Assembly: GCF_017565645.3 (NCBI RefSeq)
Contig: NZ_CP086136.1
Location: forward strand, 8,415,501 to 8,479,500
Direction of reading: 5' to 3'
DNA from: Bradyrhizobium barranii subsp. barranii
Lineage (GTDB): Bacteria > Pseudomonadota > Alphaproteobacteria > Rhizobiales > Xanthobacteraceae
Length of the DNA stretch: 64,000 nt
In this document: positions 1 through 64,000 of the stretch, in pieces
How positions within the stretch are numbered: the stretch's first letter is position 1
How the letters are laid out: every line of letters begins with the position of its first letter
Translations under genes and position numbers: made by a program
Notes under the pieces: generated by a model
What the model was told of the DNA's origin: nothing
Database searches by the model: none
Seen by the model: the letters and a program-made list of their open reading frames with translations, nothing else

Positions 1-680
1 TCGCCAAGCAGCCGCCGCGTCGACGAGGCGACGACGACCACTCCCGGTTCCGCCAGGCTCTGAAGCCTGGCAGCAAGGTTTGGTGTATCGCCGACCGTTG
101 CGTGCTCCTCCGACGCATCGCCGCTGATGAGGTCACCGATCACCACAAGCCCGGTCGCGATTGCGATCCGCAGTTCAACCCGTTCAGTGGCGCCCGTCCT
201 GAGGCGCCCGACCGCAGCGATGGTGTCGAGGCCCGCTCGCACTGCGCGCTCCGCATCGTCCTCGTGGGCGCGGGGATAGCCGAAATAGACCAGTATTCCG
301 TCCCCGACGAACCTGGCGATCCTGCCGTCATAAGCAGCGATGACGCCCGCACAAGCGGCGCGGTAGGCCCGGATCACTTCCCACATATCCTCGGGATCGA
401 GACGCGCGGAGAGCGCAGTCGAGCCGACCAGGTCGCAAAACATAACGGTCAGGTGACGCCGCTCGGCGTCGTGAGGAGGAGCCGGCGATGCGATCAACGC
501 GGCTGGATCGAGGTCGGCAATGGCACGCAGCATCTTGCGGCGATGGCCAAGCAGGACTCCGAGCTTATCGAAGTCCTCGGCCATCAGTTCGGGAAGGACG
601 CCCATGTCGATCCCATTTTGGACAAAACGCTCTGCGTATTGTCCAAGCCCCAGCTTCTCGAGCCACTCCGCAATCTGCAT
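1..680 (-). CDS. SAM-domain class III adenylate/guanylate cyclase, 5' part (runs off left edge)
   Basis: Only the first 226 residues are in the window; the frame is open to base 1. Residues 1-60 (start MQIAEWLEKLGLGQYAERF) look like a sterile alpha motif protein-interaction domain. From about residue 76 a class III nucleotide cyclase begins: VMFCDLVGS carries the first metal Asp (D83), VGDG the second (D127), and the NLAAR stretch (N201, R205) the transition-state pair, so the catalytic residues are intact. ATG at 680 follows GGTGGAG at SD distance. In this family the cyclase is usually followed by an AAA-type ATPase and TPR repeats, giving a protein of about 1000 residues; that part would lie left of the window. 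Role: cytoplasmic cyclic-nucleotide signalling; the input is unknown. Confidence 0.85.
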   Translation of the reverse strand, partial: MQIAEWLEKLGLGQYAERFVQNGIDMGVLPELMAEDFDKLGVLLGHRRKMLRAIADLDPAALIASPAPPHDAERRHLTVMFCDLVGSTALSARLDPEDMWEVIRAYRAACAGVIAAYDGRIARFVGDGILVYFGYPRAHEDDAERAVRAGLDTIAAVGRLRTGATERVELRIAIATGLVVIGDLISGDASEEHATVGDTPNLAARLQSLAEPGVVVVASSTRRLLG

Positions 681-996
681 TGGCTCCACCGATCGTGCGG
701 TTGGCGGTTAGCAGAATTTTGGGCCACGGCGCGCGGGGACAATATCTCAACGCCACCATGATGGCACGTCTTGTTTGTTGCGCGATAACTTAGGTTGCTC
801 AGTACCGATGCCGCTTCCAAGCAAGGACATTGCTCGATGCAAACTGCGGCGCTACTAAAAATCGTCTGCACGCAGCGTTGGACGACAGAAGTTGCGATGA
901 GCCGTCAACCACTCGCCTTCAGACCTGACGTCAGCACTGGCACTGGTGCCCACATCACGACGCCAAGCAGACGTTTTTCCGTGAGCACAATTGTCC
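681..996. other. intergenic stretch without recognised gene
   Basis: 316 bases between the divergently oriented 5' end of the cyclase and the 3' end of the small membrane protein. Short frames here have no family resemblance, good start context or codon bias. No hairpin or repeat was recognised. It should contain the promoter of the cyclase. Confidence 0.5.
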
Positions 997-1512
997 TCAT
1001 TCCTCGTCCTTGGGCACTACGTAGTTGCGCGCCATCGTTCCCGCCGCAACTTGAAGCGAAGACCCAACGACCCAACAGCCGGCGAGAAAAGCTATCAGCC
1101 CATTGGGTAGGCTTTGATCAAGGACAAGGATGCTGACGGACAGAGTTGCTGCAATCGCCGCGCCGAACGTACCGGCCGCACTCATGATCTCAGCAACCTC
1201 AGAGCCGTTGTATTCTTCCGAGGTGCTCGAAATCGACCTCCGAGCGACAGACCGGGACAAATCAATTCCAACATAATAGCTGAGAGCTCCGTAGAGCATT
1301 GTTAGCAGCACGATCCAGCCGCTTTCAAAAAGCCCGCCTTTCTGACGCAACAGGGTCGCACCCACATAGAGGCCGCAAGAGGCCCCAACGGCTGCGAGCC
1401 CAATTCTTTCGAGGAGATGGGCCGACTTGATAAGACTGGAACGGGCGATCCCAAGATTACCGGCGTACCTCGTCAGGGAAAACGCGCTGGAAACTGCGTT
1501 GCCTATCTTCAT
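997..1512 (-). CDS. small integral membrane protein of unknown function
   Basis: 171 residues with four predicted membrane segments at about 37-55, 65-83, 109-131 and 138-158, and a charged C-terminal tail (PKDEE). The ATG at 1512 is preceded by AGGAG at seven bases, which supports the start. The loop at 84-108 is polar and Ser/Arg-rich. No enzyme motif or known family was recognised. It stands alone between non-coding stretches on both sides, so context gives no role. The four-helix pattern and strong ribosome binding site argue that it is real rather than a chance frame. Confidence 0.6.
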   Translation of the reverse strand: MKIGNAVSSAFSLTRYAGNLGIARSSLIKSAHLLERIGLAAVGASCGLYVGATLLRQKGGLFESGWIVLLTMLYGALSYYVGIDLSRSVARRSISSTSEEYNGSEVAEIMSAAGTFGAAIAATLSVSILVLDQSLPNGLIAFLAGCWVVGSSLQVAAGTMARNYVVPKDEE

Positions 1513-1929
1513 TGGGGGCTCCTCAATAAGTAGCAGCCTACCGGCCGACCCCGATTAGAAGCTGCGTGGACGCGCTTCGCGATGCCCTTGATTCCAATTT
1601 CCAAAAGATGTGGCTGAGTGATGGGGCTGGCTTGCTCGTAACCAAGACGAGGGCCAGTCCAAAGCTGCGAGCTCGCGGCTTCGCAGGCATTGCATCTCAC
1701 CCGTGTCTGTCAATCAGCTCCGGGTGCAGCAATTTCTTGGGGGAGAGTTAGCTCGAAAAGAGAGTGATGGACTATGAGACTGTTCACAGACTGATGCTCC
1801 CTCCCGCTCCATCCAGTCACGATCTCAGGAGGACTAAGTTTGCATCGTTGCATACGCGGGAGCGCAGAAGCGCGAACTGACAGGCGCCGTGAGTTCGCAA
1901 GCTGTCCGCGGCGCGCCGCAGAAATCTCG
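1513..1929. other. intergenic stretch without recognised gene
   Basis: 417 bases between the membrane protein and the AraC regulator. Frames of up to about 60 codons exist on both strands but none shows a credible start, signal or family motif. No IS end, tRNA or repeat was recognised. Confidence 0.5.
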
Positions 1930-2922
1930 TCAGGCGGATGGCCGATGCCGTCGGCGAGATTGGCCGGATTGAAGATGGAACTTTGACGCGAAAACGCTCC
2001 ACGTGTCGCGCCCGCCATGGGTTTCGCGGCGCCATGCGCCCGGACTGACGCCGACCATCTGCGTGAACACCCGCGTGAAATGGCTTTGATTGGCAAATCC
2101 GGCCGAGATCGCAATCTCGGACAGCGGCAGGTTGCGGACCGTCATCAGCTGCGTGGCCGCCTTCACGCGCTGGCGCAGCAGCCATTGATGCGGCGGCAGG
2201 CCGGTGGAGATCCGGAATGCGCGTGAAAAGTGGCTGACCGAAAGGCCGAGCTCGGTCGCGATCTGCTCCAACGCGACCTTGCCTGAGAGATCGGAGTCGA
2301 GCCGGTCGCAGGCGCGCTTCACCTGCCATGGCGCGAGGCCACCACGGTTAGGCTCTGCGACAGGCTTCAGCCCGCCATAGGTCTGGGCGACGTGGGCGGT
2401 GAGCGCGAGCATCATGTGATCGACGAAAAGCTGGTTGGTCTCGTCAGGCCGACGCAGTGCTTCCTGCAAGCTGGCGCCGATATGACGGATGACCCCGTCG
2501 TCATGGCCCACACCGGGCTCGTAACTGAGCTCGCCAATGCGCGGCGCGCCGGGTTGCCTTGCCATGTCGTGAAGGGCCGAGCGCGGCAGATAGAAGAAGA
2601 GCGAGTGAAACGGCTTGTCGATCACATAGCGCGGGTCGCGCTTGAGGTCGTACAGATAGGTCGCGCCCGCACGAATATCCTCCCTGGTGACGTAGCGGCC
2701 TTCCTCCCAACATTCGCAAGCGGGATAGTCGCGGAGCTTCAGGCTGACGAGGTAAGCATCTTCAGCCGGCAACGAGCCGGAAAGTTCGGACGTCGGCTTG
2801 TCATTGCGGACTTCGGTGACCGCAAGCTCCGCGCTGCGCAGCGAGCGCGTGATCAGAACCGGAGCTTCCTTCACGTGAAGGCCCCGCCCGAGCCTCTGCC
2901 CGTAGACGCCTGCTTGTGTCAT
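1930..2922 (-). CDS. AraC family transcriptional regulator
   Basis: 330 residues. The C-terminal DNA-binding region (about 200-300) has the two helix-turn-helix units of AraC/XylS proteins: ALEQIATELGLSVSHFSRAF and LPLSEIAISAGFANQSHFTR, followed by the GVSPGAWRR end motif. Residues 30-190 form a ligand-sensing half without a recognised cupin signature. The tail after residue 300 is Arg/Ser-rich and longer than usual. ATG at 2922 is the first good start; its ribosome site is weak. It is a lone gene, lying downstream of the ABC transporter operon and separated from it by 273 bases, so a link to the transporter is possible but not shown. Confidence 0.85.
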   Translation of the reverse strand: MTQAGVYGQRLGRGLHVKEAPVLITRSLRSAELAVTEVRNDKPTSELSGSLPAEDAYLVSLKLRDYPACECWEEGRYVTREDIRAGATYLYDLKRDPRYVIDKPFHSLFFYLPRSALHDMARQPGAPRIGELSYEPGVGHDDGVIRHIGASLQEALRRPDETNQLFVDHMMLALTAHVAQTYGGLKPVAEPNRGGLAPWQVKRACDRLDSDLSGKVALEQIATELGLSVSHFSRAFRISTGLPPHQWLLRQRVKAATQLMTVRNLPLSEIAISAGFANQSHFTRVFTQMVGVSPGAWRRETHGGRDTWSVFASKFHLQSGQSRRRHRPSA

Positions 2923-3143
2923 TTCAATATTCCATCCGTGAAAGGCACGTCTGCGTCGGCCTTTCCGAGTCGATGCATTATCGGAGATCGACGGCCGACG
3001 GTCCAGCTTCGCCGGATTAGCATATAGATTGTGGCAGCCGGTCGCACTCCGTCGCGACGAGGTGAATTCATTGTGATTTCAGCACGATTTCACAGGCTTG
3101 GCATCGCGAAGGACAACACCGTTAACGTGTGCGGCAGATCATG

Positions 3144-3160
3144 GCACGATTTTATCGTGC
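3144..3160 (-). terminator. hairpin downstream of the ABC transporter operon
   Basis: A perfect 7-base stem, GCACGAT / ATCGTGC, with a 3-base loop lies about 36 bases past the stop of the fused ATPase gene. There is no clear T tract on the minus strand, so it may act as a transcript end-protecting hairpin rather than a classical intrinsic terminator. Confidence 0.4.
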
Positions 3161-3195
3161 GTTCTGGAAAGCACCCGCTGCGCGCCTTTGCGCCG

Positions 3196-5064
3196 CTAGG
3201 CCGACCATTCCTCGCCCCAGACCTGGACGACGTGGCCGGGCGAGACTTCGCGATACTGCCGGACCGGCGGCTGATAATCCGGTGCGCGCACCGGACTTCT
3301 GATCTCGTCGTTCGAGGTCTCGCGCTTCGTGCCGCGGCGCGATGGATCGGGCACCGGCACCGCGGCCATCAGCTTCTTCGTGTAGGGATGCTGCGGATTG
3401 CCGAACAAGGCTGCGCGCGGGCCGGTCTCGACGATCTCGCCGAGATACATCACCGCGACACGATGGCTCATGCGCTCGACCACCGCGATGTCGTGGGAAA
3501 TGAAGAGATAGGCAAGGCCCATGCTGGCCTGGAGGTCGAGCATCAGGTTGACGACCTGCGCCTTGACCGAGACGTCGAGGGCGGAGACCGCTTCGTCCGC
3601 AACGATCAGCTTCGGCCCGAGCGCGAGCGCGCGCGCAATGCAGATGCGCTGGCGCTGGCCGCCGGAGAATTCGTGCGGAAAGCGCGCGGCCATGTCCGCG
3701 GTCAGGCCGACGCGTACGAGGAGGTCGGCGACCTTGTCGCGCGCCTGAGAGGCAGTCGCGAGACCGTTGGCCTGCAGCGGCGCTGCGATCGCCGTCCCCA
3801 CCGACATGCGCGGATTGAGGCTCGCGAACGGATCCTGGAAGACGATCTGCATCTGCTTGCGGAAGTCGCGCAAGGTCCGGGCGTTCATGGCGAGGACATC
3901 CTGGCCGTCGACCAGGACGGTGCCGCTGTCCGGCTCCGTCAGCTTGAGGATGGAGCGACCGGTGGTCGACTTGCCGCAACCGGATTCGCCAACCAGCGCC
4001 AGCGTCTCGCCGGCGCGCAGGGTGAAGGAGATGTTCTCGACCGCGTGGACGCGGCCCGAAACCTTGCCGAACAAGCCGGAGCGGATCGGAAAGCGCGTGG
4101 TGAGATTGGCGACTTCGAGCAGCGGCCGCTCGGCGGTTGAGACCGTCTCAGGTGTCTCCGTCGGCTCGTCCGAGGTGCCCGTCACCTTGTCGACGATCGG
4201 AAACCGCATCGGCCGCGTCCGCCCGCCCATCGAACCGAGACGCGGCACAGCCGCGAGCAGCGCGCTTGTGTAGGGGTGCGAGGGTGCTGCGAAGATGCGC
4301 GCGGTCGCATCGGTCTCGACGGCCTGCCCGCCATACATCACCACGGTACGGTCCGCGATCTCGGCGACCACGCCCATGTCGTGGGTGATGAAGAGGATCG
4401 ACATCCCCTCCTCCTGCTGGAGCTCCCTCAGCAGCTCCAGGATCTGCGCCTGGATGGTGACGTCGAGCGCCGTGGTCGGCTCGTCGGCGATCAGCAGCTT
4501 CGGCTTGCAGGCGAGCGCCATCGCGATCATCACGCGCTGGCGCATGCCACCGGAGAAACGATGCGGATGCTCGTGGAAGCGTGATGCCGCCGCGGGAATG
4601 CGGACACGATCGAGCAGACGGATGGTCTCGGCCTCCGCCGCCGCGCGCGACAGGCCGCGATGCTGGATCAGCGCCTCGGCGATCTGGAAGCCGATGGTGA
4701 GCACCGGATTGAGGCTCGTCATCGGTTCCTGGAAGATCATGGCGACATCGTTGCCACGAACATCCGTCATGCTCGCTTCGGACAGCGTCAGCAGATCGCG
4801 GCCCGCGAGCGTGACGCGCCCCTCGACGCGGCCGCTCTCCTTCGGAATGAGCCGCATGATGGAAAGCGCGGTGACGCTCTTGCCCGAACCGGACTCGCCG
4901 ACGATCGCCACGGTTTCTTTGGCCGCGATATCGAACGACACGTCGCGGACGACGGGAATCCATTGCCGCTCGCGCAGAAAGGACGTGGTCAGGCCCGCGA
5001 CCGACAACACGGGCGCCTGCGCTTCGGCAACGATCGGATCAGGCGTGCTTGCGCCGGTGCTCAT
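3196..5064 (-). CDS. peptide-type ABC transporter, fused double ATP-binding protein
   Basis: 622 residues carrying two complete OppD/OppF-like nucleotide-binding domains in one chain. Domain 1 (about 18-290): Walker A GESGSGKS at 57-63, signature FSGGMRQR near 170, Walker B LLIADEPTTALD near 190-201. Domain 2 (about 313-600): Walker A GESGCGKS near 359-366, signature FSGGQRQR near 467, Walker B LIVADEAVSALD. Both end in oligopeptide-transporter C-terminal regions (HPYTSALL, HPYTKKL). Together with the two permeases upstream it powers import of a peptide or peptide-like compound. It is the last gene of the operon, starting 9 bases after the hydroxyacid dehydrogenase stop. The same fused arrangement is seen in GsiA-type transporters. 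Confidence 0.92.
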   Translation of the reverse strand: MSTGASTPDPIVAEAQAPVLSVAGLTTSFLRERQWIPVVRDVSFDIAAKETVAIVGESGSGKSVTALSIMRLIPKESGRVEGRVTLAGRDLLTLSEASMTDVRGNDVAMIFQEPMTSLNPVLTIGFQIAEALIQHRGLSRAAAEAETIRLLDRVRIPAAASRFHEHPHRFSGGMRQRVMIAMALACKPKLLIADEPTTALDVTIQAQILELLRELQQEEGMSILFITHDMGVVAEIADRTVVMYGGQAVETDATARIFAAPSHPYTSALLAAVPRLGSMGGRTRPMRFPIVDKVTGTSDEPTETPETVSTAERPLLEVANLTTRFPIRSGLFGKVSGRVHAVENISFTLRAGETLALVGESGCGKSTTGRSILKLTEPDSGTVLVDGQDVLAMNARTLRDFRKQMQIVFQDPFASLNPRMSVGTAIAAPLQANGLATASQARDKVADLLVRVGLTADMAARFPHEFSGGQRQRICIARALALGPKLIVADEAVSALDVSVKAQVVNLMLDLQASMGLAYLFISHDIAVVERMSHRVAVMYLGEIVETGPRAALFGNPQHPYTKKLMAAVPVPDPSRRGTKRETSNDEIRSPVRAPDYQPPVRQYREVSPGHVVQVWGEEWSA

Positions 5065-5073
5065 GCGATTGCC

Positions 5074-6000
5074 CTAATAGCCGCGACTACGATCGACACG
5101 CCCCGGCAGATCTTCGCCGCGGCGGTGGCGCGCGATGACGTCGAGCACGAAATCGACGGCCGTATCAGGTGTCGTCATGCTGGCATTGTGCGGCGTCAGC
5201 AGGATGCGCGGATGGCTCCAGAACGGATGGCCGGCGGGCAGCGGCTCGGGATCGGCAACGTCGAGCACCGCACCGGACAGCGCGCCGCTGTCGAGCGCCG
5301 CGAGAAAATCGGCTTGGACGAGATGCGGGCCACGCCCGACATTGACGAGCCCTGCTCCGCGCGGCAGGCGCGCGAACAGATCGGCATTGAGGATGCCGCG
5401 GGTCTCGTCGGTCAGCGGCAGCAGGCAGACGAGGATGTCAGCCTGCGCAAGGAAGTCCGGCAAGGCGTCCACGTCGGCGTAACAGGTGACGCCTTCAATC
5501 TCGCGCGGCGAACGATTCCAGCCGAGAAGCGGAAAATCGAACGCCTTGAGCCGGTCGAGCACGGCCTGGCCGAGCTGGCCGAGCCCCATCACGCCGACAC
5601 GCCGACGTTTGGCCGGCGTGATCCGGATCTCGCGCCAGACCTGTTCCCTCTGCTGGCTGACGAAGTGCAGGAGATCGCGATGCAGCGCGAGCACGGCCAT
5701 GGTGACGTATTCCACCATGGTCTCGGCGATGCCGGGCTCCAGCATGCGGACGAGCGGTATGTGCGCCGGAACTTTCGTGGCATCGAACTGATCCACGCCC
5801 GCACCGACCGAAAACACCAGCTCGAGATTGGGAAAGGTCGTCGCGATGTTATCAGGCGGCACCCACGCCACCAGGTAGCGCACCTCTGCGGGATCGCCGA
5901 TGTCGGGCCAGAGCCGGAACGGCACATCGGGCGCGCGCTCGGCGAAGAAGCGCGCCCATTCGGCGCCGCGAACCATGTTGGCCTTGTAGAGAACCGTCAT
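5074..6000 (-). CDS. D-2-hydroxyacid dehydrogenase (GhrA-like glyoxylate/hydroxypyruvate reductase)
   Basis: 308 residues, NAD(P)-dependent reductase of 2-oxo acids to D-2-hydroxy acids (or the reverse). The dinucleotide site GLGQLG is at 139-144, the catalytic Arg in NVGRG near 223, the Glu in DPEPLP near 252 and the His in LTPHNAS at 271, so the active site is complete. Length and the short N-terminal substrate domain fit the GhrA group rather than the longer SerA or Ldh types. It sits 13 bases after the FAD oxidoreductase stop and 9 bases before the ATPase start, inside the transporter operon; it may act on the 2-oxo acid released by the oxidoreductase (inference). Confidence 0.9.
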   Translation of the reverse strand: MTVLYKANMVRGAEWARFFAERAPDVPFRLWPDIGDPAEVRYLVAWVPPDNIATTFPNLELVFSVGAGVDQFDATKVPAHIPLVRMLEPGIAETMVEYVTMAVLALHRDLLHFVSQQREQVWREIRITPAKRRRVGVMGLGQLGQAVLDRLKAFDFPLLGWNRSPREIEGVTCYADVDALPDFLAQADILVCLLPLTDETRGILNADLFARLPRGAGLVNVGRGPHLVQADFLAALDSGALSGAVLDVADPEPLPAGHPFWSHPRILLTPHNASMTTPDTAVDFVLDVIARHRRGEDLPGRVDRSRGY

Positions 6001-6013
6001 GCCACCAGCACTC

Positions 6014-7342
6014 TCAGAACGGGCTGACCGGCGCGAGACGCCGGCCGTCGATCATTCGCTTGTGGCTGTAGGCCGCGGGATCGACCAGCGGCGTCGCGCC
6101 GGTCACAATGTCGGCGGCGAGCTTGCCGGCCGCAGGACCGATGCCAAAGCCATGGCCAGAGAAGCCGGTCGCGAGGAAGAAGCCCGGCAAGGCATCGACC
6201 GGCGAGATCACGGGAATGGTGTCCGGCGTGCAGTCGATCGTGCCGCCCCAGGCTTCCGCGATCTCGATGTCCTTCAATTCGGGATTCGACTTGATCAGCG
6301 AAGCCAGCGCCGCGTTGACCAGCGACATGTCGGGTGCCGGATCGCGCACCCGCTCGGTCTCGAACGGCGACGGCTTGTCGAAACTCCAGCTCGTGCCGCG
6401 CACGATCTGGTCGAAGAACGACTTGCCGAACGACAGTTTCAGCCCGTTCTTGCGATGCAGGTAGGTCGGCCAGAAGGTGCGCGCGTAGCGGAACAGGTCT
6501 GGCGACAGTTCGACAGTCCCGCGGCCGCGTAGCGCCAGTGTAAAACCGCCGTCGAGACGGCGGCGGATACAGTAGAAGTCGGTGCCGAGTGCGCCGGACG
6601 TGATCTCCGGTCCCGGCGTGGTTCGGCATGCGGTGGCGTTGACGAGACCGATCGGCAGCTCGATGCCGTGACGGCGGCAGAACAGCGACGACCATGCACC
6701 GCCCGACAGCAGCACGGACTGGGTGCGAATGGTGCCCTTCTCGGTGACGACAGCGCTGACCCGTCCGCCCTGCGTTTCCAGTCCGCGTGCAGCGCAGCCC
6801 TGATGGATGGTCACGCCATGCTTGCGTGCGGCGGTGGCGAGCGCCGGCACGGCCATCGACGGCTCGGCGCGCCCGTCGCTCGGCGTGTGCAGGCCGCCGA
6901 CCCATTTCTCGGAATTGCCGGGCAGGCGCTCGGCGACTTCCGCCGGCGTCAGGACGGTCGAGTGGACTTGCATCTCGCGCGCCGTTGCGGCCCATCGCTC
7001 CCAACTGGCCAGTTCGTCCTTGCTCTTGGTCAGGAACAGCACGCCGGTGCGGCGGAAGCCGGCATCGACACCGGCGTCGTTCTGCATGTCCTCCCAGAGC
7101 CGGAGCGCCTCGCGGGCCAGCGGGACCTCCTCACGGGCGCGGCCCTGCTGGCGGCACCAGCCCCAATTGCGGCTCGACTGCTCGCCGCCAACATGGCCTT
7201 TCTCGACGAGGGCAACGGAGAGACCCTTCTTCGCCAGATGATAGGCCGCGGAAACGCCGATGACGCCGCCGCCGATGACGACGACGTCCACCTGCGCCGG
7301 CAGGCGTTCGTCGCCGTTTATACGGGTGAGCGGCGGGGACAT
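6014..7342 (-). CDS. FAD-dependent amino-acid-oxidase-family oxidoreductase (DadA/sarcosine-oxidase-like)
   Basis: 442 residues. The N-terminal FAD-binding motif is VVVIGGGVIGVSAAYHL at about 20-36 followed by an acidic strand end (VALVEKG). The chain continues in the DAO fold, with a C-terminal FAD segment FFLATGFSGHGFGIGPAAGK around 385-405. Such enzymes oxidise secondary or primary amines of amino acids to imines and so to 2-oxo acids, passing electrons to oxygen or the respiratory chain. ATG at 7342 has GGAG seven bases upstream. The gene lies in a peptide-type ABC operon next to a 2-oxoacid reductase, which suggests that it degrades the imported compound. The exact substrate cannot be read from the sequence. 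Confidence 0.87.
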   Translation of the reverse strand: MSPPLTRINGDERLPAQVDVVVIGGGVIGVSAAYHLAKKGLSVALVEKGHVGGEQSSRNWGWCRQQGRAREEVPLAREALRLWEDMQNDAGVDAGFRRTGVLFLTKSKDELASWERWAATAREMQVHSTVLTPAEVAERLPGNSEKWVGGLHTPSDGRAEPSMAVPALATAARKHGVTIHQGCAARGLETQGGRVSAVVTEKGTIRTQSVLLSGGAWSSLFCRRHGIELPIGLVNATACRTTPGPEITSGALGTDFYCIRRRLDGGFTLALRGRGTVELSPDLFRYARTFWPTYLHRKNGLKLSFGKSFFDQIVRGTSWSFDKPSPFETERVRDPAPDMSLVNAALASLIKSNPELKDIEIAEAWGGTIDCTPDTIPVISPVDALPGFFLATGFSGHGFGIGPAAGKLAADIVTGATPLVDPAAYSHKRMIDGRRLAPVSPF

Positions 7343-7397
7343 GGGACACTCCAGCTATTCAGTTCGATCGAAGCAAGTCGGCTCGGGGTCAGGCTCG

Positions 7398-8273
7398 TCA
7401 TGGGATGTTCATTCGCGGGTCGAGCGCGTCGCGCAAGCCGTCGCCGAGGAAATTGAAGCTCGTCACCGCGAGCGTGATGGCGACGCCCGGCGCGATCGCA
7501 AGCCACGGCGCGCTGGTGAGGTAGATCTGCGCATTGTTGAGCATGTTGCCCCAGCTCGCGGCCGGCGGCTGGATGCCGTAGCCGAGATAGCTGACATAGG
7601 ATTCGAGCAGGATCGCCTTGGCGACGTTCAGCGTCGCCGCCACCACGATCGGCGCGATCGCGTTGGGCACGAGTTCGCGAAACATGATCCGCAGATTCGA
7701 TGAGCCGAAGGCGAGCGCGGCAACCGCGAATTCGCGCTCCCGCAGCGAACGCACTTGCGCTTCGACGACGCGCGCCACGGCCATCCACGCTGTGGCAGCG
7801 ATCAGCACGGTCGTGGTGGCGAGACCGGGCTCGGTGAGCGCCGCCAGCGCAAGCAGGAGGAAGATCGTCGGAAAGCACAGCACGGCGTCGACCAGCCGCA
7901 TCAGGACCGCGCCGACCACGCCGCCATAGAAGCCGGCAAAGGCACCGACGGCGATTCCGACCGCCATCGCGATCACCATCGCGACGATGCCGATCGTGAG
8001 CGAGACGCGTCCGCCCATCATCAGCCGCGCGAGCACATCGCGGCCGAGCTCGTCGGTGCCGAGGATATGCGCGCCCGACAGCGGCGGCGCGAACCGCTTC
8101 ATGATGTCGATATAGGTGTCGTCGAACGGCAGCAGATAAGGACCCAAGGCCGAGCCGAGGACGAGAACCAGAATGATGACAGCCCCCGCAAGCGCGAGCC
8201 GGTGCCGGCGAAAGCGCCGCCATGCGGCCTGGCCGGGCGCGAGCTGAACGGTCGAGAGGGTCGCAGCCGTCAT
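7398..8273 (-). CDS. peptide-type ABC transporter permease, DppC/OppC type
   Basis: 291 residues starting MTAATLSTVQL. The N-terminal membrane segment and the following GTDELGRDVLARLMMG block are hallmarks of OppC/DppC subunits, and the EAA-type cytoplasmic loop follows near residues 195-215. About six membrane segments are expected. The chosen ATG at 8273 is two bases after the stop of the DppB-type permease, giving tight coupling; the frame stays open far upstream, but that would overlap the neighbour by more than 700 bases. It pairs with the 8276-9226 permease to form the channel. Confidence 0.92.
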   Translation of the reverse strand: MTAATLSTVQLAPGQAAWRRFRRHRLALAGAVIILVLVLGSALGPYLLPFDDTYIDIMKRFAPPLSGAHILGTDELGRDVLARLMMGGRVSLTIGIVAMVIAMAVGIAVGAFAGFYGGVVGAVLMRLVDAVLCFPTIFLLLALAALTEPGLATTTVLIAATAWMAVARVVEAQVRSLREREFAVAALAFGSSNLRIMFRELVPNAIAPIVVAATLNVAKAILLESYVSYLGYGIQPPAASWGNMLNNAQIYLTSAPWLAIAPGVAITLAVTSFNFLGDGLRDALDPRMNIP

Positions 8274-8275
8274 CC

Positions 8276-9226
8276 CTAGCCCACCCGGATGCGCGGATCG
8301 ACGACGGCGTAGAGGATGTCGGCGAGCAGCGAGCCGATCAGCACCATGGTCGCCGAGAACATCAGGATGCCCATCACCACGGGATAGTCGCGGTAGCCGA
8401 TGGAATCCAGGAACAGCCGGCCCATGCCGGGCCAGGTGAACACGGTCTCGGCGACCAGCGCACCGCCGAGCAGCGTCGGAAACTGCAGGCCGGCCACCGT
8501 GATCATCGGCAGCAGGGCGTTGCGCAGGGCGTGCACGGTGAGGATGCGCCATTCCGGCATGCCCTTGGCGCGCGCGGTGCGGATGTAATCCTGGTTGATG
8601 ACCTCGAGCATGGAGGAGCGCATGAAGCGGCCCCACATCGCGGTCTCGACCAGCGCCAGCACCAGCGCCGGCGCAATCAGATGATGCAGCAGGTCGAGGA
8701 AGGAGCCATCGCCGACGGTTTGGCGATTGCCGGCCGGCAGCCAGCCGAGCTTCACCGAGAACACGTAGATGGTGACGAGGCCGAACCAGAAGGTCGGGAT
8801 CGACAGCGCGATCATGGCGCCGACGGTGGCGAGCGTGTCGAACAGCGAATAGCGGCGCAGCGCACCGAGCACGCCGATCCAGCAGCCGAGCAAAACCGCG
8901 ATGATGGTCGCCGTCGCCATCAGCTCCAGCGTGGCGCCGAGATGGGAGGAGATCACCGACAGCACCGCCTCGCCGTCGCGATAGGACTTGCCCCAATCGC
9001 CTTTCAGCATGCGGCCGAACCAGTCGAGATACTGGATCGGCAACGGGCGATCGAGGCCGAGCTGCCTGGTGACGCGGTCGAGGTCCTCCTGCGTCATCTG
9101 CGCGGACGCAGCGTATTGCGACAGCGGACCGCCGGGTGCCAGATGCAGGATGGCAAACCCGATCGCGGAGACGATCACCAGCAGCATGATCGCCTGCGCC
9201 AGGCGGTTGACGACGTAACGGGCCAT
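8276..9226 (-). CDS. peptide-type ABC transporter permease, DppB/OppB type
   Basis: 316 residues. The start MARYVVNRLAQAIMLL and the LAPGGP motif at the end of the first membrane helix are typical of DppB/OppB subunits. The periplasmic segment after it (GLDRPLPIQY) and the cytoplasmic EAA loop (YIRTARAKGMPEWRIL) are conserved. Six membrane segments are expected. It begins 27 bases after the substrate-binding protein gene and runs into the second permease with two bases between them, so all are one transcript. Confidence 0.93.
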   Translation of the reverse strand: MARYVVNRLAQAIMLLVIVSAIGFAILHLAPGGPLSQYAASAQMTQEDLDRVTRQLGLDRPLPIQYLDWFGRMLKGDWGKSYRDGEAVLSVISSHLGATLELMATATIIAVLLGCWIGVLGALRRYSLFDTLATVGAMIALSIPTFWFGLVTIYVFSVKLGWLPAGNRQTVGDGSFLDLLHHLIAPALVLALVETAMWGRFMRSSMLEVINQDYIRTARAKGMPEWRILTVHALRNALLPMITVAGLQFPTLLGGALVAETVFTWPGMGRLFLDSIGYRDYPVVMGILMFSATMVLIGSLLADILYAVVDPRIRVG

Positions 9227-9253
9227 CTCAGGCGATCCAGCCAGCCTGAGGCA

Positions 9254-10945
9254 TCAGGCCCAGTACCATTCGCGGATGTTCCAGCAATTGATCGAGGTGT
9301 TGATGTTGGGGCGGAAGCCTTGCAGCCCCTCCTTCACGCCCTCGGCGATAAAACCCTGGAACAGCGGCAGGATGGCGAGGTCGTTGCGGATCAGCTTCTG
9401 CAGATCGCCATAGGTCGCCTTGCGCTGGGCGAGATCGAACTGCTTGGCGCCCTCGGCGAGCAGACGATCGGCCTCGGCGCTGTTGTACTGATAGGTGTTG
9501 AAGCCACGGCCGCCCTTGGCAGGGATAGCGCCGGAGCCGAAGCGCGGCGTCACGTCGGGGTCGCTGCCGAGCATGAAGTTCACGGACACCAGCACCGAAT
9601 TGAACTTCGACTGCTGCCAGAAATCGCCCCAGATCACGGCGGCCGGCATGTTGTTGACCCGCATCGCCGCGCCGATCGCGCGCCAGTCCTGGATCAGGAG
9701 CTGCTGGGTCTGCTCGCGCACCGCATTGCCCGACGTCGTCGAGTTGGTGAATTCGAGCTTGACCCCACCCTTCTCGCGGATGCCGCCGGAGCCGCGGGTC
9801 CATCCGGCCGCGTCGAGCAGCGCGTTGGCCTTGGCCGGATCGTATTTGTGTTGCGGCAGGCCCTGCTGGAACGACCAGGCCTGTTGCGGCACGAAGCTCT
9901 CGGTCTGGGTCGGCAGGCCGTAGTTCAGCGCATCGATGATCGCCTGCTTGTTGATGGCAAGGTAGAGCGCCTCGCGCACCGCGCGATCGGCGAAGGGGCC
10001 GAATTCGAGATTGGGCGCGACGTGCTCCACCGACGAGGTCGCGGAGACGAAGATCTTGCGGCCCTTCAGCGTCTTCGCCTCCTGCACGAAGTTCGGCAAG
10101 ATGCCTTGCAGGCCGGTGTAGTCGACCTGCCCCGTGCGGAACTGGGTGTAGAGGACGGTGAGATCGGGAATGTATTTGAAGACCACGCGTTCGACGTAAG
10201 GTCCTTTGCCGTGATAGCCGGCGTGGGCATTCAATTGAATGTGGTCGCCGGGCACGCGCTCGCCCCAGCGGAACGGCCCGGTGCCGACAGGCGCATTGTG
10301 GAACGGCGAGGCGTTCGGATCCGACAGCTTCTCCAGGATGTGCTTCGGCACGATGAAGGTGAGCGACAGGATCGACATATAGGGCGAATAGGGAGCCTCC
10401 ATCCGCCAGTGGATCTCGTCGGGCGCGACGACCTTGATGTCCTTGACGAGGTTGTGGCCGACGCGGTTGCGGACGCGGAAGTCGGGATTGTTGATCAGGT
10501 CCAGCGAGAACTTCACGTCCTCGGCCGTGAACGGCGTGCCGTCATGCCATTTCACGTCGCTGCGCAGCTTGATTTTCCAGGTCAGGCCGTCGGCCGACAG
10601 GCCGCCGTTCTCGACGGTCGGGACTTCGCGCGCGAGATCAGGGACGAACTTGCCGTCGGGTTCGATGAACCAGAGCGGCGAGAATACCTGCCACCAGATG
10701 CCCTGATCGACCTCGATCCCCGGCATCAGCGGATGGAAGACGGTCGGCTCCTGCGACAGCGCCGCAATCACCTGCCCGCGCGGCTTGTCCGGCGGATTGG
10801 TCGGGCGTTCGCTCTGCGCAAAGGCGTCGCCTGCAAGGGTCCATCCCGCTGCGGCGCCTGCGCCGAGCTGGAAAAATTGTCGGCGATTTGGAATGCCGAG
10901 ATGACGCAGTCCGCCAACGCCGAACTTGCCGGTGCTGTCTGCCAT
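9254..10945 (-). CDS. peptide-type ABC transporter substrate-binding protein (family 5), Tat-type signal
   Basis: 563 residues from ATG 10945, chosen because GGAGA stands eight bases upstream and because it gives a proper export signal: NRRQFFQL at 20-27, a hydrophobic stretch, and AFA at 41-43 as the probable cleavage site. The twin arginine suggests Tat export. The mature protein matches the SBP family 5 (DppA/OppA) layout, with the conserved DVKWHDGTPFTAEDVKFS block. It is the first gene of the transporter operon and defines its substrate. The frame is open further upstream to 11074 but that region holds the promoter and has no signal. Confidence 0.92.
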   Translation of the reverse strand: MADSTGKFGVGGLRHLGIPNRRQFFQLGAGAAAGWTLAGDAFAQSERPTNPPDKPRGQVIAALSQEPTVFHPLMPGIEVDQGIWWQVFSPLWFIEPDGKFVPDLAREVPTVENGGLSADGLTWKIKLRSDVKWHDGTPFTAEDVKFSLDLINNPDFRVRNRVGHNLVKDIKVVAPDEIHWRMEAPYSPYMSILSLTFIVPKHILEKLSDPNASPFHNAPVGTGPFRWGERVPGDHIQLNAHAGYHGKGPYVERVVFKYIPDLTVLYTQFRTGQVDYTGLQGILPNFVQEAKTLKGRKIFVSATSSVEHVAPNLEFGPFADRAVREALYLAINKQAIIDALNYGLPTQTESFVPQQAWSFQQGLPQHKYDPAKANALLDAAGWTRGSGGIREKGGVKLEFTNSTTSGNAVREQTQQLLIQDWRAIGAAMRVNNMPAAVIWGDFWQQSKFNSVLVSVNFMLGSDPDVTPRFGSGAIPAKGGRGFNTYQYNSAEADRLLAEGAKQFDLAQRKATYGDLQKLIRNDLAILPLFQGFIAEGVKEGLQGFRPNINTSINCWNIREWYWA

Positions 10946-11015
10946 GACCAGTCTCCGTTCCCGCACACGGCACCGTCTCCCGCGCCCCCGAGACCCGGCA
11001 AAGGGACAGGAGTGG

Positions 11016-11044
11016 ACTTTAGTGCTTCTAAATTTTTCAGTCAA
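11016..11044 (-). promoter_or_regulatory. candidate sigma70-type promoter of the ABC transporter operon
   Basis: Reading on the minus strand, TTGACT (11044-11039) and TAAAGT (11021-11016) are separated by 17 bases in an unusually AT-rich patch of the divergent intergenic region. A short inverted repeat, TTTAG-N5-CTAAA, overlaps the -10 side and could be an operator for the divergent XRE-cupin regulator. The -10 matches the consensus at only 4 of 6 positions. Confidence 0.4.
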
Positions 11045-11148
11045 AAGTTCATCATGACTAAATACAGCTGTCAATCACATTGCTAGGATGCGCGACCTTT
11101 TCACGCCGCCGGCCATTCCGGCGGCCAGGCAATGCATGGGAGAGCGAC

Positions 11149-11781
11149 ATGGATGGTCGCGGCGAGACCAACAGCCCGAAAGACGCCCCGGCGATCGAGG
11201 CTGACGATGCGGTCGACCAGCGGCTCGGCGAAACCGTGCGGCTGCTGCGGCAGCGCGCCGGCCTCTCGATCCAGGACGTCGCCACCAAGACCGGGCTCTC
11301 CAACGGCATGATCAGCCAGCTCGAACGCGCGCGTGCCATGCCGTCGATACGGACGCTGCGCCTGCTCAGCATCGCGCTCGACGTGCCCATCTCCTATTTC
11401 TTCGAGACCACCGATCCTGCCGACGTGCAGCGCTACATCGTGCGCAAGAACAGCCGGCGCCTGCTGCGGCTCACCGCCAGCGGCGTCGTCAAGGAAGCGC
11501 TGACGCCGGAGGACAAGGGCCAGCTCGAACTCTACGAGCTCACGCTCAACCCCGGCGCCTCGTCCGGCACCGACTTCTTGCAGCACACCGGCGAGAAGGC
11601 CGGGTACATCCTGTCCGGCAGCCTGCGGCTGTGGCTCGACAACCAGGCTCATCTGCTCGAGGCCGGCGACAGTTTCCGCTTTCCGAGCATCGTGCCGCAC
11701 ATGTTCGACAACCCGACCCAGCAGGCCGCACGTGTGATCTGGGTCACGACGCTGCGCCAGACCGACTCGCCGGCAGGTTGA
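11149..11781 (+). CDS. XRE-cupin transcriptional regulator
   Basis: 210 residues from ATG 11149, supported by GGGAGAG just upstream. Residues about 25-80 are an XRE helix-turn-helix (LSIQDVATKTGLSNGMISQL) and residues about 135-200 a cupin barrel (TGEKAGYILSGSLRLWLDN and EAGDSFRFPSIVPHMF), the layout of the PuuR/SutR-like group that senses small metabolites. It is divergent from the ABC/oxidoreductase operon with about 200 bases between the starts, so it very likely controls that operon and perhaps itself. The ligand is presumably the imported compound or its breakdown product (inference). Confidence 0.9.
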   Translation: MDGRGETNSPKDAPAIEADDAVDQRLGETVRLLRQRAGLSIQDVATKTGLSNGMISQLERARAMPSIRTLRLLSIALDVPISYFFETTDPADVQRYIVRKNSRRLLRLTASGVVKEALTPEDKGQLELYELTLNPGASSGTDFLQHTGEKAGYILSGSLRLWLDNQAHLLEAGDSFRFPSIVPHMFDNPTQQAARVIWVTTLRQTDSPAG

Positions 11782-11915
11782 GCGCGAGGAACGCCGGCGC
11801 CCCACCGGAAATTGCCCCTCGACGCAGGCCCGCGGAGCCTGTAGCTGACGTGAAGCCGGAGCAATCTACAGCGCGAACGCGAGGGTCCCGCGATTGACGT
11901 CGCTGGTGTGAGACC

Positions 11916-13777
11916 ATGAAACTCAGACCGCTTCTGACACTCGCGATGGCCGCGCAGGTCGCCGTGACCGCCGCGGCCCTCCTCGCCTCCTATGCCGCGA
12001 CCGGGACCGGGACCGGGTTCGGCTTGGCCCAAGTCGTCGTCTTGCTGGCAAGCGGCGCCGTCGCGGTCCTGCTCGCACGGCTGTGCACGCGCGCGATCGA
12101 AACGGCGCAGGACAAACGCGCTGCCGCGCAACTGGCCGAGCAGGCCCAGGCCGGCGCACAGATGACCCAGGCCGTCATCAAGACCGCGCTCGACGCCTTC
12201 GTTCAGACCGATGCGAACGGCATCGTCCTGGAGTGGAGTGTCCAGGCCGAGGCCCTGACCGGATGGACCCGCAAGGAGGCGCTCGGCGCCGACGTCGTCA
12301 ACCTCCTCATCGCCGAGCCGCTCCGCGACGGCTTCAGGCAACGCATGATGCGGCTTTTGCCGGAACTGTCGGATACGCCGATCGGCATCCGGTTCGAAGC
12401 GACGCTGCTGCACCGGAACGGCGACCAGATCCTGATCGAGGCGTCGAGCACGGCGCTCCAGCTCGGCGGGCGCACCATCATCAACAATTTCGTCAAGGAC
12501 GTCACCCAGAAGCGCGCCGCCGAGGAGCAACTGATCCAGGCCCAGAAGATGGAGGCGGTCGGCCAGCTCACCGGCGGCATCGCGCACGAATTCAACAACA
12601 TGCTCACCGTGATCACGGGCACGATCGAGATCCTCGCCGACGCCGTGAAGGACGACCCGCCGCTTGCGACCATCACCAAGCTGATCAGCGAAGCGGCCGA
12701 TCGCGGCGCCGCGCTGACGTCGAGCCTGTTGTCCTTTGCCCGCAAGCAGGCGCTCCAGCCGGCCGAGATCGACGTCAACGAGCTGCTCGAAGAGGTGGCA
12801 AAGCTGCTGCTGGCGACCTTCGACAAGACGATCGAGATCGTGTCCAGGCTTGACCGCAACGTCTGGCTGGCTTTCGCCGACCGCGGCCAACTGAGCGCGG
12901 CGCTGCTCAACCTCGCGATCAACGCACGCGACGCGATGCAGGTGGCGGCAAGCTCACGCTGACGACACGCAACGTGGTGTTCGGCGTGCGCGAGGCCGTC
13001 GCGGTGGGCGCCGGCTATGCCGGCGACTATGTCGAGATCGAGATCGCCGATACCGGCACGGGTATTCCGCAAGCCATTCTCGAACGCATCTTCGATCCGT
13101 TCTTCTCGACCAAGGATGTCGGCAAGGGCACCGGGCTCGGCCTCAGCATGGTGTTCGGCTTCGTCAAGCAGTCCGGCGGCGGCATCAAGGTCACGTCCGA
13201 AGAAGGCCGCGGCACGATTTTCACGATCTACCTGCCGAAGGCCGATACCAGCACGCTCCGTCCGGCCGGCTATGACGAGCGCAAGGTGGTGGGCGGGACG
13301 GAAACCATCCTTTGCGTCGAGGACGATCGCGACGTCCGCCAATATGTCACCGTCCAGCTCGAAAGCCTCGGCTACAGGGTCATCTCCGCTGCCAACGCGA
13401 CCGAAGCGCTCGCCATCGTGGCCGAAGGCACGCCGTTCGATCTGCTCTTCACCGACATCGTGATGGCCGGCGGCGTCAACGGACGCGAGCTCGCCGAACA
13501 GATGGTGGCTGCGCGGCCCTCGCTGCGGGTGCTGTTCACGTCGGGTTATGCCTACGATTCGCTGCACGCGCAGGGACGCGCCACCATGGGCGCGCCGCTG
13601 CTGGCAAAGCCGTACCGAAAGGCCGAGCTCGCGCGCATGCTGCGCCGCTCCCTCGACACCGCCGTCGACGCAGCGGGCGATCCGATCCCGACGCCGTACT
13701 CGGTGCAGGCGGATGTCGAGGGCTTTTTGCGCCGGCAGGCGGCTGAAGACAGCGGCGCGACGCGATCGCGAAAATAG
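11916..13777 (+). pseudogene. hybrid sensor histidine kinase (PAS-HisKA-HATPase-REC), interrupted by a single-base frameshift
   Basis: Two frames, 11916-12962 and about 12963-13777, form one protein of 620 residues if a single base is restored near 12943. Frame 1 has two N-terminal membrane segments (about 7-27 and 37-57), a PAS domain (about 80-205) and the phospho-accepting His in IAHEFNNML (H224), ending at the N box (LLNLAINARDAM). Frame 2 begins in the same ATPase domain, with DTGTGIP and GTGLGLSMVFG, then a response-receiver domain with LCVEDDRD and the acceptor Asp in LFTDIVMAGG. In related kinases the junction reads AINARDAMPxGG; here ATGCAGGTGGCGG lacks one base (ATG CCA GGT GGC expected). 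As written, the kinase loses most of its ATP site. Either a real lesion or a sequencing error. Confidence 0.85.
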
Positions 13778-13788
13778 GCGTCTGCCGC

Positions 13789-14814
13789 CTAGCTCATCCT
13801 TCGCCGCAGCGTTGCCGACGGCGTCTCGCCGAATTTTTCGCGGTAGGCACCCGCCATGCGGCCGAGATGGGTGAAGCCGAGATCGAAGGCGATCTCGGTG
13901 ATGGAGACATCCGGCGAAGCCTGCGCGAGCCGGGCGTGCAGAGCAGCGAGGCGCATGTCGAGCAGCATCTCCGAGATCGACACGCCGAAGTGGCGGCGGA
14001 AGCCGAGCTGGAGCGCGCGGACGCCGATCCCGGACGCGCAGGCGAGCTGCGCGAGGTCGAGCGGCTCACCGGCATTTTCCGCAAGATGGTCCCGCGCGGC
14101 GCGGAGTGCACGCGGCAGACGCTCGGCTTGCCCCGAGAACCTCCTGATGGCATCCGACAGGCCATGGCGCTGGCCATTGAGGAGATGATCGAGCAGCACC
14201 TCGCGCCAATCGGCCATTGCGACCGGTGAAAGTCTGCCGGACGGCCCGAGACGCTCGGCGAGCAGCATCAGCTTGGCAAGGCTGGTCCTCAGGGCCTGCC
14301 CCGCCGGTGCGTCCAGGTCGATCGCGGCATCAAACTCGACTGGGCCGGCCGCCCTGCCCGACAGCGACGCAGCGCGTTGCTCGACCATGCGACGGTCGAG
14401 CAGCAGGATCGCCTGCGCACAGTCGCTCCACATCATCCGGGTCGGGATGGTCGGCGACAGCAGCGACGCCGTCCGGCCCGGCGCGACATCGATTTCGCTG
14501 AGGCCAGCGCGAATGCGGGCGGTGCCAGTGAGCGGGACCTGTACCAGGAAGAAGCGCTCGAGGCAGCCGGGATCGATGCTCACCGACCCGCCATAGGCGA
14601 CATAGTTGATGGAGAAGCCGTCGAACGCCGCACAATTGTGCCGGGCGGAGAAGCCGGGCCCTCGCGGCCGTACCGGCTTGAGATCGTGCGGGCAGAAGAT
14701 GCGTCCGATCTGCTCTGCCGCTTCGTCGACATCGTCCGTGGTGACGCGGGCGAAGTCCGCAAGCCGTTCGGCTTCGGACCGCCGCGTGCTCATTTCCAGC
14801 TCGGCTGCGGACAT
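13789..14814 (-). CDS. AraC family transcriptional regulator
   Basis: 341 residues. The N-terminal part (about 40-200) resembles the AraC-binding-like domain found in regulators of aromatic dioxygenase genes (VSIDPGCLERFFLVQVPLTG). The C-terminal part (about 235-335) holds the two helix-turn-helix units, LDLAQLACASGIGVRALQLG and VSITEIAFDLGFTHLGRMAG. It is convergent with the histidine kinase (11 bases apart) and divergent from the cupin/monooxygenase pair at 15002, which it probably regulates. A second in-frame ATG at 14793 is also possible. The effector is unknown. Confidence 0.87.
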   Translation of the reverse strand: MSAAELEMSTRRSEAERLADFARVTTDDVDEAAEQIGRIFCPHDLKPVRPRGPGFSARHNCAAFDGFSINYVAYGGSVSIDPGCLERFFLVQVPLTGTARIRAGLSEIDVAPGRTASLLSPTIPTRMMWSDCAQAILLLDRRMVEQRAASLSGRAAGPVEFDAAIDLDAPAGQALRTSLAKLMLLAERLGPSGRLSPVAMADWREVLLDHLLNGQRHGLSDAIRRFSGQAERLPRALRAARDHLAENAGEPLDLAQLACASGIGVRALQLGFRRHFGVSISEMLLDMRLAALHARLAQASPDVSITEIAFDLGFTHLGRMAGAYREKFGETPSATLRRRMS

Positions 14815-15001
14815 CGTCGACCACGCCTCGGGTCACGGAGTTGCTTTAAGCCTATAATAGTTCCCGGGGCGCGAAAAGAGCCGCATCGCAAAATCGTCGT
14901 GCTGCATGGCAAAAGCTCCATCCGGATTCGTTTAGCGGATAGACAGGCAACCGGTCGCCGGCCGAAGCTCCATCCTCGCCGGAATCCATGAGGAGTGAGC
15001 C

Positions 15002-15451
15002 ATGACTGCACTCGAAAAGGGCATAACCGCTGTTGGCACGGGCTATGGCGGCAAGAGCTGGAACATCCTTGGCCAGGTTTATTTCCCCAAGGCCGTCACA
15101 GATTCCACCTTCGCGTTCGAGACCAACAGCGAGCCCGGCCAGTTCGTGCCGGTGCACATCCATCCGACCCAGGACGAGTTCATCCTGGTCCAGGAAGGCA
15201 CGCTCGACCTCAAGCTCGACGGCCAATGGGTCAAGGCCCATGCCGGGGATCTCGTGCGCATGCCGCGCGGCATCCCGCACGGCTATTTCAACAAGTCCGA
15301 CAAGCCATGCCGCGCGCTGTTCTGGGTCTCGCCGATGCAGAAGCTGGAGGCGCTGTTCAACCAGCTCCACAATCTGACCGACCCCGCCGAGGTCGTGCGC
15401 ATCTCGGCGCTGCACGAGGTCGACTTCCTGCCGCCCGAGGCCAACGACTAG
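15002..15451 (+). CDS. cupin-domain protein (quercetin-dioxygenase-like fold)
   Basis: 149 residues, a single small beta-barrel. The metal site is intact: HIHPTQDE gives H52, H54 and E59, and PRGIPHGYF gives H93, the 3-His/1-Glu pattern of metal-dependent cupin dioxygenases. ATG 15002 follows GAGGAG seven bases upstream. A TATAAT hexamer at 14853-14858 could be the -10 of its promoter. The gene precedes a flavin monooxygenase by about 107 bases on the same strand and lies opposite an AraC regulator, so the three may form one oxidative catabolic unit. Substrate not deducible. Confidence 0.8.
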   Translation: MTALEKGITAVGTGYGGKSWNILGQVYFPKAVTDSTFAFETNSEPGQFVPVHIHPTQDEFILVQEGTLDLKLDGQWVKAHAGDLVRMPRGIPHGYFNKSDKPCRALFWVSPMQKLEALFNQLHNLTDPAEVVRISALHEVDFLPPEAND

Positions 15452-15558
15452 GCGGCCAGCCTTCTCGTCCAGCTTCATCTGCTTGCGAGTCCACCGGTCG
15501 CGCATCGCGGCCGAGCGTGGTCGCTTGCGACCGAAACACATTGATTGCGAGGAATCTC

Positions 15559-17052
15559 ATGGTGAACCCCAAGCATGTCTGCGTGATCGGCGCCGGCGTC
15601 TCCGGCCTCGCCGCCGCAAAGGCGTTCTCGAACCACGGCCACCGCGTCACCATCGTCGAGCGCAGTGCCGATCTCGGCGGCGTCTGGGAGCCCGCGCGCT
15701 CCTATCCTGACGTGCAGACCCAGAGCCCGAAGGAGCTCTACCGCTACACCGATCGCGCCATGCCGGACAGTTATCCGGAATGGCCGACCGGGCCGCAGGT
15801 CCATGCTTATCTCTGCGACTATGCGAAAAACTTTGGCCTCGACCGCATGCTGCGCCTCAACACTGGGGTCGCCGGCATGGAGCGCCGCGCCGATGGCAAA
15901 CCGGGCTGGACGCTCACGCTATCAAGCAAGGACGGCGCGACCACGAACGAGAATTTCGATTTCGTCGCGGTCTGCACCGGGCAGTTCAACGAGCCGCGCG
16001 AGCTGCATTGCCCGGGCGAGGACGGCTTTCTGGCGCAGGGCGGCCAGATCCTGCATTCGTCGACATACAGCGATCCGACGCTGGCGAAAGGGCGGCGCGT
16101 CGTCGTGCTCGGCGGCTCGAAGTCCGCGACCGACATCGCCGTGAACGCGGTGAAATCGGGCGCGCGCGAGGTCACCATCGTGATGCGCGAGCCGGTGTGG
16201 CGCATCCCCTATTTCATCGGCGGGCTCGTGAACTTCAAGCGCATCCTCTACATCCGCGCGCAGGAGGAGATGTTTCCGGGCTGGGGCGCGAGCTCCATGG
16301 CACGGCTCGCGCACCGCATCGCCGCGCCGCTGATCTGGGCGAACTGGCGCGGACTGGAGAGCCTGTTGAAGGCACAGCTCAAGCTGAACCGCTGCAAGAT
16401 GGTGCCGAAGGAGCGGATCGAGGACGGCGTCAACTGCTCGGTGCCGATCGCAACGCCGGACTTCTACCCGATGGTCGCCGACGGCCGCATCAAGGCGGTG
16501 TTCGGCAGCTTCGATCACTATGAAGGCGACAGCATCGTGATGAGCGGCGGCGAGCGCGTCGCGGCCGACGTCGCTGTGCTCGCGATCGGCTACAAGCTCG
16601 GCGTGCCGTTCCTGCCCGAGGCCTATCGGCAGAAACTTGTCGATGCGGACGGGCAGTACCGGCTCTACCGCCTGATCGCCAACCCTGATCTGCCGGAGAT
16701 GGGCTTCGTCGGCTTCAACTCGTCGTTCTGCACCGTGCTCTGTGCCGACCTCGCGGCGAACTGGCTGGTTCGCTATGCCGACGGACAGCTCGCGAACCAG
16801 CCGACAGCGCAAGCGATGCGCGACAATGTCGAGATGATGCTGCACTTCAAGCGGGTCGAACGGCCGGCTGCCGGCGTCTATGGCGGCCTCTGCGTCGCGC
16901 CCTATCACTATCGCCATTTCGACGAGCTCATGGCCGATATCGGCGCCAAGAACCAGAAACGCGGCGGGCTCGCCGGACACTTCCAGCCGCCGGATGCGGA
17001 TGCCTATGCGAAGTTCCTGGCGACGGCGCCGGAGTACCGGGCCACAGCGTAA
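15559..17052 (+). CDS. FAD/NADPH-dependent flavin-containing monooxygenase (Baeyer-Villiger/FMO-like)
   Basis: 497 residues from ATG 15559 (AGGAATCTC just upstream). The FAD site is VIGAGVSGLAAAKAF at about 9-23. The central NADPH site is VVVLGGSKSATDIAV near 180. The segment between them, including SSTYSD before the NADPH site, fits the FMO layout. Such enzymes insert one oxygen atom into ketones, sulfur or nitrogen compounds. The frame extends upstream to 14995 but that would cover the whole cupin gene, so the internal ATG is preferred. It probably belongs with the preceding cupin gene and the divergent AraC regulator. Confidence 0.88.
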   Translation: MVNPKHVCVIGAGVSGLAAAKAFSNHGHRVTIVERSADLGGVWEPARSYPDVQTQSPKELYRYTDRAMPDSYPEWPTGPQVHAYLCDYAKNFGLDRMLRLNTGVAGMERRADGKPGWTLTLSSKDGATTNENFDFVAVCTGQFNEPRELHCPGEDGFLAQGGQILHSSTYSDPTLAKGRRVVVLGGSKSATDIAVNAVKSGAREVTIVMREPVWRIPYFIGGLVNFKRILYIRAQEEMFPGWGASSMARLAHRIAAPLIWANWRGLESLLKAQLKLNRCKMVPKERIEDGVNCSVPIATPDFYPMVADGRIKAVFGSFDHYEGDSIVMSGGERVAADVAVLAIGYKLGVPFLPEAYRQKLVDADGQYRLYRLIANPDLPEMGFVGFNSSFCTVLCADLAANWLVRYADGQLANQPTAQAMRDNVEMMLHFKRVERPAAGVYGGLCVAPYHYRHFDELMADIGAKNQKRGGLAGHFQPPDADAYAKFLATAPEYRATA

Positions 17053-17154
17053 GGTCGGAGAACCCGGACTGTGCGTGATTTGCAACTCGCCAGTCCGCGC
17101 GTTTGATGTTTACGATCCCGTGACCGACGAATCTCCGGCACATGGGAACCGGCC

Positions 17155-18228
17155 ATGGGACGACGATGTCACGCCGCCATAGCCCTGGCGGTGCTTGGGC
17201 TGATCCTCACGACGTTCACAGTCAGCCACGCACAAACGCCTAACGCGAAGCAATCGGAGGCGCTCGCCACCTATGATCGCGCGCTCGGCGATTTCAAATC
17301 CATCCTTGCCGAGCGGCGCCGACAGATCGAGGCGAAGGAGCCGCTGCCGAACCTGCCGGGACAGGCGCTCTATCTGGCACGCGTCGCGGTCATCAGTTCT
17401 TACAAGGATCTCACCGACGCCATGCCGTCGCGAATCGGCAAGCCCAACAAGTTCGAGATACCACCGGCCTATTTCGACGCCGACATCGAGCCGCTGATCG
17501 ACGAATATTCAAAGCTGTTCGACGTCATGGAGGCGCCGCCCGCGGGCGCGCAGAACTCGGCGACGCCGTTCAAGGACGTCGTCGATCTCGCCACAGCGAT
17601 CGCGCGGGCCAAGGGGCTTGCACCAGCTCACGCCGAAGCTGCGGGCCGGATCAGCCTCGGGCTGTTCTTCGCCGAGACCAACGGCAAGCAGAATGTCCGC
17701 AACGGGCGTTCGAACACCTATATGGGCAGCTTCCAGACCGGCCCGTCCGAGGACCGCAACGGCCGCAGGAAATGGGAGGCTATCAAGGGAGACATCGCGG
17801 CAGCCGATCCAGAGCTGAGCGCGCGCGACGACAAGGAAGAGGCACGCGCCCGCGGCACGGACTATCGCTTCAACCACTGGACCAACGTGCGCGACGGCCT
17901 GATGAACGCGCACGCGGAGGTGTTTCGGGAGATCCCGGGAATCGTGAAGACGCTTCCCGATCCGATCGACCAGATGAAGTTGTTCGAACTGATCCAGATC
18001 GTCCCCACCCCGACGCGGTCCGCGCTCAAGTCCGGCGATCTCCTGAATTACAGGGTGTCCAGTCCAACGATTATGAAGCACCTGCGCAACAACAGCATCT
18101 TCGCGTTTGGACAGGCCGACCGGGCGCGCAACTCGGCCAGCTTCCGGGAGATCCTCGCTGCGATGTGGCTGTTCAACCGCAAGTTCGAGCGCGCGATGGT
18201 GAAATATTCGGAGATCAAGGGGCGCTGA
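17155..18228 (+). CDS. secreted protein of unknown function
   Basis: 357 residues with a clear Sec signal (hydrophobic 7-22, probable cleavage after SHA at 26). The mature part is soluble and helical. Around 168-196 it has a run with Glu-174 (FFAETNGK) followed about 17 residues later by MGSFQTG; this spacing recalls the catalytic Glu and GxxQ strand of lysozyme-like transglycosylases, but the rest does not match clearly, so the function is left open. Downstream lies the small cysteine-rich peptide gene after about 190 bases. Conserved-looking composition and the signal peptide support a real gene. Confidence 0.7.
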   Translation: MGRRCHAAIALAVLGLILTTFTVSHAQTPNAKQSEALATYDRALGDFKSILAERRRQIEAKEPLPNLPGQALYLARVAVISSYKDLTDAMPSRIGKPNKFEIPPAYFDADIEPLIDEYSKLFDVMEAPPAGAQNSATPFKDVVDLATAIARAKGLAPAHAEAAGRISLGLFFAETNGKQNVRNGRSNTYMGSFQTGPSEDRNGRRKWEAIKGDIAAADPELSARDDKEEARARGTDYRFNHWTNVRDGLMNAHAEVFREIPGIVKTLPDPIDQMKLFELIQIVPTPTRSALKSGDLLNYRVSSPTIMKHLRNNSIFAFGQADRARNSASFREILAAMWLFNRKFERAMVKYSEIKGR

Positions 18229-18417
18229 GGACATACAGAAGGGCGACGCCCCGCGAGACTCAGCACAATTATAGATAGAGTGTGAGCTAGTTCATATCAG
18301 CGACCCCATGCCGGGCGTAGTTTTGCAAGGAGATGTCTCGCGTCCCGGCGCCAAAGCGTTGCGGGTTTCCGGACGTCAAGCCGAGCGAACATCTGTCAAT
18401 CCATAGGAGGACAGGCC

Positions 18418-18531
18418 ATGAAGTTCGCAGCACTGCTTTTTGTCTTCACTCTCGCCGCACTCACGACGACTGTTCCTGCAGATTCGGCCAACGCGTGCGC
18501 GCGCCCCTGCGGACACTATTGTTGCGGATAA
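18418..18531 (+). CDS. 37-residue secreted cysteine-rich peptide
   Basis: A short gene supported by a perfect AGGAGG eight bases before ATG 18418. The product starts MKFAALLFVFTLAALTTTVP, a Sec signal with cleavage likely near ADSANA, leaving a mature peptide of about a dozen residues containing CARPCGHYCCG, with four cysteines. It ends at TAA 18531, 16 bases before the ATG of the next secreted or anchored protein, so the two are probably co-transcribed. No family is recognised. The size, signal and clustered cysteines suggest a metal-binding or disulfide-bonded extracytoplasmic peptide (inference). Confidence 0.6.
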   Translation: MKFAALLFVFTLAALTTTVPADSANACARPCGHYCCG

Positions 18532-18547
18532 TCGGCGGAGAATTCCA

Positions 18548-19330
18548 ATGCGCCCATTGGTCAAGTGGGGGGCATTAGTCGCGATCGTGAGCATCGCACC
18601 ACTGGCATCCGTGGCCGCGATACATCTACGCACGCCCCCAAATAGGCTCAACGAAGCAATCACCGCTATCGGCTTTCACCCGATAACGCCACCGGTCCTC
18701 CTGCGCGCTCCAGGCTCCATCTATCATGTCTCTCCGAACGGCCAGGATTACGACATGCTGTGCGAAGTCTCGCCGGATCGGCTGGTCGGCGTCACTCGTA
18801 CTTCATCTTCAGCGACCCAGGTCACTTCGGAGCTACGAAAGACACAGTATTCGCTCGACTCAAAAGTCGTGCGTTCGATTCAGTCACATACCGATGCAAA
18901 ATTGGCAGAAGCTGTAAAGCTCGAGCTTGATGACGTTCAAGTGTTGGAAATCTCACTTGAAGATCTATCAATCATCGCGGAGGAGCTGTTCCGTCGCGAG
19001 TCCTGCGATCGGGAAGTGAAACGTTATCTGGAAAACGGGGAATACGTTTGCCAGGGACAGCGGGTTCTCAAGGCGTCGACGAAATACGTCGCGGCCTATG
19101 ACAATTCAGCGGCGGGCTCCGTGGAGCAAACGACGGACTTGATAAGGAATAATTTCGATCCGACTGTCAGCATACAGGGCGGTCAGAGCCTCTCCGGAGC
19201 GAACCTCTATTATGGAATGAGACTGGCACCGCGGTGCCTGTCCCTCCAGGATGCCAAAAGGCAGCCACGGCCGCCGTCCTCGCTCTGGGACAGACTGGTC
19301 AATCACTTTCCTTCGCTTGAGTTCTTTTGA
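18548..19330 (+). CDS. membrane-anchored or secreted protein of unknown function
   Basis: 260 residues from ATG 18548 with GGAG at SD distance. Residues 6-25 (WGALVAIVSIAPLASVAAI) form an uncleaved anchor or signal. The rest is predicted extracytoplasmic, with Cys in pairs (DMLCEVSP, RESCDREVKRYLENGEYVCQG and PRCLSL). The gene has noticeably lower GC and less biased codon use than its neighbours, which may mark it as accessory. No domain was recognised. It follows the cysteine-rich peptide gene by 16 bases, so the two may work together. Confidence 0.6.
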   Translation: MRPLVKWGALVAIVSIAPLASVAAIHLRTPPNRLNEAITAIGFHPITPPVLLRAPGSIYHVSPNGQDYDMLCEVSPDRLVGVTRTSSSATQVTSELRKTQYSLDSKVVRSIQSHTDAKLAEAVKLELDDVQVLEISLEDLSIIAEELFRRESCDREVKRYLENGEYVCQGQRVLKASTKYVAAYDNSAAGSVEQTTDLIRNNFDPTVSIQGGQSLSGANLYYGMRLAPRCLSLQDAKRQPRPPSSLWDRLVNHFPSLEFF

Positions 19331-19443
19331 ATACGGCCACGCGATCCGACACGGCGGCAGGAGTGTTCATGCAGGCGATGACTGACTTTTTCGCCGCATC
19401 CGCATCCCGAAATCATGCGTCGACACTCTAATTCGTCGGCACT

Positions 19444-20786
19444 CTAATTCTCCGCCTTGTAGCCGTCGGTCAGTGTCTTCAGAAACGCGATGATGTCGGC
19501 TTCGTCCTGCTCCGTCATTGCCGGCTTGTCGCCGGGGTGGCGATCGAAGGGCGGATCGGTGACGTCGACATTGACATGATATTTTTGCGGCAGGTCGTCG
19601 TATTTCCGCACCGCGCCGTCGGCGCCGCGCGGAAAAACCTTTTCCGGATTGGTGTCGCGGAAATTGTAGAAGTCCAGCACCTGCTCCAGGCACTGAAGAC
19701 GCCGTTGTGGAAGAAGGCGTGGCGCGTCGCCGTGTTGCGCAGCGTCGGCGTCAGGAACATGCCGCAATATTGCGTCTGCTCGGGAATGTCGGTGCGCTGC
19801 GGGCCGCAGACGCCGAGATCGAAATGGCTGGGATCGCGATTGCCGGCGAGCGCGGCATTGCGCGGCGCGCCGAGCGCCTCGTATTGGTGATCGGTGAACA
19901 GCGGCGGCAGGCCGTCGCGGGTCGGCGCCGAGGTGTGACAGCCGGCGCAATTGGCCTTGTCAGGGTCGTTGAACATCTGCAGGCCGCGCAGCTCGCTTTC
20001 GGACAGTCGCGCCTTGCCCTCGAGCCAGTAGTCGTACTTGCTGGTGTAGGGATGGAAGCTGACTTCCTCCACCTGATAGCGCGCCACCGCGAACATCGCC
20101 TCCGCGATCAGGAGCCGCTGATTTTTGAGCACGCCGGCGCCGAACAACTCGACGAAGCGATTGGCGTAAGGCGCACGGCGCAGCTTGTCCGCGACGATCT
20201 CGGCACTGCCGCCGTCCATCTCGTTAGGGTCGAGCAGCGGGAACAACGCCTGGTCCTGGAGCGTGTCGGCGCGGCCGTCCCAGAACAGGCCGCCCTGCGG
20301 CACGATGTTCGCCGATGCGCCGCTGCCGCCGGCGGTCTTCGTCGTGCGCGCAGCCTGCTGGCCGATTGCGGCCATCTGCGCGAGGTCGATGACATTGTCG
20401 TCGTCGCCCTTGTCGGGGCCGATGCTGAAATTCGGATGGCGATCGAGATAGGTCAGCGACGGCACCGCGCGTGCGCCTTGCCGCGACAGGGCGGCGCCGC
20501 CGAGCATCACCGGTCCGTCGTTGGGGGGACCGTAGGCGTGATCCGGGCTGTGGCAAGACGCGCAGGACAGCGCGCCGGACGACGACAGCGAGGCGTCGTA
20601 GAAGATCTCCTTGCCGAGCTGCGCCATCGCGGACAATGGCGCGACGGGCGGGCGCATGAGGCGAACCGGATTCGGGTTCGCGCCGAGCTGGCTCGTCTCC
20701 GCAAGTCCTTGCGTCCCGGCCGCAAAGACGGCGCCGGCCAGACAAAGCAGGCCGGCGCCGAGGAGCCACATGGTGCGGCTGTTCAT
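19444..20786 (-). pseudogene. di-heme cytochrome c peroxidase / MauG-family protein, interrupted by a single-base frameshift
   Basis: The first frame (ATG 20786 to about 19695) starts with a signal peptide and contains two heme c motifs, CASCH (residues 75-79) and CAGCH (280-284), as in di-heme peroxidases. After HNGVFS it goes out of frame; the family continuation (LEQVLDFYNFRDTNPEKVF ... FLKTLTDGYK) is in the overlapping frame 19444-19950. One extra C in the GCCTGG near 19697 (giving FSALEQVL) restores a 447-residue protein. It follows the phosphoesterase by 16 bases, so both are one periplasmic operon. Role of the intact family: reduction of peroxide or oxidation of a protein or small molecule with electrons from cytochrome c. 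Confidence 0.85.
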
Positions 20787-20802
20787 CAAGCGTCCCGTTG
20801 GA

Positions 20803-22548
20803 CTAGTGGTGGTGGTGCTCGTCCGGCGGGCTGGTGATCGCCGTGCCGGAGGTCGGATCGAGGAACAGCGCGTCGGTCCGGTAGTCATGGCTGTGATCCT
20901 GATCGAAGTCGAACAGGTCCATGATCGAGCCGGAGCTGGCGTCGAACGAGCCGCCGCCGATACGCTGGCCGCGCAGCCAATTGTCTTCGATGAAGCGGAC
21001 CACGGACGCCTGCGAGATGTAGGTGCTGCTCACATGGTTGGTCCTGGCGTAGGGCGAGACCACGATGAACGGAATGCGCGTGCCCGGACCGCAGCGGCCG
21101 TTCACCGGCTTGCCGGAGAGACCCTTCGGTGCCGGCTGCTTCTGCGGGCCGAGGCCGCACAGGCCCGGACCGTTGACCTGATCGGCGGTCGGATCGTAAG
21201 AAGCGGTCTTCGGCGCAACGTACTGGTGGTCGTACCAGCCGTCGGAGTCGTCATAGGTGATGATGACCGCGGTTTCGCGCCACTCCGGCTGCTTCTGGAG
21301 GAAGTTGATCAGCTCGACATTGCCGACCTGCTCGTCGAGCGGATCGGAGTTGCCGGCGTGACCGTCCTGGTAGGCCGACATCTTGATGTAGGAGACGGCC
21401 GGGAAATTGCCGGCCTTCACGGCGGCGTAGAAGTCCTCGAGGTCGTAGGCGTGGTTGGCCGGATCGACGGTCTTGCCGCCCTTCTCGTAGGTGTGGCCGA
21501 TCGCATCGACCGAACTCGGCCGCGCATGGGTCGGGTTGGCGGTCGACTTGTAGTACTGGAACCAGGCGTGGTGCGGGCTGTAGTCCACGATCGTGCCGTT
21601 CACGTTGCTGGAGAACGTGGTGCGCGCGCAGCCGGTGGTGCCGTTGGCATTCTTGAGCGTCAGGTCAAAGCCGCCCATGAAGCTGCCCCAGCTGATGCGC
21701 TCGTCGTTGAGCAGGTCGCCGATGTTCTTGCCTGTCATCAGCACGGTGCTGCTCGTGCTCGAGCAGGAATCGTAGGCCGGGTCGGTGTCGCCGATCAGCG
21801 TCAGGCCGCCCTGGCCGTCGGCGATCGACGCCGAGGTGCCGACGATGTTCTGCGCGCCATTGGTCTGGCCGGAAATCACCGCGAGCGCGCCCTGCGTCGA
21901 CGGACCGAAAGTGTCGGTCCAGGCATTGTCGCTCATGGCGAAGTGCTGGGCGTAGTTCCAGAAGGCGGTGGTGGTGTTGCCGTCGAAATAGCCCATGACC
22001 TGACCGTTGGTGCCGAACGCACCGGCGCCGCCGGCGGTGCCGCGGCCGGTGAATTTCGGAAACAGGTCTTCCTTGCCGTTGTCCACGGCCTGCTGCTCGG
22101 GCGTGTAGGAGTGGTTCTGCGAGCGCGTGTTGGCCTGGGTGCGGTCGAGGCGGAACGGATCCGTCGCGCCGGTGCCGTTGGCCGCGCTGTTGTTCGGATT
22201 GTTCACCAGCAAATGCGCGTTGGCGAGATTGTTGACCTTCGGCGTATGCGGCTTCGGCACGAAGGGGATCGAGCCGGACGGATTGGCCGCGTTCGGATAG
22301 GTCGCGAAGTAATGATCGAACGAGCGGTTCTCGTTGAAGATGATCACGAGATGCTTGATCGGCGTCTCGGTGTGGATGTCATGCGGATGACGGTGATGAT
22401 CGCGGTCATGATCGTGATCGTTGTCGCGACCTTGATCATGCCCGTGATCGCGGTCACGGCCGAAATCGTCCGCAAGGACGGGAAGAGTGCACGCGAGCGC
22501 GCTCGCGGCCGCGACAATCGCAGCCGTCGTCAGTAGTCTCGATTTCAT
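20803..22548 (-). CDS. secreted phosphoesterase-family protein (acid phosphatase / phospholipase C-like) with His/Asp-rich ends
   Basis: 581 residues. A Sec signal (about 1-26) is followed by a segment of alternating Asp, His and Arg (about 27-60, for example DHDHDRDHHRHPHD) and the protein ends DEHHHH. The catalytic core of the PF04185 phosphoesterase family starts at HLVIIFNENRSFDHYF (about 66-81; E73 and N74 are the metal/catalytic positions) and continues with ITYDDSDGWYDHQ and RIPFIVVSPYAR. Such enzymes hydrolyse phosphate esters or phospholipids in the periplasm or outside the cell. The His/Asp-rich ends probably bind divalent metal (inference). It is the first gene of an operon with the di-heme peroxidase. 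Confidence 0.88.
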   Translation of the reverse strand: MKSRLLTTAAIVAAASALACTLPVLADDFGRDRDHGHDQGRDNDHDHDRDHHRHPHDIHTETPIKHLVIIFNENRSFDHYFATYPNAANPSGSIPFVPKPHTPKVNNLANAHLLVNNPNNSAANGTGATDPFRLDRTQANTRSQNHSYTPEQQAVDNGKEDLFPKFTGRGTAGGAGAFGTNGQVMGYFDGNTTTAFWNYAQHFAMSDNAWTDTFGPSTQGALAVISGQTNGAQNIVGTSASIADGQGGLTLIGDTDPAYDSCSSTSSTVLMTGKNIGDLLNDERISWGSFMGGFDLTLKNANGTTGCARTTFSSNVNGTIVDYSPHHAWFQYYKSTANPTHARPSSVDAIGHTYEKGGKTVDPANHAYDLEDFYAAVKAGNFPAVSYIKMSAYQDGHAGNSDPLDEQVGNVELINFLQKQPEWRETAVIITYDDSDGWYDHQYVAPKTASYDPTADQVNGPGLCGLGPQKQPAPKGLSGKPVNGRCGPGTRIPFIVVSPYARTNHVSSTYISQASVVRFIEDNWLRGQRIGGGSFDASSGSIMDLFDFDQDHSHDYRTDALFLDPTSGTAITSPPDEHHHH

Positions 22549-22817
22549 TTTTTTGACGCCCCGGAAATGAGGATGTTTACGATCAGAAATGTTCTAAACA
22601 TCGCGAGTGACAGAGCCGTGTCAGTTTGACGCACGAGGCACTTTGCGCAGTGGTCGAGGCATAATTTTTTATGCAGCCACCCGCTTCGGCCGTGCCGGAG
22701 CGCGTCTTGCCGTTTTATTCCAAGGGCGAAGGCAAAAATGATCGCGTTCAGATTGTTGCGTGATGCACCGGGTTGCATTTAGCTTTGCCGGACAAGAACA
22801 AAGTCTCAGGGGGAAAC

Positions 22818-23993
22818 ATGAAAGCCGCTGTTCACAGGCGCACGCGCGATGTCGCGTCGGCTCTGGTCGCAACGTCCTTTGCCGGCTTTGCAAATTTCGC
22901 CGCTCATGCCGAGATCGTCGTCACCGCCAATGACGGCAAGATGATGCTGGAGAACGGCAATGCCGTGGTGCGCAAGCAGCCGCTGCCGGACACGGTCAGC
23001 GTCATCGATCTCACCGATGGTGCGCTGAAGCTTTTGGGCGAGGTGCCGGCACCCGCCAGCGTAGTCGGGCCGCCGCCGAGCGTCGCGATTGCGCCGGACG
23101 GCTCGCTTGCGCTGGTCACGGGTGCGATGAAGCTCGATCCCGCGGATACGACCAAGACGGTCCCCGACGACAAGCTCTCGGTGATCGACCTCAAATCCAC
23201 CCCGCCAAAGGTGCTCGCGACATTGCAGGCCGGCCCAGGCGCCGCCGGCGTCTCGATCAACCGTGCCGGCACGCTGGCGCTGGTTGCCAACCGCGGCGAA
23301 GGCACCGTCTCGGTCTTCGCTATCAGCGGCAATACGCTGACCGCAGGGGGGAAGATTCAACTCGGCGATGCCAAGTCCGGCCCCAGACATGTGGTGTTCT
23401 CCCGCGACGGAGCCACCGCGCTGGTCACCCGCGACGGCGACAGCAAGATCTCGCTTCTGAGCGTGGACGGGACCAAGGTCGAATACACCAAGCGCGACCT
23501 CTCCGCCGGCATCCGCCCCTACGACATCGACCTCACCGGCAGCGCGGTGGCCGTCGTCGGCAATGTCGGTGCCAGCAGCGGCGACAGTGACACGATCAGT
23601 CTGATCGACATGACCGCCAAGCCGATCCGCGTCGTCACGACGGTTACCGTTGGACAGACACCTGAGGCCGTGAAGATGTCGCCGGACGGCAGCCATGTCG
23701 CCGTCACCGTCATGAACGGCTCGAACAAGCCATCGGCCTCGCCCTTCTTCAACGATTTCGGCCTGCTCAAAGTCTACAAGATCTCGGGCACCGACCTCAC
23801 GCCGGTGGCGGAGGCCAAGATCGGCCATTGGTGCCAGGGCATGGTGTGGTCAAAGGACTCAAAACATGTCGTGGCGCAGTGCATGGTCGAGAACGAGCTG
23901 ATCGCGTTCTCGTTCGACGGCAAGACGCTGACCAGGACGTCCACACTCAAGCTGCAGGTGAGCCCCGCAGGCATTCGCACCGCGGAGCCGTGA
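22818..23993 (+). CDS. periplasmic beta-propeller protein (YncE/YVTN-like)
   Basis: 391 residues from ATG 22818, with AGGGGG upstream. A signal peptide (about 1-31, ending AHA) precedes repeated blades with the pattern seen in surface and periplasmic beta-propellers: KLSVIDLKSTPPKVLATLQ, GTVSVFAISG, DTISLIDMTAKPIRV, each followed by a GxxPxxVxxSPDG-type turn (TPEAVKMSPDGSHVAVT). No catalytic residues are visible; these proteins usually act as scaffolds or binders. It is divergent from the phosphoesterase/peroxidase operon, with a 270-base AT-rich intergenic region between the starts, so shared control is plausible. Confidence 0.82.
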   Translation: MKAAVHRRTRDVASALVATSFAGFANFAAHAEIVVTANDGKMMLENGNAVVRKQPLPDTVSVIDLTDGALKLLGEVPAPASVVGPPPSVAIAPDGSLALVTGAMKLDPADTTKTVPDDKLSVIDLKSTPPKVLATLQAGPGAAGVSINRAGTLALVANRGEGTVSVFAISGNTLTAGGKIQLGDAKSGPRHVVFSRDGATALVTRDGDSKISLLSVDGTKVEYTKRDLSAGIRPYDIDLTGSAVAVVGNVGASSGDSDTISLIDMTAKPIRVVTTVTVGQTPEAVKMSPDGSHVAVTVMNGSNKPSASPFFNDFGLLKVYKISGTDLTPVAEAKIGHWCQGMVWSKDSKHVVAQCMVENELIAFSFDGKTLTRTSTLKLQVSPAGIRTAEP

Positions 23994-24032
23994 GGCCAGT
24001 CGTAACAGCAGGCGAAGAGCCTGGAATGGCCG

Positions 24033-24551
24033 TCAGAGCCGCTTGGTGAAATGGTAGCGACGAATGCCGCCGCCCAATGTCTTGTTGCTGGCGGCATCGG
24101 CGATCTCCTCGCGCACCTTCTCGTATCCTGCGTTTCGATACAGCGCCAGCGCGTCCTGCTGAAGCTCGGACGTACTCAGCTGCAATTGCAGCCGATTGCG
24201 GCGGCGGCATTCCTCCTCAGCAAACGCCAGCATCGTTCGCGCGATACCCCGGCGCCGCGCGCCGGGAGCAACGTACATGCGCCGTAACTCCATCGCGTGT
24301 TCGCCAGAGGCCTCCAGTCCAAACATGCCGACGATTTCATCGTCATCGACGGCGACCCAGAAACCGCCGCTCCGATCCGAATAATAATCGGCGAGACGAT
24401 CTATCTCCTCCGCGAGGGAGCGGGTGATGTATCCTTCAAACGCCTCCGCCAAATGCGCCGGCGCCAACAGACGATTGACCCGGATAAACAGCTCGCGCAC
24501 GGTGGCCGCATCGGCCAGCAAGAAAGCGCGGATCTGAATCTCGCTTGCCAT
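24033..24551 (-). CDS. GNAT family N-acetyltransferase
   Basis: 172 residues. The acetyl-CoA-binding motif A is RRMYVAPGARRRGIARTML at about 90-108, with the Q/RxxGxG/A pattern in RRRGIA. The N-terminal strands and the C-terminal NAGYEKV motif complete the fold. It begins 14 bases after the stop of the solute-binding protein gene on the same strand, so it is probably co-transcribed. The acetyl acceptor cannot be predicted. Confidence 0.87.
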   Translation of the reverse strand: MASEIQIRAFLLADAATVRELFIRVNRLLAPAHLAEAFEGYITRSLAEEIDRLADYYSDRSGGFWVAVDDDEIVGMFGLEASGEHAMELRRMYVAPGARRRGIARTMLAFAEEECRRRNRLQLQLSTSELQQDALALYRNAGYEKVREEIADAASNKTLGGGIRRYHFTKRL

Positions 24552-24564
24552 GGAGCCGCTGCCG

Positions 24565-25356
24565 CTACTCCGTCCGGATCGGCGTGTCCTTCAGGCCGTT
24601 GTTGTCATAGGCCTTGCGCAAGGTGCCGTTCGTCGTGGCTTCCGTCATGAACCTGGAAACGAACGTCAGCGCCTGGGGATGACCGAGCGGGACGGCGACG
24701 GCCGTCACCGTTTTCTTGAAGGTCTCGTCCAGCACCTTCGTGCCCGCGATCTTCTGTGCCATCTTGTTGAGCTGGTCGCGCGACAGCGCGAAGGCGTCGA
24801 TCTCGCCGCTCTTGAGAAGTCCGAAGATCTCGTCATAGGTCTGATAGCCCGTGACTTTCGCATTCTTCAGATGCGCTATCGCGCCGCGCATGGTCGTGGT
24901 GGCATTGACGGCCGCGACCTTGATGCCGGGCTGGTCGAGGCTGGCGAAGTTGGTGATGGCTGAGCCGGGCTCGACGATGTAGGTGGCATCCGCGACCTCG
25001 TAGATCGGGCCGAACATCATCTTGGTCTCGCGCTCGGGATCTTTTGGCAGCCAGGTGACGTCCCAGGTCCCCTTCGACGCCGCGTCGGTGATCTGCCCGG
25101 AATTCTGGTGCACGACATATTCGACGGGCACGCCGAGCTGCGCGGCCATCTCCTTGCCGAGGTCGACCGGCACGCCGGCATAGCCGGCTTCGGTCTTGGT
25201 CGACCAGAACGCGCCGCCCGCCGGGCTGATCGCGATCGCGACCCGCAGCTTGCCGGTCGGCGCGATCTCGTCCTTCAGGCCATCGGCTAGCGCGGGCATG
25301 GCGACTGCCGCTGCGAAAACGAGGCCGGCAAGGGCCGCCTGGAGGGACGTGGGCAT
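24565..25356 (-). CDS. ABC transporter substrate-binding protein, family 3 (amino-acid type)
   Basis: 263 residues. A signal peptide (about 1-24, ending ALA) precedes a family 3 bilobed binding protein: GKLRVAIAIS, AGVPVDLGKEMAAQLG and WDVTWLPKDPERETKM. AGGAG lies nine bases before ATG 25356. No permease or ATPase gene is nearby, so it is an orphan receptor that may serve a transporter elsewhere or act as a sensor partner. It is followed directly by a GNAT gene. Confidence 0.88.
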   Translation of the reverse strand: MPTSLQAALAGLVFAAAVAMPALADGLKDEIAPTGKLRVAIAISPAGGAFWSTKTEAGYAGVPVDLGKEMAAQLGVPVEYVVHQNSGQITDAASKGTWDVTWLPKDPERETKMMFGPIYEVADATYIVEPGSAITNFASLDQPGIKVAAVNATTTMRGAIAHLKNAKVTGYQTYDEIFGLLKSGEIDAFALSRDQLNKMAQKIAGTKVLDETFKKTVTAVAVPLGHPQALTFVSRFMTEATTNGTLRKAYDNNGLKDTPIRTE

Positions 25357-25594
25357 GTCATGTTCTCCTCACCTTTTCTTCTCTGCTTCTCGACCGCTTC
25401 GTTTCCGTCACTCGGCCTTTGACACAATTCTGGTCGATCATGCACGATGAAAAGCGGTTTGCCATGACAAACGTGTCAAAGGCCACTGCGCCATTTGCAG
25501 TGCAAGGCTGGTGACCGCCATGGCTATGGTGTTCCACGGCCGGGCATTTGTTGGTAGCCTGCCACACCGACAGACAATAATCGGGGGCCACCGA

Positions 25595-26788
25595 ATGACC
25601 TGCGCGAATCCCGCTGATCTCGCACAACGGAACGGAGCGTGGAGAGATGTCGGGCGGGCACTCGTCGCCGCGGCGGCCGTGGTGGCGCTCGCCGGCTGCG
25701 AGGACAAGAACACGTTCGTGGCGCCGCCGCCGCCGAAGGTGGACGTCGCGGCGCCGGTGCAGCGCGCGGTGACGCGCTATGTCGAAGCCACCGGCAACAC
25801 CGCGCCGGTCAAGAGCGTCGATCTGGTGGCGCGCGTACAGGGCTTCCTGCAATCGATCGACTATCAGGACGGCAGCTTCGTCAAGCAGGGCACCCAGCTT
25901 TTCTTAATCGAGCCTGAGACCTACAAGCTCAAGCTCGAGCAGGCGCAGGCGGCCGAGGTCGGTGCGCAGGCCACGCTCAAGCAGGCCGAGGCCGATTTCA
26001 AGCGCCAGGTCGACCTCGTGCAGCGCCAGGCTGTCTCGCAGGCGACTCTCGACACCTCGACATCCACCCGCGACAACGCCCAGGCCAGTCTCCAGCAAGC
26101 CCAGGTCAATACGAGGCTCGCCGAGGTCAATTACGGCTACACCAAGGTGAGCGCGCCGTTCGACGGCATCGTCAGCGCGCACCTGGTCTCGATCGGCGAG
26201 CTCGTCGGCGTCTCCTCCCCGACCCAGCTCGCAACCATCGTCGCGCTGGATCCGATCTGGGTGAACTTCACGGTCAGTGAGCAGGACGTCCTTCGCATCC
26301 GCGCCGAAGCGGCCCGTCGCGGGCTGACCGTGGCCGACCTCAAACAGTTGCCGATCCAGGTGGGCCTCCAGACCGAGACCGGCTATCCGCATGAAGGCCA
26401 CCTCGACTACGTCTCGCCGACCCTCAATACATCAACGGGCACGCTCGCGGTACGCGGCGTCTTGCCCAACGGCAAGCGAGCGCTGCTACCCGGCTATTTC
26501 GTCCGGGTCCGGGTGCCCTTCGACCAGGACAAGAACGCCCTCCTCGTGCCCGACACCGCGCTCGGCAGCGACCAGGGCGGCCGCTATCTCCTGGTGGTCA
26601 ATAGCGACAACATTGTCGAGCAGCGCAAGGTGCAGATCGGTCAGGTCGACAACGGCCTGCGCGTGATCGAAAGCGGCTTGAAGCCGGACGACCGCGTGGT
26701 GATCGCGGGGCTACTGCGCGTGATCCCGGGTCAGAAGATCGATCCGCAACCGACGAAGATCGACCAGCCGCAGGCGTCGGCCAAGTGA
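25595..26788 (+). CDS. RND efflux pump periplasmic adaptor (membrane fusion lipoprotein)
   Basis: 397 residues from ATG 25595. The N-terminus carries a lipoprotein signal with lipobox LAGC (C35), so the mature protein is anchored by lipid. The order of segments is that of AcrA/MexA: a biotinyl-like half (ARVQGFLQSIDYQDGSFVKQG), a coiled-coil hairpin rich in Gln and Ala (about 100-165), the second lipoyl half (YTKVSAPFDGIVSAHLV), then beta-barrel and membrane-proximal domains. It links the inner-membrane pump encoded 13 bases downstream to an outer-membrane channel not encoded here. Confidence 0.92.
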   Translation: MTCANPADLAQRNGAWRDVGRALVAAAAVVALAGCEDKNTFVAPPPPKVDVAAPVQRAVTRYVEATGNTAPVKSVDLVARVQGFLQSIDYQDGSFVKQGTQLFLIEPETYKLKLEQAQAAEVGAQATLKQAEADFKRQVDLVQRQAVSQATLDTSTSTRDNAQASLQQAQVNTRLAEVNYGYTKVSAPFDGIVSAHLVSIGELVGVSSPTQLATIVALDPIWVNFTVSEQDVLRIRAEAARRGLTVADLKQLPIQVGLQTETGYPHEGHLDYVSPTLNTSTGTLAVRGVLPNGKRALLPGYFVRVRVPFDQDKNALLVPDTALGSDQGGRYLLVVNSDNIVEQRKVQIGQVDNGLRVIESGLKPDDRVVIAGLLRVIPGQKIDPQPTKIDQPQASAK

Positions 26789-26801
26789 GGGGTCGCCAGC
26801 C

Positions 26802-29800
26802 ATGATCTCGAAATTCTTCATCGAACGGCCGGTCCTCTCGAACGTCATCGCGCTTCTGATGATCCTGATCGGCGGCGTCGCGCTGTTCAACCTCGCGGTC
26901 GCGCAATATCCCGACGTGGTGCCGCTGACGGTGCAGGTCACCACGCGCTATCCCGGCGCCAGCGCCAAGACTGTGATCGACACCGTCGCGCTGCCGATCG
27001 AGCAGCAGGTCAACGGCGTCGAGGACATGCTCTACATGCAGTCCTACAGCGGCTCCGACGGCACCTATACGCTGACCGTGACCTTCAAGATCGGCACCGA
27101 CCTCAACTTCGCGCAGGTGCTGGTGCAAAACCGCGTCTCCAGCGCGCTGTCGCAACTGCCATCCTCCGTGCAGAACCAGGGCGTCACCGTCCAGAAGAAG
27201 TCGACCTCGATCCTGCTGTTCGTGACGCTGAGCTCGCCGGACAAGACGTTCGACAGCCTTTATCTGAGCAACTACGCCACCATCAACATCCGCGACGAGC
27301 TTTCGCGCCTGCCCGGCGTCGGCAACGTCACGGTGTTCGGCGCCGGCCAGTATTCGATGCGGGTGTGGCTCGATCCGAACAAGCTCCAGGTCCGCGGACT
27401 GATGCCGTCGGACGTCGTCACGGCGATCCAGCAGCAGAGCCAGCAGGTCTCGGCCGGCCAGGTCGGCGCGCCGCCGACGCCGCCGGGACAGGCGTTCCAG
27501 TACACGCTCAACGTCAACGGCCGGCTCGACGACACCACCCAGTTCGAGAACATCATCGTCAAGACCGGCACCAGTGGCGACGTCACGCGCGTGCGCGACG
27601 TCGGCTGGGTCGAATTGGGCGCGCAGACCTACAGCCAGATCTTCTCGCTGAACAATCAGCCGGCCACCGGCATCGGCGTGTTCCAGTCGCCGGGCGCCAA
27701 CGCGCTCCAGGTCGAGCAGGCCGTCGAGAAGAAGATGGCGGAGCTTGCAAAGCGATTCCCCGAAGGCATCAAATACGACACGCCGTTCGACACCACCAAA
27801 TTCGTCGAAGCCTCGGTGCACGAGGTCTACATGACGCTGATCGAGGCCGGCCTGCTGGTCCTGGTCGTGATCCTGGTGTTCTTGCAGGACTGGCGCGCAA
27901 TGCTGGTGCCGGCGACCACCGTGCCCGTCACCATCATCGGCGCGTTCGCGGCGATGGCGGCGCTCGGCTTCACCATCAACATGTCGACGCTGTTCGCGAT
28001 CGTGCTCGCGATCGGCATCGTCGTCGACGACGCCATCGTCGTGGTCGAAGGCGCCGCGCACAACATCGAGCAGGGCATGAACGGCCACGACGCCGCGATC
28101 AGGGCAATGGACCAGCTGTTCGCGCCGATCGTCGGCATCACCCTGGTGCTGATCTCGGTGTTCCTGCCGGCATCGTTCCTCGCCGGCCTCACCGGGCGCA
28201 TCTATTCGCAATTCGCGCTGGTGATCGCAGCGACCGCGCTGCTATCCGCCATCAACGCGGCCACGCTGAAGCCGACGCAATGCGCGCTCTGGCTGCGGCC
28301 CACGGTGCCGCCGGAGCAGCGCAATTTCTTCTACCGCGGCTTCAACGCCGTCTATAACCGTGTCGAGCGGGGCTACACGCGCCTCATCGGCGTGCTGTGC
28401 AGGAACAGCACGATCTCGGTCGCATTCGCACTGGTGCTGATCGGGATCGGCGGCTACGGCCTGTCGCGGGTCCCGACCGGCTTCCTGCCGATCGAGGACC
28501 AGGGCTATCTGATCGCGGCCGTGCAACTGCCCGACGGCGCCGCGCTGGAGCGGACCCAGACGGTGCTCGACAGAGCGAGCGAGCTGATCAAGGACACGCC
28601 GGGTGTCCAGCAGGTCATCACCATCGCCGGTATCTCCGCGCTCGACAACAGCGCCAGCCTTGCCAACGCCGGCGTCGCCTACATCATCCTGAAGGACTGG
28701 TCGGCGCGCAAAGGGCCCGGCGAGGATCTGCGTTCGCTGGTCTACGGGCTGAACGACAAGCTCGCGACCATCATGGAGGCGCGCACCCTGGTGCTGCCTC
28801 CGCCGCCGATCCAGGGCATCGGCAACGCGGCCGGCTTCTCGATGCAGATCGAACTGCGCGACGGCAACAGCGATTTTGCAAAGCTCCAAGCCATCACCGG
28901 CGCGATGGTTTCCAACGCCCAGAGCCAGAGCGCGCTGCAGCGCGTATCGTCCTCGTTCCGCTCGTCGGTGCCGCAGTTCAACGTCGAGATCGACCGCATC
29001 AAGACCCAGACGCTGCACGTCACCACCGATCAGGTGTTCGCGGCGCTGTCGACATATCTCGGCTCGTCCTACGTCAATCAGTTCAACAAGTTCGGACGCG
29101 TGTTCCAGGTCTATACCCAGGCCGATCCGGCATTCCGCGTCACCGAGCGCGACATCGCCAACATGCAGGTACGCAACTCGAACGGCGACATGATCCCGAT
29201 CGGCACCGTCGCCACGATCACGCCGGCCACCGGCCCGTCGCTGATCAGCCTCTACAACCTCTACCCTTCCTCGACCATCGTCGGCCTGCCGGCGCAGGGC
29301 TACTCGTCCGGCCAGTCGCTGCAGCTGATGGAGGAGATCGCGGACAAGACGCTGCCGCCGGGCACGGGCTATGAGTGGACCGCGATGTCCTACCAGGAGA
29401 AGGCCGTCTCGAACCAGATCTACTGGGTATTCGGCCTTGCCATGCTGCTGGTCTATCTCGTGCTCGCCGGCCAGTACGAGAGCTGGTACGCGCCGATCTC
29501 GGTGATCCTCGCGGTGCCGCTGTCGCTGATCGGGCCCATGCTGGTCCTCAATGCCTTGAAGATCGACAACAACCTCTATTGCCAGATCGGCCTGATCCTG
29601 CTGATCGCGCTGTCGGCCAAGAACGCCATCCTGATCGTCGAGGTCGGGCTCGAGCTGCACGGCCGCGACGGCAAGCCGGTGCTGGAATCCGCGATCGAGG
29701 CGGCGCGCGCTCGTTTCCGGCCGATCCTGATGACGTCGTTCGCCTTCATCCTCGGCGTGGTGCCGCTGGTGATCGCGACCGGCGCCGGCGCCAGCGCCCG

Positions 29801-29960
29801 CAAGTCGATCGGCATCACCGTGTTCTCGGGCATGCTGGCCTCGACCTGCCTTGCGGTGCTGTTCGTGCCGGCCTTCTTCGTGGTGGTGCAGCGGTTCGAG
29901 AACTGGCGTGCGTCGAAGAAGGCGCCGAAGGCAAAGACGGTGGCCGAGGTGAAGCCGTAG
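26802..29960 (+). CDS. RND efflux pump inner-membrane transporter (HAE1 family, AcrB/MexF-like)
   Basis: 1052 residues, the standard length for the family. The start MISKFFIERPVLSNVIALLM is the usual first membrane helix. The proton-relay aspartates lie in GIVVDDAIVVVE (about residue 408-409), and the second-half equivalents ALSAKNAILIVE and EAARARFRPILMTS are present. Twelve membrane helices and two large periplasmic loops are expected. It exports hydrophobic drugs or metabolites with the adaptor encoded immediately upstream. No regulator gene is adjacent, and no outer-membrane factor is in the window. Confidence 0.95.
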   Translation: MISKFFIERPVLSNVIALLMILIGGVALFNLAVAQYPDVVPLTVQVTTRYPGASAKTVIDTVALPIEQQVNGVEDMLYMQSYSGSDGTYTLTVTFKIGTDLNFAQVLVQNRVSSALSQLPSSVQNQGVTVQKKSTSILLFVTLSSPDKTFDSLYLSNYATINIRDELSRLPGVGNVTVFGAGQYSMRVWLDPNKLQVRGLMPSDVVTAIQQQSQQVSAGQVGAPPTPPGQAFQYTLNVNGRLDDTTQFENIIVKTGTSGDVTRVRDVGWVELGAQTYSQIFSLNNQPATGIGVFQSPGANALQVEQAVEKKMAELAKRFPEGIKYDTPFDTTKFVEASVHEVYMTLIEAGLLVLVVILVFLQDWRAMLVPATTVPVTIIGAFAAMAALGFTINMSTLFAIVLAIGIVVDDAIVVVEGAAHNIEQGMNGHDAAIRAMDQLFAPIVGITLVLISVFLPASFLAGLTGRIYSQFALVIAATALLSAINAATLKPTQCALWLRPTVPPEQRNFFYRGFNAVYNRVERGYTRLIGVLCRNSTISVAFALVLIGIGGYGLSRVPTGFLPIEDQGYLIAAVQLPDGAALERTQTVLDRASELIKDTPGVQQVITIAGISALDNSASLANAGVAYIILKDWSARKGPGEDLRSLVYGLNDKLATIMEARTLVLPPPPIQGIGNAAGFSMQIELRDGNSDFAKLQAITGAMVSNAQSQSALQRVSSSFRSSVPQFNVEIDRIKTQTLHVTTDQVFAALSTYLGSSYVNQFNKFGRVFQVYTQADPAFRVTERDIANMQVRNSNGDMIPIGTVATITPATGPSLISLYNLYPSSTIVGLPAQGYSSGQSLQLMEEIADKTLPPGTGYEWTAMSYQEKAVSNQIYWVFGLAMLLVYLVLAGQYESWYAPISVILAVPLSLIGPMLVLNALKIDNNLYCQIGLILLIALSAKNAILIVEVGLELHGRDGKPVLESAIEAARARFRPILMTSFAFILGVVPLVIATGAGASARKSIGITVFSGMLASTCLAVLFVPAFFVVVQRFENWRASKKAPKAKTVAEVKP

Positions 29961-30135
29961 TTTTTCCGCGGAGGCGGGCTGCCGACAAACAAAAAAGTCG
30001 AAAACAACCCCATGCACAGTAGAACGGCGTTGATGGCATTGGGGTTTTTGGAGCGTTCCGGTGCTTTGACACGTCGGGCAAGACACCGGCAGAATGGCAT
30101 TGTGGGCGGGGTGCTCGATGCGCCGGTCCATCCCC

Positions 30136-30221
30136 CGTCATTGCGAGCGCAGCGAAGCAATCCAGAGTCCCTCCGCGGAGACAGTCTGGATTGCTTCGTC
30201 GCTACGCTCCTCGCAATGACG
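30136..30221. repeat. intergenic palindromic repeat, family A, copy 1
   Basis: An imperfect palindrome from CGTCATTGCGAGCGCAGCG, AAGCAATCCAGA to TCTGGATTGCTTCG and CTCGCAATGACG. Very similar copies lie at 35615, 36925 and 42141. It stands between the convergent RND and MFS genes and may fold as a long hairpin in the transcript. Confidence 0.85.
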
Positions 30222-30240
30222 AGCGGAGAGAGCGCTGTCC

Positions 30241-31413
30241 TCACGCCGCCGCCGGCGTCCTGATCTCGCGCGGCAGGATGATCGCGGCGGCGATTGCGAG
30301 CAGGCAAAGCGCGGCGAAGGCGTGCAGCATGGTGACGAAGCCGCCCTGCTCGTAGAGCCAGGCGACCAGGCCGACGGAGGCGCCCGCGGCGGTGAAGCCG
30401 ATGAAATAGCGCACCGCATAGGCGCGCGAGCGCCATTCCTCGCTGGTGTATTTGCCGACCATGGCATCGTTCACCGTGACCTGCCCGAACGCACCCATGA
30501 CGATGCCGATCGAGACCAGGATCAGCGGCAGATTGGACAGGCTCGCGGCGAGATACAGGAACGGCGCCAGCATGAAGGACAGCGGCAGCGCCACCGTCTT
30601 CAGCGAATAGCGGTCGAGCAGGCGGCCGATCGTGTACTGCGTCATCGCGCCGAACACGTAGACGCAGGCCGCGATGACACCGAGCAGCGCCGGGCTCTTC
30701 GTCAGGTCGGCAAGCCGTTCCGCGAACAGTTTTGGCAGCGCGACGGTCACGGCATTGAAGGTCGTCGAGATCGCGATCACGACGATCAGCAGCGACAGGA
30801 TCACGCGCCACATGTCTTTCTTCGCCACGCGCGCCTGCGCAGCCGCCTGCTTCGAGCCCTTGCGGTCCTCGTGCACGACCATCATCGCAAAGGCGATGCC
30901 GACCATGATGGTGACGACACCGGGCACAATGAAGGCAAAACGCCAGCCGAAATACTGGCCGATCACGCCGGTGACCAGCGCGGAGGAGGCAACGCCGAGA
31001 TTGCCCCAGACGCCGTTGATCCCCATCTCGCGGCCGAGCCGGTCGGCATAGGACACGATCATCGCGGTGCCGACGGGGTGATAGATCGAGGCAAAAATGC
31101 CGATCGCGAATAGCGCCGCGCCAAGCTGTGCCGGGGTCTGCACGAAGCCGACCGAGATCATGGAAGCACCGATGCCGACGAAGAAGATCAGCATCATGTG
31201 GCGGCGGCTCCAGCGGTCCCCGAGCCAGCCGGTGAGCAGCGAGCCCGCGCCGAAGGCGACGAAGCCCGGCGTCGCATAGGGCAGAAGTTCCGAATAGGCC
31301 ATGCCGAGCGCCGGCCCCATGATGATCACGGCGGCGGCGAAAATCAGCATCGCATAATGGTCGATGAAATGGCCTGCGTTGACGAAACTGATCACCCGGC
31401 TGGGGCTGTTCAT
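30241..31413 (-). CDS. MFS transporter
   Basis: 390 residues with about twelve hydrophobic helices. The loop 2-3 motif is GWLGDRWSRRHMML and the loop 8-9 counterpart is GRLLDRYSLKTVAL, both typical of major facilitator proteins. The pattern, including HFIDHYAMLIF at the start and YHPVGTAMIVSYADRLGREMGINGVWG-type helix 4-5 region, resembles Fsr-like drug exporters. It is divergent from an AraC/cupin regulator whose start is about 50 bases away, so that protein most likely controls it. Substrate unknown. Confidence 0.9.
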   Translation of the reverse strand: MNSPSRVISFVNAGHFIDHYAMLIFAAAVIIMGPALGMAYSELLPYATPGFVAFGAGSLLTGWLGDRWSRRHMMLIFFVGIGASMISVGFVQTPAQLGAALFAIGIFASIYHPVGTAMIVSYADRLGREMGINGVWGNLGVASSALVTGVIGQYFGWRFAFIVPGVVTIMVGIAFAMMVVHEDRKGSKQAAAQARVAKKDMWRVILSLLIVVIAISTTFNAVTVALPKLFAERLADLTKSPALLGVIAACVYVFGAMTQYTIGRLLDRYSLKTVALPLSFMLAPFLYLAASLSNLPLILVSIGIVMGAFGQVTVNDAMVGKYTSEEWRSRAYAVRYFIGFTAAGASVGLVAWLYEQGGFVTMLHAFAALCLLAIAAAIILPREIRTPAAA

Positions 31414-31466
31414 TTCCCGAATCCTCTCCTGCTCCGAAATGAGTTATATGTCCTGGGCATGACGGG

Positions 31467-32273
31467 ATGCTGCCAATGACTGTCTTGGAAACGCCAATCC
31501 TGCGGGAGGTCCGGAGCAACCATCGCTCGCCCGCGGGCGTGCACTTGGTCGCGCGCGACTATCCCAAGGGCATGCGGATCGATCTGCACATGCACCGCGA
31601 GGCGCAGCTGATCTATGCCGCCAAGGGCACGATGCAGGTGACGACGCCCGGGGGACGCTGGCTGGTGCCGCCGGACCGCGCCGTCTGGGTGCCGGCCGGG
31701 CTCAAGCATGCCATCGACCTGCTCGCCGACATCGAGATGCGCACGCTGTATTTCGACCTGCCCTGGCTCAAGCGCGAGCAACGCTATGAGGGGCTGACCA
31801 AGGAATTCGTGGTGCGGGTATCGCCGCTGCTCAACCAGGCGATCCTGGCGCTGTTCGACGCACGCAACACCGAGGAGCGGACCGAGCTGCTGGTCCGCCT
31901 GGTGATGCTGGAATTGCACCAGGCCGAGGATTCCGCGACCTTCGTGCCGCTGCCGCATGAGCCGCGCTGCCGGCGCGCCGCGATGATCGTGCTCGACGAT
32001 CCCACCGGCCTGCACGACATCGACACGCTGGCGCGCGAGGTCGGAACCTCCGCGCGCACGTTGTCGCGGCTGTTTTCGACCGAGACGCAACTGAGCTTCA
32101 AGAGCTGGTGCCAGCGCGCAAGGGTTGCGGCAGCGATCCAGCGGCTGTCGACCGACCCCAATGTGTCGGTGAAGCAGCTCGCCACCCAGCTCGGCTATGC
32201 CAGCGTGCCGGCGTTTTCGGCAGCATTCCGTCAGGTGACGGGGCGGACCCCGACGGAGTTTGCGGGGAAATAG
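31467..32273 (+). CDS. AraC family transcriptional regulator with N-terminal cupin domain
   Basis: 268 residues. Residues about 20-100 form a cupin-type sensing domain (DLHMHREAQLIYAAKGTMQV). Residues about 165-265 form the DNA-binding domain: DIDTLAREVGTSARTLSRLF and VSVKQLATQLGYASVPAFSA, then RQVTGRTPTEF. Two in-frame ATG codons (31467 and 31476) are both acceptable. It is divergent from and adjacent to the MFS transporter gene and probably regulates that exporter in response to its substrate. Confidence 0.88.
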   Translation: MLPMTVLETPILREVRSNHRSPAGVHLVARDYPKGMRIDLHMHREAQLIYAAKGTMQVTTPGGRWLVPPDRAVWVPAGLKHAIDLLADIEMRTLYFDLPWLKREQRYEGLTKEFVVRVSPLLNQAILALFDARNTEERTELLVRLVMLELHQAEDSATFVPLPHEPRCRRAAMIVLDDPTGLHDIDTLAREVGTSARTLSRLFSTETQLSFKSWCQRARVAAAIQRLSTDPNVSVKQLATQLGYASVPAFSAAFRQVTGRTPTEFAGK

Positions 32274-32280
32274 TCACGGT

Positions 32281-32385
32281 GTCGTCGCCCGGCTTGACCG
32301 GGCGACCCAGTATTCCAGAGACGGCCGTGATTGAGCCGAGAGGCCGCGGCGTACTGGATGCCCCGGTCAAGCCGGGGCATGACAG
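32281..32385. repeat. intergenic palindromic repeat, family B, copy 1
   Basis: Contains CCCAGTATTCCAGAGACGGC and GCCGCGGCGTACTGGATGCC, flanked by a CCGGCTTGACCGGG hairpin on the left and CCCCGGTCAAGCCGGGG on the right. A further partial unit ending GGGGCATGACAGC follows at about 32396-32421. A related copy lies at 33921-34035. Located between the AraC gene and malonyl-CoA decarboxylase. Confidence 0.8.
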
Positions 32386-32541
32386 CTTTGGTGGCACTCT
32401 CGCCCTCGCGGGGCATGACAGCTTTCCTGGCGGCGCATGGCACCACGAAAGATACAAAATCCCCCTGCTTGATTGTGATCGGCTTCCGCCTAAATCCCGT
32501 GTAAGCTTCCGCAGCGCACAAACCGGAATCGAAACGACCAG

Positions 32542-33894
32542 ATGGCCAACGCCTTCTTCTCAGACCTGCTCGCCACCATCTCCGATCGCGGCCGCACGCT
32601 GCTGCGCCGCGGGGATTCCGCCGACACCAAGCACGATGCCGAAGGCCTGATCGAGCTCTGCGGTGCGCTGCTGTCCGGTCGTGGCGAAGCTTCGGGCACC
32701 GCCATGGCGCGTGAGGTGCTCGACATCTACCAGGAGTTGGATGCGGCAGGACGCCGCGCCTTCTTCGAAGCCCTGGTGCGCGATTTCGGCCCCGATCGCG
32801 AACGCCTGTCCAAGGCGATCGAAAAATGGCGCGCCAAGCCCAGTGACGAAGACGCGAGCTCGCTGCATTTCGCCTCCGAGCCGCGCCGGCAGGAGCTGAT
32901 CCGCCGCCTCAACCGCGCGCCGGGCGGCACCGGCGATCTCGTCAACATGCGCGCCGATCTGCTCGGCATGATGAACGGACACACCGATCTCGCCGCGCTC
33001 GATCGCGATGTCTCGCACCTTCTCTCGTCGTGGTTCAACAGGGGGTTTCTCGTGCTGCGCCGGATTGACTGGTCGACCCCGGCCAACATCCTCGAAAAGA
33101 TCATCCGTTACGAAGCCGTGCACGAGATCAGCGACTGGGACGATCTGCGCCGCCGCATCGATCCGGTCGACCGGCGCTGCTACGCCTTCTTCCATCCCGC
33201 CATGGTCGACGAACCCCTGATCTTCGTCGAGGTGGCGCTGACCGAGACGATCCCCGGTGCGATCGCGCCGCTGCTGGCGGTCGACCGCCAGCATCTGCCG
33301 ATCGAGCGCGCGCGCACCGCGGTGTTCTATTCGATCTCCAACACCCAGCGCGGCCTTGGCGGCATCTCCTTCGGCAGCTTCCTGATCAAGCAGGTGGGCG
33401 AAGAGTTGCGCCGCGAGACGCCCAAACTCGACACCTTCGTGACGCTGTCGCCGGTGCCGGGCTTCATGCAATGGGTGAAGCAGGACAGGGACCTGCCGCT
33501 CTCGGACGAGGACCGCGAGGTGCTGAAGCGCCTCGACGATTCCAAATGGTTCGAGAACCCCGAGACGACGACGCTGCTCCGCACCGTGATCGAACCGCTC
33601 GCGGCCTATTACTTCCTGAAGGCGCGCACGCCGAAGGGCAAGCTGATCGATTCCGTCGCCCGCTTCCATCTCGGCAACGGCGCACGGCTCGAGCGCATCA
33701 ACTGGCTCGGCGACCTCTCGCCGAAAGGCGCGCGCGAGTCCGCCGGCGTGATGGTCAACTACCTCTACCGCCTCGACGACATCGAGAAGAACCACGAAGC
33801 CTACGCCAATGACGGCGAGGTCGTGGCGTCGAGCGCGGTGAAGAAGCTGCTCAAGGGCGAGGGGCGCAGGCTGCTGGACATGCGGCTGTCGTAA
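32542..33894 (+). CDS. malonyl-CoA decarboxylase
   Basis: 450 residues. Converts malonyl-CoA to acetyl-CoA and CO2. The N-terminal helical bundle (about 1-130) is followed by the GNAT-like catalytic domain. Recognisable family blocks are ERARTAVFYSISNTQRGL, DTFVTLSPVPGFMQW (with the probable catalytic Ser) and FHLGNGARLERINWLGDLS (with the probable catalytic His), ending in SAGVMVNYLYRLDDIEKNHE. The matB malonyl-CoA synthetase and matC uptake genes that often accompany it are not in the window. Flanked on both sides by family B repeats, so it is likely transcribed alone. Confidence 0.93.
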   Translation: MANAFFSDLLATISDRGRTLLRRGDSADTKHDAEGLIELCGALLSGRGEASGTAMAREVLDIYQELDAAGRRAFFEALVRDFGPDRERLSKAIEKWRAKPSDEDASSLHFASEPRRQELIRRLNRAPGGTGDLVNMRADLLGMMNGHTDLAALDRDVSHLLSSWFNRGFLVLRRIDWSTPANILEKIIRYEAVHEISDWDDLRRRIDPVDRRCYAFFHPAMVDEPLIFVEVALTETIPGAIAPLLAVDRQHLPIERARTAVFYSISNTQRGLGGISFGSFLIKQVGEELRRETPKLDTFVTLSPVPGFMQWVKQDRDLPLSDEDREVLKRLDDSKWFENPETTTLLRTVIEPLAAYYFLKARTPKGKLIDSVARFHLGNGARLERINWLGDLSPKGARESAGVMVNYLYRLDDIEKNHEAYANDGEVVASSAVKKLLKGEGRRLLDMRLS

Positions 33895-33920
33895 GCGCGG
33901 AGATGTCGCTCCAGAGACGG

Positions 33921-34035
33921 TGTCATCGTCCGCGAAGGCGGACGATCCAGTATTCCAGAGGCCGGCGTTGAAGAGCTCGCCCTAACCACATTCGCCGCGG
34001 CGTACTGGATGCCCCGCCTTCGCGGGGCATGACAG
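33921..34035. repeat. intergenic palindromic repeat, family B, copy 2
   Basis: Shares GATCCAGTATTCCAGAG and GCCGCGGCGTACTGGATGCC with the copy at 32281-32385. Here the end hairpins read TCCGCGAAGGCGGA and CCCCGCCTTCGCGGGG. Lies between malonyl-CoA decarboxylase and the MmgE/PrpD gene. Confidence 0.8.
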
Positions 34036-34124
34036 CTGGGTTGTGGATGCGTCGCCGACTGGACATGCGGCCGTCTTGAGCGCTAGACGGTTCATCGGAT
34101 TCCTGCATTCAAGAACGGGACACC

Positions 34125-35572
34125 ATGAACCGACGCGACTTCCTCGGCCTCACCGCGGCCGCTGCCACCAGCCTCGCCCTCGCGCCCGCACGGAGTTTCG
34201 CGGAGGGATCTGGCTCCGGGCCAGAAATGACGGCGCTGTGCGACTACATGAGCGCTGCGAAAACCCGCGCGCTGCCGCCCGAAGTCGTCGAACAAGCAAA
34301 GCACCACATCCTCGATACGCTGGCGTCGATGATATCAGGATCGGAGCTGCCGCCCGGTCAGGCGGCGCAGCGCTACATTCGCGCCAATGCTGCGCAGGGG
34401 ACATCGACCATTGCCGGCACATCGCTCACCGCGTCGCCAGTCGAGGCTGCGCTTGCCAACGGCGTCATGGCGCATGCCGACGAGACTGACGATTCGCACA
34501 GCCCGTCGCGCTCGCATCCCGGCAGTTCGACTGTTCCCGCGGCACTTGCGCTCGGCGAACACCTCGGAATCGACGGCGCCCATTTTCTGCGTGCGGTGAC
34601 GCTCGGCTATGACGTCGGCACGCGCGTGGTGATGGCGATGGGCGGGGCCGATTTCAGCTATGAAAGCGTGCTGAGCACGCACAGCATTTCCGGCACGTTC
34701 TGCGCTTCCGCTGCGGCGGCTAGCGTCGCCGGCTTCGACGCGCGCCGGATGCGCTGGGTGCTCGACTATGCCGCGCAGCAATCCTCCGGCTTCATCGTGT
34801 GGCGGCGCGACGTCGACCATATCGAGAAAGGGTTTGTGTCGCCGGCATGCCGGCCCGAAACGGCGTGACGTCGGCACTGCTGGTGCGTTCGGACTGGAAC
34901 GGCGTCGACGACGTGTTCTCAGGGCCAGACAATTACTTCCTGGCCTATGCGCCGAAGGCTGCGACCGGCAAACTCGTGGAGAAGCTTGGCGAGCGTTACG
35001 AGATCGCAGGCACCGACATCAAGAAATGGACGGTGGGTTCACCGATCCAGGGACCGCTCGATGCGGTCTACACCATCCGCAGCAAGCAGGCGTTCGAGGC
35101 CGGAGAGGTCAAGCGCGTCACCGTACGTCTTGCGCCGTCGGTCGCCGAGGTCGTGGACAACCGCGACATCCCCGACATCTGTCTCCAGCACATGGTCGCC
35201 GTGATGCTGCTCGACAAGACCGCCTCGTTCCACGCCGCGCACGACAAGCCGCGCATGCAGGACGCGGCGGTTTTGAAAGAGCGCGCCAAGGTGAATTTGG
35301 TGCGCGGCGAGGAGCTGGCCAAACTATTGCCGGTGCGCGTCGCCGTCGTCGAGATCGAGCTCACTGATGGAAGCCGCCTCTCCGAACGCGTCACCGCCGT
35401 ACGCGGCACGCCGCGCAACCCGATGACGCGCGACGAGGTCATCGACAAGGCGCGCGATCTGATTGCCCCGGTGGTCGGAGGTGAGAAGGCGGAGCGGCTG
35501 ATCAAGTCGGTGTATGAGATTGAGGCGGTGACGGACGTGCGCACGCTGCGGCCGTTGCTGCAGCGGGCGTGA
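34125..35572 (+). pseudogene. MmgE/PrpD family protein with Tat-type signal, interrupted by a single-base frameshift
   Basis: Frame 1 (34125-34868) begins MNRRDFLGLTAAAATSLALA, a twin-arginine signal, and continues into the MmgE/PrpD fold (VEQAKHHILDTLASMISG and ADETDDSHSPSRSHPGS). It ends out of frame after HIEKGFV. The continuation from AGMPARNGVTSALLV to LQRA lies in frame 2 up to 35572. Adding one T in GTGTCGCC near 34838 (GTG TTC GCC GGC ATG) gives a continuous 482-residue protein of normal family length. Family members include 2-methylcitrate dehydratase and related dehydratases or isomerases. Either inactivated or a sequence error. Confidence 0.85.
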
Positions 35573-35614
35573 AGGCGGCGCAATTTCGTAAGGGATGGCA
35601 GACTTTCGCCACAT

Positions 35615-35701
35615 CGTCATTGCGAGGAGCTCTTGCGAAGAAACAATCCAGACTGCCTCCACAGAGAGATTCTGGATTGCTTCGCTACGCTCGCAATGAC
35701 G
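35615..35701. repeat. intergenic palindromic repeat, family A, copy 2
   Basis: CGTCATTGCGAGGAGC, AACAATCCAGA, TCTGGATTGCTTCG and CTCGCAATGACG in the same order and spacing as the copy at 30136-30221. Lies between the MmgE/PrpD gene and the DUF418 gene. Confidence 0.85.
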
Positions 35702-35763
35702 GAGCGTGTGGCAGGCATCTCGCCCCGCGCCACGCGTCGTCGAGCTACAATTGGAATTCTTCC

Positions 35764-36909
35764 ATGACATCCGATGGTGCCGCATCTCCTCGGCCAATAA
35801 GCCCCTCGGACCGGATCGACGCCATCGACGTGCTGCGGGGCATTGCCCTGTTCGGCGTCATGGCCATCAACGTGGTCATGGAATTTCGCATTTCGATCTT
35901 CGAGCAGTTTCTTGGTGCCAGGACGCTTGCTTCGCCGGTTGATCGCGCCGTCGAAACGATCCTGACGCAGGCCGTGGAGCTCAAGGCGTTTGCGCTGTTC
36001 TCGCTGCTGTTCGGCGCAGGCCTTGCCATTCAATTCGACCGGCTCGCGAACAGCGAGCGCCGCACTTTCCTGCTCCTGCGGCGGCTCGCTGTGCTGCTGG
36101 TGTTCGGCGTCATTCATTTGTGCCTGATCTGGAACGGCGATATCCTCACCGAATATGCACTGGCGGGATTCATCGTGCTGCCGTTCCTGTTTGGCCCGCG
36201 CTGGTTGCTGACGCTCGCCGCGCTGGCGTCTCTCGCGCTGTATCTGGCCATGCAGGCCTTTCCGCCCGCGGGGTTGTTTCCCGGCAGGACCGCGATCTGG
36301 CGGGACGTCATCGATGCAAATCGCATCTATGCGACGGGCGGCTTCCTCGACGTGCTGGCGTTTCGTCTCCGCGAAATTCCTCTCATCGCGTCCCTGCACG
36401 CGTTCGTCTTCTTGCGCACGATCGGGCTGTTTCTCGTCGGAGCGCTGGCCTGGCGGAGCGGCATTCTGCAAAATGCCCGCGGCCTGCTCGTCATCGCGCT
36501 TCCGGCTATCTGTCTCGGCGCGGCCTTGCTTTACGTCGGCATCGAGCCGCTCGGCAACATCCTGCTGGCGCTGGGCTATGGTGCCGCCATCCTCTTCATC
36601 GCCAGTTTCGGACGCGGCAAGAGGCTCCTCGGCTGGGCCGCGCCGCTCGGCCGGATGGCATTCACCAACTACGTCGCACAATCGCTCATCTTCGGCTGGA
36701 TCTTCTACGGCTACGGCCTTGGCCTGTTCGGACGGCTCGGCATCACCCAGGCCCTCGCTATCGGCATCGCCGTCTACGTCGGACAGGTGCTGTTCAGCGC
36801 ATGGTGGCTGCGCCACTACCGATACGGCCCGATCGAATGGCTGTGGCGCACGCTGATGTATGGTGCACTGCAGCCGATGTTGTTGTCACGGGTGGAGGGC
36901 GTGCAGTGA
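35764..36909 (+). CDS. DUF418 family integral membrane protein (YeiB-like)
   Basis: 381 residues from ATG 35764. The start region RIDAIDVLRGIALFGVMAIN is the conserved first helix of the YeiB/DUF418 family, related to acyltransferase-3-like membrane proteins, and the C-terminal DUF418 block includes LGRMAFTNYVAQSLI and GPIEWLWRTL. About nine to ten membrane segments are expected. The function of the family is not established; a role in transport or modification of envelope molecules is often suggested. The longer frame upstream passes through the family A repeat and is rejected. It is flanked by family A repeats on both sides. Confidence 0.85.
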   Translation: MTSDGAASPRPISPSDRIDAIDVLRGIALFGVMAINVVMEFRISIFEQFLGARTLASPVDRAVETILTQAVELKAFALFSLLFGAGLAIQFDRLANSERRTFLLLRRLAVLLVFGVIHLCLIWNGDILTEYALAGFIVLPFLFGPRWLLTLAALASLALYLAMQAFPPAGLFPGRTAIWRDVIDANRIYATGGFLDVLAFRLREIPLIASLHAFVFLRTIGLFLVGALAWRSGILQNARGLLVIALPAICLGAALLYVGIEPLGNILLALGYGAAILFIASFGRGKRLLGWAAPLGRMAFTNYVAQSLIFGWIFYGYGLGLFGRLGITQALAIGIAVYVGQVLFSAWWLRHYRYGPIEWLWRTLMYGALQPMLLSRVEGVQ

Positions 36910-36924
36910 CCAAGGTCCCTCCGC

Positions 36925-37011
36925 CGTCATTGCGAGGAGCACTTGCGACGAAGCAATCCAGACTGCCTCTGCGAAAAGACTCTGGATTGCTTCGCTGCGC
37001 TCGCAATGACG
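36925..37011. repeat. intergenic palindromic repeat, family A, copy 3
   Basis: CGTCATTGCGAGGAGCACTT, AAGCAATCCAGA, TCTGGATTGCTTCGCTGCG and CTCGCAATGACG. Placed between the convergent DUF418 gene and the split enolase-superfamily gene. Confidence 0.85.
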
Positions 37012-37485
37012 GAGTGTGGTGCAGCAGTCGGGCTACTCCGCCAGCGCCTTCATTTCCTTGTAGAGATCCGACTTGCCTTCGAAGCCGATGCCCGGCAGGT
37101 CGGGCATGGTGATGTGGCCGTTCTCGACGCGCACGCCATCCGGGAAGCCGCCGTAGGGCTGGAACAGGTCGGGATAGCTCTCGTTGCCGCCGAGGCCGAG
37201 GCCGGCTGCGATGTTGAGGGACATCTGGTGGCCGCCGTGGGGGATGCCGCGGCTCGGCGACCAGCCGTAGGTTTTCAGGACCTCCAGCGTGCGCTGGTAT
37301 TCGCAGAGGCCATAGGACAGCGCGCAGTCGAATTGCAGCCAGTCGCGGTCGGGACGCATGCCGCCGTAGCGGATGAGGTTGCGCGCGTCCTGGTGGCTGA
37401 ACAGGTTTTCGCCCGTGGCCATCGGGCCCGGATAGAATTCGGCGAGCGCGGCCTGCAGCGCATAGTCGAGGGGATCACCGACCTC

Positions 37486-37777
37486 CTTATATGATGATTG
37501 GTCAAGCCATCGGCTCTCCATTGTTTTGCTCCATTAGTTTGGCCTCCAGTATCCAGGTGAACCCAGGTCTTTCCTCGACCGGTAAACAGCCGGGACAACC
37601 TTATATCCGGTCGCTGCGCCAAGCAGCGGCACCACATTCCCGCATTCGATGGGCTGGGCTCAGGAAGGCGCTACCATCCTCATACTCGGCTGTTTAAGCC
37701 AAAGAAGACTTCCGGTTCGCCCGCCTGGATCTGCTGAAGCTGATCAGGCTTCAGTAGATGACGATGTGGAGCAGTTT
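37486..37777 (-). ncRNA. candidate bridge (seek) RNA region of the IS110-family element
   Basis: 292 bases downstream of the transposase, with no open frame of note. It has two clean stem-loops: CGCTGC-GCCAA-GCAGCG at 37612-37628 and CTGAAGC-TGATCAG-GCTTCAG at 37734-37754, plus an ACCGG/CCGGT pairing around 37578-37612. In IS1111-type elements the RNA that pairs with target and donor DNA is made from this end. The assignment rests on position and structure; the pairing loops have not been mapped. Confidence 0.45.
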
Positions 37778-38938
37778 CTACGCATTCTTCAGCTTCGCCC
37801 CGTCAATCACGACGCCAACCGTCACATATTTCCACAAAGCAACGAGTAGTTTGCGGGCGAGTGCGACAACGATTTTCTTGCGCTGGGCAGAACCACTCGA
37901 TGCTGCTCGCTGCCGGAACCAGCGGGTTAGCGCAGAATCAGGCTGATGGCGCAGCCAGAGCCAGGCCAGCTGTATCATCGTGGTGCGTAACCGCGGGTTG
38001 CCAGCTTTCGACACTCCTTGATCACGATCAACGGATCCGCTCTGCCACGGTGTTGGTGCTAATCCCGCGTAAGCCGCGATTTGTCGGCGATTGTCAAAGT
38101 GCCTGTAAAAGCCTTCCGTCCAGAGCAGAGATGCGAACTCAGGTCCGATACAACGCACGTTCTCGAGCATGGAAATGGCGCTATTTGCCTCTTTCCGTTC
38201 GGACGCCAGAAGCTTATCGCGCTCCGCCTCGATCACTTTGATCTGCTCGATCACCAATTCAAGACGGTCAAGTTCTCGCGATATCTGGGCTTTCAAGAAA
38301 GGTGCGAGCGGCCGACCATCGCCAGTGCGAAGCTCTTCGAGGCGAGATCGTCGATCGCGATTCAGTGGTCGGTAGCCCGAAATACCTTGTGCGAACAGAA
38401 GTCCCTCAATCCGGTTGACGTGCGTCAGTCGCTCGACAACCAGGGCTTTCCTTTCCCGGACGAGCCGACGCCGGTCTTCCTCGTCATGGGATGGAATCCG
38501 AACCATCGCACATGTTCGTGGCTCACCCCGTTTGAACGACATAAGTGCGCGGACGAGTGTTTCTCCGTCGATACGATCGGTTTTAGCTCGGCGTGCTTTT
38601 CTGGGCACCGCTATCGATGTCGCATCCACCACATGGCTCTCAACACCTTCGTCGGCCAAGACGCGATGGACCCAGAACCCATCAAGGCCTGCCTCCTGGA
38701 TAACGATCACGGGGAGCCAAGAATCGGTCTTACGGTGCGCCCTGGCGCGGAGCTCGTTGAGCAAGCTGAGCAGCCGTCCGATCTGGCCGGCTGGGAGACC
38801 CTTCCGCGCCATCTTGGTATCGATGGCCGGCACGAATGAAGTCACCAGCCAAGTTGACTGGCTCAACTCCACCGAGACGTAAATTGCCTTGGCTACATCC
38901 ATCCGGGTTTCCGCTGCTTGCTGAGACATCACTTTCAT
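37778..38938 (-). CDS. IS110-family transposase (DEDD/RuvC-like recombinase)
   Basis: 386 residues. The N-terminal DEDD half contains the acidic residues E24 (SVELSQSTW), E82 (VIQEAGLDGFWV), D121 and D124 (KTDRIDGETLVRAL); the spacing D-x2-D fits the family, although the first position is Glu where Asp is usual. The C-terminal Transposase_20 half has YAGLAPTPWQSGSVDR and SKAGNPRLRTTM, which includes the conserved Ser region used as nucleophile. A helical linker (about 140-250) joins them. Together with a guide RNA from the downstream end, such enzymes insert the element at a specific target. The frame is full length and looks active. Confidence 0.93.
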   Translation of the reverse strand: MKVMSQQAAETRMDVAKAIYVSVELSQSTWLVTSFVPAIDTKMARKGLPAGQIGRLLSLLNELRARAHRKTDSWLPVIVIQEAGLDGFWVHRVLADEGVESHVVDATSIAVPRKARRAKTDRIDGETLVRALMSFKRGEPRTCAMVRIPSHDEEDRRRLVRERKALVVERLTHVNRIEGLLFAQGISGYRPLNRDRRSRLEELRTGDGRPLAPFLKAQISRELDRLELVIEQIKVIEAERDKLLASERKEANSAISMLENVRCIGPEFASLLWTEGFYRHFDNRRQIAAYAGLAPTPWQSGSVDRDQGVSKAGNPRLRTTMIQLAWLWLRHQPDSALTRWFRQRAASSGSAQRKKIVVALARKLLVALWKYVTVGVVIDGAKLKNA

Positions 38939-39731
38939 CTGTACTCGCTCCCCATGATTACGACTTGCCCAGCCTTTCGCCGGCCGGCGCCGACGTCAAT
39001 CATGGGACTCGTACCAGAACAGCGGATAGTCCCGCAGCATCTTGGCGTAGGCGATACCGGTCTCGAGATCGAAGCGGCCGTTGGCATCGACCGCGAGCTG
39101 CGCGTCCTTGCCGATCTCCTTCAGCACCGCCTCGATGCGGGTGCGGTCGTCCTCGATCGACGCGCCGCCGATCTTCATCTTCACGACGTTGTAGCCGCGA
39201 TCGAGATAGCCGCGCAGCATCGAGAGATCCTTGCCGGGATAGTAGTAGCCGCCGGCGGCGTAGACGAAGACGCGCGGATTTGCTTTCACGCCGTGACGTT
39301 CGGCGAGCAGCCGGAACAGCGGCTTGCCTGCGATCTTCGCCACCGCGTCCCACACCGCCATGTCGATGGTGCCGACTGCGACCGAGCGCTCGCCATGGCC
39401 GCCCGGCTTCTCGTTGGTCATCATCGCGGCCCAGACCTTGTCGGGGTCGAGATTGTCACCGGCCGCATTCAGTAGCGACTTCGGATCGGCCTCCAGGATG
39501 CGCGAGGCAAAGCGCTCGCGGATCAGGCCGCCCTGCCCGTAGCGGCCGTTGGAGTTGAAGCCGTAGCCGACGACGCGCTTGCCGTCGCGGACGACGTCAG
39601 TGACGACGGCGACGAGGCTCGTCGTCATCTTGGTGAAGTCGATATAGGCGTTGCGGATCGGCGAAGAGATCGGTTTCGTGATCTCGCGGACGTCAACGAT
39701 ACGGACGGACATGGGCTTGGCCTTTCACTTT

Positions 39732-39758
39732 CGTCATTGCGAGCGCAGCGATCCAGAA
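39732..39758. repeat. partial family A repeat
   Basis: CGTCATTGCGAGCGCAGCG followed by ATCCAGA: the left half of the family A unit with a short deletion, directly abutting a family C repeat. The two units form a mosaic. Confidence 0.65.
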
Positions 39759-39761
39759 GAC

Positions 39762-39862
39762 CCTCACCCTGAGGAGCCTGCGAAGCAGGCGTCTCGAAGG
39801 GCGAGGCCACCGGCCGGGCCTTCATCCTTCGAGACGCGCGTTCCGCGCTCCTCAGGATGAGG
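39762..39862. repeat. intergenic palindromic repeat, family C, copy 1
   Basis: CCTCACCCTGAGGAGC, GCGTCTCGAAGGGCGAGG, then CATCCTTCGAGACGCGCG and GCTCCTCAGGATGAGG: a long imperfect palindrome with a CCGGCCGG centre. Related units lie at 47160 and 58057. Placed between the split enolase-superfamily gene and DUF3297. Confidence 0.8.
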
Positions 39863-39899
39863 GACTACTAGCCGAGCTCGCTCCTCACAGTGACAGTAC

Positions 39900-40157
39900 T
39901 TACTTCTTATCCCTGAAATACGGCTCCACCGGGCCGTGCACCTTGATCGTCAGCGGATTGCCGTGGCGGTCCTTGGCGTTGCCGGCGGTGACGCGGACCC
40001 AGCCTTCGCTGATGCAGTACTCCTCGACATTGGTCTTCTCGACACCCTTGAAGCGGATGCCGACGTCGCGAGAAAGAATATCCGCGTTGTAATAGGGGCT
40101 GTTCGGGTCGACCGACAGGCGGTCCGGAAATTCGTCGCTCATGATTGTCTCGCTCAT
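39900..40157 (-). CDS. DUF3297 family protein
   Basis: 85 residues, a small soluble protein matching the DUF3297 family over its whole length (PDRLSVDPNSPYYNADIL, DVGIRFKG and VRVTAGNAKDR). The start MSETIMSDEF at 40157 overlaps the stop of the glutathione peroxidase gene as ATGA, which indicates translational coupling; ATG 40142 is a possible second start. The function of the family is unknown. It is the last gene of the amidase-peroxidase operon. Confidence 0.85.
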   Translation of the reverse strand: MSETIMSDEFPDRLSVDPNSPYYNADILSRDVGIRFKGVEKTNVEEYCISEGWVRVTAGNAKDRHGNPLTIKVHGPVEPYFRDKK

Positions 40158-40630
40158 AACAGGGTCTCGATTTGATTCCGCAGTCCTTCCGGCCGTGCGG
40201 TCGGCGCGTAGCGCGCGATCACCTTGCCGGCACGGTCCACGAGGAACTTGGTGAAATTCCATTTGATGGAGGCGCCCAGCAGGCCGGATTGCTGGCGTTT
40301 CAGGTAGTCATACAGAGGGTGCGCATGGGCGCCGTTGACGTCGATCTTCTCGAACAGGGGAAAGGTGACGTCGTAGTTGGTGGAGCAGAAGGCCTGGATC
40401 TCGCTCGCCGGCCCCGGCTCCTGCGCGCCGAACTGGTTGCAGGGAAAGCCGAGCACCGAGAAGCCGCGCGGCGAGAGGTCGCGATAGAGATCCTCCAGCC
40501 CACGATATTGCGGCGTGAAGCCGCATTTGCTCGCGGTGTTGACGATCAGCAGCACCTGCCCCTCGAAACGGCGCATGGGCACCTCCTCGCCGAGAAGCGA
40601 GTTGGCCTTGAAGTCGTAGATCACAGACAT
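40154..40630 (-). CDS. glutathione peroxidase family protein (thiol peroxidase)
   Basis: 158 residues from ATG 40630, two bases after the amidase stop. The peroxidatic residue is Cys (VNTASKCGFTPQY, C36), not selenocysteine. The Gln of FPCNQFGAQEPG and the Trp of IKWNFTKFLVD complete the catalytic site. Bacterial members of this kind usually use thioredoxin rather than glutathione to reduce organic hydroperoxides in the cytoplasm. It overlaps DUF3297 by four bases. Confidence 0.92.
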   Translation of the reverse strand: MSVIYDFKANSLLGEEVPMRRFEGQVLLIVNTASKCGFTPQYRGLEDLYRDLSPRGFSVLGFPCNQFGAQEPGPASEIQAFCSTNYDVTFPLFEKIDVNGAHAHPLYDYLKRQQSGLLGASIKWNFTKFLVDRAGKVIARYAPTARPEGLRNQIETLL

Positions 40631-40632
40631 CG

Positions 40633-42033
40633 CTAACCCACGGGATCGATCGGCGACGGCGGCACGCCGCCGGCCTCGATCGCTTCGCCTGCGAGCAGAC
40701 ACAGATCCTCGCGATAGCGGCCGGACACGATGTGCACGCCGACAGGCGCCTTGCCGACCAGACCGGTGGAGACCACGAGGCCCGGCAGTCCCATGAACGG
40801 GGTCGCGATTTGCGGCATCTGCGCCTCCCAGACGCGCTCGAAGGATTCGTTGTCCTTGCGGTCGAGATGATCCGGGAACGGCAACTCGCCGGACACCGGC
40901 GTGAGCACCACGGCATATTTTTCGAAGAACAGCATCCAGTCGCGGGTCAGCGTGGCGCGTCGCGTGAGCGCCTTGGCGTAGTCCGCCTGGTCCATCGGAG
41001 TGACCTTGGCGCGATTGCCGCGCAGGCAGGCCAGCGCACCGGGATCGCCTTCGCGCTCAGCCATCTCCAGCTGCGCCTCATAGCCGTCGCCAAGCCAGAG
41101 TTTTCTCTGCCACTCGACCGCCTCGCGCATCGGCGGCGTGTTCTCGATGACCTCGACAGTCCAGCCGGCGCGCTCCAGCCGCTTGCCGGCGTCCGTCACC
41201 GCCGCCTTCACCTCCGGTTTGGTCGCAAGTCCGTCCGGGTTGAGGCAGAGCGCGGCGCGCTTCGGCCGCGCGGGGCCCTGCAGTGGGACCGGCACGAACC
41301 AGGGGTCGCGGATGTCGCGGGCCGACATGGCTTCGAGCGAGATCCTGAGATCGTTGACCGTGCGCGCCAGCGGTCCCGACACGGCCATGATCTGCGGCCC
41401 GATCGGACGCTCCGGCAGCGCCGGGTTGAAGGCGGGGATGCGGCCCAAGGTCGGGCGCAGGCCGTGCACGCCGCAGGCATAGGCGGGATAGCGGATCGAG
41501 CCGGCGATATCGGTGCCGTGGGCGATATGGCCGATGCCGGCCGCGACCGCCGAGCCGGCGCCGCCGGACGAGCCGCCCGGGGTCAGCGAGGCATCGCGGG
41601 GGTTCTTGGTGTCACCATGGACCAGATTGGTGGTGAACCAGCGGTAGGAGAAGGCCGGGCAATTGGTGCGGCCAAGGAGAATGGCGCCGGATTTGCGGAA
41701 ATTGGCGACCACCGGATTGTCCTCGCGCGCGATCAGGTCGCGCTGGAGTTTCAGGCCGTTGGTGGTGGCAAAGCCTTCCTGGTCGACATTGGCCTTGATG
41801 GTCACGGGCACGCCGGCGAGCACACCGGGATCTTCTCCCCTAGCGATGGCGGCATCGACGGCATCAGCCTGCTTGAGCACGTCCTCCGGTCGGTGGTCGA
41901 TCACCGCGTTGAGCTGGGGATTAACGGCGTCCAGGCGGGCCAAACCGGCCTTGGCAGCCTCCCGGGCGGAGACCTTTTTGGATTTGACGAGGGTGGCGAG
42001 GTCGGCGGCCGACAGGCGCCAGAGATCTTGCAT
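40633..42033 (-). CDS. amidase (amidase signature family)
   Basis: 466 residues. The Ser-cisSer-Lys triad is visible: K80 in VPVTIKANVDQEG, S155 in TPGGSSGGAGSAVAAG and S179 in GTDIAGSIRYPA. Such enzymes hydrolyse carboxylic amides to acid and ammonia. ATG 42033 is the first good start. It leads a three-gene operon with a peroxidase and DUF3297; the family A repeat and the DUF6894 gene lie upstream. Subfamily (GatA-like versus catabolic amidase) is not settled, but no gatB or gatC is nearby, so a catabolic role is more likely. Confidence 0.92.
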   Translation of the reverse strand: MQDLWRLSAADLATLVKSKKVSAREAAKAGLARLDAVNPQLNAVIDHRPEDVLKQADAVDAAIARGEDPGVLAGVPVTIKANVDQEGFATTNGLKLQRDLIAREDNPVVANFRKSGAILLGRTNCPAFSYRWFTTNLVHGDTKNPRDASLTPGGSSGGAGSAVAAGIGHIAHGTDIAGSIRYPAYACGVHGLRPTLGRIPAFNPALPERPIGPQIMAVSGPLARTVNDLRISLEAMSARDIRDPWFVPVPLQGPARPKRAALCLNPDGLATKPEVKAAVTDAGKRLERAGWTVEVIENTPPMREAVEWQRKLWLGDGYEAQLEMAEREGDPGALACLRGNRAKVTPMDQADYAKALTRRATLTRDWMLFFEKYAVVLTPVSGELPFPDHLDRKDNESFERVWEAQMPQIATPFMGLPGLVVSTGLVGKAPVGVHIVSGRYREDLCLLAGEAIEAGGVPPSPIDPVG

Positions 42034-42140
42034 GGCTTGCTCCGCTTAACCGGCGTCTTTTAGCGCCGGGAACGCAGCAAAGCCATGCGGATTTCGCGGG
42101 GAGGAAGAGCGGGTTTGGCGCCGGGTGGCGCCTCATTCTC

Positions 42141-42227
42141 CGTCATTGCGAGCGCAGCGAAGCAATCCGGAATCCCTCCGCGGAGACAGTCTGGATTGCT
42201 TCGTCGCAAGGGCTCCTCGCAATGACG
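42141..42227. repeat. intergenic palindromic repeat, family A, copy 4
   Basis: CGTCATTGCGAGCGCAGCG, AAGCAATCCGGA, TCTGGATTGCTTCGTCGC and CTCGCAATGACG. Located between the 5' end of the amidase operon and the 3' end of the DUF6894 gene. Confidence 0.85.
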
Positions 42228-42245
42228 GGGGAGAGCGCGGGGGCC

Positions 42246-42503
42246 TCAATGCCTGGTCGCGGACTGATCCGGGATGTCCAGCAGGGCCTCGGTGAACGGG
42301 AATTCGAGCACGATCTCCCCGTCGTCGTCGGTCACCTCGATGACGGCCTCCATGAGCGCCGGCTGGGCGCCTTCCGACTTCACCACCTCCAGGATCATCT
42401 GGCGGGCGACCTCCCAAGCGCGATCGGGGTTACGCAGGTCCTCTCCGTCAGGATCCACGATCAATTCGTCGCCGATGCGGGTGTTGAAGAAGTATCTGGG
42501 CAT
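42246..42503 (-). CDS. DUF6894 family small protein
   Basis: 85 residues from ATG 42503. It begins MPRYFFNTRIGDELIVDPDG and continues with LRNPDRAWEVARQMILEVV, the pattern of the DUF6894 proteins that are numerous in rhizobia. Acidic and soluble; no catalytic residues are visible. The frame extends upstream to 42554 without a good start. It lies divergent from pqqA with about 250 bases between the starts. Function unknown. Confidence 0.82.
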   Translation of the reverse strand: MPRYFFNTRIGDELIVDPDGEDLRNPDRAWEVARQMILEVVKSEGAQPALMEAVIEVTDDDGEIVLEFPFTEALLDIPDQSATRH

Positions 42504-42750
42504 CACGAGGGTCCAAATTGGGAGGCCTGTACCGGATTGAAAGCTGCACTGCACTCACAACTGCTTTATCAGGACAGGGTTCGCGACCGAATGCGCCACG
42601 CGCAAGGCAGCATCACGGGAAGTGATGTTCCACCATCATTTTCGCGGCGCAACATGGCTTTCTCGGGAAGATTTCACTAGCGAACTTTTCTGCTCGCATT
42701 ACTTTAACGGTTGGGCGGATACGTCCGAATTCGTGAAATGGAGAGCCAAA

Positions 42751-42831
42751 ATGGCTTGGAAAGCCCCGAAGATCGTCGAAGTGCCCTGTGGCATGGAAAT
42801 CAACATGTATGTGAGCGCCACCCGCAAGTAA
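42751..42831 (+). CDS. pqqA: pyrroloquinoline quinone precursor peptide PqqA
   Basis: 26 residues, MAWKAPKIVEVPCGMEINMY and a short tail. The conserved Glu and Tyr separated by three residues (E-I-N-M-Y) are the two side chains joined by PqqE and turned into PQQ. GGAGAG stands eight bases before the ATG. pqqB follows after 124 bases containing a large stem-loop, which would allow pqqA to be made in excess over the enzymes. A longer in-frame start upstream (42622) is rejected because PqqA peptides are 22-30 residues. Confidence 0.96.
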   Translation: MAWKAPKIVEVPCGMEINMYVSATRK

Positions 42832-42852
42832 GCGGTTGGTGGTTTCTGCGCA

Positions 42853-42927
42853 GGTGGATCTTTCGGTCACGATCGGTTTCCGGAAGACACGAACTTTGTC
42901 GGCATCCGTGTCGGCCTGAGATCCACC
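42853..42927 (+). promoter_or_regulatory. large stem-loop between pqqA and pqqB
   Basis: GGTGGATCT (42853-42861) pairs perfectly with AGATCCACC (42919-42927), and inside it GACACG (42886-42891) pairs with CGTGTC (42907-42912). There is no T tract. The structure could act as a partial terminator or as a 3' stabiliser of the short pqqA message. Confidence 0.6.
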
Positions 42928-42955
42928 TCGCGACGTTCCCTCCAGGAGACGTATT

Positions 42956-43885
42956 ATGCTTCGCGTCGTCGTCCTGGGCGCCGGGGCCGGCGGCGGAGTC
43001 CCGCAATGGAATTGCGGGTGTGAGGGCTGCCGGGCGGCCCGTGAAAACGGCCAGGAGCTTCAGAGAACCCAGGCCTCGGTCGCTTTCAGTGGCGACGGCG
43101 AGCACTGGTTCCTGATCAACGCCTCCCCCGATCTTCGCCAGCAATTGAACGCCACGCCGCAGCTGCATCCCAAGGCCGGCGCGCTGCGCCATACGCCTGT
43201 TGCAGGCGTGATCCTGACCAACAGCGAGGTGGATGCGGTCGCGGGTCTGCTGTCGATGCGCGAGGGCTCACCCTTCACGGTCTATGCGCATCAGAAGGTG
43301 CTGGCGATCCTGAAGAGCAACAGCATCTTCAACGTGCTGAACGAGAAAAACGTACAGCGCCAGCCGATTTCCATCCACGAGCCGTTCGCGCCGCGGCTGC
43401 CTGATGGCGCGCGCTCAGGGATAGAGGTGCTGCCCTTCGCCGTGCCCGGCAAGTCAGCCTGGTATCTGGAAGGTAAGGCGCATCCGGGCGGCGAGACCGG
43501 CGACGGCGATACGTTGGGTCTGAAGATCACGGACAAGAGCACCAGTAAGTGCTTCTACTTCATCGCCGCCTGCGCCGAGGTGACCGATGCGCTCAAGGCC
43601 GAGATCGATGGCGCAGCACTAGTGTTCTTTGACGGCACGGTCTGGCAGGATGACGAGATGATCAAGGCCGGGCTCGGCCACAAGACCGGCAAGAGCATGG
43701 GCCATGTCGCGATGTCCGGTCACGATGGCGCGATCGCGCGCCTCGCCGACCTCACTCTCGACAGGAAGATGTTTCTGCATATCAATAACTCGAATCCGGC
43801 GCTGCTGCCCGATACGCCCGAGCGCAAAGCGCTCGAGGCCGCGGGCTGGCGGATACCCGCCGACGGAACGGAGATCGTGCTGTGA
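42956..43885 (+). CDS. pqqB: PQQ biosynthesis protein PqqB
   Basis: 309 residues, a metallo-beta-lactamase-fold protein. The start MLRVVVLGAGAGGGVPQWNC with CGCEGCRAARE is diagnostic for PqqB. CCAGGAG precedes ATG 42956. PqqB acts in an oxidative step on the cross-linked Glu-Tyr product; it lacks some zinc ligands of true lactamases. The last codons overlap the pqqC start by four bases (GTGA). Confidence 0.96.
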   Translation: MLRVVVLGAGAGGGVPQWNCGCEGCRAARENGQELQRTQASVAFSGDGEHWFLINASPDLRQQLNATPQLHPKAGALRHTPVAGVILTNSEVDAVAGLLSMREGSPFTVYAHQKVLAILKSNSIFNVLNEKNVQRQPISIHEPFAPRLPDGARSGIEVLPFAVPGKSAWYLEGKAHPGGETGDGDTLGLKITDKSTSKCFYFIAACAEVTDALKAEIDGAALVFFDGTVWQDDEMIKAGLGHKTGKSMGHVAMSGHDGAIARLADLTLDRKMFLHINNSNPALLPDTPERKALEAAGWRIPADGTEIVL

Positions 43886-44661
43886 ATGCCGCGTCACTGA
43901 CTGGAATGACCGCGCTCTCTGTTGGCAAGGACATCAGGCTCAACTCGGCGGAGGAGCTTGAGGCGACGCTGCGCCACATTGGTGCTACGCGCTATCACAG
44001 CCTGCATCCGTTCCATAAGCTGCTGCACGGCGGCAAGCTCAACAAGGGCCAGGTGCAGGCCTGGGCGCTCAACCGCTACTATTACCAGAGCACGATCCCG
44101 ATCAAGGACGCCGTGGTGATCTCGCGCTTCCGCGACCGCGCCACGCGGCTGGAATGGCGCCACCGCATCGAGGACCATGACGGCGACGTCGGCTCCGAGG
44201 GCGGCATCGAGCGCTGGCTCAAGCTGACCGAAGGCCTCGGTCTCGACACGGCCTATGTGGAATCGACCGAAGGCATCTTGCCGGCGACGCGCTTCGCGGT
44301 CGAAGCCTATGTCCACTACTGCCGCGAGAAGAGCCCGCTGGAGGCGATCGCCTCCTCGCTCACCGAATTGTTCGCGCCGAACCTGCACGAGGAACGGATA
44401 TCCGGCATGCTGGAGCACTACGACTTCGTCAATCCCGATATCATGAGCTACTTCAAGCGGCGGCTGGCGCAGGCGCCGCGCGATGCCGGCTTCGCGCTCG
44501 ACTACGTCAAGGCGCATGCCACGACGCCCGAGCAGCGCGCCTCCGTCTGCAACGCGCTGATCTTCAAGACCAACGTGCTGTGGGTGCAGCTCGACGCGCT
44601 CCAGCACGCCTATGTCGAGGGCCATATTCCGCCGGGCGCGTTCGTGCCCAAAGCGAGCTGA
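43882..44661 (+). CDS. pqqC: pyrroloquinoline-quinone synthase PqqC
   Basis: 259 residues with a GTG start overlapping the pqqB stop. Cofactor-free oxidase that closes the ring and performs the last eight-electron oxidation to PQQ. The all-helical fold blocks are present: YHSLHPFHKLLHGGKL, QAWALNRYYYQSTIPIKDA and RIEDHDGDVGSEGGIERWL. The conserved His, Arg, Tyr and Lys residues of the active site lie in these blocks. Confidence 0.97.
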   Translation: MNAASLTGMTALSVGKDIRLNSAEELEATLRHIGATRYHSLHPFHKLLHGGKLNKGQVQAWALNRYYYQSTIPIKDAVVISRFRDRATRLEWRHRIEDHDGDVGSEGGIERWLKLTEGLGLDTAYVESTEGILPATRFAVEAYVHYCREKSPLEAIASSLTELFAPNLHEERISGMLEHYDFVNPDIMSYFKRRLAQAPRDAGFALDYVKAHATTPEQRASVCNALIFKTNVLWVQLDALQHAYVEGHIPPGAFVPKAS

Positions 44662-44673
44662 GGGACAAGCGCA

Positions 44674-44985
44674 ATGGCCGGGCCGCGGAACATCAGCGTC
44701 AGCGAGGCAAGCCGCCCGGTGCTGCCGCGGCATGCCAAGCTGAAATATGACGAGACGCGCAAGGTCTGGGTGATCCTGGCGCCGGAACGGGTGCTGGCGC
44801 CCGACGAGATCGCGGTCGAGGTCTTGCAGCTCTGCGACGGCGAGCGCAATGTCGGTGACGTCGCCGACCAGCTGGCCGCGAAATACGCCGCGCCGCGCGA
44901 GGCGATCCTGGCCGACGTCATCGTCATGCTGCAGGATCTCGCCGACAAGGGCTTTCTCACCGAAGCCCGGGAGAAGACGTCATGA
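44674..44985 (+). CDS. pqqD: PqqD, peptide chaperone of PQQ biosynthesis
   Basis: 103 residues. Small winged-helix protein that binds the PqqA peptide and presents it to PqqE. Family pattern: VLPRHAKLKYDETRKVWVIL, then ILQLCDG-type segment (EVLQLCDGERNVGDVADQL). GAGGGA precedes the ATG, twelve bases after pqqC. It overlaps pqqE by four bases (ATGA), fitting the need for both proteins to work as a pair. Confidence 0.96.
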   Translation: MAGPRNISVSEASRPVLPRHAKLKYDETRKVWVILAPERVLAPDEIAVEVLQLCDGERNVGDVADQLAAKYAAPREAILADVIVMLQDLADKGFLTEAREKTS

Positions 44986-46175
44986 GCGACCTGCTCGGCA
45001 ATCTTCCGCCCGACATCAGCGACAGCCTCGCGGTGCTGGAGAAGCAACGCTCGACAGCGGAGACGTTCGGCATTCCGCTCGCCGTATTGCTCGAGATCAC
45101 CCATCGCTGCCCGCTGCAATGCCCCTATTGCTCCAATCCCGTCGAGCTCGACCGCTCCGGCAAGGAGCTGACCACCGAGGAGTGGAAGAAGGTCTTGAGC
45201 GAGCTCGCCGAGATCGGCGTGCTCCAGGTGCATTTCTCCGGCGGCGAGCCGACCGCGCGGAAGGACCTCGTCGAGCTGGTCAAGCATGCGAGCGATGCCG
45301 GCCTCTACACCAATCTGATCACCTCGGCCGTGCTGCTGACGCGCGAGCGGCTCAGCGCGCTCGCGGACGCCGGCCTCTGCCATGTGCAGATCAGCTTCCA
45401 GGGTGTCGAGGAAGGCATCGCCGACCGCGTCGCCGGCTACAAGAACGGGCATCGCAAGAAGCTCGAAGTGGCGAAATGGACCCGCGAGCTCGATCTGCCG
45501 CTCACCGTGAACGCGGTGATGCACCGGCAGAATTTGCATCAGCTCCCCGACATCATCCAGATGTCGATCGACCTCGACGCCGACCGGCTCGAGGTCGCCA
45601 ATGTCCAGTATTACGGCTGGGCGCTGAAGAACCGCGCCGCCTTGATGCCGACCGTGGCGCAGTTAGATGAATGCACCCGCATCGTCGAGGAGGCGCGCGA
45701 GCGGCTGAAGGGCACGCTCGCCATCGACTATGTCGTGCCCGACTATTACGCGCTGCGGCCGAAGAAATGCATGGGCGGCTGGGGCCGGCAGTTCTTCAAC
45801 ATCTCGCCGGCCGGCAAGGTGCTGCCCTGCCACGCCGCCGAGAGCATCACGGGGCTCGAGTTCGAATCCGTGCGCTCCAACCATTCGATCGCCTGGATCT
45901 GGCAGAACTCGGATGCCTTCAACCGCTATCGCGGCACCGGCTGGATGAAGGAGCCGTGCAAGACTTGCGAATTCCGCGAGATCGATTTCGGCGGCTGCCG
46001 GTGCCAGGCCTTTGCGCTGACGGGCGATGCCGCCAACACCGATCCCGCCTGCGCGCTGTCGCCGCTGCACGAGACCATCTTCAAGCAGGCCGAGCGCGAG
46101 GCCGAGGGCGAGACCAACCGCTTCCTCTATCGCAATTTCGCCGGCGGCACTCTGGAATCCGGGAATGATGCCTGA
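44982..46175 (+). CDS. pqqE: radical SAM PqqA-modifying enzyme PqqE
   Basis: 397 residues. The radical SAM cluster motif is CPLQCPYC (C43, C47, C50). The C-terminal SPASM region carries the auxiliary cluster cysteines, including CKTCEFREIDFGGCRCQAF. With PqqD it forms the C-C bond between the Glu and Tyr of PqqA. GGEPTARKDL and the rest of the barrel are intact. It overlaps the following hydrolase gene by 8-11 bases. Confidence 0.97.
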   Translation: MSDLLGNLPPDISDSLAVLEKQRSTAETFGIPLAVLLEITHRCPLQCPYCSNPVELDRSGKELTTEEWKKVLSELAEIGVLQVHFSGGEPTARKDLVELVKHASDAGLYTNLITSAVLLTRERLSALADAGLCHVQISFQGVEEGIADRVAGYKNGHRKKLEVAKWTRELDLPLTVNAVMHRQNLHQLPDIIQMSIDLDADRLEVANVQYYGWALKNRAALMPTVAQLDECTRIVEEARERLKGTLAIDYVVPDYYALRPKKCMGGWGRQFFNISPAGKVLPCHAAESITGLEFESVRSNHSIAWIWQNSDAFNRYRGTGWMKEPCKTCEFREIDFGGCRCQAFALTGDAANTDPACALSPLHETIFKQAEREAEGETNRFLYRNFAGGTLESGNDA

Positions 46176-47151
46176 CGCCGACGCGGCCGCAGCGGCCAAA
46201 CGCGCCGATCCCTTTGCGCCGCTGACCTCCGACATGCTCGACGTCGGCGACGGCCACGAGCTCTATGTCGAGAGCGTCGGCCGCGCTGACGGCATCCCCG
46301 CCATCTATCTGCATGGCGGGCCCGGCAGCGGCTGCCAACCCGACCATCGCAAGCTGTTCGATCCCGAACGCTTCTGCGCGGTGCTGTTCGACCAGCGCGG
46401 CTGCGGCCGCAGCCGTCCCAAGGAATCGCGGGAAAATAACACGACGGCGCATCTGATCGCGGACATGGAGAAGATCCGCGAGAAATTCGGCTTCGACCGC
46501 TGGATGGTGGTCGGCGGCTCCTGGGGCGCGACGCTGGCATTGGCTTATGCCGAGGCGCATCCCGAGCGTGTCTCGGGCATTGCGCTCCGTGCAACCTTCC
46601 TGGGCACCCGCGCCGAGGTCGAAACCGCCTTCACATCGCGCCTGTCGCAATTCTATCCAGCGCTCTACGAGGATTTTTTGAGCGTGCTGCCGCTCGAGGA
46701 GCGCGCGCACCCGGTGGACGCCTATTGGCGCCGCATCCTCGATGCCGATCCGTCGGTGCACGGCCCCGCCGCGCGGGCCTGGCACGACACCGAGCGCGTC
46801 CTGTCCGAGCACAAGGCGGCCAAGACGCGGCTGGACCTCGCATCGCTGAACGTGTGGCGCACGCTGCCTGCGACGCCATTCATGGAGGCGCATTATTTCG
46901 TCCACGACAGCTTCATGACGGACAACCAGCTGTTGCGGAATGCGGGCAAGCTCGCCGGCATTCCCGGCATCATCGTGCAGGGCCGCTACGATCTGTTGTG
47001 CCCTCCTGAGACATCCGAGCGGCTTGCGAAAGTTTGGCCGGGTTCCGAGATTCGGATCGTGGAAGAAGCCGGACATTCGCTCTATGATGCCGGCGTGCGG
47101 GACGCGGTCATGAAGTCGATCGCCGATCTCGCGTCGAAAGCCGCGCGCTAG
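46165..47151 (+). CDS. alpha/beta hydrolase, proline iminopeptidase-like
   Basis: 328 residues from ATG 46165 (or 46168), both inside the end of pqqE. The oxyanion motif is HGGPGSGC, the nucleophile elbow GGSWGATLAL, the Asp lies in QGRYDLLCPP and the His in EAGHSLYDAG, all as in proline iminopeptidases of the S33 family. These release N-terminal proline from peptides in the cytoplasm. Its overlap with pqqE makes it the sixth gene of the pqq transcript. It might trim peptides derived from modified PqqA (inference); the metallo-peptidases PqqF/PqqG are not encoded here. Confidence 0.88.
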   Translation: MMPDADAAAAAKRADPFAPLTSDMLDVGDGHELYVESVGRADGIPAIYLHGGPGSGCQPDHRKLFDPERFCAVLFDQRGCGRSRPKESRENNTTAHLIADMEKIREKFGFDRWMVVGGSWGATLALAYAEAHPERVSGIALRATFLGTRAEVETAFTSRLSQFYPALYEDFLSVLPLEERAHPVDAYWRRILDADPSVHGPAARAWHDTERVLSEHKAAKTRLDLASLNVWRTLPATPFMEAHYFVHDSFMTDNQLLRNAGKLAGIPGIIVQGRYDLLCPPETSERLAKVWPGSEIRIVEEAGHSLYDAGVRDAVMKSIADLASKAAR

Positions 47152-47159
47152 ATCGATCT

Positions 47160-47270
47160 CCTCATCCTGAGGAGCGCTCCAAAAGGAGCGCGTCTCGAAG
47201 GATAAGGCCCGGATCTAGCAGCGGGGCCTTCATGGTTCGAGACGCCACTTCGTGGCTCCCCACCATGAGG
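47160..47270. repeat. intergenic palindromic repeat, family C, copy 2
   Basis: CCTCATCCTGAGGAGCGCTC, GCGTCTCGAAGGATAAGG, then CATGGTTCGAGACGCC and GGCTCCCCACCATGAGGG. It follows the last gene of the pqq operon by a few bases and could serve as its transcript end. Confidence 0.8.
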
Positions 47271-47294
47271 GTCTGAATGGGAAGGACAAGAACA

Positions 47295-47972
47295 ATGCCG
47301 CTCGCCGGGCAAGGCATGCTGCTGACGTCGATGAACATCGACGTTCCAGATGAGGCCGATTTCAACCGCTGGTACGATCGCGAGCATCTGGAAGAGCGCG
47401 TCGCGATCGAGGGTTTCCTGGAGGCGCGGCGCTATGTCGCGCATGCCGCCAACCCCAAATATCTCTCGCTGTACTCGACCGCAACGCTCGACGTGCTCGA
47501 CAGTCCCGCCTATCGGGCCCGCCTCGCCAACCAGACCGAATGGTCGCGGCGGACCATGGCGCATTTCAAGAATATGCTGCGCGTCGTCGCGCGCATCACC
47601 ATCAGCAAGGGCACCGGCCGCGGCGCAGCGCTCGGGCTGGTGCGGCTGCGGCCGAGCGCCGACAATGCTGCGACATGGCGTGATGCACTGCACGAAAAGC
47701 TGACGCCCGGGGAGCGCGAGGGCATCATCTCGATGCATCTGCTCGAAAGCGAGCCGGAATTGTCGGGCGCGACCGCCGACATTCCGGCGGTGCGCAATGA
47801 GGGCGCGCGCGACTGGTTCGTGCTGATCGACGGCACGCATGTCGGCGCGGTCTCGGCCGTCATCGCCGAACGCTTCACCGGCCCGGCTGCCGCGCCCTTC
47901 CCGCTTCCGGTCTCGGTCGGCACTTACAGCCTGATGTGGGACCTCGCGAAGAGCGACATCGCGCAGAGCTAA
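47295..47972 (+). CDS. conserved hypothetical protein with EthD/ABM-like fold
   Basis: 225 residues from ATG 47295, chosen over 47277 because AAGGAC stands at SD distance. The N-terminal half (MNIDVPDEADFNRWYDREHL, then FLEARRYVAHAANPKYL) has the DxxxFNxWYDxEH pattern of dimeric alpha/beta-barrel proteins of the EthD/DUF4286 type; the C-terminal half appears to repeat the fold. Such proteins bind or transform small aromatic or isoprenoid compounds. No pathway partner is adjacent. A strong hairpin follows at 48001. Confidence 0.7.
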   Translation: MPLAGQGMLLTSMNIDVPDEADFNRWYDREHLEERVAIEGFLEARRYVAHAANPKYLSLYSTATLDVLDSPAYRARLANQTEWSRRTMAHFKNMLRVVARITISKGTGRGAALGLVRLRPSADNAATWRDALHEKLTPGEREGIISMHLLESEPELSGATADIPAVRNEGARDWFVLIDGTHVGAVSAVIAERFTGPAAAPFPLPVSVGTYSLMWDLAKSDIAQS

Positions 47973-48000
47973 AGCGCCATCCGCATTGCAACATATTGCA

Positions 48001-48021
48001 CCGCACGCATCTTGCGTGCGG
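48001..48021 (+). terminator. hairpin after the 47295 gene
   Basis: A perfect 9-base stem, CCGCACGCA / TGCGTGCGG, with a TCT loop, 28 bases past the stop. There is no run of T after it, so termination may need Rho or the hairpin may protect the 3' end. Confidence 0.55.
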
Positions 48022-48111
48022 CGTCAATGCTGTGCGCGCGCAGCTCCCATGAAAGGCGGTGATCGCGAAAATTTGCCGTTGTACTTCGGAACGGTTCTAA
48101 TAAGCTAACCC

Positions 48112-48123
48112 AATGACGTCATT
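48112..48123. promoter_or_regulatory. perfect 12-bp palindrome upstream of the 2-oxoacid oxidoreductase operon
   Basis: AATGACGTCATT, about 85 bases before the first start codon of the operon. Its position suits an operator for a dimeric regulator. No known regulator was matched. Confidence 0.35.
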
Positions 48124-48207
48124 CATAAACCAGATCGACGCGCATTAGCGTTCGCCAAGCTCAAGAAAAGGCCGCCGGGTCTTTGGGCCTGTGCGGACAG
48201 GGTAGGA

Positions 48208-50007
48208 ATGAAACCGACCGATATCGCGGCCCCCGACTACTTTCACAAAGTGGTCGATTGCCAGTGGGCCTGTCCTGCACACACCCCGGTTCCCGAATAC
48301 ATCCGACTGATCGCACAAGGCCGCTACAGCGACGCCTACATGATCAATTGGAAATCGAACGTGTTTCCCGGAATTCTGGGACGCACCTGCGATCGTCCAT
48401 GCGAGCCGGCATGCCGGCGCGGACGCGTCGAGGAGACGCCGGTGGCGATCTGCCGCCTCAAGCGCGTCGCCGCCGACTTCAAGGACGACATCAGGCAGCG
48501 CCTGCCGCGCCCGTCGCAGAAGAACGGCAAGCGCGTTGCGTTCGTCGGCGGTGGCCCCGCCTCGCTGACGGTGGCGCGCGATCTTGCCCCGCTCGGCTAT
48601 CACTGCACCGTGTTCGACGGCGATCCCGAGGCCGGCGGCATGATGCGCACGCAAATCCCGAAATTCCGCCTGCCCAATTCGGTCATTGACGAGGAGACCG
48701 GCTACATCCTCGATCTCGGCGTCGCATTCAAAGGCGGCCACCGCATCGAGAGCATGAAGGCGCTGCTCGCGGAGAAATACGACGCGATCTTCGTCGGCTC
48801 CGGCGCACCGCGCGGACGCGAGCTCGACGTTCCCGGCCGGAAAGAAGCTGCCGCCAACATCCATATCGGCATCGATTGGCTGTCTTCGGTGTCATTCGGC
48901 CATATCGACAAAATCGGCAAGCGCGTGATCGTGCTCGGCGGCGGCAACACGGCGATGGATTGCTGCCGCACCGCGCGCCGCCTCGGCGGCGCAGACGTGA
49001 AGGTCATTGTGCGCTCCGGCTTCGAGGAGATGAAGGCCTCGCCCTGGGAGAAGGAAGACGCGATCCACGAGGACATCCCGATCCTCAACTATATGGTGCC
49101 GGTGGCATTCAAGCATGTCGCCGGCAAGCTCATCGGCGTCACCTTCCAGCACGTCAAAGCCGAATACGACGCCAAAGGCCGCCGCAATCTGGTGCCTTCG
49201 GGCGACCCCGATCAGACCATTCCCTGCGACGACGTGCTGGTCGCGGTGGGCCAGGAGAACGCCTTCCCCTGGATCGAGCAGGATTGCGGCATCGAGTTCG
49301 ACAAATGGCACATGCCCAAGGTCGATCCGAAGACCTTCGTCTCGACCAATCCGAAAGTGTTCTTCGGTGGTGACGCCGCGTTCGGCCCGAAGAACATCAT
49401 CTGGGCCGTGGCGCAGGGCCACGACGCCGCGCTGTCGATCCACAAGATGCTCTCGGGCGATGACATCACCGAACGGCCGCTGCCGGAGGTGCAAATCTCC
49501 TCGCAGAAGATGGGCATCCACGAATGGAGCTATGACAACGACATCTCCAACGACAAGCGCTTCAAGGTTCCGCATCGCGACAAGGTGATTGCGCTGAAGG
49601 ACATCCGAACCGAGGTCGAGCTCGGCTACGACGTCAAGCTGGCGCTGGGCGAAGCCGAGCGCTGCCTGAACTGCGACGTCCAGACCGTGTTCTCGACCTC
49701 GCTCTGCATCGAGTGCGACGCCTGCGTCGACATCTGCCCGATGGACTGCATCACCTTCACTGATAATGGCGAGGAAAGCGACCTACGCCAGCGCCTGAAG
49801 GCGCCCTCGCCGCATCCGGACCAGGACCTTTACGTCTCCAGCGACCTCAAGACCGGGCGCGTGATGGTCAAGGACGAGGACGTCTGCCTGCATTGCGGGC
49901 TGTGCGCCGAGCGTTGTCCCACCGGAGCCTGGGACATGCAGAAATATTTCATCGAGATGACTTACGCAGGTTCGACATGTCCGACAAAAAGCCGCTCAGC
50001 AGCGTAA
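48208..50007 (+). CDS. GltD-like flavoprotein with C-terminal 2[4Fe-4S] ferredoxin domain (KorC-type electron-transfer subunit)
   Basis: 599 residues. Residues about 15-95 form the Cys-rich GltD-type FeS domain (CQWACPAHTPVPEY and TCDRPCEPACRRG). Residues about 108-430 form an FAD/NAD(P)H oxidoreductase (VAFVGGGPASLTVARDL and VIVLGGGNTAMDCCRTARR). The end carries two 4Fe-4S motifs, CIECDACVDICPMDC and CLHCGLCAERCPTGAW. Domain order matches the flavoprotein subunit that couples 2-oxoglutarate:ferredoxin oxidoreductase to NAD(P) in Azoarcus/Thauera-type enzymes. The end overlaps the alpha-subunit start by 31 bases. Cytoplasmic. Confidence 0.87.
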   Translation: MKPTDIAAPDYFHKVVDCQWACPAHTPVPEYIRLIAQGRYSDAYMINWKSNVFPGILGRTCDRPCEPACRRGRVEETPVAICRLKRVAADFKDDIRQRLPRPSQKNGKRVAFVGGGPASLTVARDLAPLGYHCTVFDGDPEAGGMMRTQIPKFRLPNSVIDEETGYILDLGVAFKGGHRIESMKALLAEKYDAIFVGSGAPRGRELDVPGRKEAAANIHIGIDWLSSVSFGHIDKIGKRVIVLGGGNTAMDCCRTARRLGGADVKVIVRSGFEEMKASPWEKEDAIHEDIPILNYMVPVAFKHVAGKLIGVTFQHVKAEYDAKGRRNLVPSGDPDQTIPCDDVLVAVGQENAFPWIEQDCGIEFDKWHMPKVDPKTFVSTNPKVFFGGDAAFGPKNIIWAVAQGHDAALSIHKMLSGDDITERPLPEVQISSQKMGIHEWSYDNDISNDKRFKVPHRDKVIALKDIRTEVELGYDVKLALGEAERCLNCDVQTVFSTSLCIECDACVDICPMDCITFTDNGEESDLRQRLKAPSPHPDQDLYVSSDLKTGRVMVKDEDVCLHCGLCAERCPTGAWDMQKYFIEMTYAGSTCPTKSRSAA

Positions 50008-51824
50008 ACGACTTCGTCGTCCGCTTCGCCAACGTCAACGGCTCGGGCTCGGCCAGCGCCAACGAGATGTTCGCGCGCGCGATCCTGCGTCACGGCGTTC
50101 CGGTCTCCCCCCGCAACATCTTCCCCTCCAACATCCAGGGCCTGCCGACCTGGTACGAGGTGCGGGTGACGGAAGACGGCCACCTCGGCGCCCGTGGCGG
50201 CGTCGACATGATGGTGGCGATGAACCCGCAGACCTGGGACAAGGACATCGCCGGCATCGAGCCCGGCGGCTATCTGTTCTACGATTCCACCAAGCCGATG
50301 CCGTCGACCAAATTCCGCGACGACATCACCGTGATCGGCGTGCCGCTCACCGCGATCACCAACTCGACCTACACCGATCCGCGCCAGCGCCAGCTGTTCA
50401 AGAACATCATCTATCTGGGCAGCCTCTCGGCGCTGCTCGACATGGACCCGAAGCTGATCGAGCAGCTGATCGGCGAGCAGTACAAGGGCAAGGAGAAGCT
50501 GCTCTCCTCCAACGTCCATGCGCTGCATCTCGGCCGCGACTGGGCGCTGCAGAATTTGAAATGCCCGATCGGGCTGCGGGTGAAGAAAACCGACAAGGTC
50601 GGCGACCGCATCTTCATCGAGGGCAACAGCGCCGCAGCGCTCGGCGCGGTCTATGGCGGCGCCACCGTGTGCGCCTGGTATCCGATCACGCCGTCCTCGT
50701 CGGTGGCGGAGGCTTTCACCGCCCACTGCAAGAAGTATCGGCACGACCCTGAAACGGGCAAGGCGAAATACGCGATCGTGCAGGGCGAGGACGAGCTGGC
50801 TTCGATCGGTATCGTCATCGGCGCGTCCTGGAACGGCGCCCGCGCCTTCACCGCGACCTCCGGCCCCGGCATCTCCTTGATGACCGAGTTCATCGGCCTC
50901 TCCTATTTCGCCGAGATTCCGGCCGTGATCATGAACATCCAGCGCGCCGGTCCCTCGACCGGCATGCCGACCCGCACCCAGCAATGCGACATCATCGCCT
51001 GCGCCTATGCTTCGCATGGCGACACCAAGCACGTGCTGCTGTTCCCGGAAGATCCGGCCGAGGCCTTCGAGTTCGCGGCGGCCGCATTCGATCTTGCCGA
51101 GCGGCTCCAGACCACGATCTTCTTGATGCTCGACCTCGACATCGGGATGAACCACCGTCTTTGCCGCCCGCTGAAGTGGGACGACGCGAAGCAGTATGAC
51201 CGCGGCAAGGTGATGACCACGGAGATGCTGGAGGAAGGCCGCGACTTCGGCCGCTATCTCGACGTCGACGGCGATGGCATTCCCTACCGCACCTATCCCG
51301 GCACGCATCCGACCAAGGGCTCCTATTTCACCCGCGGCACCTCGCGCGATCGCTATGCGCGTTACTCCGAGGAAGGCTCGGTCTATGCCGACAACATGCA
51401 GCGCCTGGTGCGCAAGTTCGAGACCGCGCAGGACCTGGTCCCGCGCCCGCTCCAGGCCAACGCGGAACGGCCGACCAAATATGGCGTGATCTATTTCGGC
51501 TCGACCTCGCCCGCGATGGACGAGGCGATCGGCCTGCTGGAGGCACGCGGACATCAGCTCGACCGCCTGCGCATCCGCGCCTTCCCGTTCCACTCGAGCG
51601 TGGCGAGCTTCCTCGCCGAGCACGACTTCGTCTACGTGGTCGAACAGAACCGCGACGCCCAGCTCCGCCAGCTCATCGTCAACGAGAACGGCATCGACCC
51701 GGTGCGCCTGGTGCCGATCGTCCATTATGACGGCACTCCGATCACCGCCCGCTACATCGCAAAAGCCATTGGCGACCACCAGGATCACCTCAAGGTGACC
51801 CCGCTCCGCAAGGCCGTGTCATGA
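49977..51824 (+). CDS. 2-oxoacid:ferredoxin oxidoreductase, fused gamma-alpha subunit (KorA-like)
   Basis: 615 residues from ATG 49977, inside the end of the previous gene. The first part (about 1-190) is the gamma domain (DFVVRFANVNGSGSASANE), which binds coenzyme A; the second part begins with GNSAAALGAVYGGATVCAWY and the PITPSSS motif of the alpha domain, continuing with GEDELASIGIVIGASWNGA and TATSGPGISLM. With the beta subunit it decarboxylates a 2-oxo acid, most likely 2-oxoglutarate, to the acyl-CoA and reduces ferredoxin. Substrate choice is inferred from the overall KorAB likeness. Confidence 0.9.
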   Translation: MSDKKPLSSVNDFVVRFANVNGSGSASANEMFARAILRHGVPVSPRNIFPSNIQGLPTWYEVRVTEDGHLGARGGVDMMVAMNPQTWDKDIAGIEPGGYLFYDSTKPMPSTKFRDDITVIGVPLTAITNSTYTDPRQRQLFKNIIYLGSLSALLDMDPKLIEQLIGEQYKGKEKLLSSNVHALHLGRDWALQNLKCPIGLRVKKTDKVGDRIFIEGNSAAALGAVYGGATVCAWYPITPSSSVAEAFTAHCKKYRHDPETGKAKYAIVQGEDELASIGIVIGASWNGARAFTATSGPGISLMTEFIGLSYFAEIPAVIMNIQRAGPSTGMPTRTQQCDIIACAYASHGDTKHVLLFPEDPAEAFEFAAAAFDLAERLQTTIFLMLDLDIGMNHRLCRPLKWDDAKQYDRGKVMTTEMLEEGRDFGRYLDVDGDGIPYRTYPGTHPTKGSYFTRGTSRDRYARYSEEGSVYADNMQRLVRKFETAQDLVPRPLQANAERPTKYGVIYFGSTSPAMDEAIGLLEARGHQLDRLRIRAFPFHSSVASFLAEHDFVYVVEQNRDAQLRQLIVNENGIDPVRLVPIVHYDGTPITARYIAKAIGDHQDHLKVTPLRKAVS

Positions 51825-52876
51825 CCTATATTGCCAAGCCGAAGTTCCATCATCCGGGCCTCAAGAAGAACGAGCTCGGCTACACGCACCGCGACTACGA
51901 GGGCAAGATCTCGACCCTGTGCGCCGGCTGCGGCCACGACTCGATCACGGCCTCGATCATCGAAGCCTGCTACGAGCTCTCGATCGAACCGCATCGGGTC
52001 GCGAAGATTTCGGGCATCGGGTGCTCGTCGAAGACGCCGGACTATTTCCTCGGCAACTCGCACGGCTTCAACTCCGTGCACGGCCGCATGCCGTCGGTCT
52101 TGACCGGCGCCAACCTCGCCAACCGCGATTTGATCTATCTCGGCGTCTCCGGCGACGGCGATTCCGCCTCGATCGGCTTCGGCCAGTTCGCGCATTCGAT
52201 CCGGCGCGGCGTCAACATGACCTATATCGTCGAGAACAACGGCGTCTACGGCCTGACCAAGGGCCAGTTCTCGGCGACCGCCGACCGCGGCTCGAAGTCC
52301 AAGAAAGGCGTGACCAACACCGACAACGCGATCGACCTCGTCGCGATCGCGCTGCAGCTAGGGGCCACCTTCGTCGCCCGCTCGTTCTCCGGCGACAAGA
52401 GCCAGCTGGTGCCGCTGATCGCCGCCGCGATCGGCCACAAGGGCGCATCCTTCATCGACGTCATCAGCCCCTGTATCGCCTTCAACAATCACGCCGGCTC
52501 GACCAAAAGCTTCGACTATGTGCGCGAGCACAATGACGCCGTGAACCGGCTCGACGTGCTGGTCGGCCGCGATCCCATCGCCGTCGATTACGCGCCGGGA
52601 ACGGTGCAGGTGGTCGAGCAGCACGACGGCAGCAAGATCGCGCTGCGCAAGATCGACGCGGATTACGACCCGCACGACCGCCTCGGCGCCCAGACATTCC
52701 TCCAGAAGCACGCCGCCAAGGGCCAGATCGTCACCGGTCTGCTCTACGTCGATCCCGATGCGGAAGACCTGCACACGCATCTCAACACGGTCGAGACGCC
52801 GCTCAATACGATGGAGGCGGACACGCTGTGCCCGGGCTCGGCGGCGCTGGACAAGTTCAACGCCAGCCTGCGGTGA
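51821..52876 (+). CDS. 2-oxoacid:ferredoxin oxidoreductase, beta subunit (KorB-like, thiamine-diphosphate-binding)
   Basis: 351 residues overlapping the alpha gene by four bases (ATGA). LCAGCGHDSITASI is the conserved N-terminal Cys pair segment; the thiamine diphosphate/Mg site is GVSGDGDSASIGFGQF with N in YIVENNGVYGLTKGQ. GIGCSSKTPDYF and NSVHGRMPSV are standard beta-subunit motifs. No separate ferredoxin-domain extension is present, matching two-subunit KorAB enzymes. Its stop abuts the stop of the opposite-strand DUF4399 gene without a gap. Confidence 0.92.
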   Translation: MTYIAKPKFHHPGLKKNELGYTHRDYEGKISTLCAGCGHDSITASIIEACYELSIEPHRVAKISGIGCSSKTPDYFLGNSHGFNSVHGRMPSVLTGANLANRDLIYLGVSGDGDSASIGFGQFAHSIRRGVNMTYIVENNGVYGLTKGQFSATADRGSKSKKGVTNTDNAIDLVAIALQLGATFVARSFSGDKSQLVPLIAAAIGHKGASFIDVISPCIAFNNHAGSTKSFDYVREHNDAVNRLDVLVGRDPIAVDYAPGTVQVVEQHDGSKIALRKIDADYDPHDRLGAQTFLQKHAAKGQIVTGLLYVDPDAEDLHTHLNTVETPLNTMEADTLCPGSAALDKFNASLR

Positions 52877-53323
52877 TCATCTCCCCCGCTCGACCGGCTG
52901 CCTGACACGTATGGTGATCTTCTCCGATACGACAGGCGGCTCGAACGGATAGTGCTTCGCGTCGCCCAGCACCAATTGCAGCGTGTGCGTCCCGGGGGGA
53001 AGTTCGAGCATGGTTTCGGTCTGCCCCGCCCCAAAGTGCAGATGCGACTTGTCCTGCGGGATTGGCTCCTTGGGATCGATGGGATCCTTGACGTCGACCA
53101 GCAAATGATGATGGCCGGCGTTCTGGTACTCGTCGCCGGCGTGCGTCACGCCCATGTTGCGCAAGCCGAACCGGACCCAGAACCCGCCGCGAACCTTCTG
53201 CCCGTCACGCGGGGTGATGAAATAAAGCTTGGCATCCTTGGGAGCGGTCTTGCCCTGCGGATAGGCGACGCCTGGGAGCAATGCGAGCGCCGCCGCCAGG
53301 GCAGCGCAACGAATGATCTGCAT
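52877..53323 (-). CDS. secreted DUF4399 family protein
   Basis: 148 residues from ATG 53323, with GGAG at SD distance. A signal peptide (about 1-22, ending AYP) precedes a domain with KLYFITPRDGQKVRGGFWV, NAGHHHLLVD and SHLHFGAGQTETMLELPPG, the DUF4399 pattern. The clustered His residues suggest a metal site, unproven. It starts 17 bases after the cyclase-SUMF1 gene and is probably co-transcribed with it. Function of the family is unknown. Confidence 0.85.
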   Translation of the reverse strand: MQIIRCAALAAALALLPGVAYPQGKTAPKDAKLYFITPRDGQKVRGGFWVRFGLRNMGVTHAGDEYQNAGHHHLLVDVKDPIDPKEPIPQDKSHLHFGAGQTETMLELPPGTHTLQLVLGDAKHYPFEPPVVSEKITIRVRQPVERGR

Positions 53324-53340
53324 CGAAATGACTCCACCAC

Positions 53341-54957
53341 TTAAGGACTTAGAGCAACGCGGAATCCATGCGTCGGATAACGAACATTGGTATCGTAGCC
53401 ATCGCGGTTGGACGGCCTCACATATCTCGAATCGTTCTTCCATGAACCCGAGCGCAGGACATGCGACGAGCAGTCCCCGCCGGTCCATGCCGAGCCGTCA
53501 CCGGGTGCGCCCTGATAGGTCCTGCGCCAGCAGTCCTCGACCCACTGATCGACACCGCCACCCATGTCGTGGACGCCGAACGGATTCGGCTTGAAGCTGC
53601 CGACCTTCGCCGGCTGCTCGGCCGCGAGGTCACCGCAATCCTTGCATCCCGCCATGCCCGGCTGGAGCTTGTCGCCCCACCAATATTTCGTCTGCGTCCC
53701 GCCGCGCGCGGCGTATTCCCATTCGGCCTCGCTCGGAAGCCGATACGACTTCTTCGTGGTCCGCGCGAGCCAGGCCGCATATTGCTGCGCGTCGGTCCAG
53801 CTCACATTGGTGATCGGCGCATCGTCCTTGCCGATGGCGGTGAAGCCGCACGCCTTTGCAGCCGCGCATTCGTTCCATTCCTGCACGGTCACCGGATATT
53901 TGCCGATTGAGAACGGCTTGACCGTGACCTGGTGGACGGGACGTTCGGTCGGGTCGTCATTGCTTCCCATCGCGAAGCTGCCGCCGCGAATGGCGATCAT
54001 CTCGGGTTCGCGGAGCGGCGTGGCCGATGGGCTTGGTGCTGGACTTGACGTCGAAGCACTTGACGTCGAAGCACTTGGCGCGGAAGCACTTGGCGCCGGA
54101 GCACTTGACGCTGAAGCACTTGGCGCCGGAGCGGGTGATGGAGATGATGCCGCCAATGAAGGAGACGGCTGCGGCGTTTGTGTCGCTGCTTCTCGCGGTG
54201 GAGGTTGCGGGCTCGGTGATGCGACCGGAGCAACAGTCGGCGCGGCGGCCTGCTCCTTCACCCTGCCTGACGGCTGGGCCAGCAGATACCACAGCACGCC
54301 GGAAGCGATCACGAGGAGCGTGACGCCGAGAAGGAAGATCAGGGTATTCTCGCGCCGACCTCGGGTCCTCCCGACCGCATCTGCGTCCGGCAGCACGCGA
54401 TAGACACGCACCGGATCGGTGATGTTCTTGACCTTGCGGTCGCCGAGCGACTCATAGCCGCATACCACCTTGTGCTTGATCTGTTCGTAGATCGCGCCCG
54501 AGATATAGACCTGACCGGGCTCGGCGATACCCTCGATGCGCGTGGCGATGTTGACGCCGTCGCCGTAGACGTCGTCCGGCTCCACGATGACGTCACCGAG
54601 ATTGACGCCGATCCGATATTCGATCCGGGAGTCCTTCGGAAGCGAAGCGTTGCGCCCGACGAGATTCTGCTGAATGACGATGCTGCAGCGAACGGCCTCG
54701 ACCGGACTGTCGAAGATCGCGATGAAGCCGTCTCCCGTCGTCTTCACCAACGTTCCATGGTGTTCGACGATGCTGGGCTCGATGAGATCCCGCTCGATCC
54801 GCTTGACGCGAACATGCGTGCCTTCCTCGTCGGCCTGCATCAAGCGGCTGTAGGAAGCGATGTCACCGACGATGATTGCGGCGAGACGACGCGGCATCGA
54901 GCCGTGTGGAGGCGGCTCGTCATGATTTCCGGATCTGAAGTTACGAATCTCGCCCAT
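53341..54957 (-). CDS. class III adenylate cyclase fused through a membrane helix to a SUMF1-like domain
   Basis: 538 residues from ATG 54957 (GGAG nine bases before). Residues about 20-190: cyclase domain with the first metal Asp in AIIVGDIASYSRLM, the second in KTTGDGFIAIF and the N/R pair in VNIATRIEG. Residues about 205-228: one membrane helix. Residues about 230-315: flexible Pro/Ala/Ser linker. Residues about 316-538: formylglycine-generating-enzyme/SUMF1-like domain (GGSFAMGSNDDPTERPVHQV, SYRLPSEAEWEYAARGG, RSGSWKND, HGFRVA). The active-site Cys pair of true FGE is not seen, so it is probably a binding domain. Predicted topology: cyclase inside, SUMF1 domain in the periplasm, a receptor-like cyclase. 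Confidence 0.88.
   Translation of the reverse strand: MGEIRNFRSGNHDEPPPHGSMPRRLAAIIVGDIASYSRLMQADEEGTHVRVKRIERDLIEPSIVEHHGTLVKTTGDGFIAIFDSPVEAVRCSIVIQQNLVGRNASLPKDSRIEYRIGVNLGDVIVEPDDVYGDGVNIATRIEGIAEPGQVYISGAIYEQIKHKVVCGYESLGDRKVKNITDPVRVYRVLPDADAVGRTRGRRENTLIFLLGVTLLVIASGVLWYLLAQPSGRVKEQAAAPTVAPVASPSPQPPPREAATQTPQPSPSLAASSPSPAPAPSASASSAPAPSASAPSASTSSASTSSPAPSPSATPLREPEMIAIRGGSFAMGSNDDPTERPVHQVTVKPFSIGKYPVTVQEWNECAAAKACGFTAIGKDDAPITNVSWTDAQQYAAWLARTTKKSYRLPSEAEWEYAARGGTQTKYWWGDKLQPGMAGCKDCGDLAAEQPAKVGSFKPNPFGVHDMGGGVDQWVEDCWRRTYQGAPGDGSAWTGGDCSSHVLRSGSWKNDSRYVRPSNRDGYDTNVRYPTHGFRVALSP
54043..54132. repeat. 15-bp tandem repeat, six copies, inside the cyclase linker
   Basis: Six direct copies of a unit like ACTTGACGTCGAAGC or ACTTGGCGCCGGAGC, each 15 bases, so every copy adds five residues (SAS, SAP or STS-type steps) without changing frame. 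Copy number probably varies between strains by slippage and sets the linker length. Confidence 0.85.
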
Positions 54958-55219
54958 TGCGGGGAACTCCACAAACGCGGGTGAGCTTACGACATCGAAT
55001 TTCAGCTGTCTGTGAAGACTATCACATTGATGATCCGCGACAATCTCGCAGAAATCAGCGGCGCCGAGTTCCCGGGCGGAATCGCGGCAAGGATTGAACC
55101 TTCGCGGACCGACGGCGGACTAAGGCTCGCGCGACCACACGGCAACGCAGCCTATGCCTGCTTCGACCGCCGCTGCGATGCGCGGCATCTTACCCAATGC
55201 CGGCGATTCCTCGCCCGCT

Positions 55220-55804
55220 TCAGCTGACAGCCTCGGGCTCCGGTTCAGGCTCCGGCACGGAGTGGTCCGAAGGGGCCGGTCGTCCGGCACCCCAATATTG
55301 CTTGCAGGTCTCGAGCAATGTCTTGACGTCCATGGTCAGGCCGCCCGCATTGACGATCACGCTGTCAGCGCCAAGCGTCTTGTTCATCAGCGACAAGGCA
55401 CGCCTCAGGAAGCCCCCGGAGAATCGCCCGGCGACAAGAGGATCGAGCTTGAGCACCACGAACTTCTGCAGGCGCTGCTCCCAGATCTGTATCTTCCGCA
55501 CGGAGCTCCAGGCGATGGTCTCGTCGGCGAGCCTGAGGTCGCGAATGCCGACACGGCTGATGAAGACGACCGGCGACCTGGCGGAGATCAACCTCCAGAG
55601 CATCCTGAAGGTGGCAAGGCCGAAAAACACCGCGCCGACGTAGCAGGCGGCGACCTCGAACGTGGTGATGTTCTTGCCTTGCTGCCACATGAATGCGAGC
55701 GCAGCGCAGAGCAGCGTCAGCAGCAGACCGGCGCCGAAAAACACCAGCAGCCGTCCCCGGGAATAGCCGATCGTAATGTTGGGCAAGTTCTGACCTACGG
55801 ACAT
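55220..55804 (-). CDS. STM3941-like membrane protein
   Basis: 194 residues. Two membrane segments (about 18-38 and 50-72) are followed by a cytoplasmic domain with VVFISRVGIRDLRLADETIAW and a Glu/Pro-rich tail. The same layout and the GIRDLR motif recur in the protein at 63322-63963, so the two are paralogues. It is a lone gene on the minus strand. Function unknown. Confidence 0.7.
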   Translation of the reverse strand: MSVGQNLPNITIGYSRGRLLVFFGAGLLLTLLCAALAFMWQQGKNITTFEVAACYVGAVFFGLATFRMLWRLISARSPVVFISRVGIRDLRLADETIAWSSVRKIQIWEQRLQKFVVLKLDPLVAGRFSGGFLRRALSLMNKTLGADSVIVNAGGLTMDVKTLLETCKQYWGAGRPAPSDHSVPEPEPEPEAVS

Positions 55805-56013
55805 GTTCGACCGCCACCAGCCTTTTGCAGCAACCCTGGGTTTACGAACGCCCCTTCTCCCGAGTTATTAGGACTGGAACCTTGCGCGAGGCTGCCCACG
55901 GGAATGCAAGGCATCGGCACTTGAACGCGCGGCGTTCGGCTTGCGACTAACCGCCAGTCGGCTCTCACCCCCCTCCGATGCGGCCGTCAATGGTTCACGC
56001 GCCCGGTGCGATC

Positions 56014-56465
56014 ATGAAAACCGCCGGAGCATCTTGTGGAGCGCCGTCTCGGCCCTAGGCGCGGCGCTTGGCGGCTCCAGCGCGAAGGCCGCGACGGAAG
56101 CCGGCGCGGGCAACAAGCTCAAGGTCGTCTATCACCTCAGCGACGCCGAGAAGGTCAATTTCGTGCTCGGCAACATCCAGAACCACATTGACGGCGTCGG
56201 CGGCCCCCAACACGTCACAATCGCATTGGTGATTCACGGGCCGGCGCTGAAGGCGTTTCACCGGGCGCAGACCAATCCCGACGTCGGCAAACGCGTCGGC
56301 GACTTCTCCAGGGACGGTGTCGAACTTGCGGCGTGCGCCAACACGATGAAGGCGCAGAACGTCACCCTGACGGGTTTGCTGCCGGGCTTCGTCAGCGCGG
56401 AGAAAGGCGGCGTGGTCCGCTTGGCCGAGCTCCAGTCGCAGGGTTATCTCTACCTGCGGCCTTAG
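56014..56465 (+). CDS. DsrE family protein with signal sequence; start region appears to lack one base
   Basis: The body reads KLKVVYHLSDAEKVNFVLGN, HVTIALVIHGPALKAF and VELAACANTMKAQNV, the DsrE/DsrF-like fold with the conserved Cys. In the sequence as given, the only in-frame start is a TTG at 55941 with no SD. If one A is added to the AAAA run at 56017-56020, ATG 56014 yields MKNRRSILWSAVSALGAALG, an export signal with Arg-Arg, and a 150-residue protein. That is the likely true product. These small proteins take part in sulfur transfer or are of unknown role in the periplasm. Confidence 0.72.
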
Positions 56466-56490
56466 GCGTCGAAGTCTTCCATTCTCGGGC

Positions 56491-56545
56491 TTGACTTATC
56501 CATAACTCTACGGTTATGAGTTAATCCATAACTTATGGGTTATGG
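56491..56545 (+). promoter_or_regulatory. promoter and two tandem operators of the arsR-type operon
   Basis: Two copies of the inverted repeat CCATAAC-N6-GTTATGR lie at 56500-56519 and 56526-56545, 26 bases apart. A TTGACT (-35, 56491-56496) and TATGAG (-10, about 56515-56520, spacer 18) overlap the first copy. This is the expected layout for autorepression by the ArsR protein encoded just downstream. Confidence 0.65.
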
Positions 56546-56552
56546 ATTTCAC

Positions 56553-56876
56553 ATGTCCGCCGCGCACGATCTTCTGTTCAGGACGCTCGCCGATCCGACT
56601 CGGAGGGCGATCTTCGAGCGGCTGTGCCGCGAGGGCGAGCAGACGGTCGGGGCACTGACTGCGACATCAGGCGTTTCCCAGCCAGCGGTCTCAAAACATC
56701 TCGGCGCGCTGAAGCAGGCCGGGCTGGTGCGCGACCGCCATGCAGGACGCCAGACCCATTACAGCGCGCAGCCCGGCGCGCTCAATCCGCTGATCGACTG
56801 GACCGGCCAGATGGCCGGCTTCTGGCAGAACCGGCTCGATGCTCTCGACGATCTCCTGAAGAGGATGGACCAATGA
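56553..56876 (+). CDS. ArsR family transcriptional regulator
   Basis: 107 residues from ATG 56553 (MSAAHDLLFRTLADPTRR). An ATG at 56535 is in frame but lies inside the second operator, so the later start is preferred; its ribosome site is weak. The winged-helix core is TVGALTATSGVSQPAVSKHL with LGALKQAGLVRDRHAGRQTH. No metal-binding Cys set is present, so it belongs to the ArsR subgroup that pairs with SRPBCC/AHSA1 proteins rather than metal sensors. It overlaps the SRPBCC gene by four bases. Confidence 0.9.
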   Translation: MSAAHDLLFRTLADPTRRAIFERLCREGEQTVGALTATSGVSQPAVSKHLGALKQAGLVRDRHAGRQTHYSAQPGALNPLIDWTGQMAGFWQNRLDALDDLLKRMDQ

Positions 56877-57304
56877 CCGAAGCTGCCGCCGAGATGCGCT
56901 CCGTGGTGATCGAGCGCGAATTTGCCTTTCCGGCCGAGCGGATCTGGCGCGCGCTGACGCAGCCGCATCTGATCGAGGAATGGCTGATGAAGAACGACTT
57001 CAAGCCGGTCGTCGGTCATCGCTTCAATCTTCGCGGCGAATGGGGCGGCGTGCTGGACTGCGAGGTCCTCACCATCGAGCCGCAGCGGGCGCTCGCCTAT
57101 ACCTGGAATTTCTCGCATGAGGACGCGGCGTTCGATCTGAAAAGTGTGGTGACCTTCACGCTGACACCGACGAACGCGGGCACGCATCTGCGCGTCGAGC
57201 AGGCGGGCTTCAGCCCGACGCAGAAGCAGGCCTATGGCGGCGCTCATGCCGGCTGGAAGCAGTTTTTCGCCAGGCTGGACGAGGTGCTGGCGCGAGCTGA
57301 CTAG
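56873..57304 (+). CDS. SRPBCC/AHSA1-domain protein
   Basis: 143 residues starting MTEAAAEMRSVVIEREFAFP; the ATG overlaps the ArsR stop (ATGA). The helix-grip fold pattern is clear: FAFPAERIWRALTQPHLIEEW, LDCEVLTIEPQRALAYTW and GWKQFFARLDEVLA. Such proteins bind hydrophobic ligands in a deep pocket; those next to ArsR regulators are common but mostly uncharacterised. It might bind or convert the compound sensed by the operon. Confidence 0.9.
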   Translation: MTEAAAEMRSVVIEREFAFPAERIWRALTQPHLIEEWLMKNDFKPVVGHRFNLRGEWGGVLDCEVLTIEPQRALAYTWNFSHEDAAFDLKSVVTFTLTPTNAGTHLRVEQAGFSPTQKQAYGGAHAGWKQFFARLDEVLARAD

Positions 57305-57348
57305 GTCCGTCGCCGGTCTTCATTCGATCATCTCAAGAGGAGGTTTCA

Positions 57349-57567
57349 TTGACCGGGAATATGTGGGTTCGGCAGATCCATCGCTGGCTGTCGCTTGCTT
57401 TCACGCTCGCCGTCATCGCGAACATCGTTGCCCTGACGCTGCAAATCCAGGCCACGTGGATCGGGCTGCTGGCATTCGTCCCGCTGATTCCGTTGCTCGC
57501 GACCGGGCTCTACATGTTCGCGCTGCCCTATGTCAGCCGCCGCAGCGGCGCGCGGCAAGAGGCGTGA
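57349..57567 (+). CDS. small two-helix membrane protein (TTG start)
   Basis: 72 residues. A strong AGAGGAGG stands five bases before TTG 57349, whereas the ATG at 57361 is too far from it, so the TTG start is preferred. Two membrane segments (about 14-33 and 38-57) are connected by a short loop. It lies 44 bases after the SRPBCC gene and two bases before the DUF1801 gene, in the same operon. No family was recognised. Confidence 0.65.
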   Translation: MTGNMWVRQIHRWLSLAFTLAVIANIVALTLQIQATWIGLLAFVPLIPLLATGLYMFALPYVSRRSGARQEA

Positions 57568-57569
57568 TC

Positions 57570-58010
57570 ATGAAGAAGGCTGTAACCGCGAAGACAAGCA
57601 GCGCGACCAAGACGGACGGCGCTTCGCCCTCCAGGATGATCGACGGCAGAATCGAGGAGCTCGGCGACTGGCGCGGCGAGATGCTGGGGCGCATCCGCGG
57701 CCTGATCAAGCAGGCCGATCCTGACGTCGTCGAGGAATGGAAATGGCGCGGCGTTCCCGTGTGGGAGCACGACGGCATCATCTGCACCGGCGAGACCTAC
57801 AAGGCCGTCGTGAAGCTGACTTTCGCCAAGGGCGCGGCGCTGGACGACCCGGCCGGCCTGTTCAATTCCAGCCTCGAGGGAAACGTGCGCCGCGCGATCG
57901 ACATTCGCGAAGGCGAAAAGATCAACGAGAAGGCGTTGAAGGCGCTCATTCGCGCAGCCGTGGAGCTGAATGCGTCCAAGAAGAAGCCGGCGAAGAAGCG
58001 ATCGACTTAG
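57570..58010 (+). CDS. DUF1801 family protein
   Basis: 146 residues from ATG 57570. After a Lys/Ser/Thr-rich start the DUF1801 fold follows: MLGRIRGLIKQADPDVVEEW, WKWRGVPVWEHDGIICTGE and KLTFAKGAALDDP, ending in a Lys-rich tail (KKKPAKKRST). The fold is related to YdhG/YdeI-type proteins whose role is unclear. Last gene of the ArsR operon. Confidence 0.88.
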   Translation: MKKAVTAKTSSATKTDGASPSRMIDGRIEELGDWRGEMLGRIRGLIKQADPDVVEEWKWRGVPVWEHDGIICTGETYKAVVKLTFAKGAALDDPAGLFNSSLEGNVRRAIDIREGEKINEKALKALIRAAVELNASKKKPAKKRST

Positions 58011-58056
58011 ACTACGTCAAGTCGATGCAAATTCTTGGTGACGGCCAGAGCAAGCG

Positions 58057-58191
58057 CCTCGTCCTTCGAGACGACCGCTCCGCGGTCTCCTCAGGATGAG
58101 GCTAAGCAGAAGCGCTGTCTGTCGACATAGCTCCCGCACACTCCGTCCTCATCCTGAGGGCCCGCCAGAGGCGGGCGTCTCGAAGGATTGG
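58057..58191. repeat. family C repeat halves in inverted arrangement
   Basis: A right half (CCTCGTCCTTCGAGACG, TCTCCTCAGGATGAGG; 58057-58101) and a left half (CCTCATCCTGAGGGCCCGCC, GCGTCTCGAAGGATTGG; 58147-58191) of the family C unit, in reversed order compared with 39762 and 47160. Between the convergent DUF1801 and SpoVR genes. Confidence 0.7.
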
Positions 58192-58240
58192 CCGCGGGCG
58201 AGCTACCGCCACGTCGATGTTCTAGCAGCTACCAGCCGTC

Positions 58241-59776
58241 TCAGGCCGCCGCCGGGATCGGACGCGGGCTTACGACATATTCGCGCAGGACCTTGTCGTT
58301 GGCGTCGACCTCGATCAGTGAGACGTCGTAAGTCCAGAGATCGGCGAGGTGCTGGAGCACGCGCTTGGCGTCGGTCTCGTTGAGCTGCGAGCCCTTGATG
58401 ACGTGGTGATGCAGGATCAGCCGGCGGTCGCCGGAGAGATCGACGTCGACCACTTCGATATTGGCGTCGATGAAGCCGACATCATGCTGCCGCGCCAGCT
58501 CACGCCGCACCCGGCGGAAGCCGCGATCGTCGTGGATGGCATCGACCCGGATGCCGGCGCGCTCCTCGGGATCGTCGTGCAGGTGGAACATGCGGAAGTG
58601 CCGCATCAGCTTCGGGCTCAGGAACTGCGCGATGAAGCTTTCATCGCGGTAGTTGGCCCAGACGTCGCGCAGCACACCCATCACGTCGTTCTTGCCGGCA
58701 ATGTCGGGGAACCACTCGCGGTCCTCGTCTTCCGGCCGGGTGACGATGCGCTCGATGTCCTGCATCACGGCAAAGCCGAGCGCATAGGGATTGAAGCCGG
58801 AGAAGCGCGGATCGTCGAATTCGGGCTGGAACACCACGTTGGTGTGCGACTGCAGGAATTCGAGGAAGTTGCCGTCGGAGATGCGGCCTTGCTGATGCAG
58901 CTTGGTCATGATGCGATAGTGGACGTAGGTCGCCGTCCCCTCGTTCATCACCTTGGTCTGGCTCTGCGGATAGAAATATTGCGCGATGTGTCGGACGATG
59001 CGCAAAAGCTCGCGCTGCCAGGGCGCCAGCCGCGGCGCGCTCTTCTCCAGGAAGTAGAGCAGGTTTTCCTGCGGCAGGCCGAGCAGCTTGCGGCGGCGTT
59101 CGATGCTGAGCGCGGAGCGGGTCTTCGAGGCCCCCTTCGGCACGGTGCGCCAGAGGTCGTTGAAGACTTCCTCCTCGTGCTGACGGCGGCGCCCTGCCCG
59201 CTTCTCCTCGGCACGCAGATCCAGCTTCTTCTTGCCGGGATAGCGGTCGATGCCGTGCGACATCAGCGCATGCGCGGCATCCAGGGTGCGCTCGACCTCG
59301 ACGCGGCCGTAGCGCTCCTCGCAGGTCATGACGTAGTTCTTGGCAAAGTCGAGATAGTCCAGAATGCCGTCGGCGTCGGTCCACTGCTTGAACAGATAGT
59401 TGTTCTTGAAGAAGTGGTTATGGCCGAAGGCGGCGTGGGCGATCACCAGCGTCTGCATCGTCGCCGTGTTCTCCTCCATCAGATAGGAGATGCAGGGCGA
59501 GGAGTTGATCACGATCTCATAGGCAAGCCCCATCAGGCCCTTGCGGTACGAGGCCTCGTGGAACGCGAAGTGCTTGCCGAACGACCAGTGCTTGTAGAAC
59601 AGCGGCATGCCGACGGACGAGTAGGCATCCAGCATCTGCTCGGCGGTGATGACCTCAATCTGGTTCGGATAGACGTCGAGCCCGAGATCCTTCGTCGCCA
59701 CCTCCTCACAGGCATCGGTGATGCGCTGCAAGGTGTGGAAATCCCAATCGGCGCCTTCGAACAAGCGTTCCGTCAT
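58241..59776 (-). CDS. SpoVR family protein
   Basis: 511 residues. Recognisable family blocks: DVYPNQIEVITAEQMLDAYS, YEIVINSSPCISYLMEENT, AHAAFGHNHFFKNNYLF, GTATYVHYRIMTKLHQQG and YALGFAVMQDIER. It is the third gene of the prkA-yeaH-spoVR set found together in many proteobacteria; the ATG overlaps the yeaH stop by four bases. The conserved His residues could bind metal. The biochemical role is unknown; the set is linked to starvation and stress survival. Confidence 0.93.
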   Translation of the reverse strand: MTERLFEGADWDFHTLQRITDACEEVATKDLGLDVYPNQIEVITAEQMLDAYSSVGMPLFYKHWSFGKHFAFHEASYRKGLMGLAYEIVINSSPCISYLMEENTATMQTLVIAHAAFGHNHFFKNNYLFKQWTDADGILDYLDFAKNYVMTCEERYGRVEVERTLDAAHALMSHGIDRYPGKKKLDLRAEEKRAGRRRQHEEEVFNDLWRTVPKGASKTRSALSIERRRKLLGLPQENLLYFLEKSAPRLAPWQRELLRIVRHIAQYFYPQSQTKVMNEGTATYVHYRIMTKLHQQGRISDGNFLEFLQSHTNVVFQPEFDDPRFSGFNPYALGFAVMQDIERIVTRPEDEDREWFPDIAGKNDVMGVLRDVWANYRDESFIAQFLSPKLMRHFRMFHLHDDPEERAGIRVDAIHDDRGFRRVRRELARQHDVGFIDANIEVVDVDLSGDRRLILHHHVIKGSQLNETDAKRVLQHLADLWTYDVSLIEVDANDKVLREYVVSPRPIPAAA

Positions 59777-61056
59777 GGAGCGGCTTTCTCCTGGGAAGTT
59801 TCCCGGCGCTGGAACAGATCGTGGAACACCGGGAAGATCTCGCTGCGCTCGCTGACCTTGCGCATTGAGAGCGGTGCGCCGCTGTTGCGCAGGCGGTCGT
59901 AGAGGGTCCAGAGCGAGGAGTCGGAGAGATCGAAGGCGCTGCCGCCGGACTCCCCGACCTCGAGATAGGCAAAGAACTGGCAGACCGGCAGGATCTTGTC
60001 GGTCAGCAGCATGCCCGTGAGCTCGCCGTCGGAATAGGAATTGTCGCCGTCGGAGGCCTGCGCGGCGTAGATGTTCCAGTCCGCCGGATTGAAACGCTCG
60101 CGCACGATCTCGTGCATGGCGTGGAGCGCGCTGGAGACCAGCGTGCCGCCCGAGGCCGGACCGTAGAAGAAGGTCTGCTCGTCCACCTCCTCGGCGCGGT
60201 CGGTGTGGCGGATGAAGACGATCTCGACATGCTTGTAGCGTCGCTTCAGGAACACGTAGAGCAGCATGTAGAAGCGCTTGGCGAGATCCTTCATGTGCTC
60301 GGACATCGAGCCGGAGACGTCCATCAGGCAGAACATCACCGCCTGCGCCACCGGCCGCGGCACCTTCTCGTAGCGGCGGTAGCGGATATCGAGCGGATCG
60401 ACGAAGGGAATGCGCTTAGTCCTCGCCTTCAGCCTTTCGAGCTCGGCGAGCAGCACCACACGCTCGTCCTCGTCGGTGCATGCCGCGATCGCGGCTTCCA
60501 GCTCCTCGATCTCCTCCTTGCGGGGACGCTTGAGCGCGATGCGGCGCGCCAGCGCGAGCTTCACCGTCCGGCTGACCGAGATGTTGGCGGGCGAGCCGGA
60601 CGTGGTGTAGCCGGCGCGCTGGATGCCCTCGCTCTCGGTCTGCGCGATCTTGCGCTTGGCAAGATCCGGCAGCTCGAGGTCGTCGAGGAACAGATCCACG
60701 AACTCGTCGCGGGAGAGGACGAAGCGGAACGCGTCCTCGCTGTCGCCTTCGCCGGGACCGGAATCCTTGGCGCTGCCCTGGCCGGATCGCTGGAGGTAAT
60801 CGCCCTCGATGAACTTCTTGTTCCCGGGCAACACCATGTCGCGCGTTCCGCCTTCACGGCGGAAACGCGGCTCGTGCATGCCGTCGAGCGGTATCGTGAC
60901 CTCACCACCCTCCAGGACGTCCTTGATGTCGCGTTCCTGCGAGGTCTTCTTGACGGCGCCCTGCACCAGGGATTTGGCCCGACGCAAGAACCGCTGCCGG
61001 TTCTCAAGACTCTTGCCGCCTGGATTCAGGCGCCTGTCAATAATGTGAATGGGCAC
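59773..61056 (-). CDS. YeaH/YhbH family protein (DUF444) with vWA domain
   Basis: 427 residues from GTG 61056, preceded by GGATGG. The N-terminus IHIIDRRLNPGGKSLENRQR is the family start. The vWA metal-ion-dependent adhesion motif is MFCLMDVSGSMSEHM (D246, S248, S250), and the C-terminal segment includes GTLVSSALHAMHEIV. It lies between prkA and spoVR with short spacing, in the classical order, and probably forms a complex with the PrkA kinase. Cytoplasmic. Confidence 0.93.
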   Translation of the reverse strand: MPIHIIDRRLNPGGKSLENRQRFLRRAKSLVQGAVKKTSQERDIKDVLEGGEVTIPLDGMHEPRFRREGGTRDMVLPGNKKFIEGDYLQRSGQGSAKDSGPGEGDSEDAFRFVLSRDEFVDLFLDDLELPDLAKRKIAQTESEGIQRAGYTTSGSPANISVSRTVKLALARRIALKRPRKEEIEELEAAIAACTDEDERVVLLAELERLKARTKRIPFVDPLDIRYRRYEKVPRPVAQAVMFCLMDVSGSMSEHMKDLAKRFYMLLYVFLKRRYKHVEIVFIRHTDRAEEVDEQTFFYGPASGGTLVSSALHAMHEIVRERFNPADWNIYAAQASDGDNSYSDGELTGMLLTDKILPVCQFFAYLEVGESGGSAFDLSDSSLWTLYDRLRNSGAPLSMRKVSERSEIFPVFHDLFQRRETSQEKAAP

Positions 61057-61078
61057 TTTTCCATCCGCTCCATCCGCC

Positions 61079-63022
61079 TCAACCGGCCTGTTTCACACGC
61101 ATGTACCATTCGACGAGCCGGCGAACCTGACGCTCGGTGTAGCCGCGCTCCACCATGCGTGCGACGAACTCGCCGTGCTTCTTCTCCGTCTCGCCGTCCT
61201 TCTTCGACCCGAAGGAGATGACCGGAAGCAGGTCCTCGACCTGCGAGAATATCCGCTTTTCGATCACGTCGCGAATCTTCTCGTAGGAAATCCAGGTCGG
61301 ATTCTTGCCTCCGTTCTGGGCCCGCGACCGTAACGAGAATTTGACCACCTCGTTGCGGAAGTCCTTCGGGTTGGCGATGCCCGCCGGCTTCTCGATTTTG
61401 GTCAGTTCCTGGTTCAAAAGCTCGCGATCGAGCAGCTGGCCGGTGTCGGCATCCTTGAAGTCCTGATCCTCGATCCAGGCATCGGCGTAGTCGACGTAGC
61501 GGTCGAACAGATTCTGGCCGTAATCCGAGTAGGATTCGAGATAGGCCTTCTGGATCTCGTTGCCGATGAACTCGGCGTAGCGCGGCGCCAGGTCCGCCTT
61601 GATGAATTCGAGATAGCGCTTCTCGACTTCCTCCGGGAGCTGCTCGCGGCGGATCGACTGCTCCAGCGCGTACATCAGATGCACGGCGTCGGCAGCGACT
61701 TCCTGCGGATCGTGGTTGAAGGTCGCAGCCAGGATCTTGAAGGCGAAGCGGGTGGAGACGCCGTCCATGCCCTCGTCGACGCCGGCGGCATCACGATATT
61801 CCTGGACGCTCCGTGCCTTCGGATCGGATTCCTTCAGGCTCTCGCCGTCATAGACCCGCATCTTGCCGAACAGCGTGGAGTTCTCGTGCTTGCGCAGGCG
61901 CGACATCACCGAGAACCGCGCCAGCGTCTCCAGGGTCGAGGGTGCGCACGGCGCGGCCGCCAGCTCCGAGCCCTGGATCAGCTTTTCGTAGATCTTCTGC
62001 TCTTCGGTGGCCCGGAGGCAGTACGGCACCTTGATCACGCAGATGCGGTCGATGAAGGCCTCGTTGTTCTTGTTGGCCTTGAAGCTCGACCACTCGGCTT
62101 CGTTCGAGTGCGCGAGGATCACGCCGGTGAACGGGATCGCGCCGATATTCTCGGTGCCGATGTAGTTGCCCTCCTGCGTTGCGGTGAGCAGCGGGTGCAG
62201 CATCTTGATCGGCGCCTTGAACATCTCGACGAATTCAAGGATGCCCTGGTTGGCGCGGTTGAGGCCGCCCGAATAGCTGTAGGCGTCGGGATCGTTCTGC
62301 GCGTAGGTCTCGAGCTTGCGGATATCGACCTTGCCGACCAGCGAGGAGATGTCCTGGTTGTTCTCGTCACCAGGCTCGGTCTTGGAGACCGCGATCTGGC
62401 GCAGCCGCGACGGCTGGATTTTTGCGACTCTGAACTGAGAAATGTCACCGCCGAAGGCTTCCAGCCGCTTGTAGCACCACGGGCTCATCAGGCCGGTGAG
62501 GCGACGGCGCGGAATGCCGTACTTCTCTTCCAGCATCGGTCCGAGATGATCGGGATCGAACAGGCTGAGCGGGCTTTCAAACACCGGGCTCAATTCATCG
62601 CCGGCTTTGAGCACGTAGATCGGCTGCACTTCCATCAGCGACTTGAGCCGCTCGGCGAGCGAGGATTTGCCGCCGCCGACCGGGCCGAGCAGATAGAGGA
62701 TCTGCTTGCGCTCTTCGAGCCCCTGCGCCGCGTGACGGAAGAAACCGACGATGCGCTCGATGGTTTCTTCCATGCCGTAGAAGCCGGCGAAGGCCGGATA
62801 GGTCCGGATGGTGCGGTTCAAAAAAATACGGCCAAGGCGTGGGTCCTTGGCCGTGTCAATCGTCTGAGGCTCACCGATCGCTGCTAGCAGTCGTTCGGCC
62901 GCGTTCGCGTATTTCATGGGATCGCTTCGACACGATTCCAGATATTCCGCCATCGACATGTCGTGTTGGCTTCTCGCCTCGAACGACTTAGCGAAAGCGT
63001 TGAATAGAGAATCGTTATACAT
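61079..63022 (-). CDS. prkA: PrkA family serine protein kinase
   Basis: 647 residues from ATG 63022 (GGAGAGG just upstream); a GTG at 63049 is in frame but has no SD and would add nine residues not seen in relatives. The AAA-like nucleotide site is LLGPVGGGKSSLAERL (about 111-126). Family blocks: MSPWCYKRLEAFGGDISQF, GILEFVEMFKAPIKMLHPLL and LILAHSNEAEW-type segment. The C-terminal third is the PrkA kinase-like domain. Related to YeaG of enterobacteria, a stress-related kinase. First gene of the operon, behind an EcfG-type promoter. Confidence 0.95.
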   Translation of the reverse strand: MYNDSLFNAFAKSFEARSQHDMSMAEYLESCRSDPMKYANAAERLLAAIGEPQTIDTAKDPRLGRIFLNRTIRTYPAFAGFYGMEETIERIVGFFRHAAQGLEERKQILYLLGPVGGGKSSLAERLKSLMEVQPIYVLKAGDELSPVFESPLSLFDPDHLGPMLEEKYGIPRRRLTGLMSPWCYKRLEAFGGDISQFRVAKIQPSRLRQIAVSKTEPGDENNQDISSLVGKVDIRKLETYAQNDPDAYSYSGGLNRANQGILEFVEMFKAPIKMLHPLLTATQEGNYIGTENIGAIPFTGVILAHSNEAEWSSFKANKNNEAFIDRICVIKVPYCLRATEEQKIYEKLIQGSELAAAPCAPSTLETLARFSVMSRLRKHENSTLFGKMRVYDGESLKESDPKARSVQEYRDAAGVDEGMDGVSTRFAFKILAATFNHDPQEVAADAVHLMYALEQSIRREQLPEEVEKRYLEFIKADLAPRYAEFIGNEIQKAYLESYSDYGQNLFDRYVDYADAWIEDQDFKDADTGQLLDRELLNQELTKIEKPAGIANPKDFRNEVVKFSLRSRAQNGGKNPTWISYEKIRDVIEKRIFSQVEDLLPVISFGSKKDGETEKKHGEFVARMVERGYTERQVRRLVEWYMRVKQAG

Positions 63023-63057
63023 GATCCCTCTCCGCGTGAGTTCCGCCACAAGCTGAA

Positions 63058-63083
63058 ACGAAAGCAGTTACCGGACCGTTCCT
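63058..63083 (-). promoter_or_regulatory. EcfG-type (general stress response) promoter of prkA-yeaH-spoVR
   Basis: On the minus strand GGAAC (63083-63079), a 17-base spacer and CGTT (63061-63058) match the GGAAC-N16/17-CGTT consensus of the alphaproteobacterial general-stress sigma factor EcfG. It lies about 35 bases upstream of the start codon, which leaves room for a short leader. Confidence 0.75.
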
Positions 63084-63321
63084 CAGGCCATTTCGAATCA
63101 GCGTGAGCACATGACGATCATTGGACACCCTGGTGCCAACACGACGCAACGCACAACGTAGGCACTCGTTGAGTTACGAACAGGCACATGCCTGTAATTT
63201 GTGCGAATCTGTATCTATCTTCGCTCATTTCCAGAAAATGTCACTTGGTCGCAACATCCGGGCATTACCGGGGATGAGCCCATCCGGCACTGCAACATGG
63301 AGCGATCTGCGAGCGGCAATC

Positions 63322-63963
63322 TTATGACGCTTGTACGGCGAAGCCTTGCGTGCCGCGTTCATCTTCCTGCTGCAATGCGGTGCGCGCAGCGCTCGCAGCA
63401 TGACAATCGCGGCAAGCGCGCAGCAGTGTATCAAAATCGGTCGCCAAACCCTCGGAGCGGATGACAATCCGTTCATTCTGCCGTTCGTTCTCCGCACGGT
63501 GCGCCAAGGTGCTCATGGTGCAGAGCTGCCGCTGCAAGGCCGGCGTCAGCGTCAGCACGATCGCCTTGTGGCCGCGGCCTTCCTCAGTCGAAACCTCCGC
63601 AATCGAGTCCCACAGCAGAAATTCGTTGCCGATGCGGAGGTCGCGGATGCCATAGGGGGTGACGATCACCACCGGTCCCCGCTCGGCGGGCAGCAGCCAG
63701 ATCAGCCGGCCGGTCACCAGGCCGAATAGCACGACGCCGGCATAGCCGACCGTCGTATCGTAGTCGCCCAGACCGTCCCACCAGTCGAAGGCAAGGGTCG
63801 CACTGAACAGGGTCATCGCGAAGCCCGCCGCGACCAGCAGCCGCAGCTGGGTCGTACACGGGCTGATTTCGAGATCGTGGGTCGCATCGATGCATGCGGC
63901 CGGCGCGACCGATTGCGGGCTGTCGGCAACAGCGAGCGTCAGGCGGTCATGATGTGCGTGCAT
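63322..63963 (-). CDS. STM3941-like membrane protein (paralogue of the one at 55220)
   Basis: 213 residues. Two membrane segments (about 41-61 and 70-91) are followed by VVIVTPYGIRDLRIGNEFLLW, closely parallel to VVFISRVGIRDLRLADETIAW in the other copy. The N-terminal 35 residues are polar and His-rich at the start (MHAHHDR); the C-terminus is Cys/Ala-rich. ATG 63963 is the first start. The promoter region lies beyond the right edge. Function unknown. Confidence 0.7.
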   Translation of the reverse strand: MHAHHDRLTLAVADSPQSVAPAACIDATHDLEISPCTTQLRLLVAAGFAMTLFSATLAFDWWDGLGDYDTTVGYAGVVLFGLVTGRLIWLLPAERGPVVIVTPYGIRDLRIGNEFLLWDSIAEVSTEEGRGHKAIVLTLTPALQRQLCTMSTLAHRAENERQNERIVIRSEGLATDFDTLLRACRDCHAASAARTALQQEDERGTQGFAVQAS

Positions 63964-64000
63964 GCTCTTTTCCCCAGCATGGCCATTCGCGGCCGAGCGA

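What the first reader, a model, noticed from the sequence alone, without database searches (positions are those of the whole stretch)
37486..37777. Likely bridge/seek RNA locus in the 3' non-coding end of the IS element
The transposase leaves about 290 non-coding bases downstream and only about 70 upstream, the IS1111-type layout in which the guide RNA is made from the downstream end. Two clean stem-loops (37612-37628, 37734-37754) are present. If right, the loops should pair with the interrupted target around 37480-37487/39008-39015 and with the element's own ends, so the insertion site here provides a ready test.
Basis: partly seen in the sequence, partly recalled or inferred. Interest (0 to 1): 0.72.

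Follow-up and report, generated by a model that had tools for sequence, protein, structure and literature searches.

The report
Jumping gene's built-in guide RNA
A small bacterial jumping gene carries, just behind its enzyme gene, the blueprint of an RNA whose four short segments match the DNA site it inserted into and its own two ends, so it very probably uses that RNA to choose where to jump.

Summary
The finding holds. The element (37488-39009, minus strand) is an IS110-superfamily IS with 71 bp before and 290 bp after the transposase gene; four copies lie in the own genome. Copies and 84-85% relatives interrupt GGTAYG-AG-GANGWY at 10 distinct sites. The 3' non-coding region encodes a conserved RNA (found in 33 of 37 held-out relatives; 17 of 42 base pairs changed on both sides). 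In 30 target-distinct relatives two target segments pair with their own flanks far better than with swapped flanks. Two donor segments track the ends: LDG equals the right end in 41 of 45, RDG follows the left end in 58 of 60 AGAT-type ends. Order RTG, LTG, RDG, LDG: the IS1111-type target order. The window's own right flank pairs with one mismatch and two wobbles. So: a well-supported guide-RNA locus in a lineage for which I found no description. Expression and activity are untested.

The parts
37488..39009 (-). whole IS element (1522 bp, counting the left copy of the AG core)
   Evidence: four copies in own genome with the same ends and different flanks; nine plasmid records hold it full length at 99.9-100%
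37778..38938 (-). transposase gene, 386 aa, PF01548 + PF02371; E24, E82, D121, D124, S300
39008..39009 (-). left core dinucleotide AG
37486..37487 (-). right core dinucleotide AG
38939..39007 (-). left end (LE): TCCCATGATTG..., pairs with RDG; carries the -10-like half of the junction promoter
37488..37777 (-). 3' non-coding region encoding the guide RNA
   Evidence: conserved in relatives
37552..37733 (-). guide RNA core as matched by covariance model R1 (129.8 bits; the window was one of its 34 training rows)
37734..37754 (-).
   Evidence: two-sided changes
37714..37722 (-). target stem, 5' strand
   Evidence: helix 1: 92.2% of cells paired, 6 of 9 pairs with two-sided changes
37667..37675 (-). 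target stem, 3' strand
37702..37709 (-). right target guide (RTG) GUCUUCUU, pairs with top strand AG-GANGWY of the right flank
37688..37700 (-). inner target hairpin GGC-UUAAACA-GCC between RTG and LTG
37679..37685 (-). left target guide (LTG) GUAUGAG, same sense as left flank GTAYG-AG
37656..37662 (-). donor multiloop closing helix, 5' strand (UGAGCCC)
   Evidence: helix 3: 94.0% paired, 6 of 8 pairs with two-sided changes
37558..37564 (-). donor multiloop closing helix, 3' strand (GGGUUCA)
37636..37641 (-). right donor guide (RDG) GGGA-AU, pairs with LE AG-TCCC
37600..37606 (-). left donor guide (LDG) AUAUAAG, equal to the right end
37486..37492 (-). right end (RE) ATATAAG matched by LDG (includes core)
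37500..37505 (-). -35-like TTGACC in RE; in a circle it lies 17 nt from CATGAT in LE
38999..39004 (-). -10-like CATGAT in LE, in register with the -35-like box only after the ends are joined
39010..39712 (-). 5' part of the interrupted enolase-superfamily gene (MR_MLE)
37033..37485 (-). 3' part of the interrupted MR_MLE gene

Best explanation
The 290-bp region after the transposase gene encodes a bridge/seek-type guide RNA. One internal loop (RTG 37702-37709 and LTG 37679-37685 around a small hairpin) reads the chromosomal site GGTAYG-AG-GANGWY on both strands. A second, multiloop part (RDG 37636-37641 and LDG 37600-37606 around hairpin 37612-37628) reads the element's own joined ends ATATA-AG-TCCC. 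The DEDD-like recombinase, bound to this RNA, would pair target with the circular element and exchange strands at the shared AG core. Joining the ends in the circle places TTGACC 17 nt from CATGAT, a likely promoter for transposase and RNA. Shown here: conservation, structure, guide/DNA covariation, site specificity. Inferred: transcription, binding to the transposase, strand exchange, circle formation.
For: Seven sites of copies with >=99% identical transposase and three of 84-85% relatives share one motif. 30 target-distinct relatives: RTG score own 7.22 vs 4.78 swapped, largest of 20000 permuted means 5.73; LTG 6.30 vs 4.22, largest 5.03 (the search zones were chosen after seeing the alignment, the same for own and swapped). 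LTG match by position outside the core 0.97, 0.87, 0.84, 0.84, 0.68 own vs 0.23-0.26 swapped, near chance beyond (31 groups). L078 and L081 have 88.6% identical transposases and share none of the 13 compared flank bases. LDG identical to the RE 7-mer in 41 of 45. RDG: LE C with RNA G in 50 of 50 and LE T with RNA A in 8 of 8; 2 further AGAT-type ends, with G or A there, do not fit. Structure: 90.0% of cells paired, 17 of 42 pairs changed on both sides, 1 of 500 shuffles as high, slid controls 27.5-43.7% paired. Model R1 finds 33 of 37 held-out lineage loci at E<1e-3 and 0 of 12 reference loci.
Against: For the window's own right flank (AGGAGGTC) RTG pairing is imperfect: 5 Watson-Crick, 2 wobble, 1 mismatch over 8, and the best unguided match anywhere in its NCR is another, conserved stretch. 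Searching the whole NCR, the best match began in the RTG zone (55-90 nt after the stop) in 21 of 30, one of them (L048) probably not its RTG, and in the LTG zone (80-115) in 22 of 30. Without the core the own left flank ranks first in only 8 of 30. RTG distance to LTG varies by several nt. The structure was drawn from the same sequences. Counts are not corrected for relatedness. The minimum-energy fold of the window sequence alone is not the conserved fold. No expression data.
Confidence: 0.93

Rival explanations
1. The 3' region is only a structured untranslated region or terminator of the transposase mRNA, and flank matches are chance.
For: Hairpins and good folding energy alone would be expected.
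Against: Guide segments are variable columns of the RNA and follow each element's own flanks and ends, not swapped ones.
Confidence: 0.03
2. The RNA guides target choice, but ends are recognised by the protein through sub-terminal repeats, so RDG/LDG are not functional guides.
For: sTIR-like ends exist: exact run from ATG own mean 5.8 vs 4.0 swapped (42 elements). RDG rests mainly on one C/T position.
Against: LDG equals RE in 41 of 45, including the rarer ATACAAG (2) and ATATGAG (4) types; the window subgroup has LE and RDG each one nt shorter.
Confidence: 0.12
3. RTG in the window is the conserved stretch CCUUCCU 3' of LTG (IS110-type order LTG then RTG).
For: CUUCCU pairs AGGAAG; it is the best unguided match for the window.
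Against: That stretch is conserved in relatives with quite different targets, while the 5' segment changes with the target.
Confidence: 0.04

Closest known systems
IS621 bridge RNA system (IS110 group; Durrant 2024 PMC11208160, structure PMC11208158)
   Same: DEDD-like recombinase with serine, RNA with target and donor guide pairs, shared core dinucleotide, promoter at the joined ends; closest solved folds with ISCro4
   Different: RNA lies after, not before, the gene; guide order RTG-LTG-RDG-LDG instead of LTG-RTG-LDG-RDG; core AG, which is CT on the other strand; Glu for IS621 D11; donor guides in a multiloop
IS1111 group seekRNA elements (ISEc11, ISPa11, ISKpn4; Siddiquee 2024 PMC11187229)
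   Same: downstream NCR, RTG-type segment 5' of LTG-type segment, sub-terminal repeats with 7- or 6-bp left and 3-bp right extensions
   Different: transposase 386 aa against 330-350 aa, separate deep clade from IS4321/IS5708; first catalytic residue Glu; repeats shorter; model R1 finds no IS4321 or IS5708 RNA
IS110-family subgroup with downstream NCR ('green' group, Fig. 1b of PMC11187229)
   Same: IS110-family transposase with NCR after the gene
   Different: its members and guide order are not given in the parts I read; identity with this lineage cannot be decided

Membership tests
IS110 superfamily (RNA-guided DEDD recombinases) | RuvC-like domain plus PF02371 Tnp domain with serine | tested here: met
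IS110 superfamily (RNA-guided DEDD recombinases) | DEDD tetrad with Asp first | tested here: not met
   Glu at the IS621 D11 column in 92 of 93 lineage proteins; E60 93 of 93, D102 92 of 93, D105 93 of 93, S241 91 of 93 with 2 gaps. Too small a change to deny membership of the superfamily
bridge/seek guide RNA | non-coding RNA with segments pairing both strands of the target around the core | tested here: met
bridge/seek guide RNA | segments pairing the element's own joined ends | tested here: met
   (LDG 41 of 45; RDG at one position 58 of 60 AGAT-type ends)
bridge/seek guide RNA | RNA expressed and bound by the transposase | not testable with these tools
   no expression data
IS1111 group | long NCR downstream of the gene | tested here: met
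   290 nt after vs 71 nt before
IS1111 group | top-strand complement 5' of bottom-strand complement in the RNA | tested here: met
   RTG 37702-37709 is 5' of LTG 37679-37685 on the minus strand
IS1111 group | sub-terminal inverted repeats, usually 11-13 bp, 7 (or 6) bp left and 3 bp right extension | tested here: inconclusive
   extensions fit (left 7 in 37, 6 in 4, other in 1 of 42; right 3 after the core in 42 of 42), but the exact repeat averages 5.8 bp and is 5 bp in the window
IS1111 group | transposase in the IS1111 clade, 330-350 aa | tested here: not met
   386 aa; 20-row clade (100/100) apart from the 9-row clade holding IS4321 and IS5708 (99/99)
a described Rfam family | match to a curated RNA family | tested here: not met
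   no match at gathering score in the window; one chance-level hit, E 3.5, in 37400-39100

The most novel reading that the evidence does not exclude
This is one member of a third, deep lineage of RNA-guided recombinases, found mostly in Alphaproteobacteria, that combines an IS1111-like layout and guide order with its own transposase clade and a Glu-Glu-Asp-Asp active site. Because flipping the DNA turns RTG-LTG-RDG-LDG into LTG-RTG-LDG-RDG and AG into CT, the ribonucleoprotein may meet DNA exactly as IS621 does, with gene and RNA simply facing the other way relative to the recombination site.
Probability: 0.5. Interest if true: 0.65.

Novelty: new variant of a known kind. Interest (0 to 1): 0.5.

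Why it matters
It gives a natural data set in which all four guide positions of an RNA-guided recombinase can be read from sequence (30 target-distinct elements), in a lineage whose transposases lie far from IS621 and IS4321. A fixed Glu in place of an aspartate that binds metal in IS621 offers a direct test of what the active site tolerates. The AG core and reversed order offer a simple test of whether IS110 and IS1111 layouts differ in mechanism or only in gene orientation. For this genome it explains why copies sit at one motif.

Tried and rejected
My first guess for RTG (CCUUCCU, 3' of LTG) was dropped once relatives showed it conserved whatever the target. A first position scan used an anchor that matched too early in some elements and gave diluted signals; replaced. 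A first donor idea, RDG in GGGUUCA near 37558, was dropped: that stretch is the conserved closing helix. Rfam gave nothing. The idea that every IS1111 core reads as the flipped IS621 core is not supported: in IS4321 the junction overlap, read by eye against the uninterrupted Tn21 repeat as I recall it, is a T and not AG; I keep the flip only for this lineage. An outer extension of the target stem competes with the donor closing helix for three columns and both are well paired; I could not decide between a switch and stacked helices. Site saturation: no free GGTAYGAGGAVGWY in the own genome, but 37 of the 98 genus genomes searched, the own one included, have none, so nothing follows. Literature searches listed nothing that I recognised as a study of this lineage or of Glu in the DEDD motif; only a CC-licensed PMC library was searched, ISfinder was not, so this is weak. 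Read: parts 1-3 of 9 of PMC11187229 and passages; section 12 and passages of PMC11208160; passages of PMC11208158; other papers only as search listings. No IS110-proper transposase (395-455 aa) was at hand for the tree.

Rows dropped: from the 80 loci kept of 341 confirmed hits, the 30 loci and the own copies, 74 non-redundant representatives remained (which aligned only 40 of them and whose output was cut). 42 of 74 had one unambiguous pair of ends. 41 of these (L021 left out) gave the 30 target groups; all 42 gave 31 groups. Alignment A1 used 49 and A2 34 of the 60 representatives listed. In one search, 45 of 74 were scored for LDG and 65 of 74 for RDG. In one search the held-out misses are L014, L021, L025 and L062. 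One search used 9 of 12 reference proteins.

Full report
What is there. The minus strand of 37778-38938 encodes a 386-residue transposase with PF01548 and PF02371 and NCBIfam's IS110 RNA-guided transposase model (203.8 bits). It splits an enolase-superfamily gene whose two halves both match MR_MLE_C. Three further copies, printed as 100% identical, lie in the own genome (one of them differs by about one residue in the protein, 99.7%). Nine records of Bradyrhizobium plasmids hold it full length at 99.9-100%. Ends were read by comparing copies: left ...GGTACG[AG]TCCCATG, right ATATA[AG]GA.... The 120 bases of joined flanks are found as one stretch in 92 of 97 other genomes searched in the genus, and as two pieces overlapping by two query bases, the AG core, in the own genome.

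Target. Seven distinct sites of copies with >=99% identical transposase and three of 84-85% relatives all fit GGTAYG-AG-GA[ACG]G[AT][CT], except that one relative (L040) has AA instead of AG at the right junction. The joined site reads WYE or RYE in one frame at all ten, but which frame is really used was not tested for every gene.

Relatives. A genome scan confirmed 341 loci and kept 80; a family search found matches in 19 of 296 genomes. Downstream regions align along most of the RNA (40 of 74 representatives, output cut; 49), with variable stretches on both sides of a GGC-loop-GCC hairpin. Most ends follow AG-AT[CT]C[CT]ATGG... and ...CAT[AG]T[AG]-AG.

Guides. For 30 target-distinct elements the segment before the hairpin pairs with the element's own right flank (mean score 7.22 against 4.78 for swapped flanks; no permuted mean of 20000 above 5.73) and the segment after it matches the left flank (6.30 against 4.22; none above 5.03). 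The zones searched were chosen after seeing the alignment. The own flank ranked first in 16 of 30 (RTG) and 22 of 30 (LTG); with the core left out, in 19 and only 8. With a fixed anchor, the LTG footprint is five bases plus AG: own match rates 0.97, 0.87, 0.84, 0.84, 0.68 against 0.23-0.26 (31 groups). Transposases as alike as 88.6% (L078, L081) share none of 13 compared flank bases, which is natural reprogramming. In the window RTG is 37702-37709 and LTG 37679-37685. Over eight bases RTG pairs without mismatch, wobbles allowed, with four of the seven sites of the >=99% copies and with one mismatch with three, the window's own AGGAGGTC among the latter.

Donor guides. The RNA heptamer of type AT[AG]T[AG]AG equals the right end of the same element in 41 of 45; the other four differ at one base. 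The RNA stretch GCGG[GA]A, 5' of the next hairpin, pairs with the left end: LE C with RNA G in 50 of 50, LE T with RNA A in 8 of 8; two elements with G or A there do not fit, and five ends of other types were not counted in this (65 scored). In the window subgroup both LE (AG-TCCC) and RDG (GGGA-AU) lack one base relative to the others (AG-ATCCC, GGGAU-AU), a matched length change. These counts are not corrected for relatedness; the T type occurs in L012, L053, L091, L089 and the L016/L017/L019/L033 group.

Structure. A hand-made structure of 42 pairs on 34 rows gives 90.0% paired cells, 17 pairs with changes on both sides (1 of 500 shuffles as high) and 27.5-43.7% paired when slid. RNAalifold on a separate 49-row alignment found the 5' hairpin and the target stem unaided, 28 pairs, 14 of them changed on both sides in at least one row; it did not find most of the donor part. 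The hand-made structure was derived from these sequences, so it leans towards them. A covariance model from the 34 rows finds 33 of 37 held-out lineage loci at E<1e-3 on the strand of the transposase, 22 of them at 100-189 bits and 11 at 28-57 bits whose transposase is 41-61% identical, two of these cut short (identities). It finds 0 of 12 reference loci, IS4321, IS5708 and IS621 included, with a weak hit (E 0.07) in L135; three antisense matches appear in lineage loci at E 0.003, 0.025 and 0.54. In the own genome it finds the four copies and four further places at 50-53 bits.

Promoter. Joined ends give TTGACC-17-CATGAT in the window; over 42 elements the best junction-spanning site averages 7.83 of 12 consensus bases against 6.40 for shuffles, maximum of 200 shuffled means 6.71.

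Relation to known systems. The order RTG then LTG matches the IS1111 rule of PMC11187229, the multiloop for donor guides matches the remark in PMC11208160, but the transposase does not fall with IS1111. I therefore say that it works like an IS1111/IS110 guide RNA and is a variant lineage, not a core IS1111 member. Both 2024 papers surveyed ISfinder, so relatives may be in their tables without being discussed in the passages that I read.

Noticed in passing
37778-38938 (residue 24 of the transposase): Glu replaces the first catalytic Asp of the DEDD motif in this lineage (92 of 93 proteins), although the window's element is multi-copy and evidently mobile.
   Followed up: partly
37569-37585: The RNA of the window subgroup carries UCGAGGAAAGACC or UGAGGAAAGACC (one relative has AAAUACC), close to the target CGAGGAAGAC, and the minimum-energy fold pairs this side of the RNA with the RTG side; possible self-target or autoinhibition.
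   Followed up: no
37552-37733 (alignment A2 columns 8-11, 81-84, 211-213): CCUG at the join of target and donor parts can pair with either CAGG upstream or CAG downstream; columns 9, 83 and 212 change together from A, U, A to G, C, G in four elements (L091, L065, L012, L053).
   Followed up: partly
own genome G000:C1:10127228, C3:176911, C3:201030, C1:8756481: Four further guide-RNA places at 50-53 bits; two of them lie beside a 40-41% identical transposase, one of which has an internal TGA.
   Followed up: no
NZ_CP088278.1 and NZ_CP049700.1 (hits H70, H71): Two Bradyrhizobium barranii plasmid records have three matching places each; the best place covers only query 494-1522, so by coordinates the guide RNA is kept but the transposase is cut.
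   Followed up: no
36915-37015: A palindromic intergenic repeat of the type GTCATTGCGAGGAGC...GCTCGCAATGAC, seen by eye; a similar one seems to lie near 35600-35680, judged only from ORF translations.
   Followed up: no
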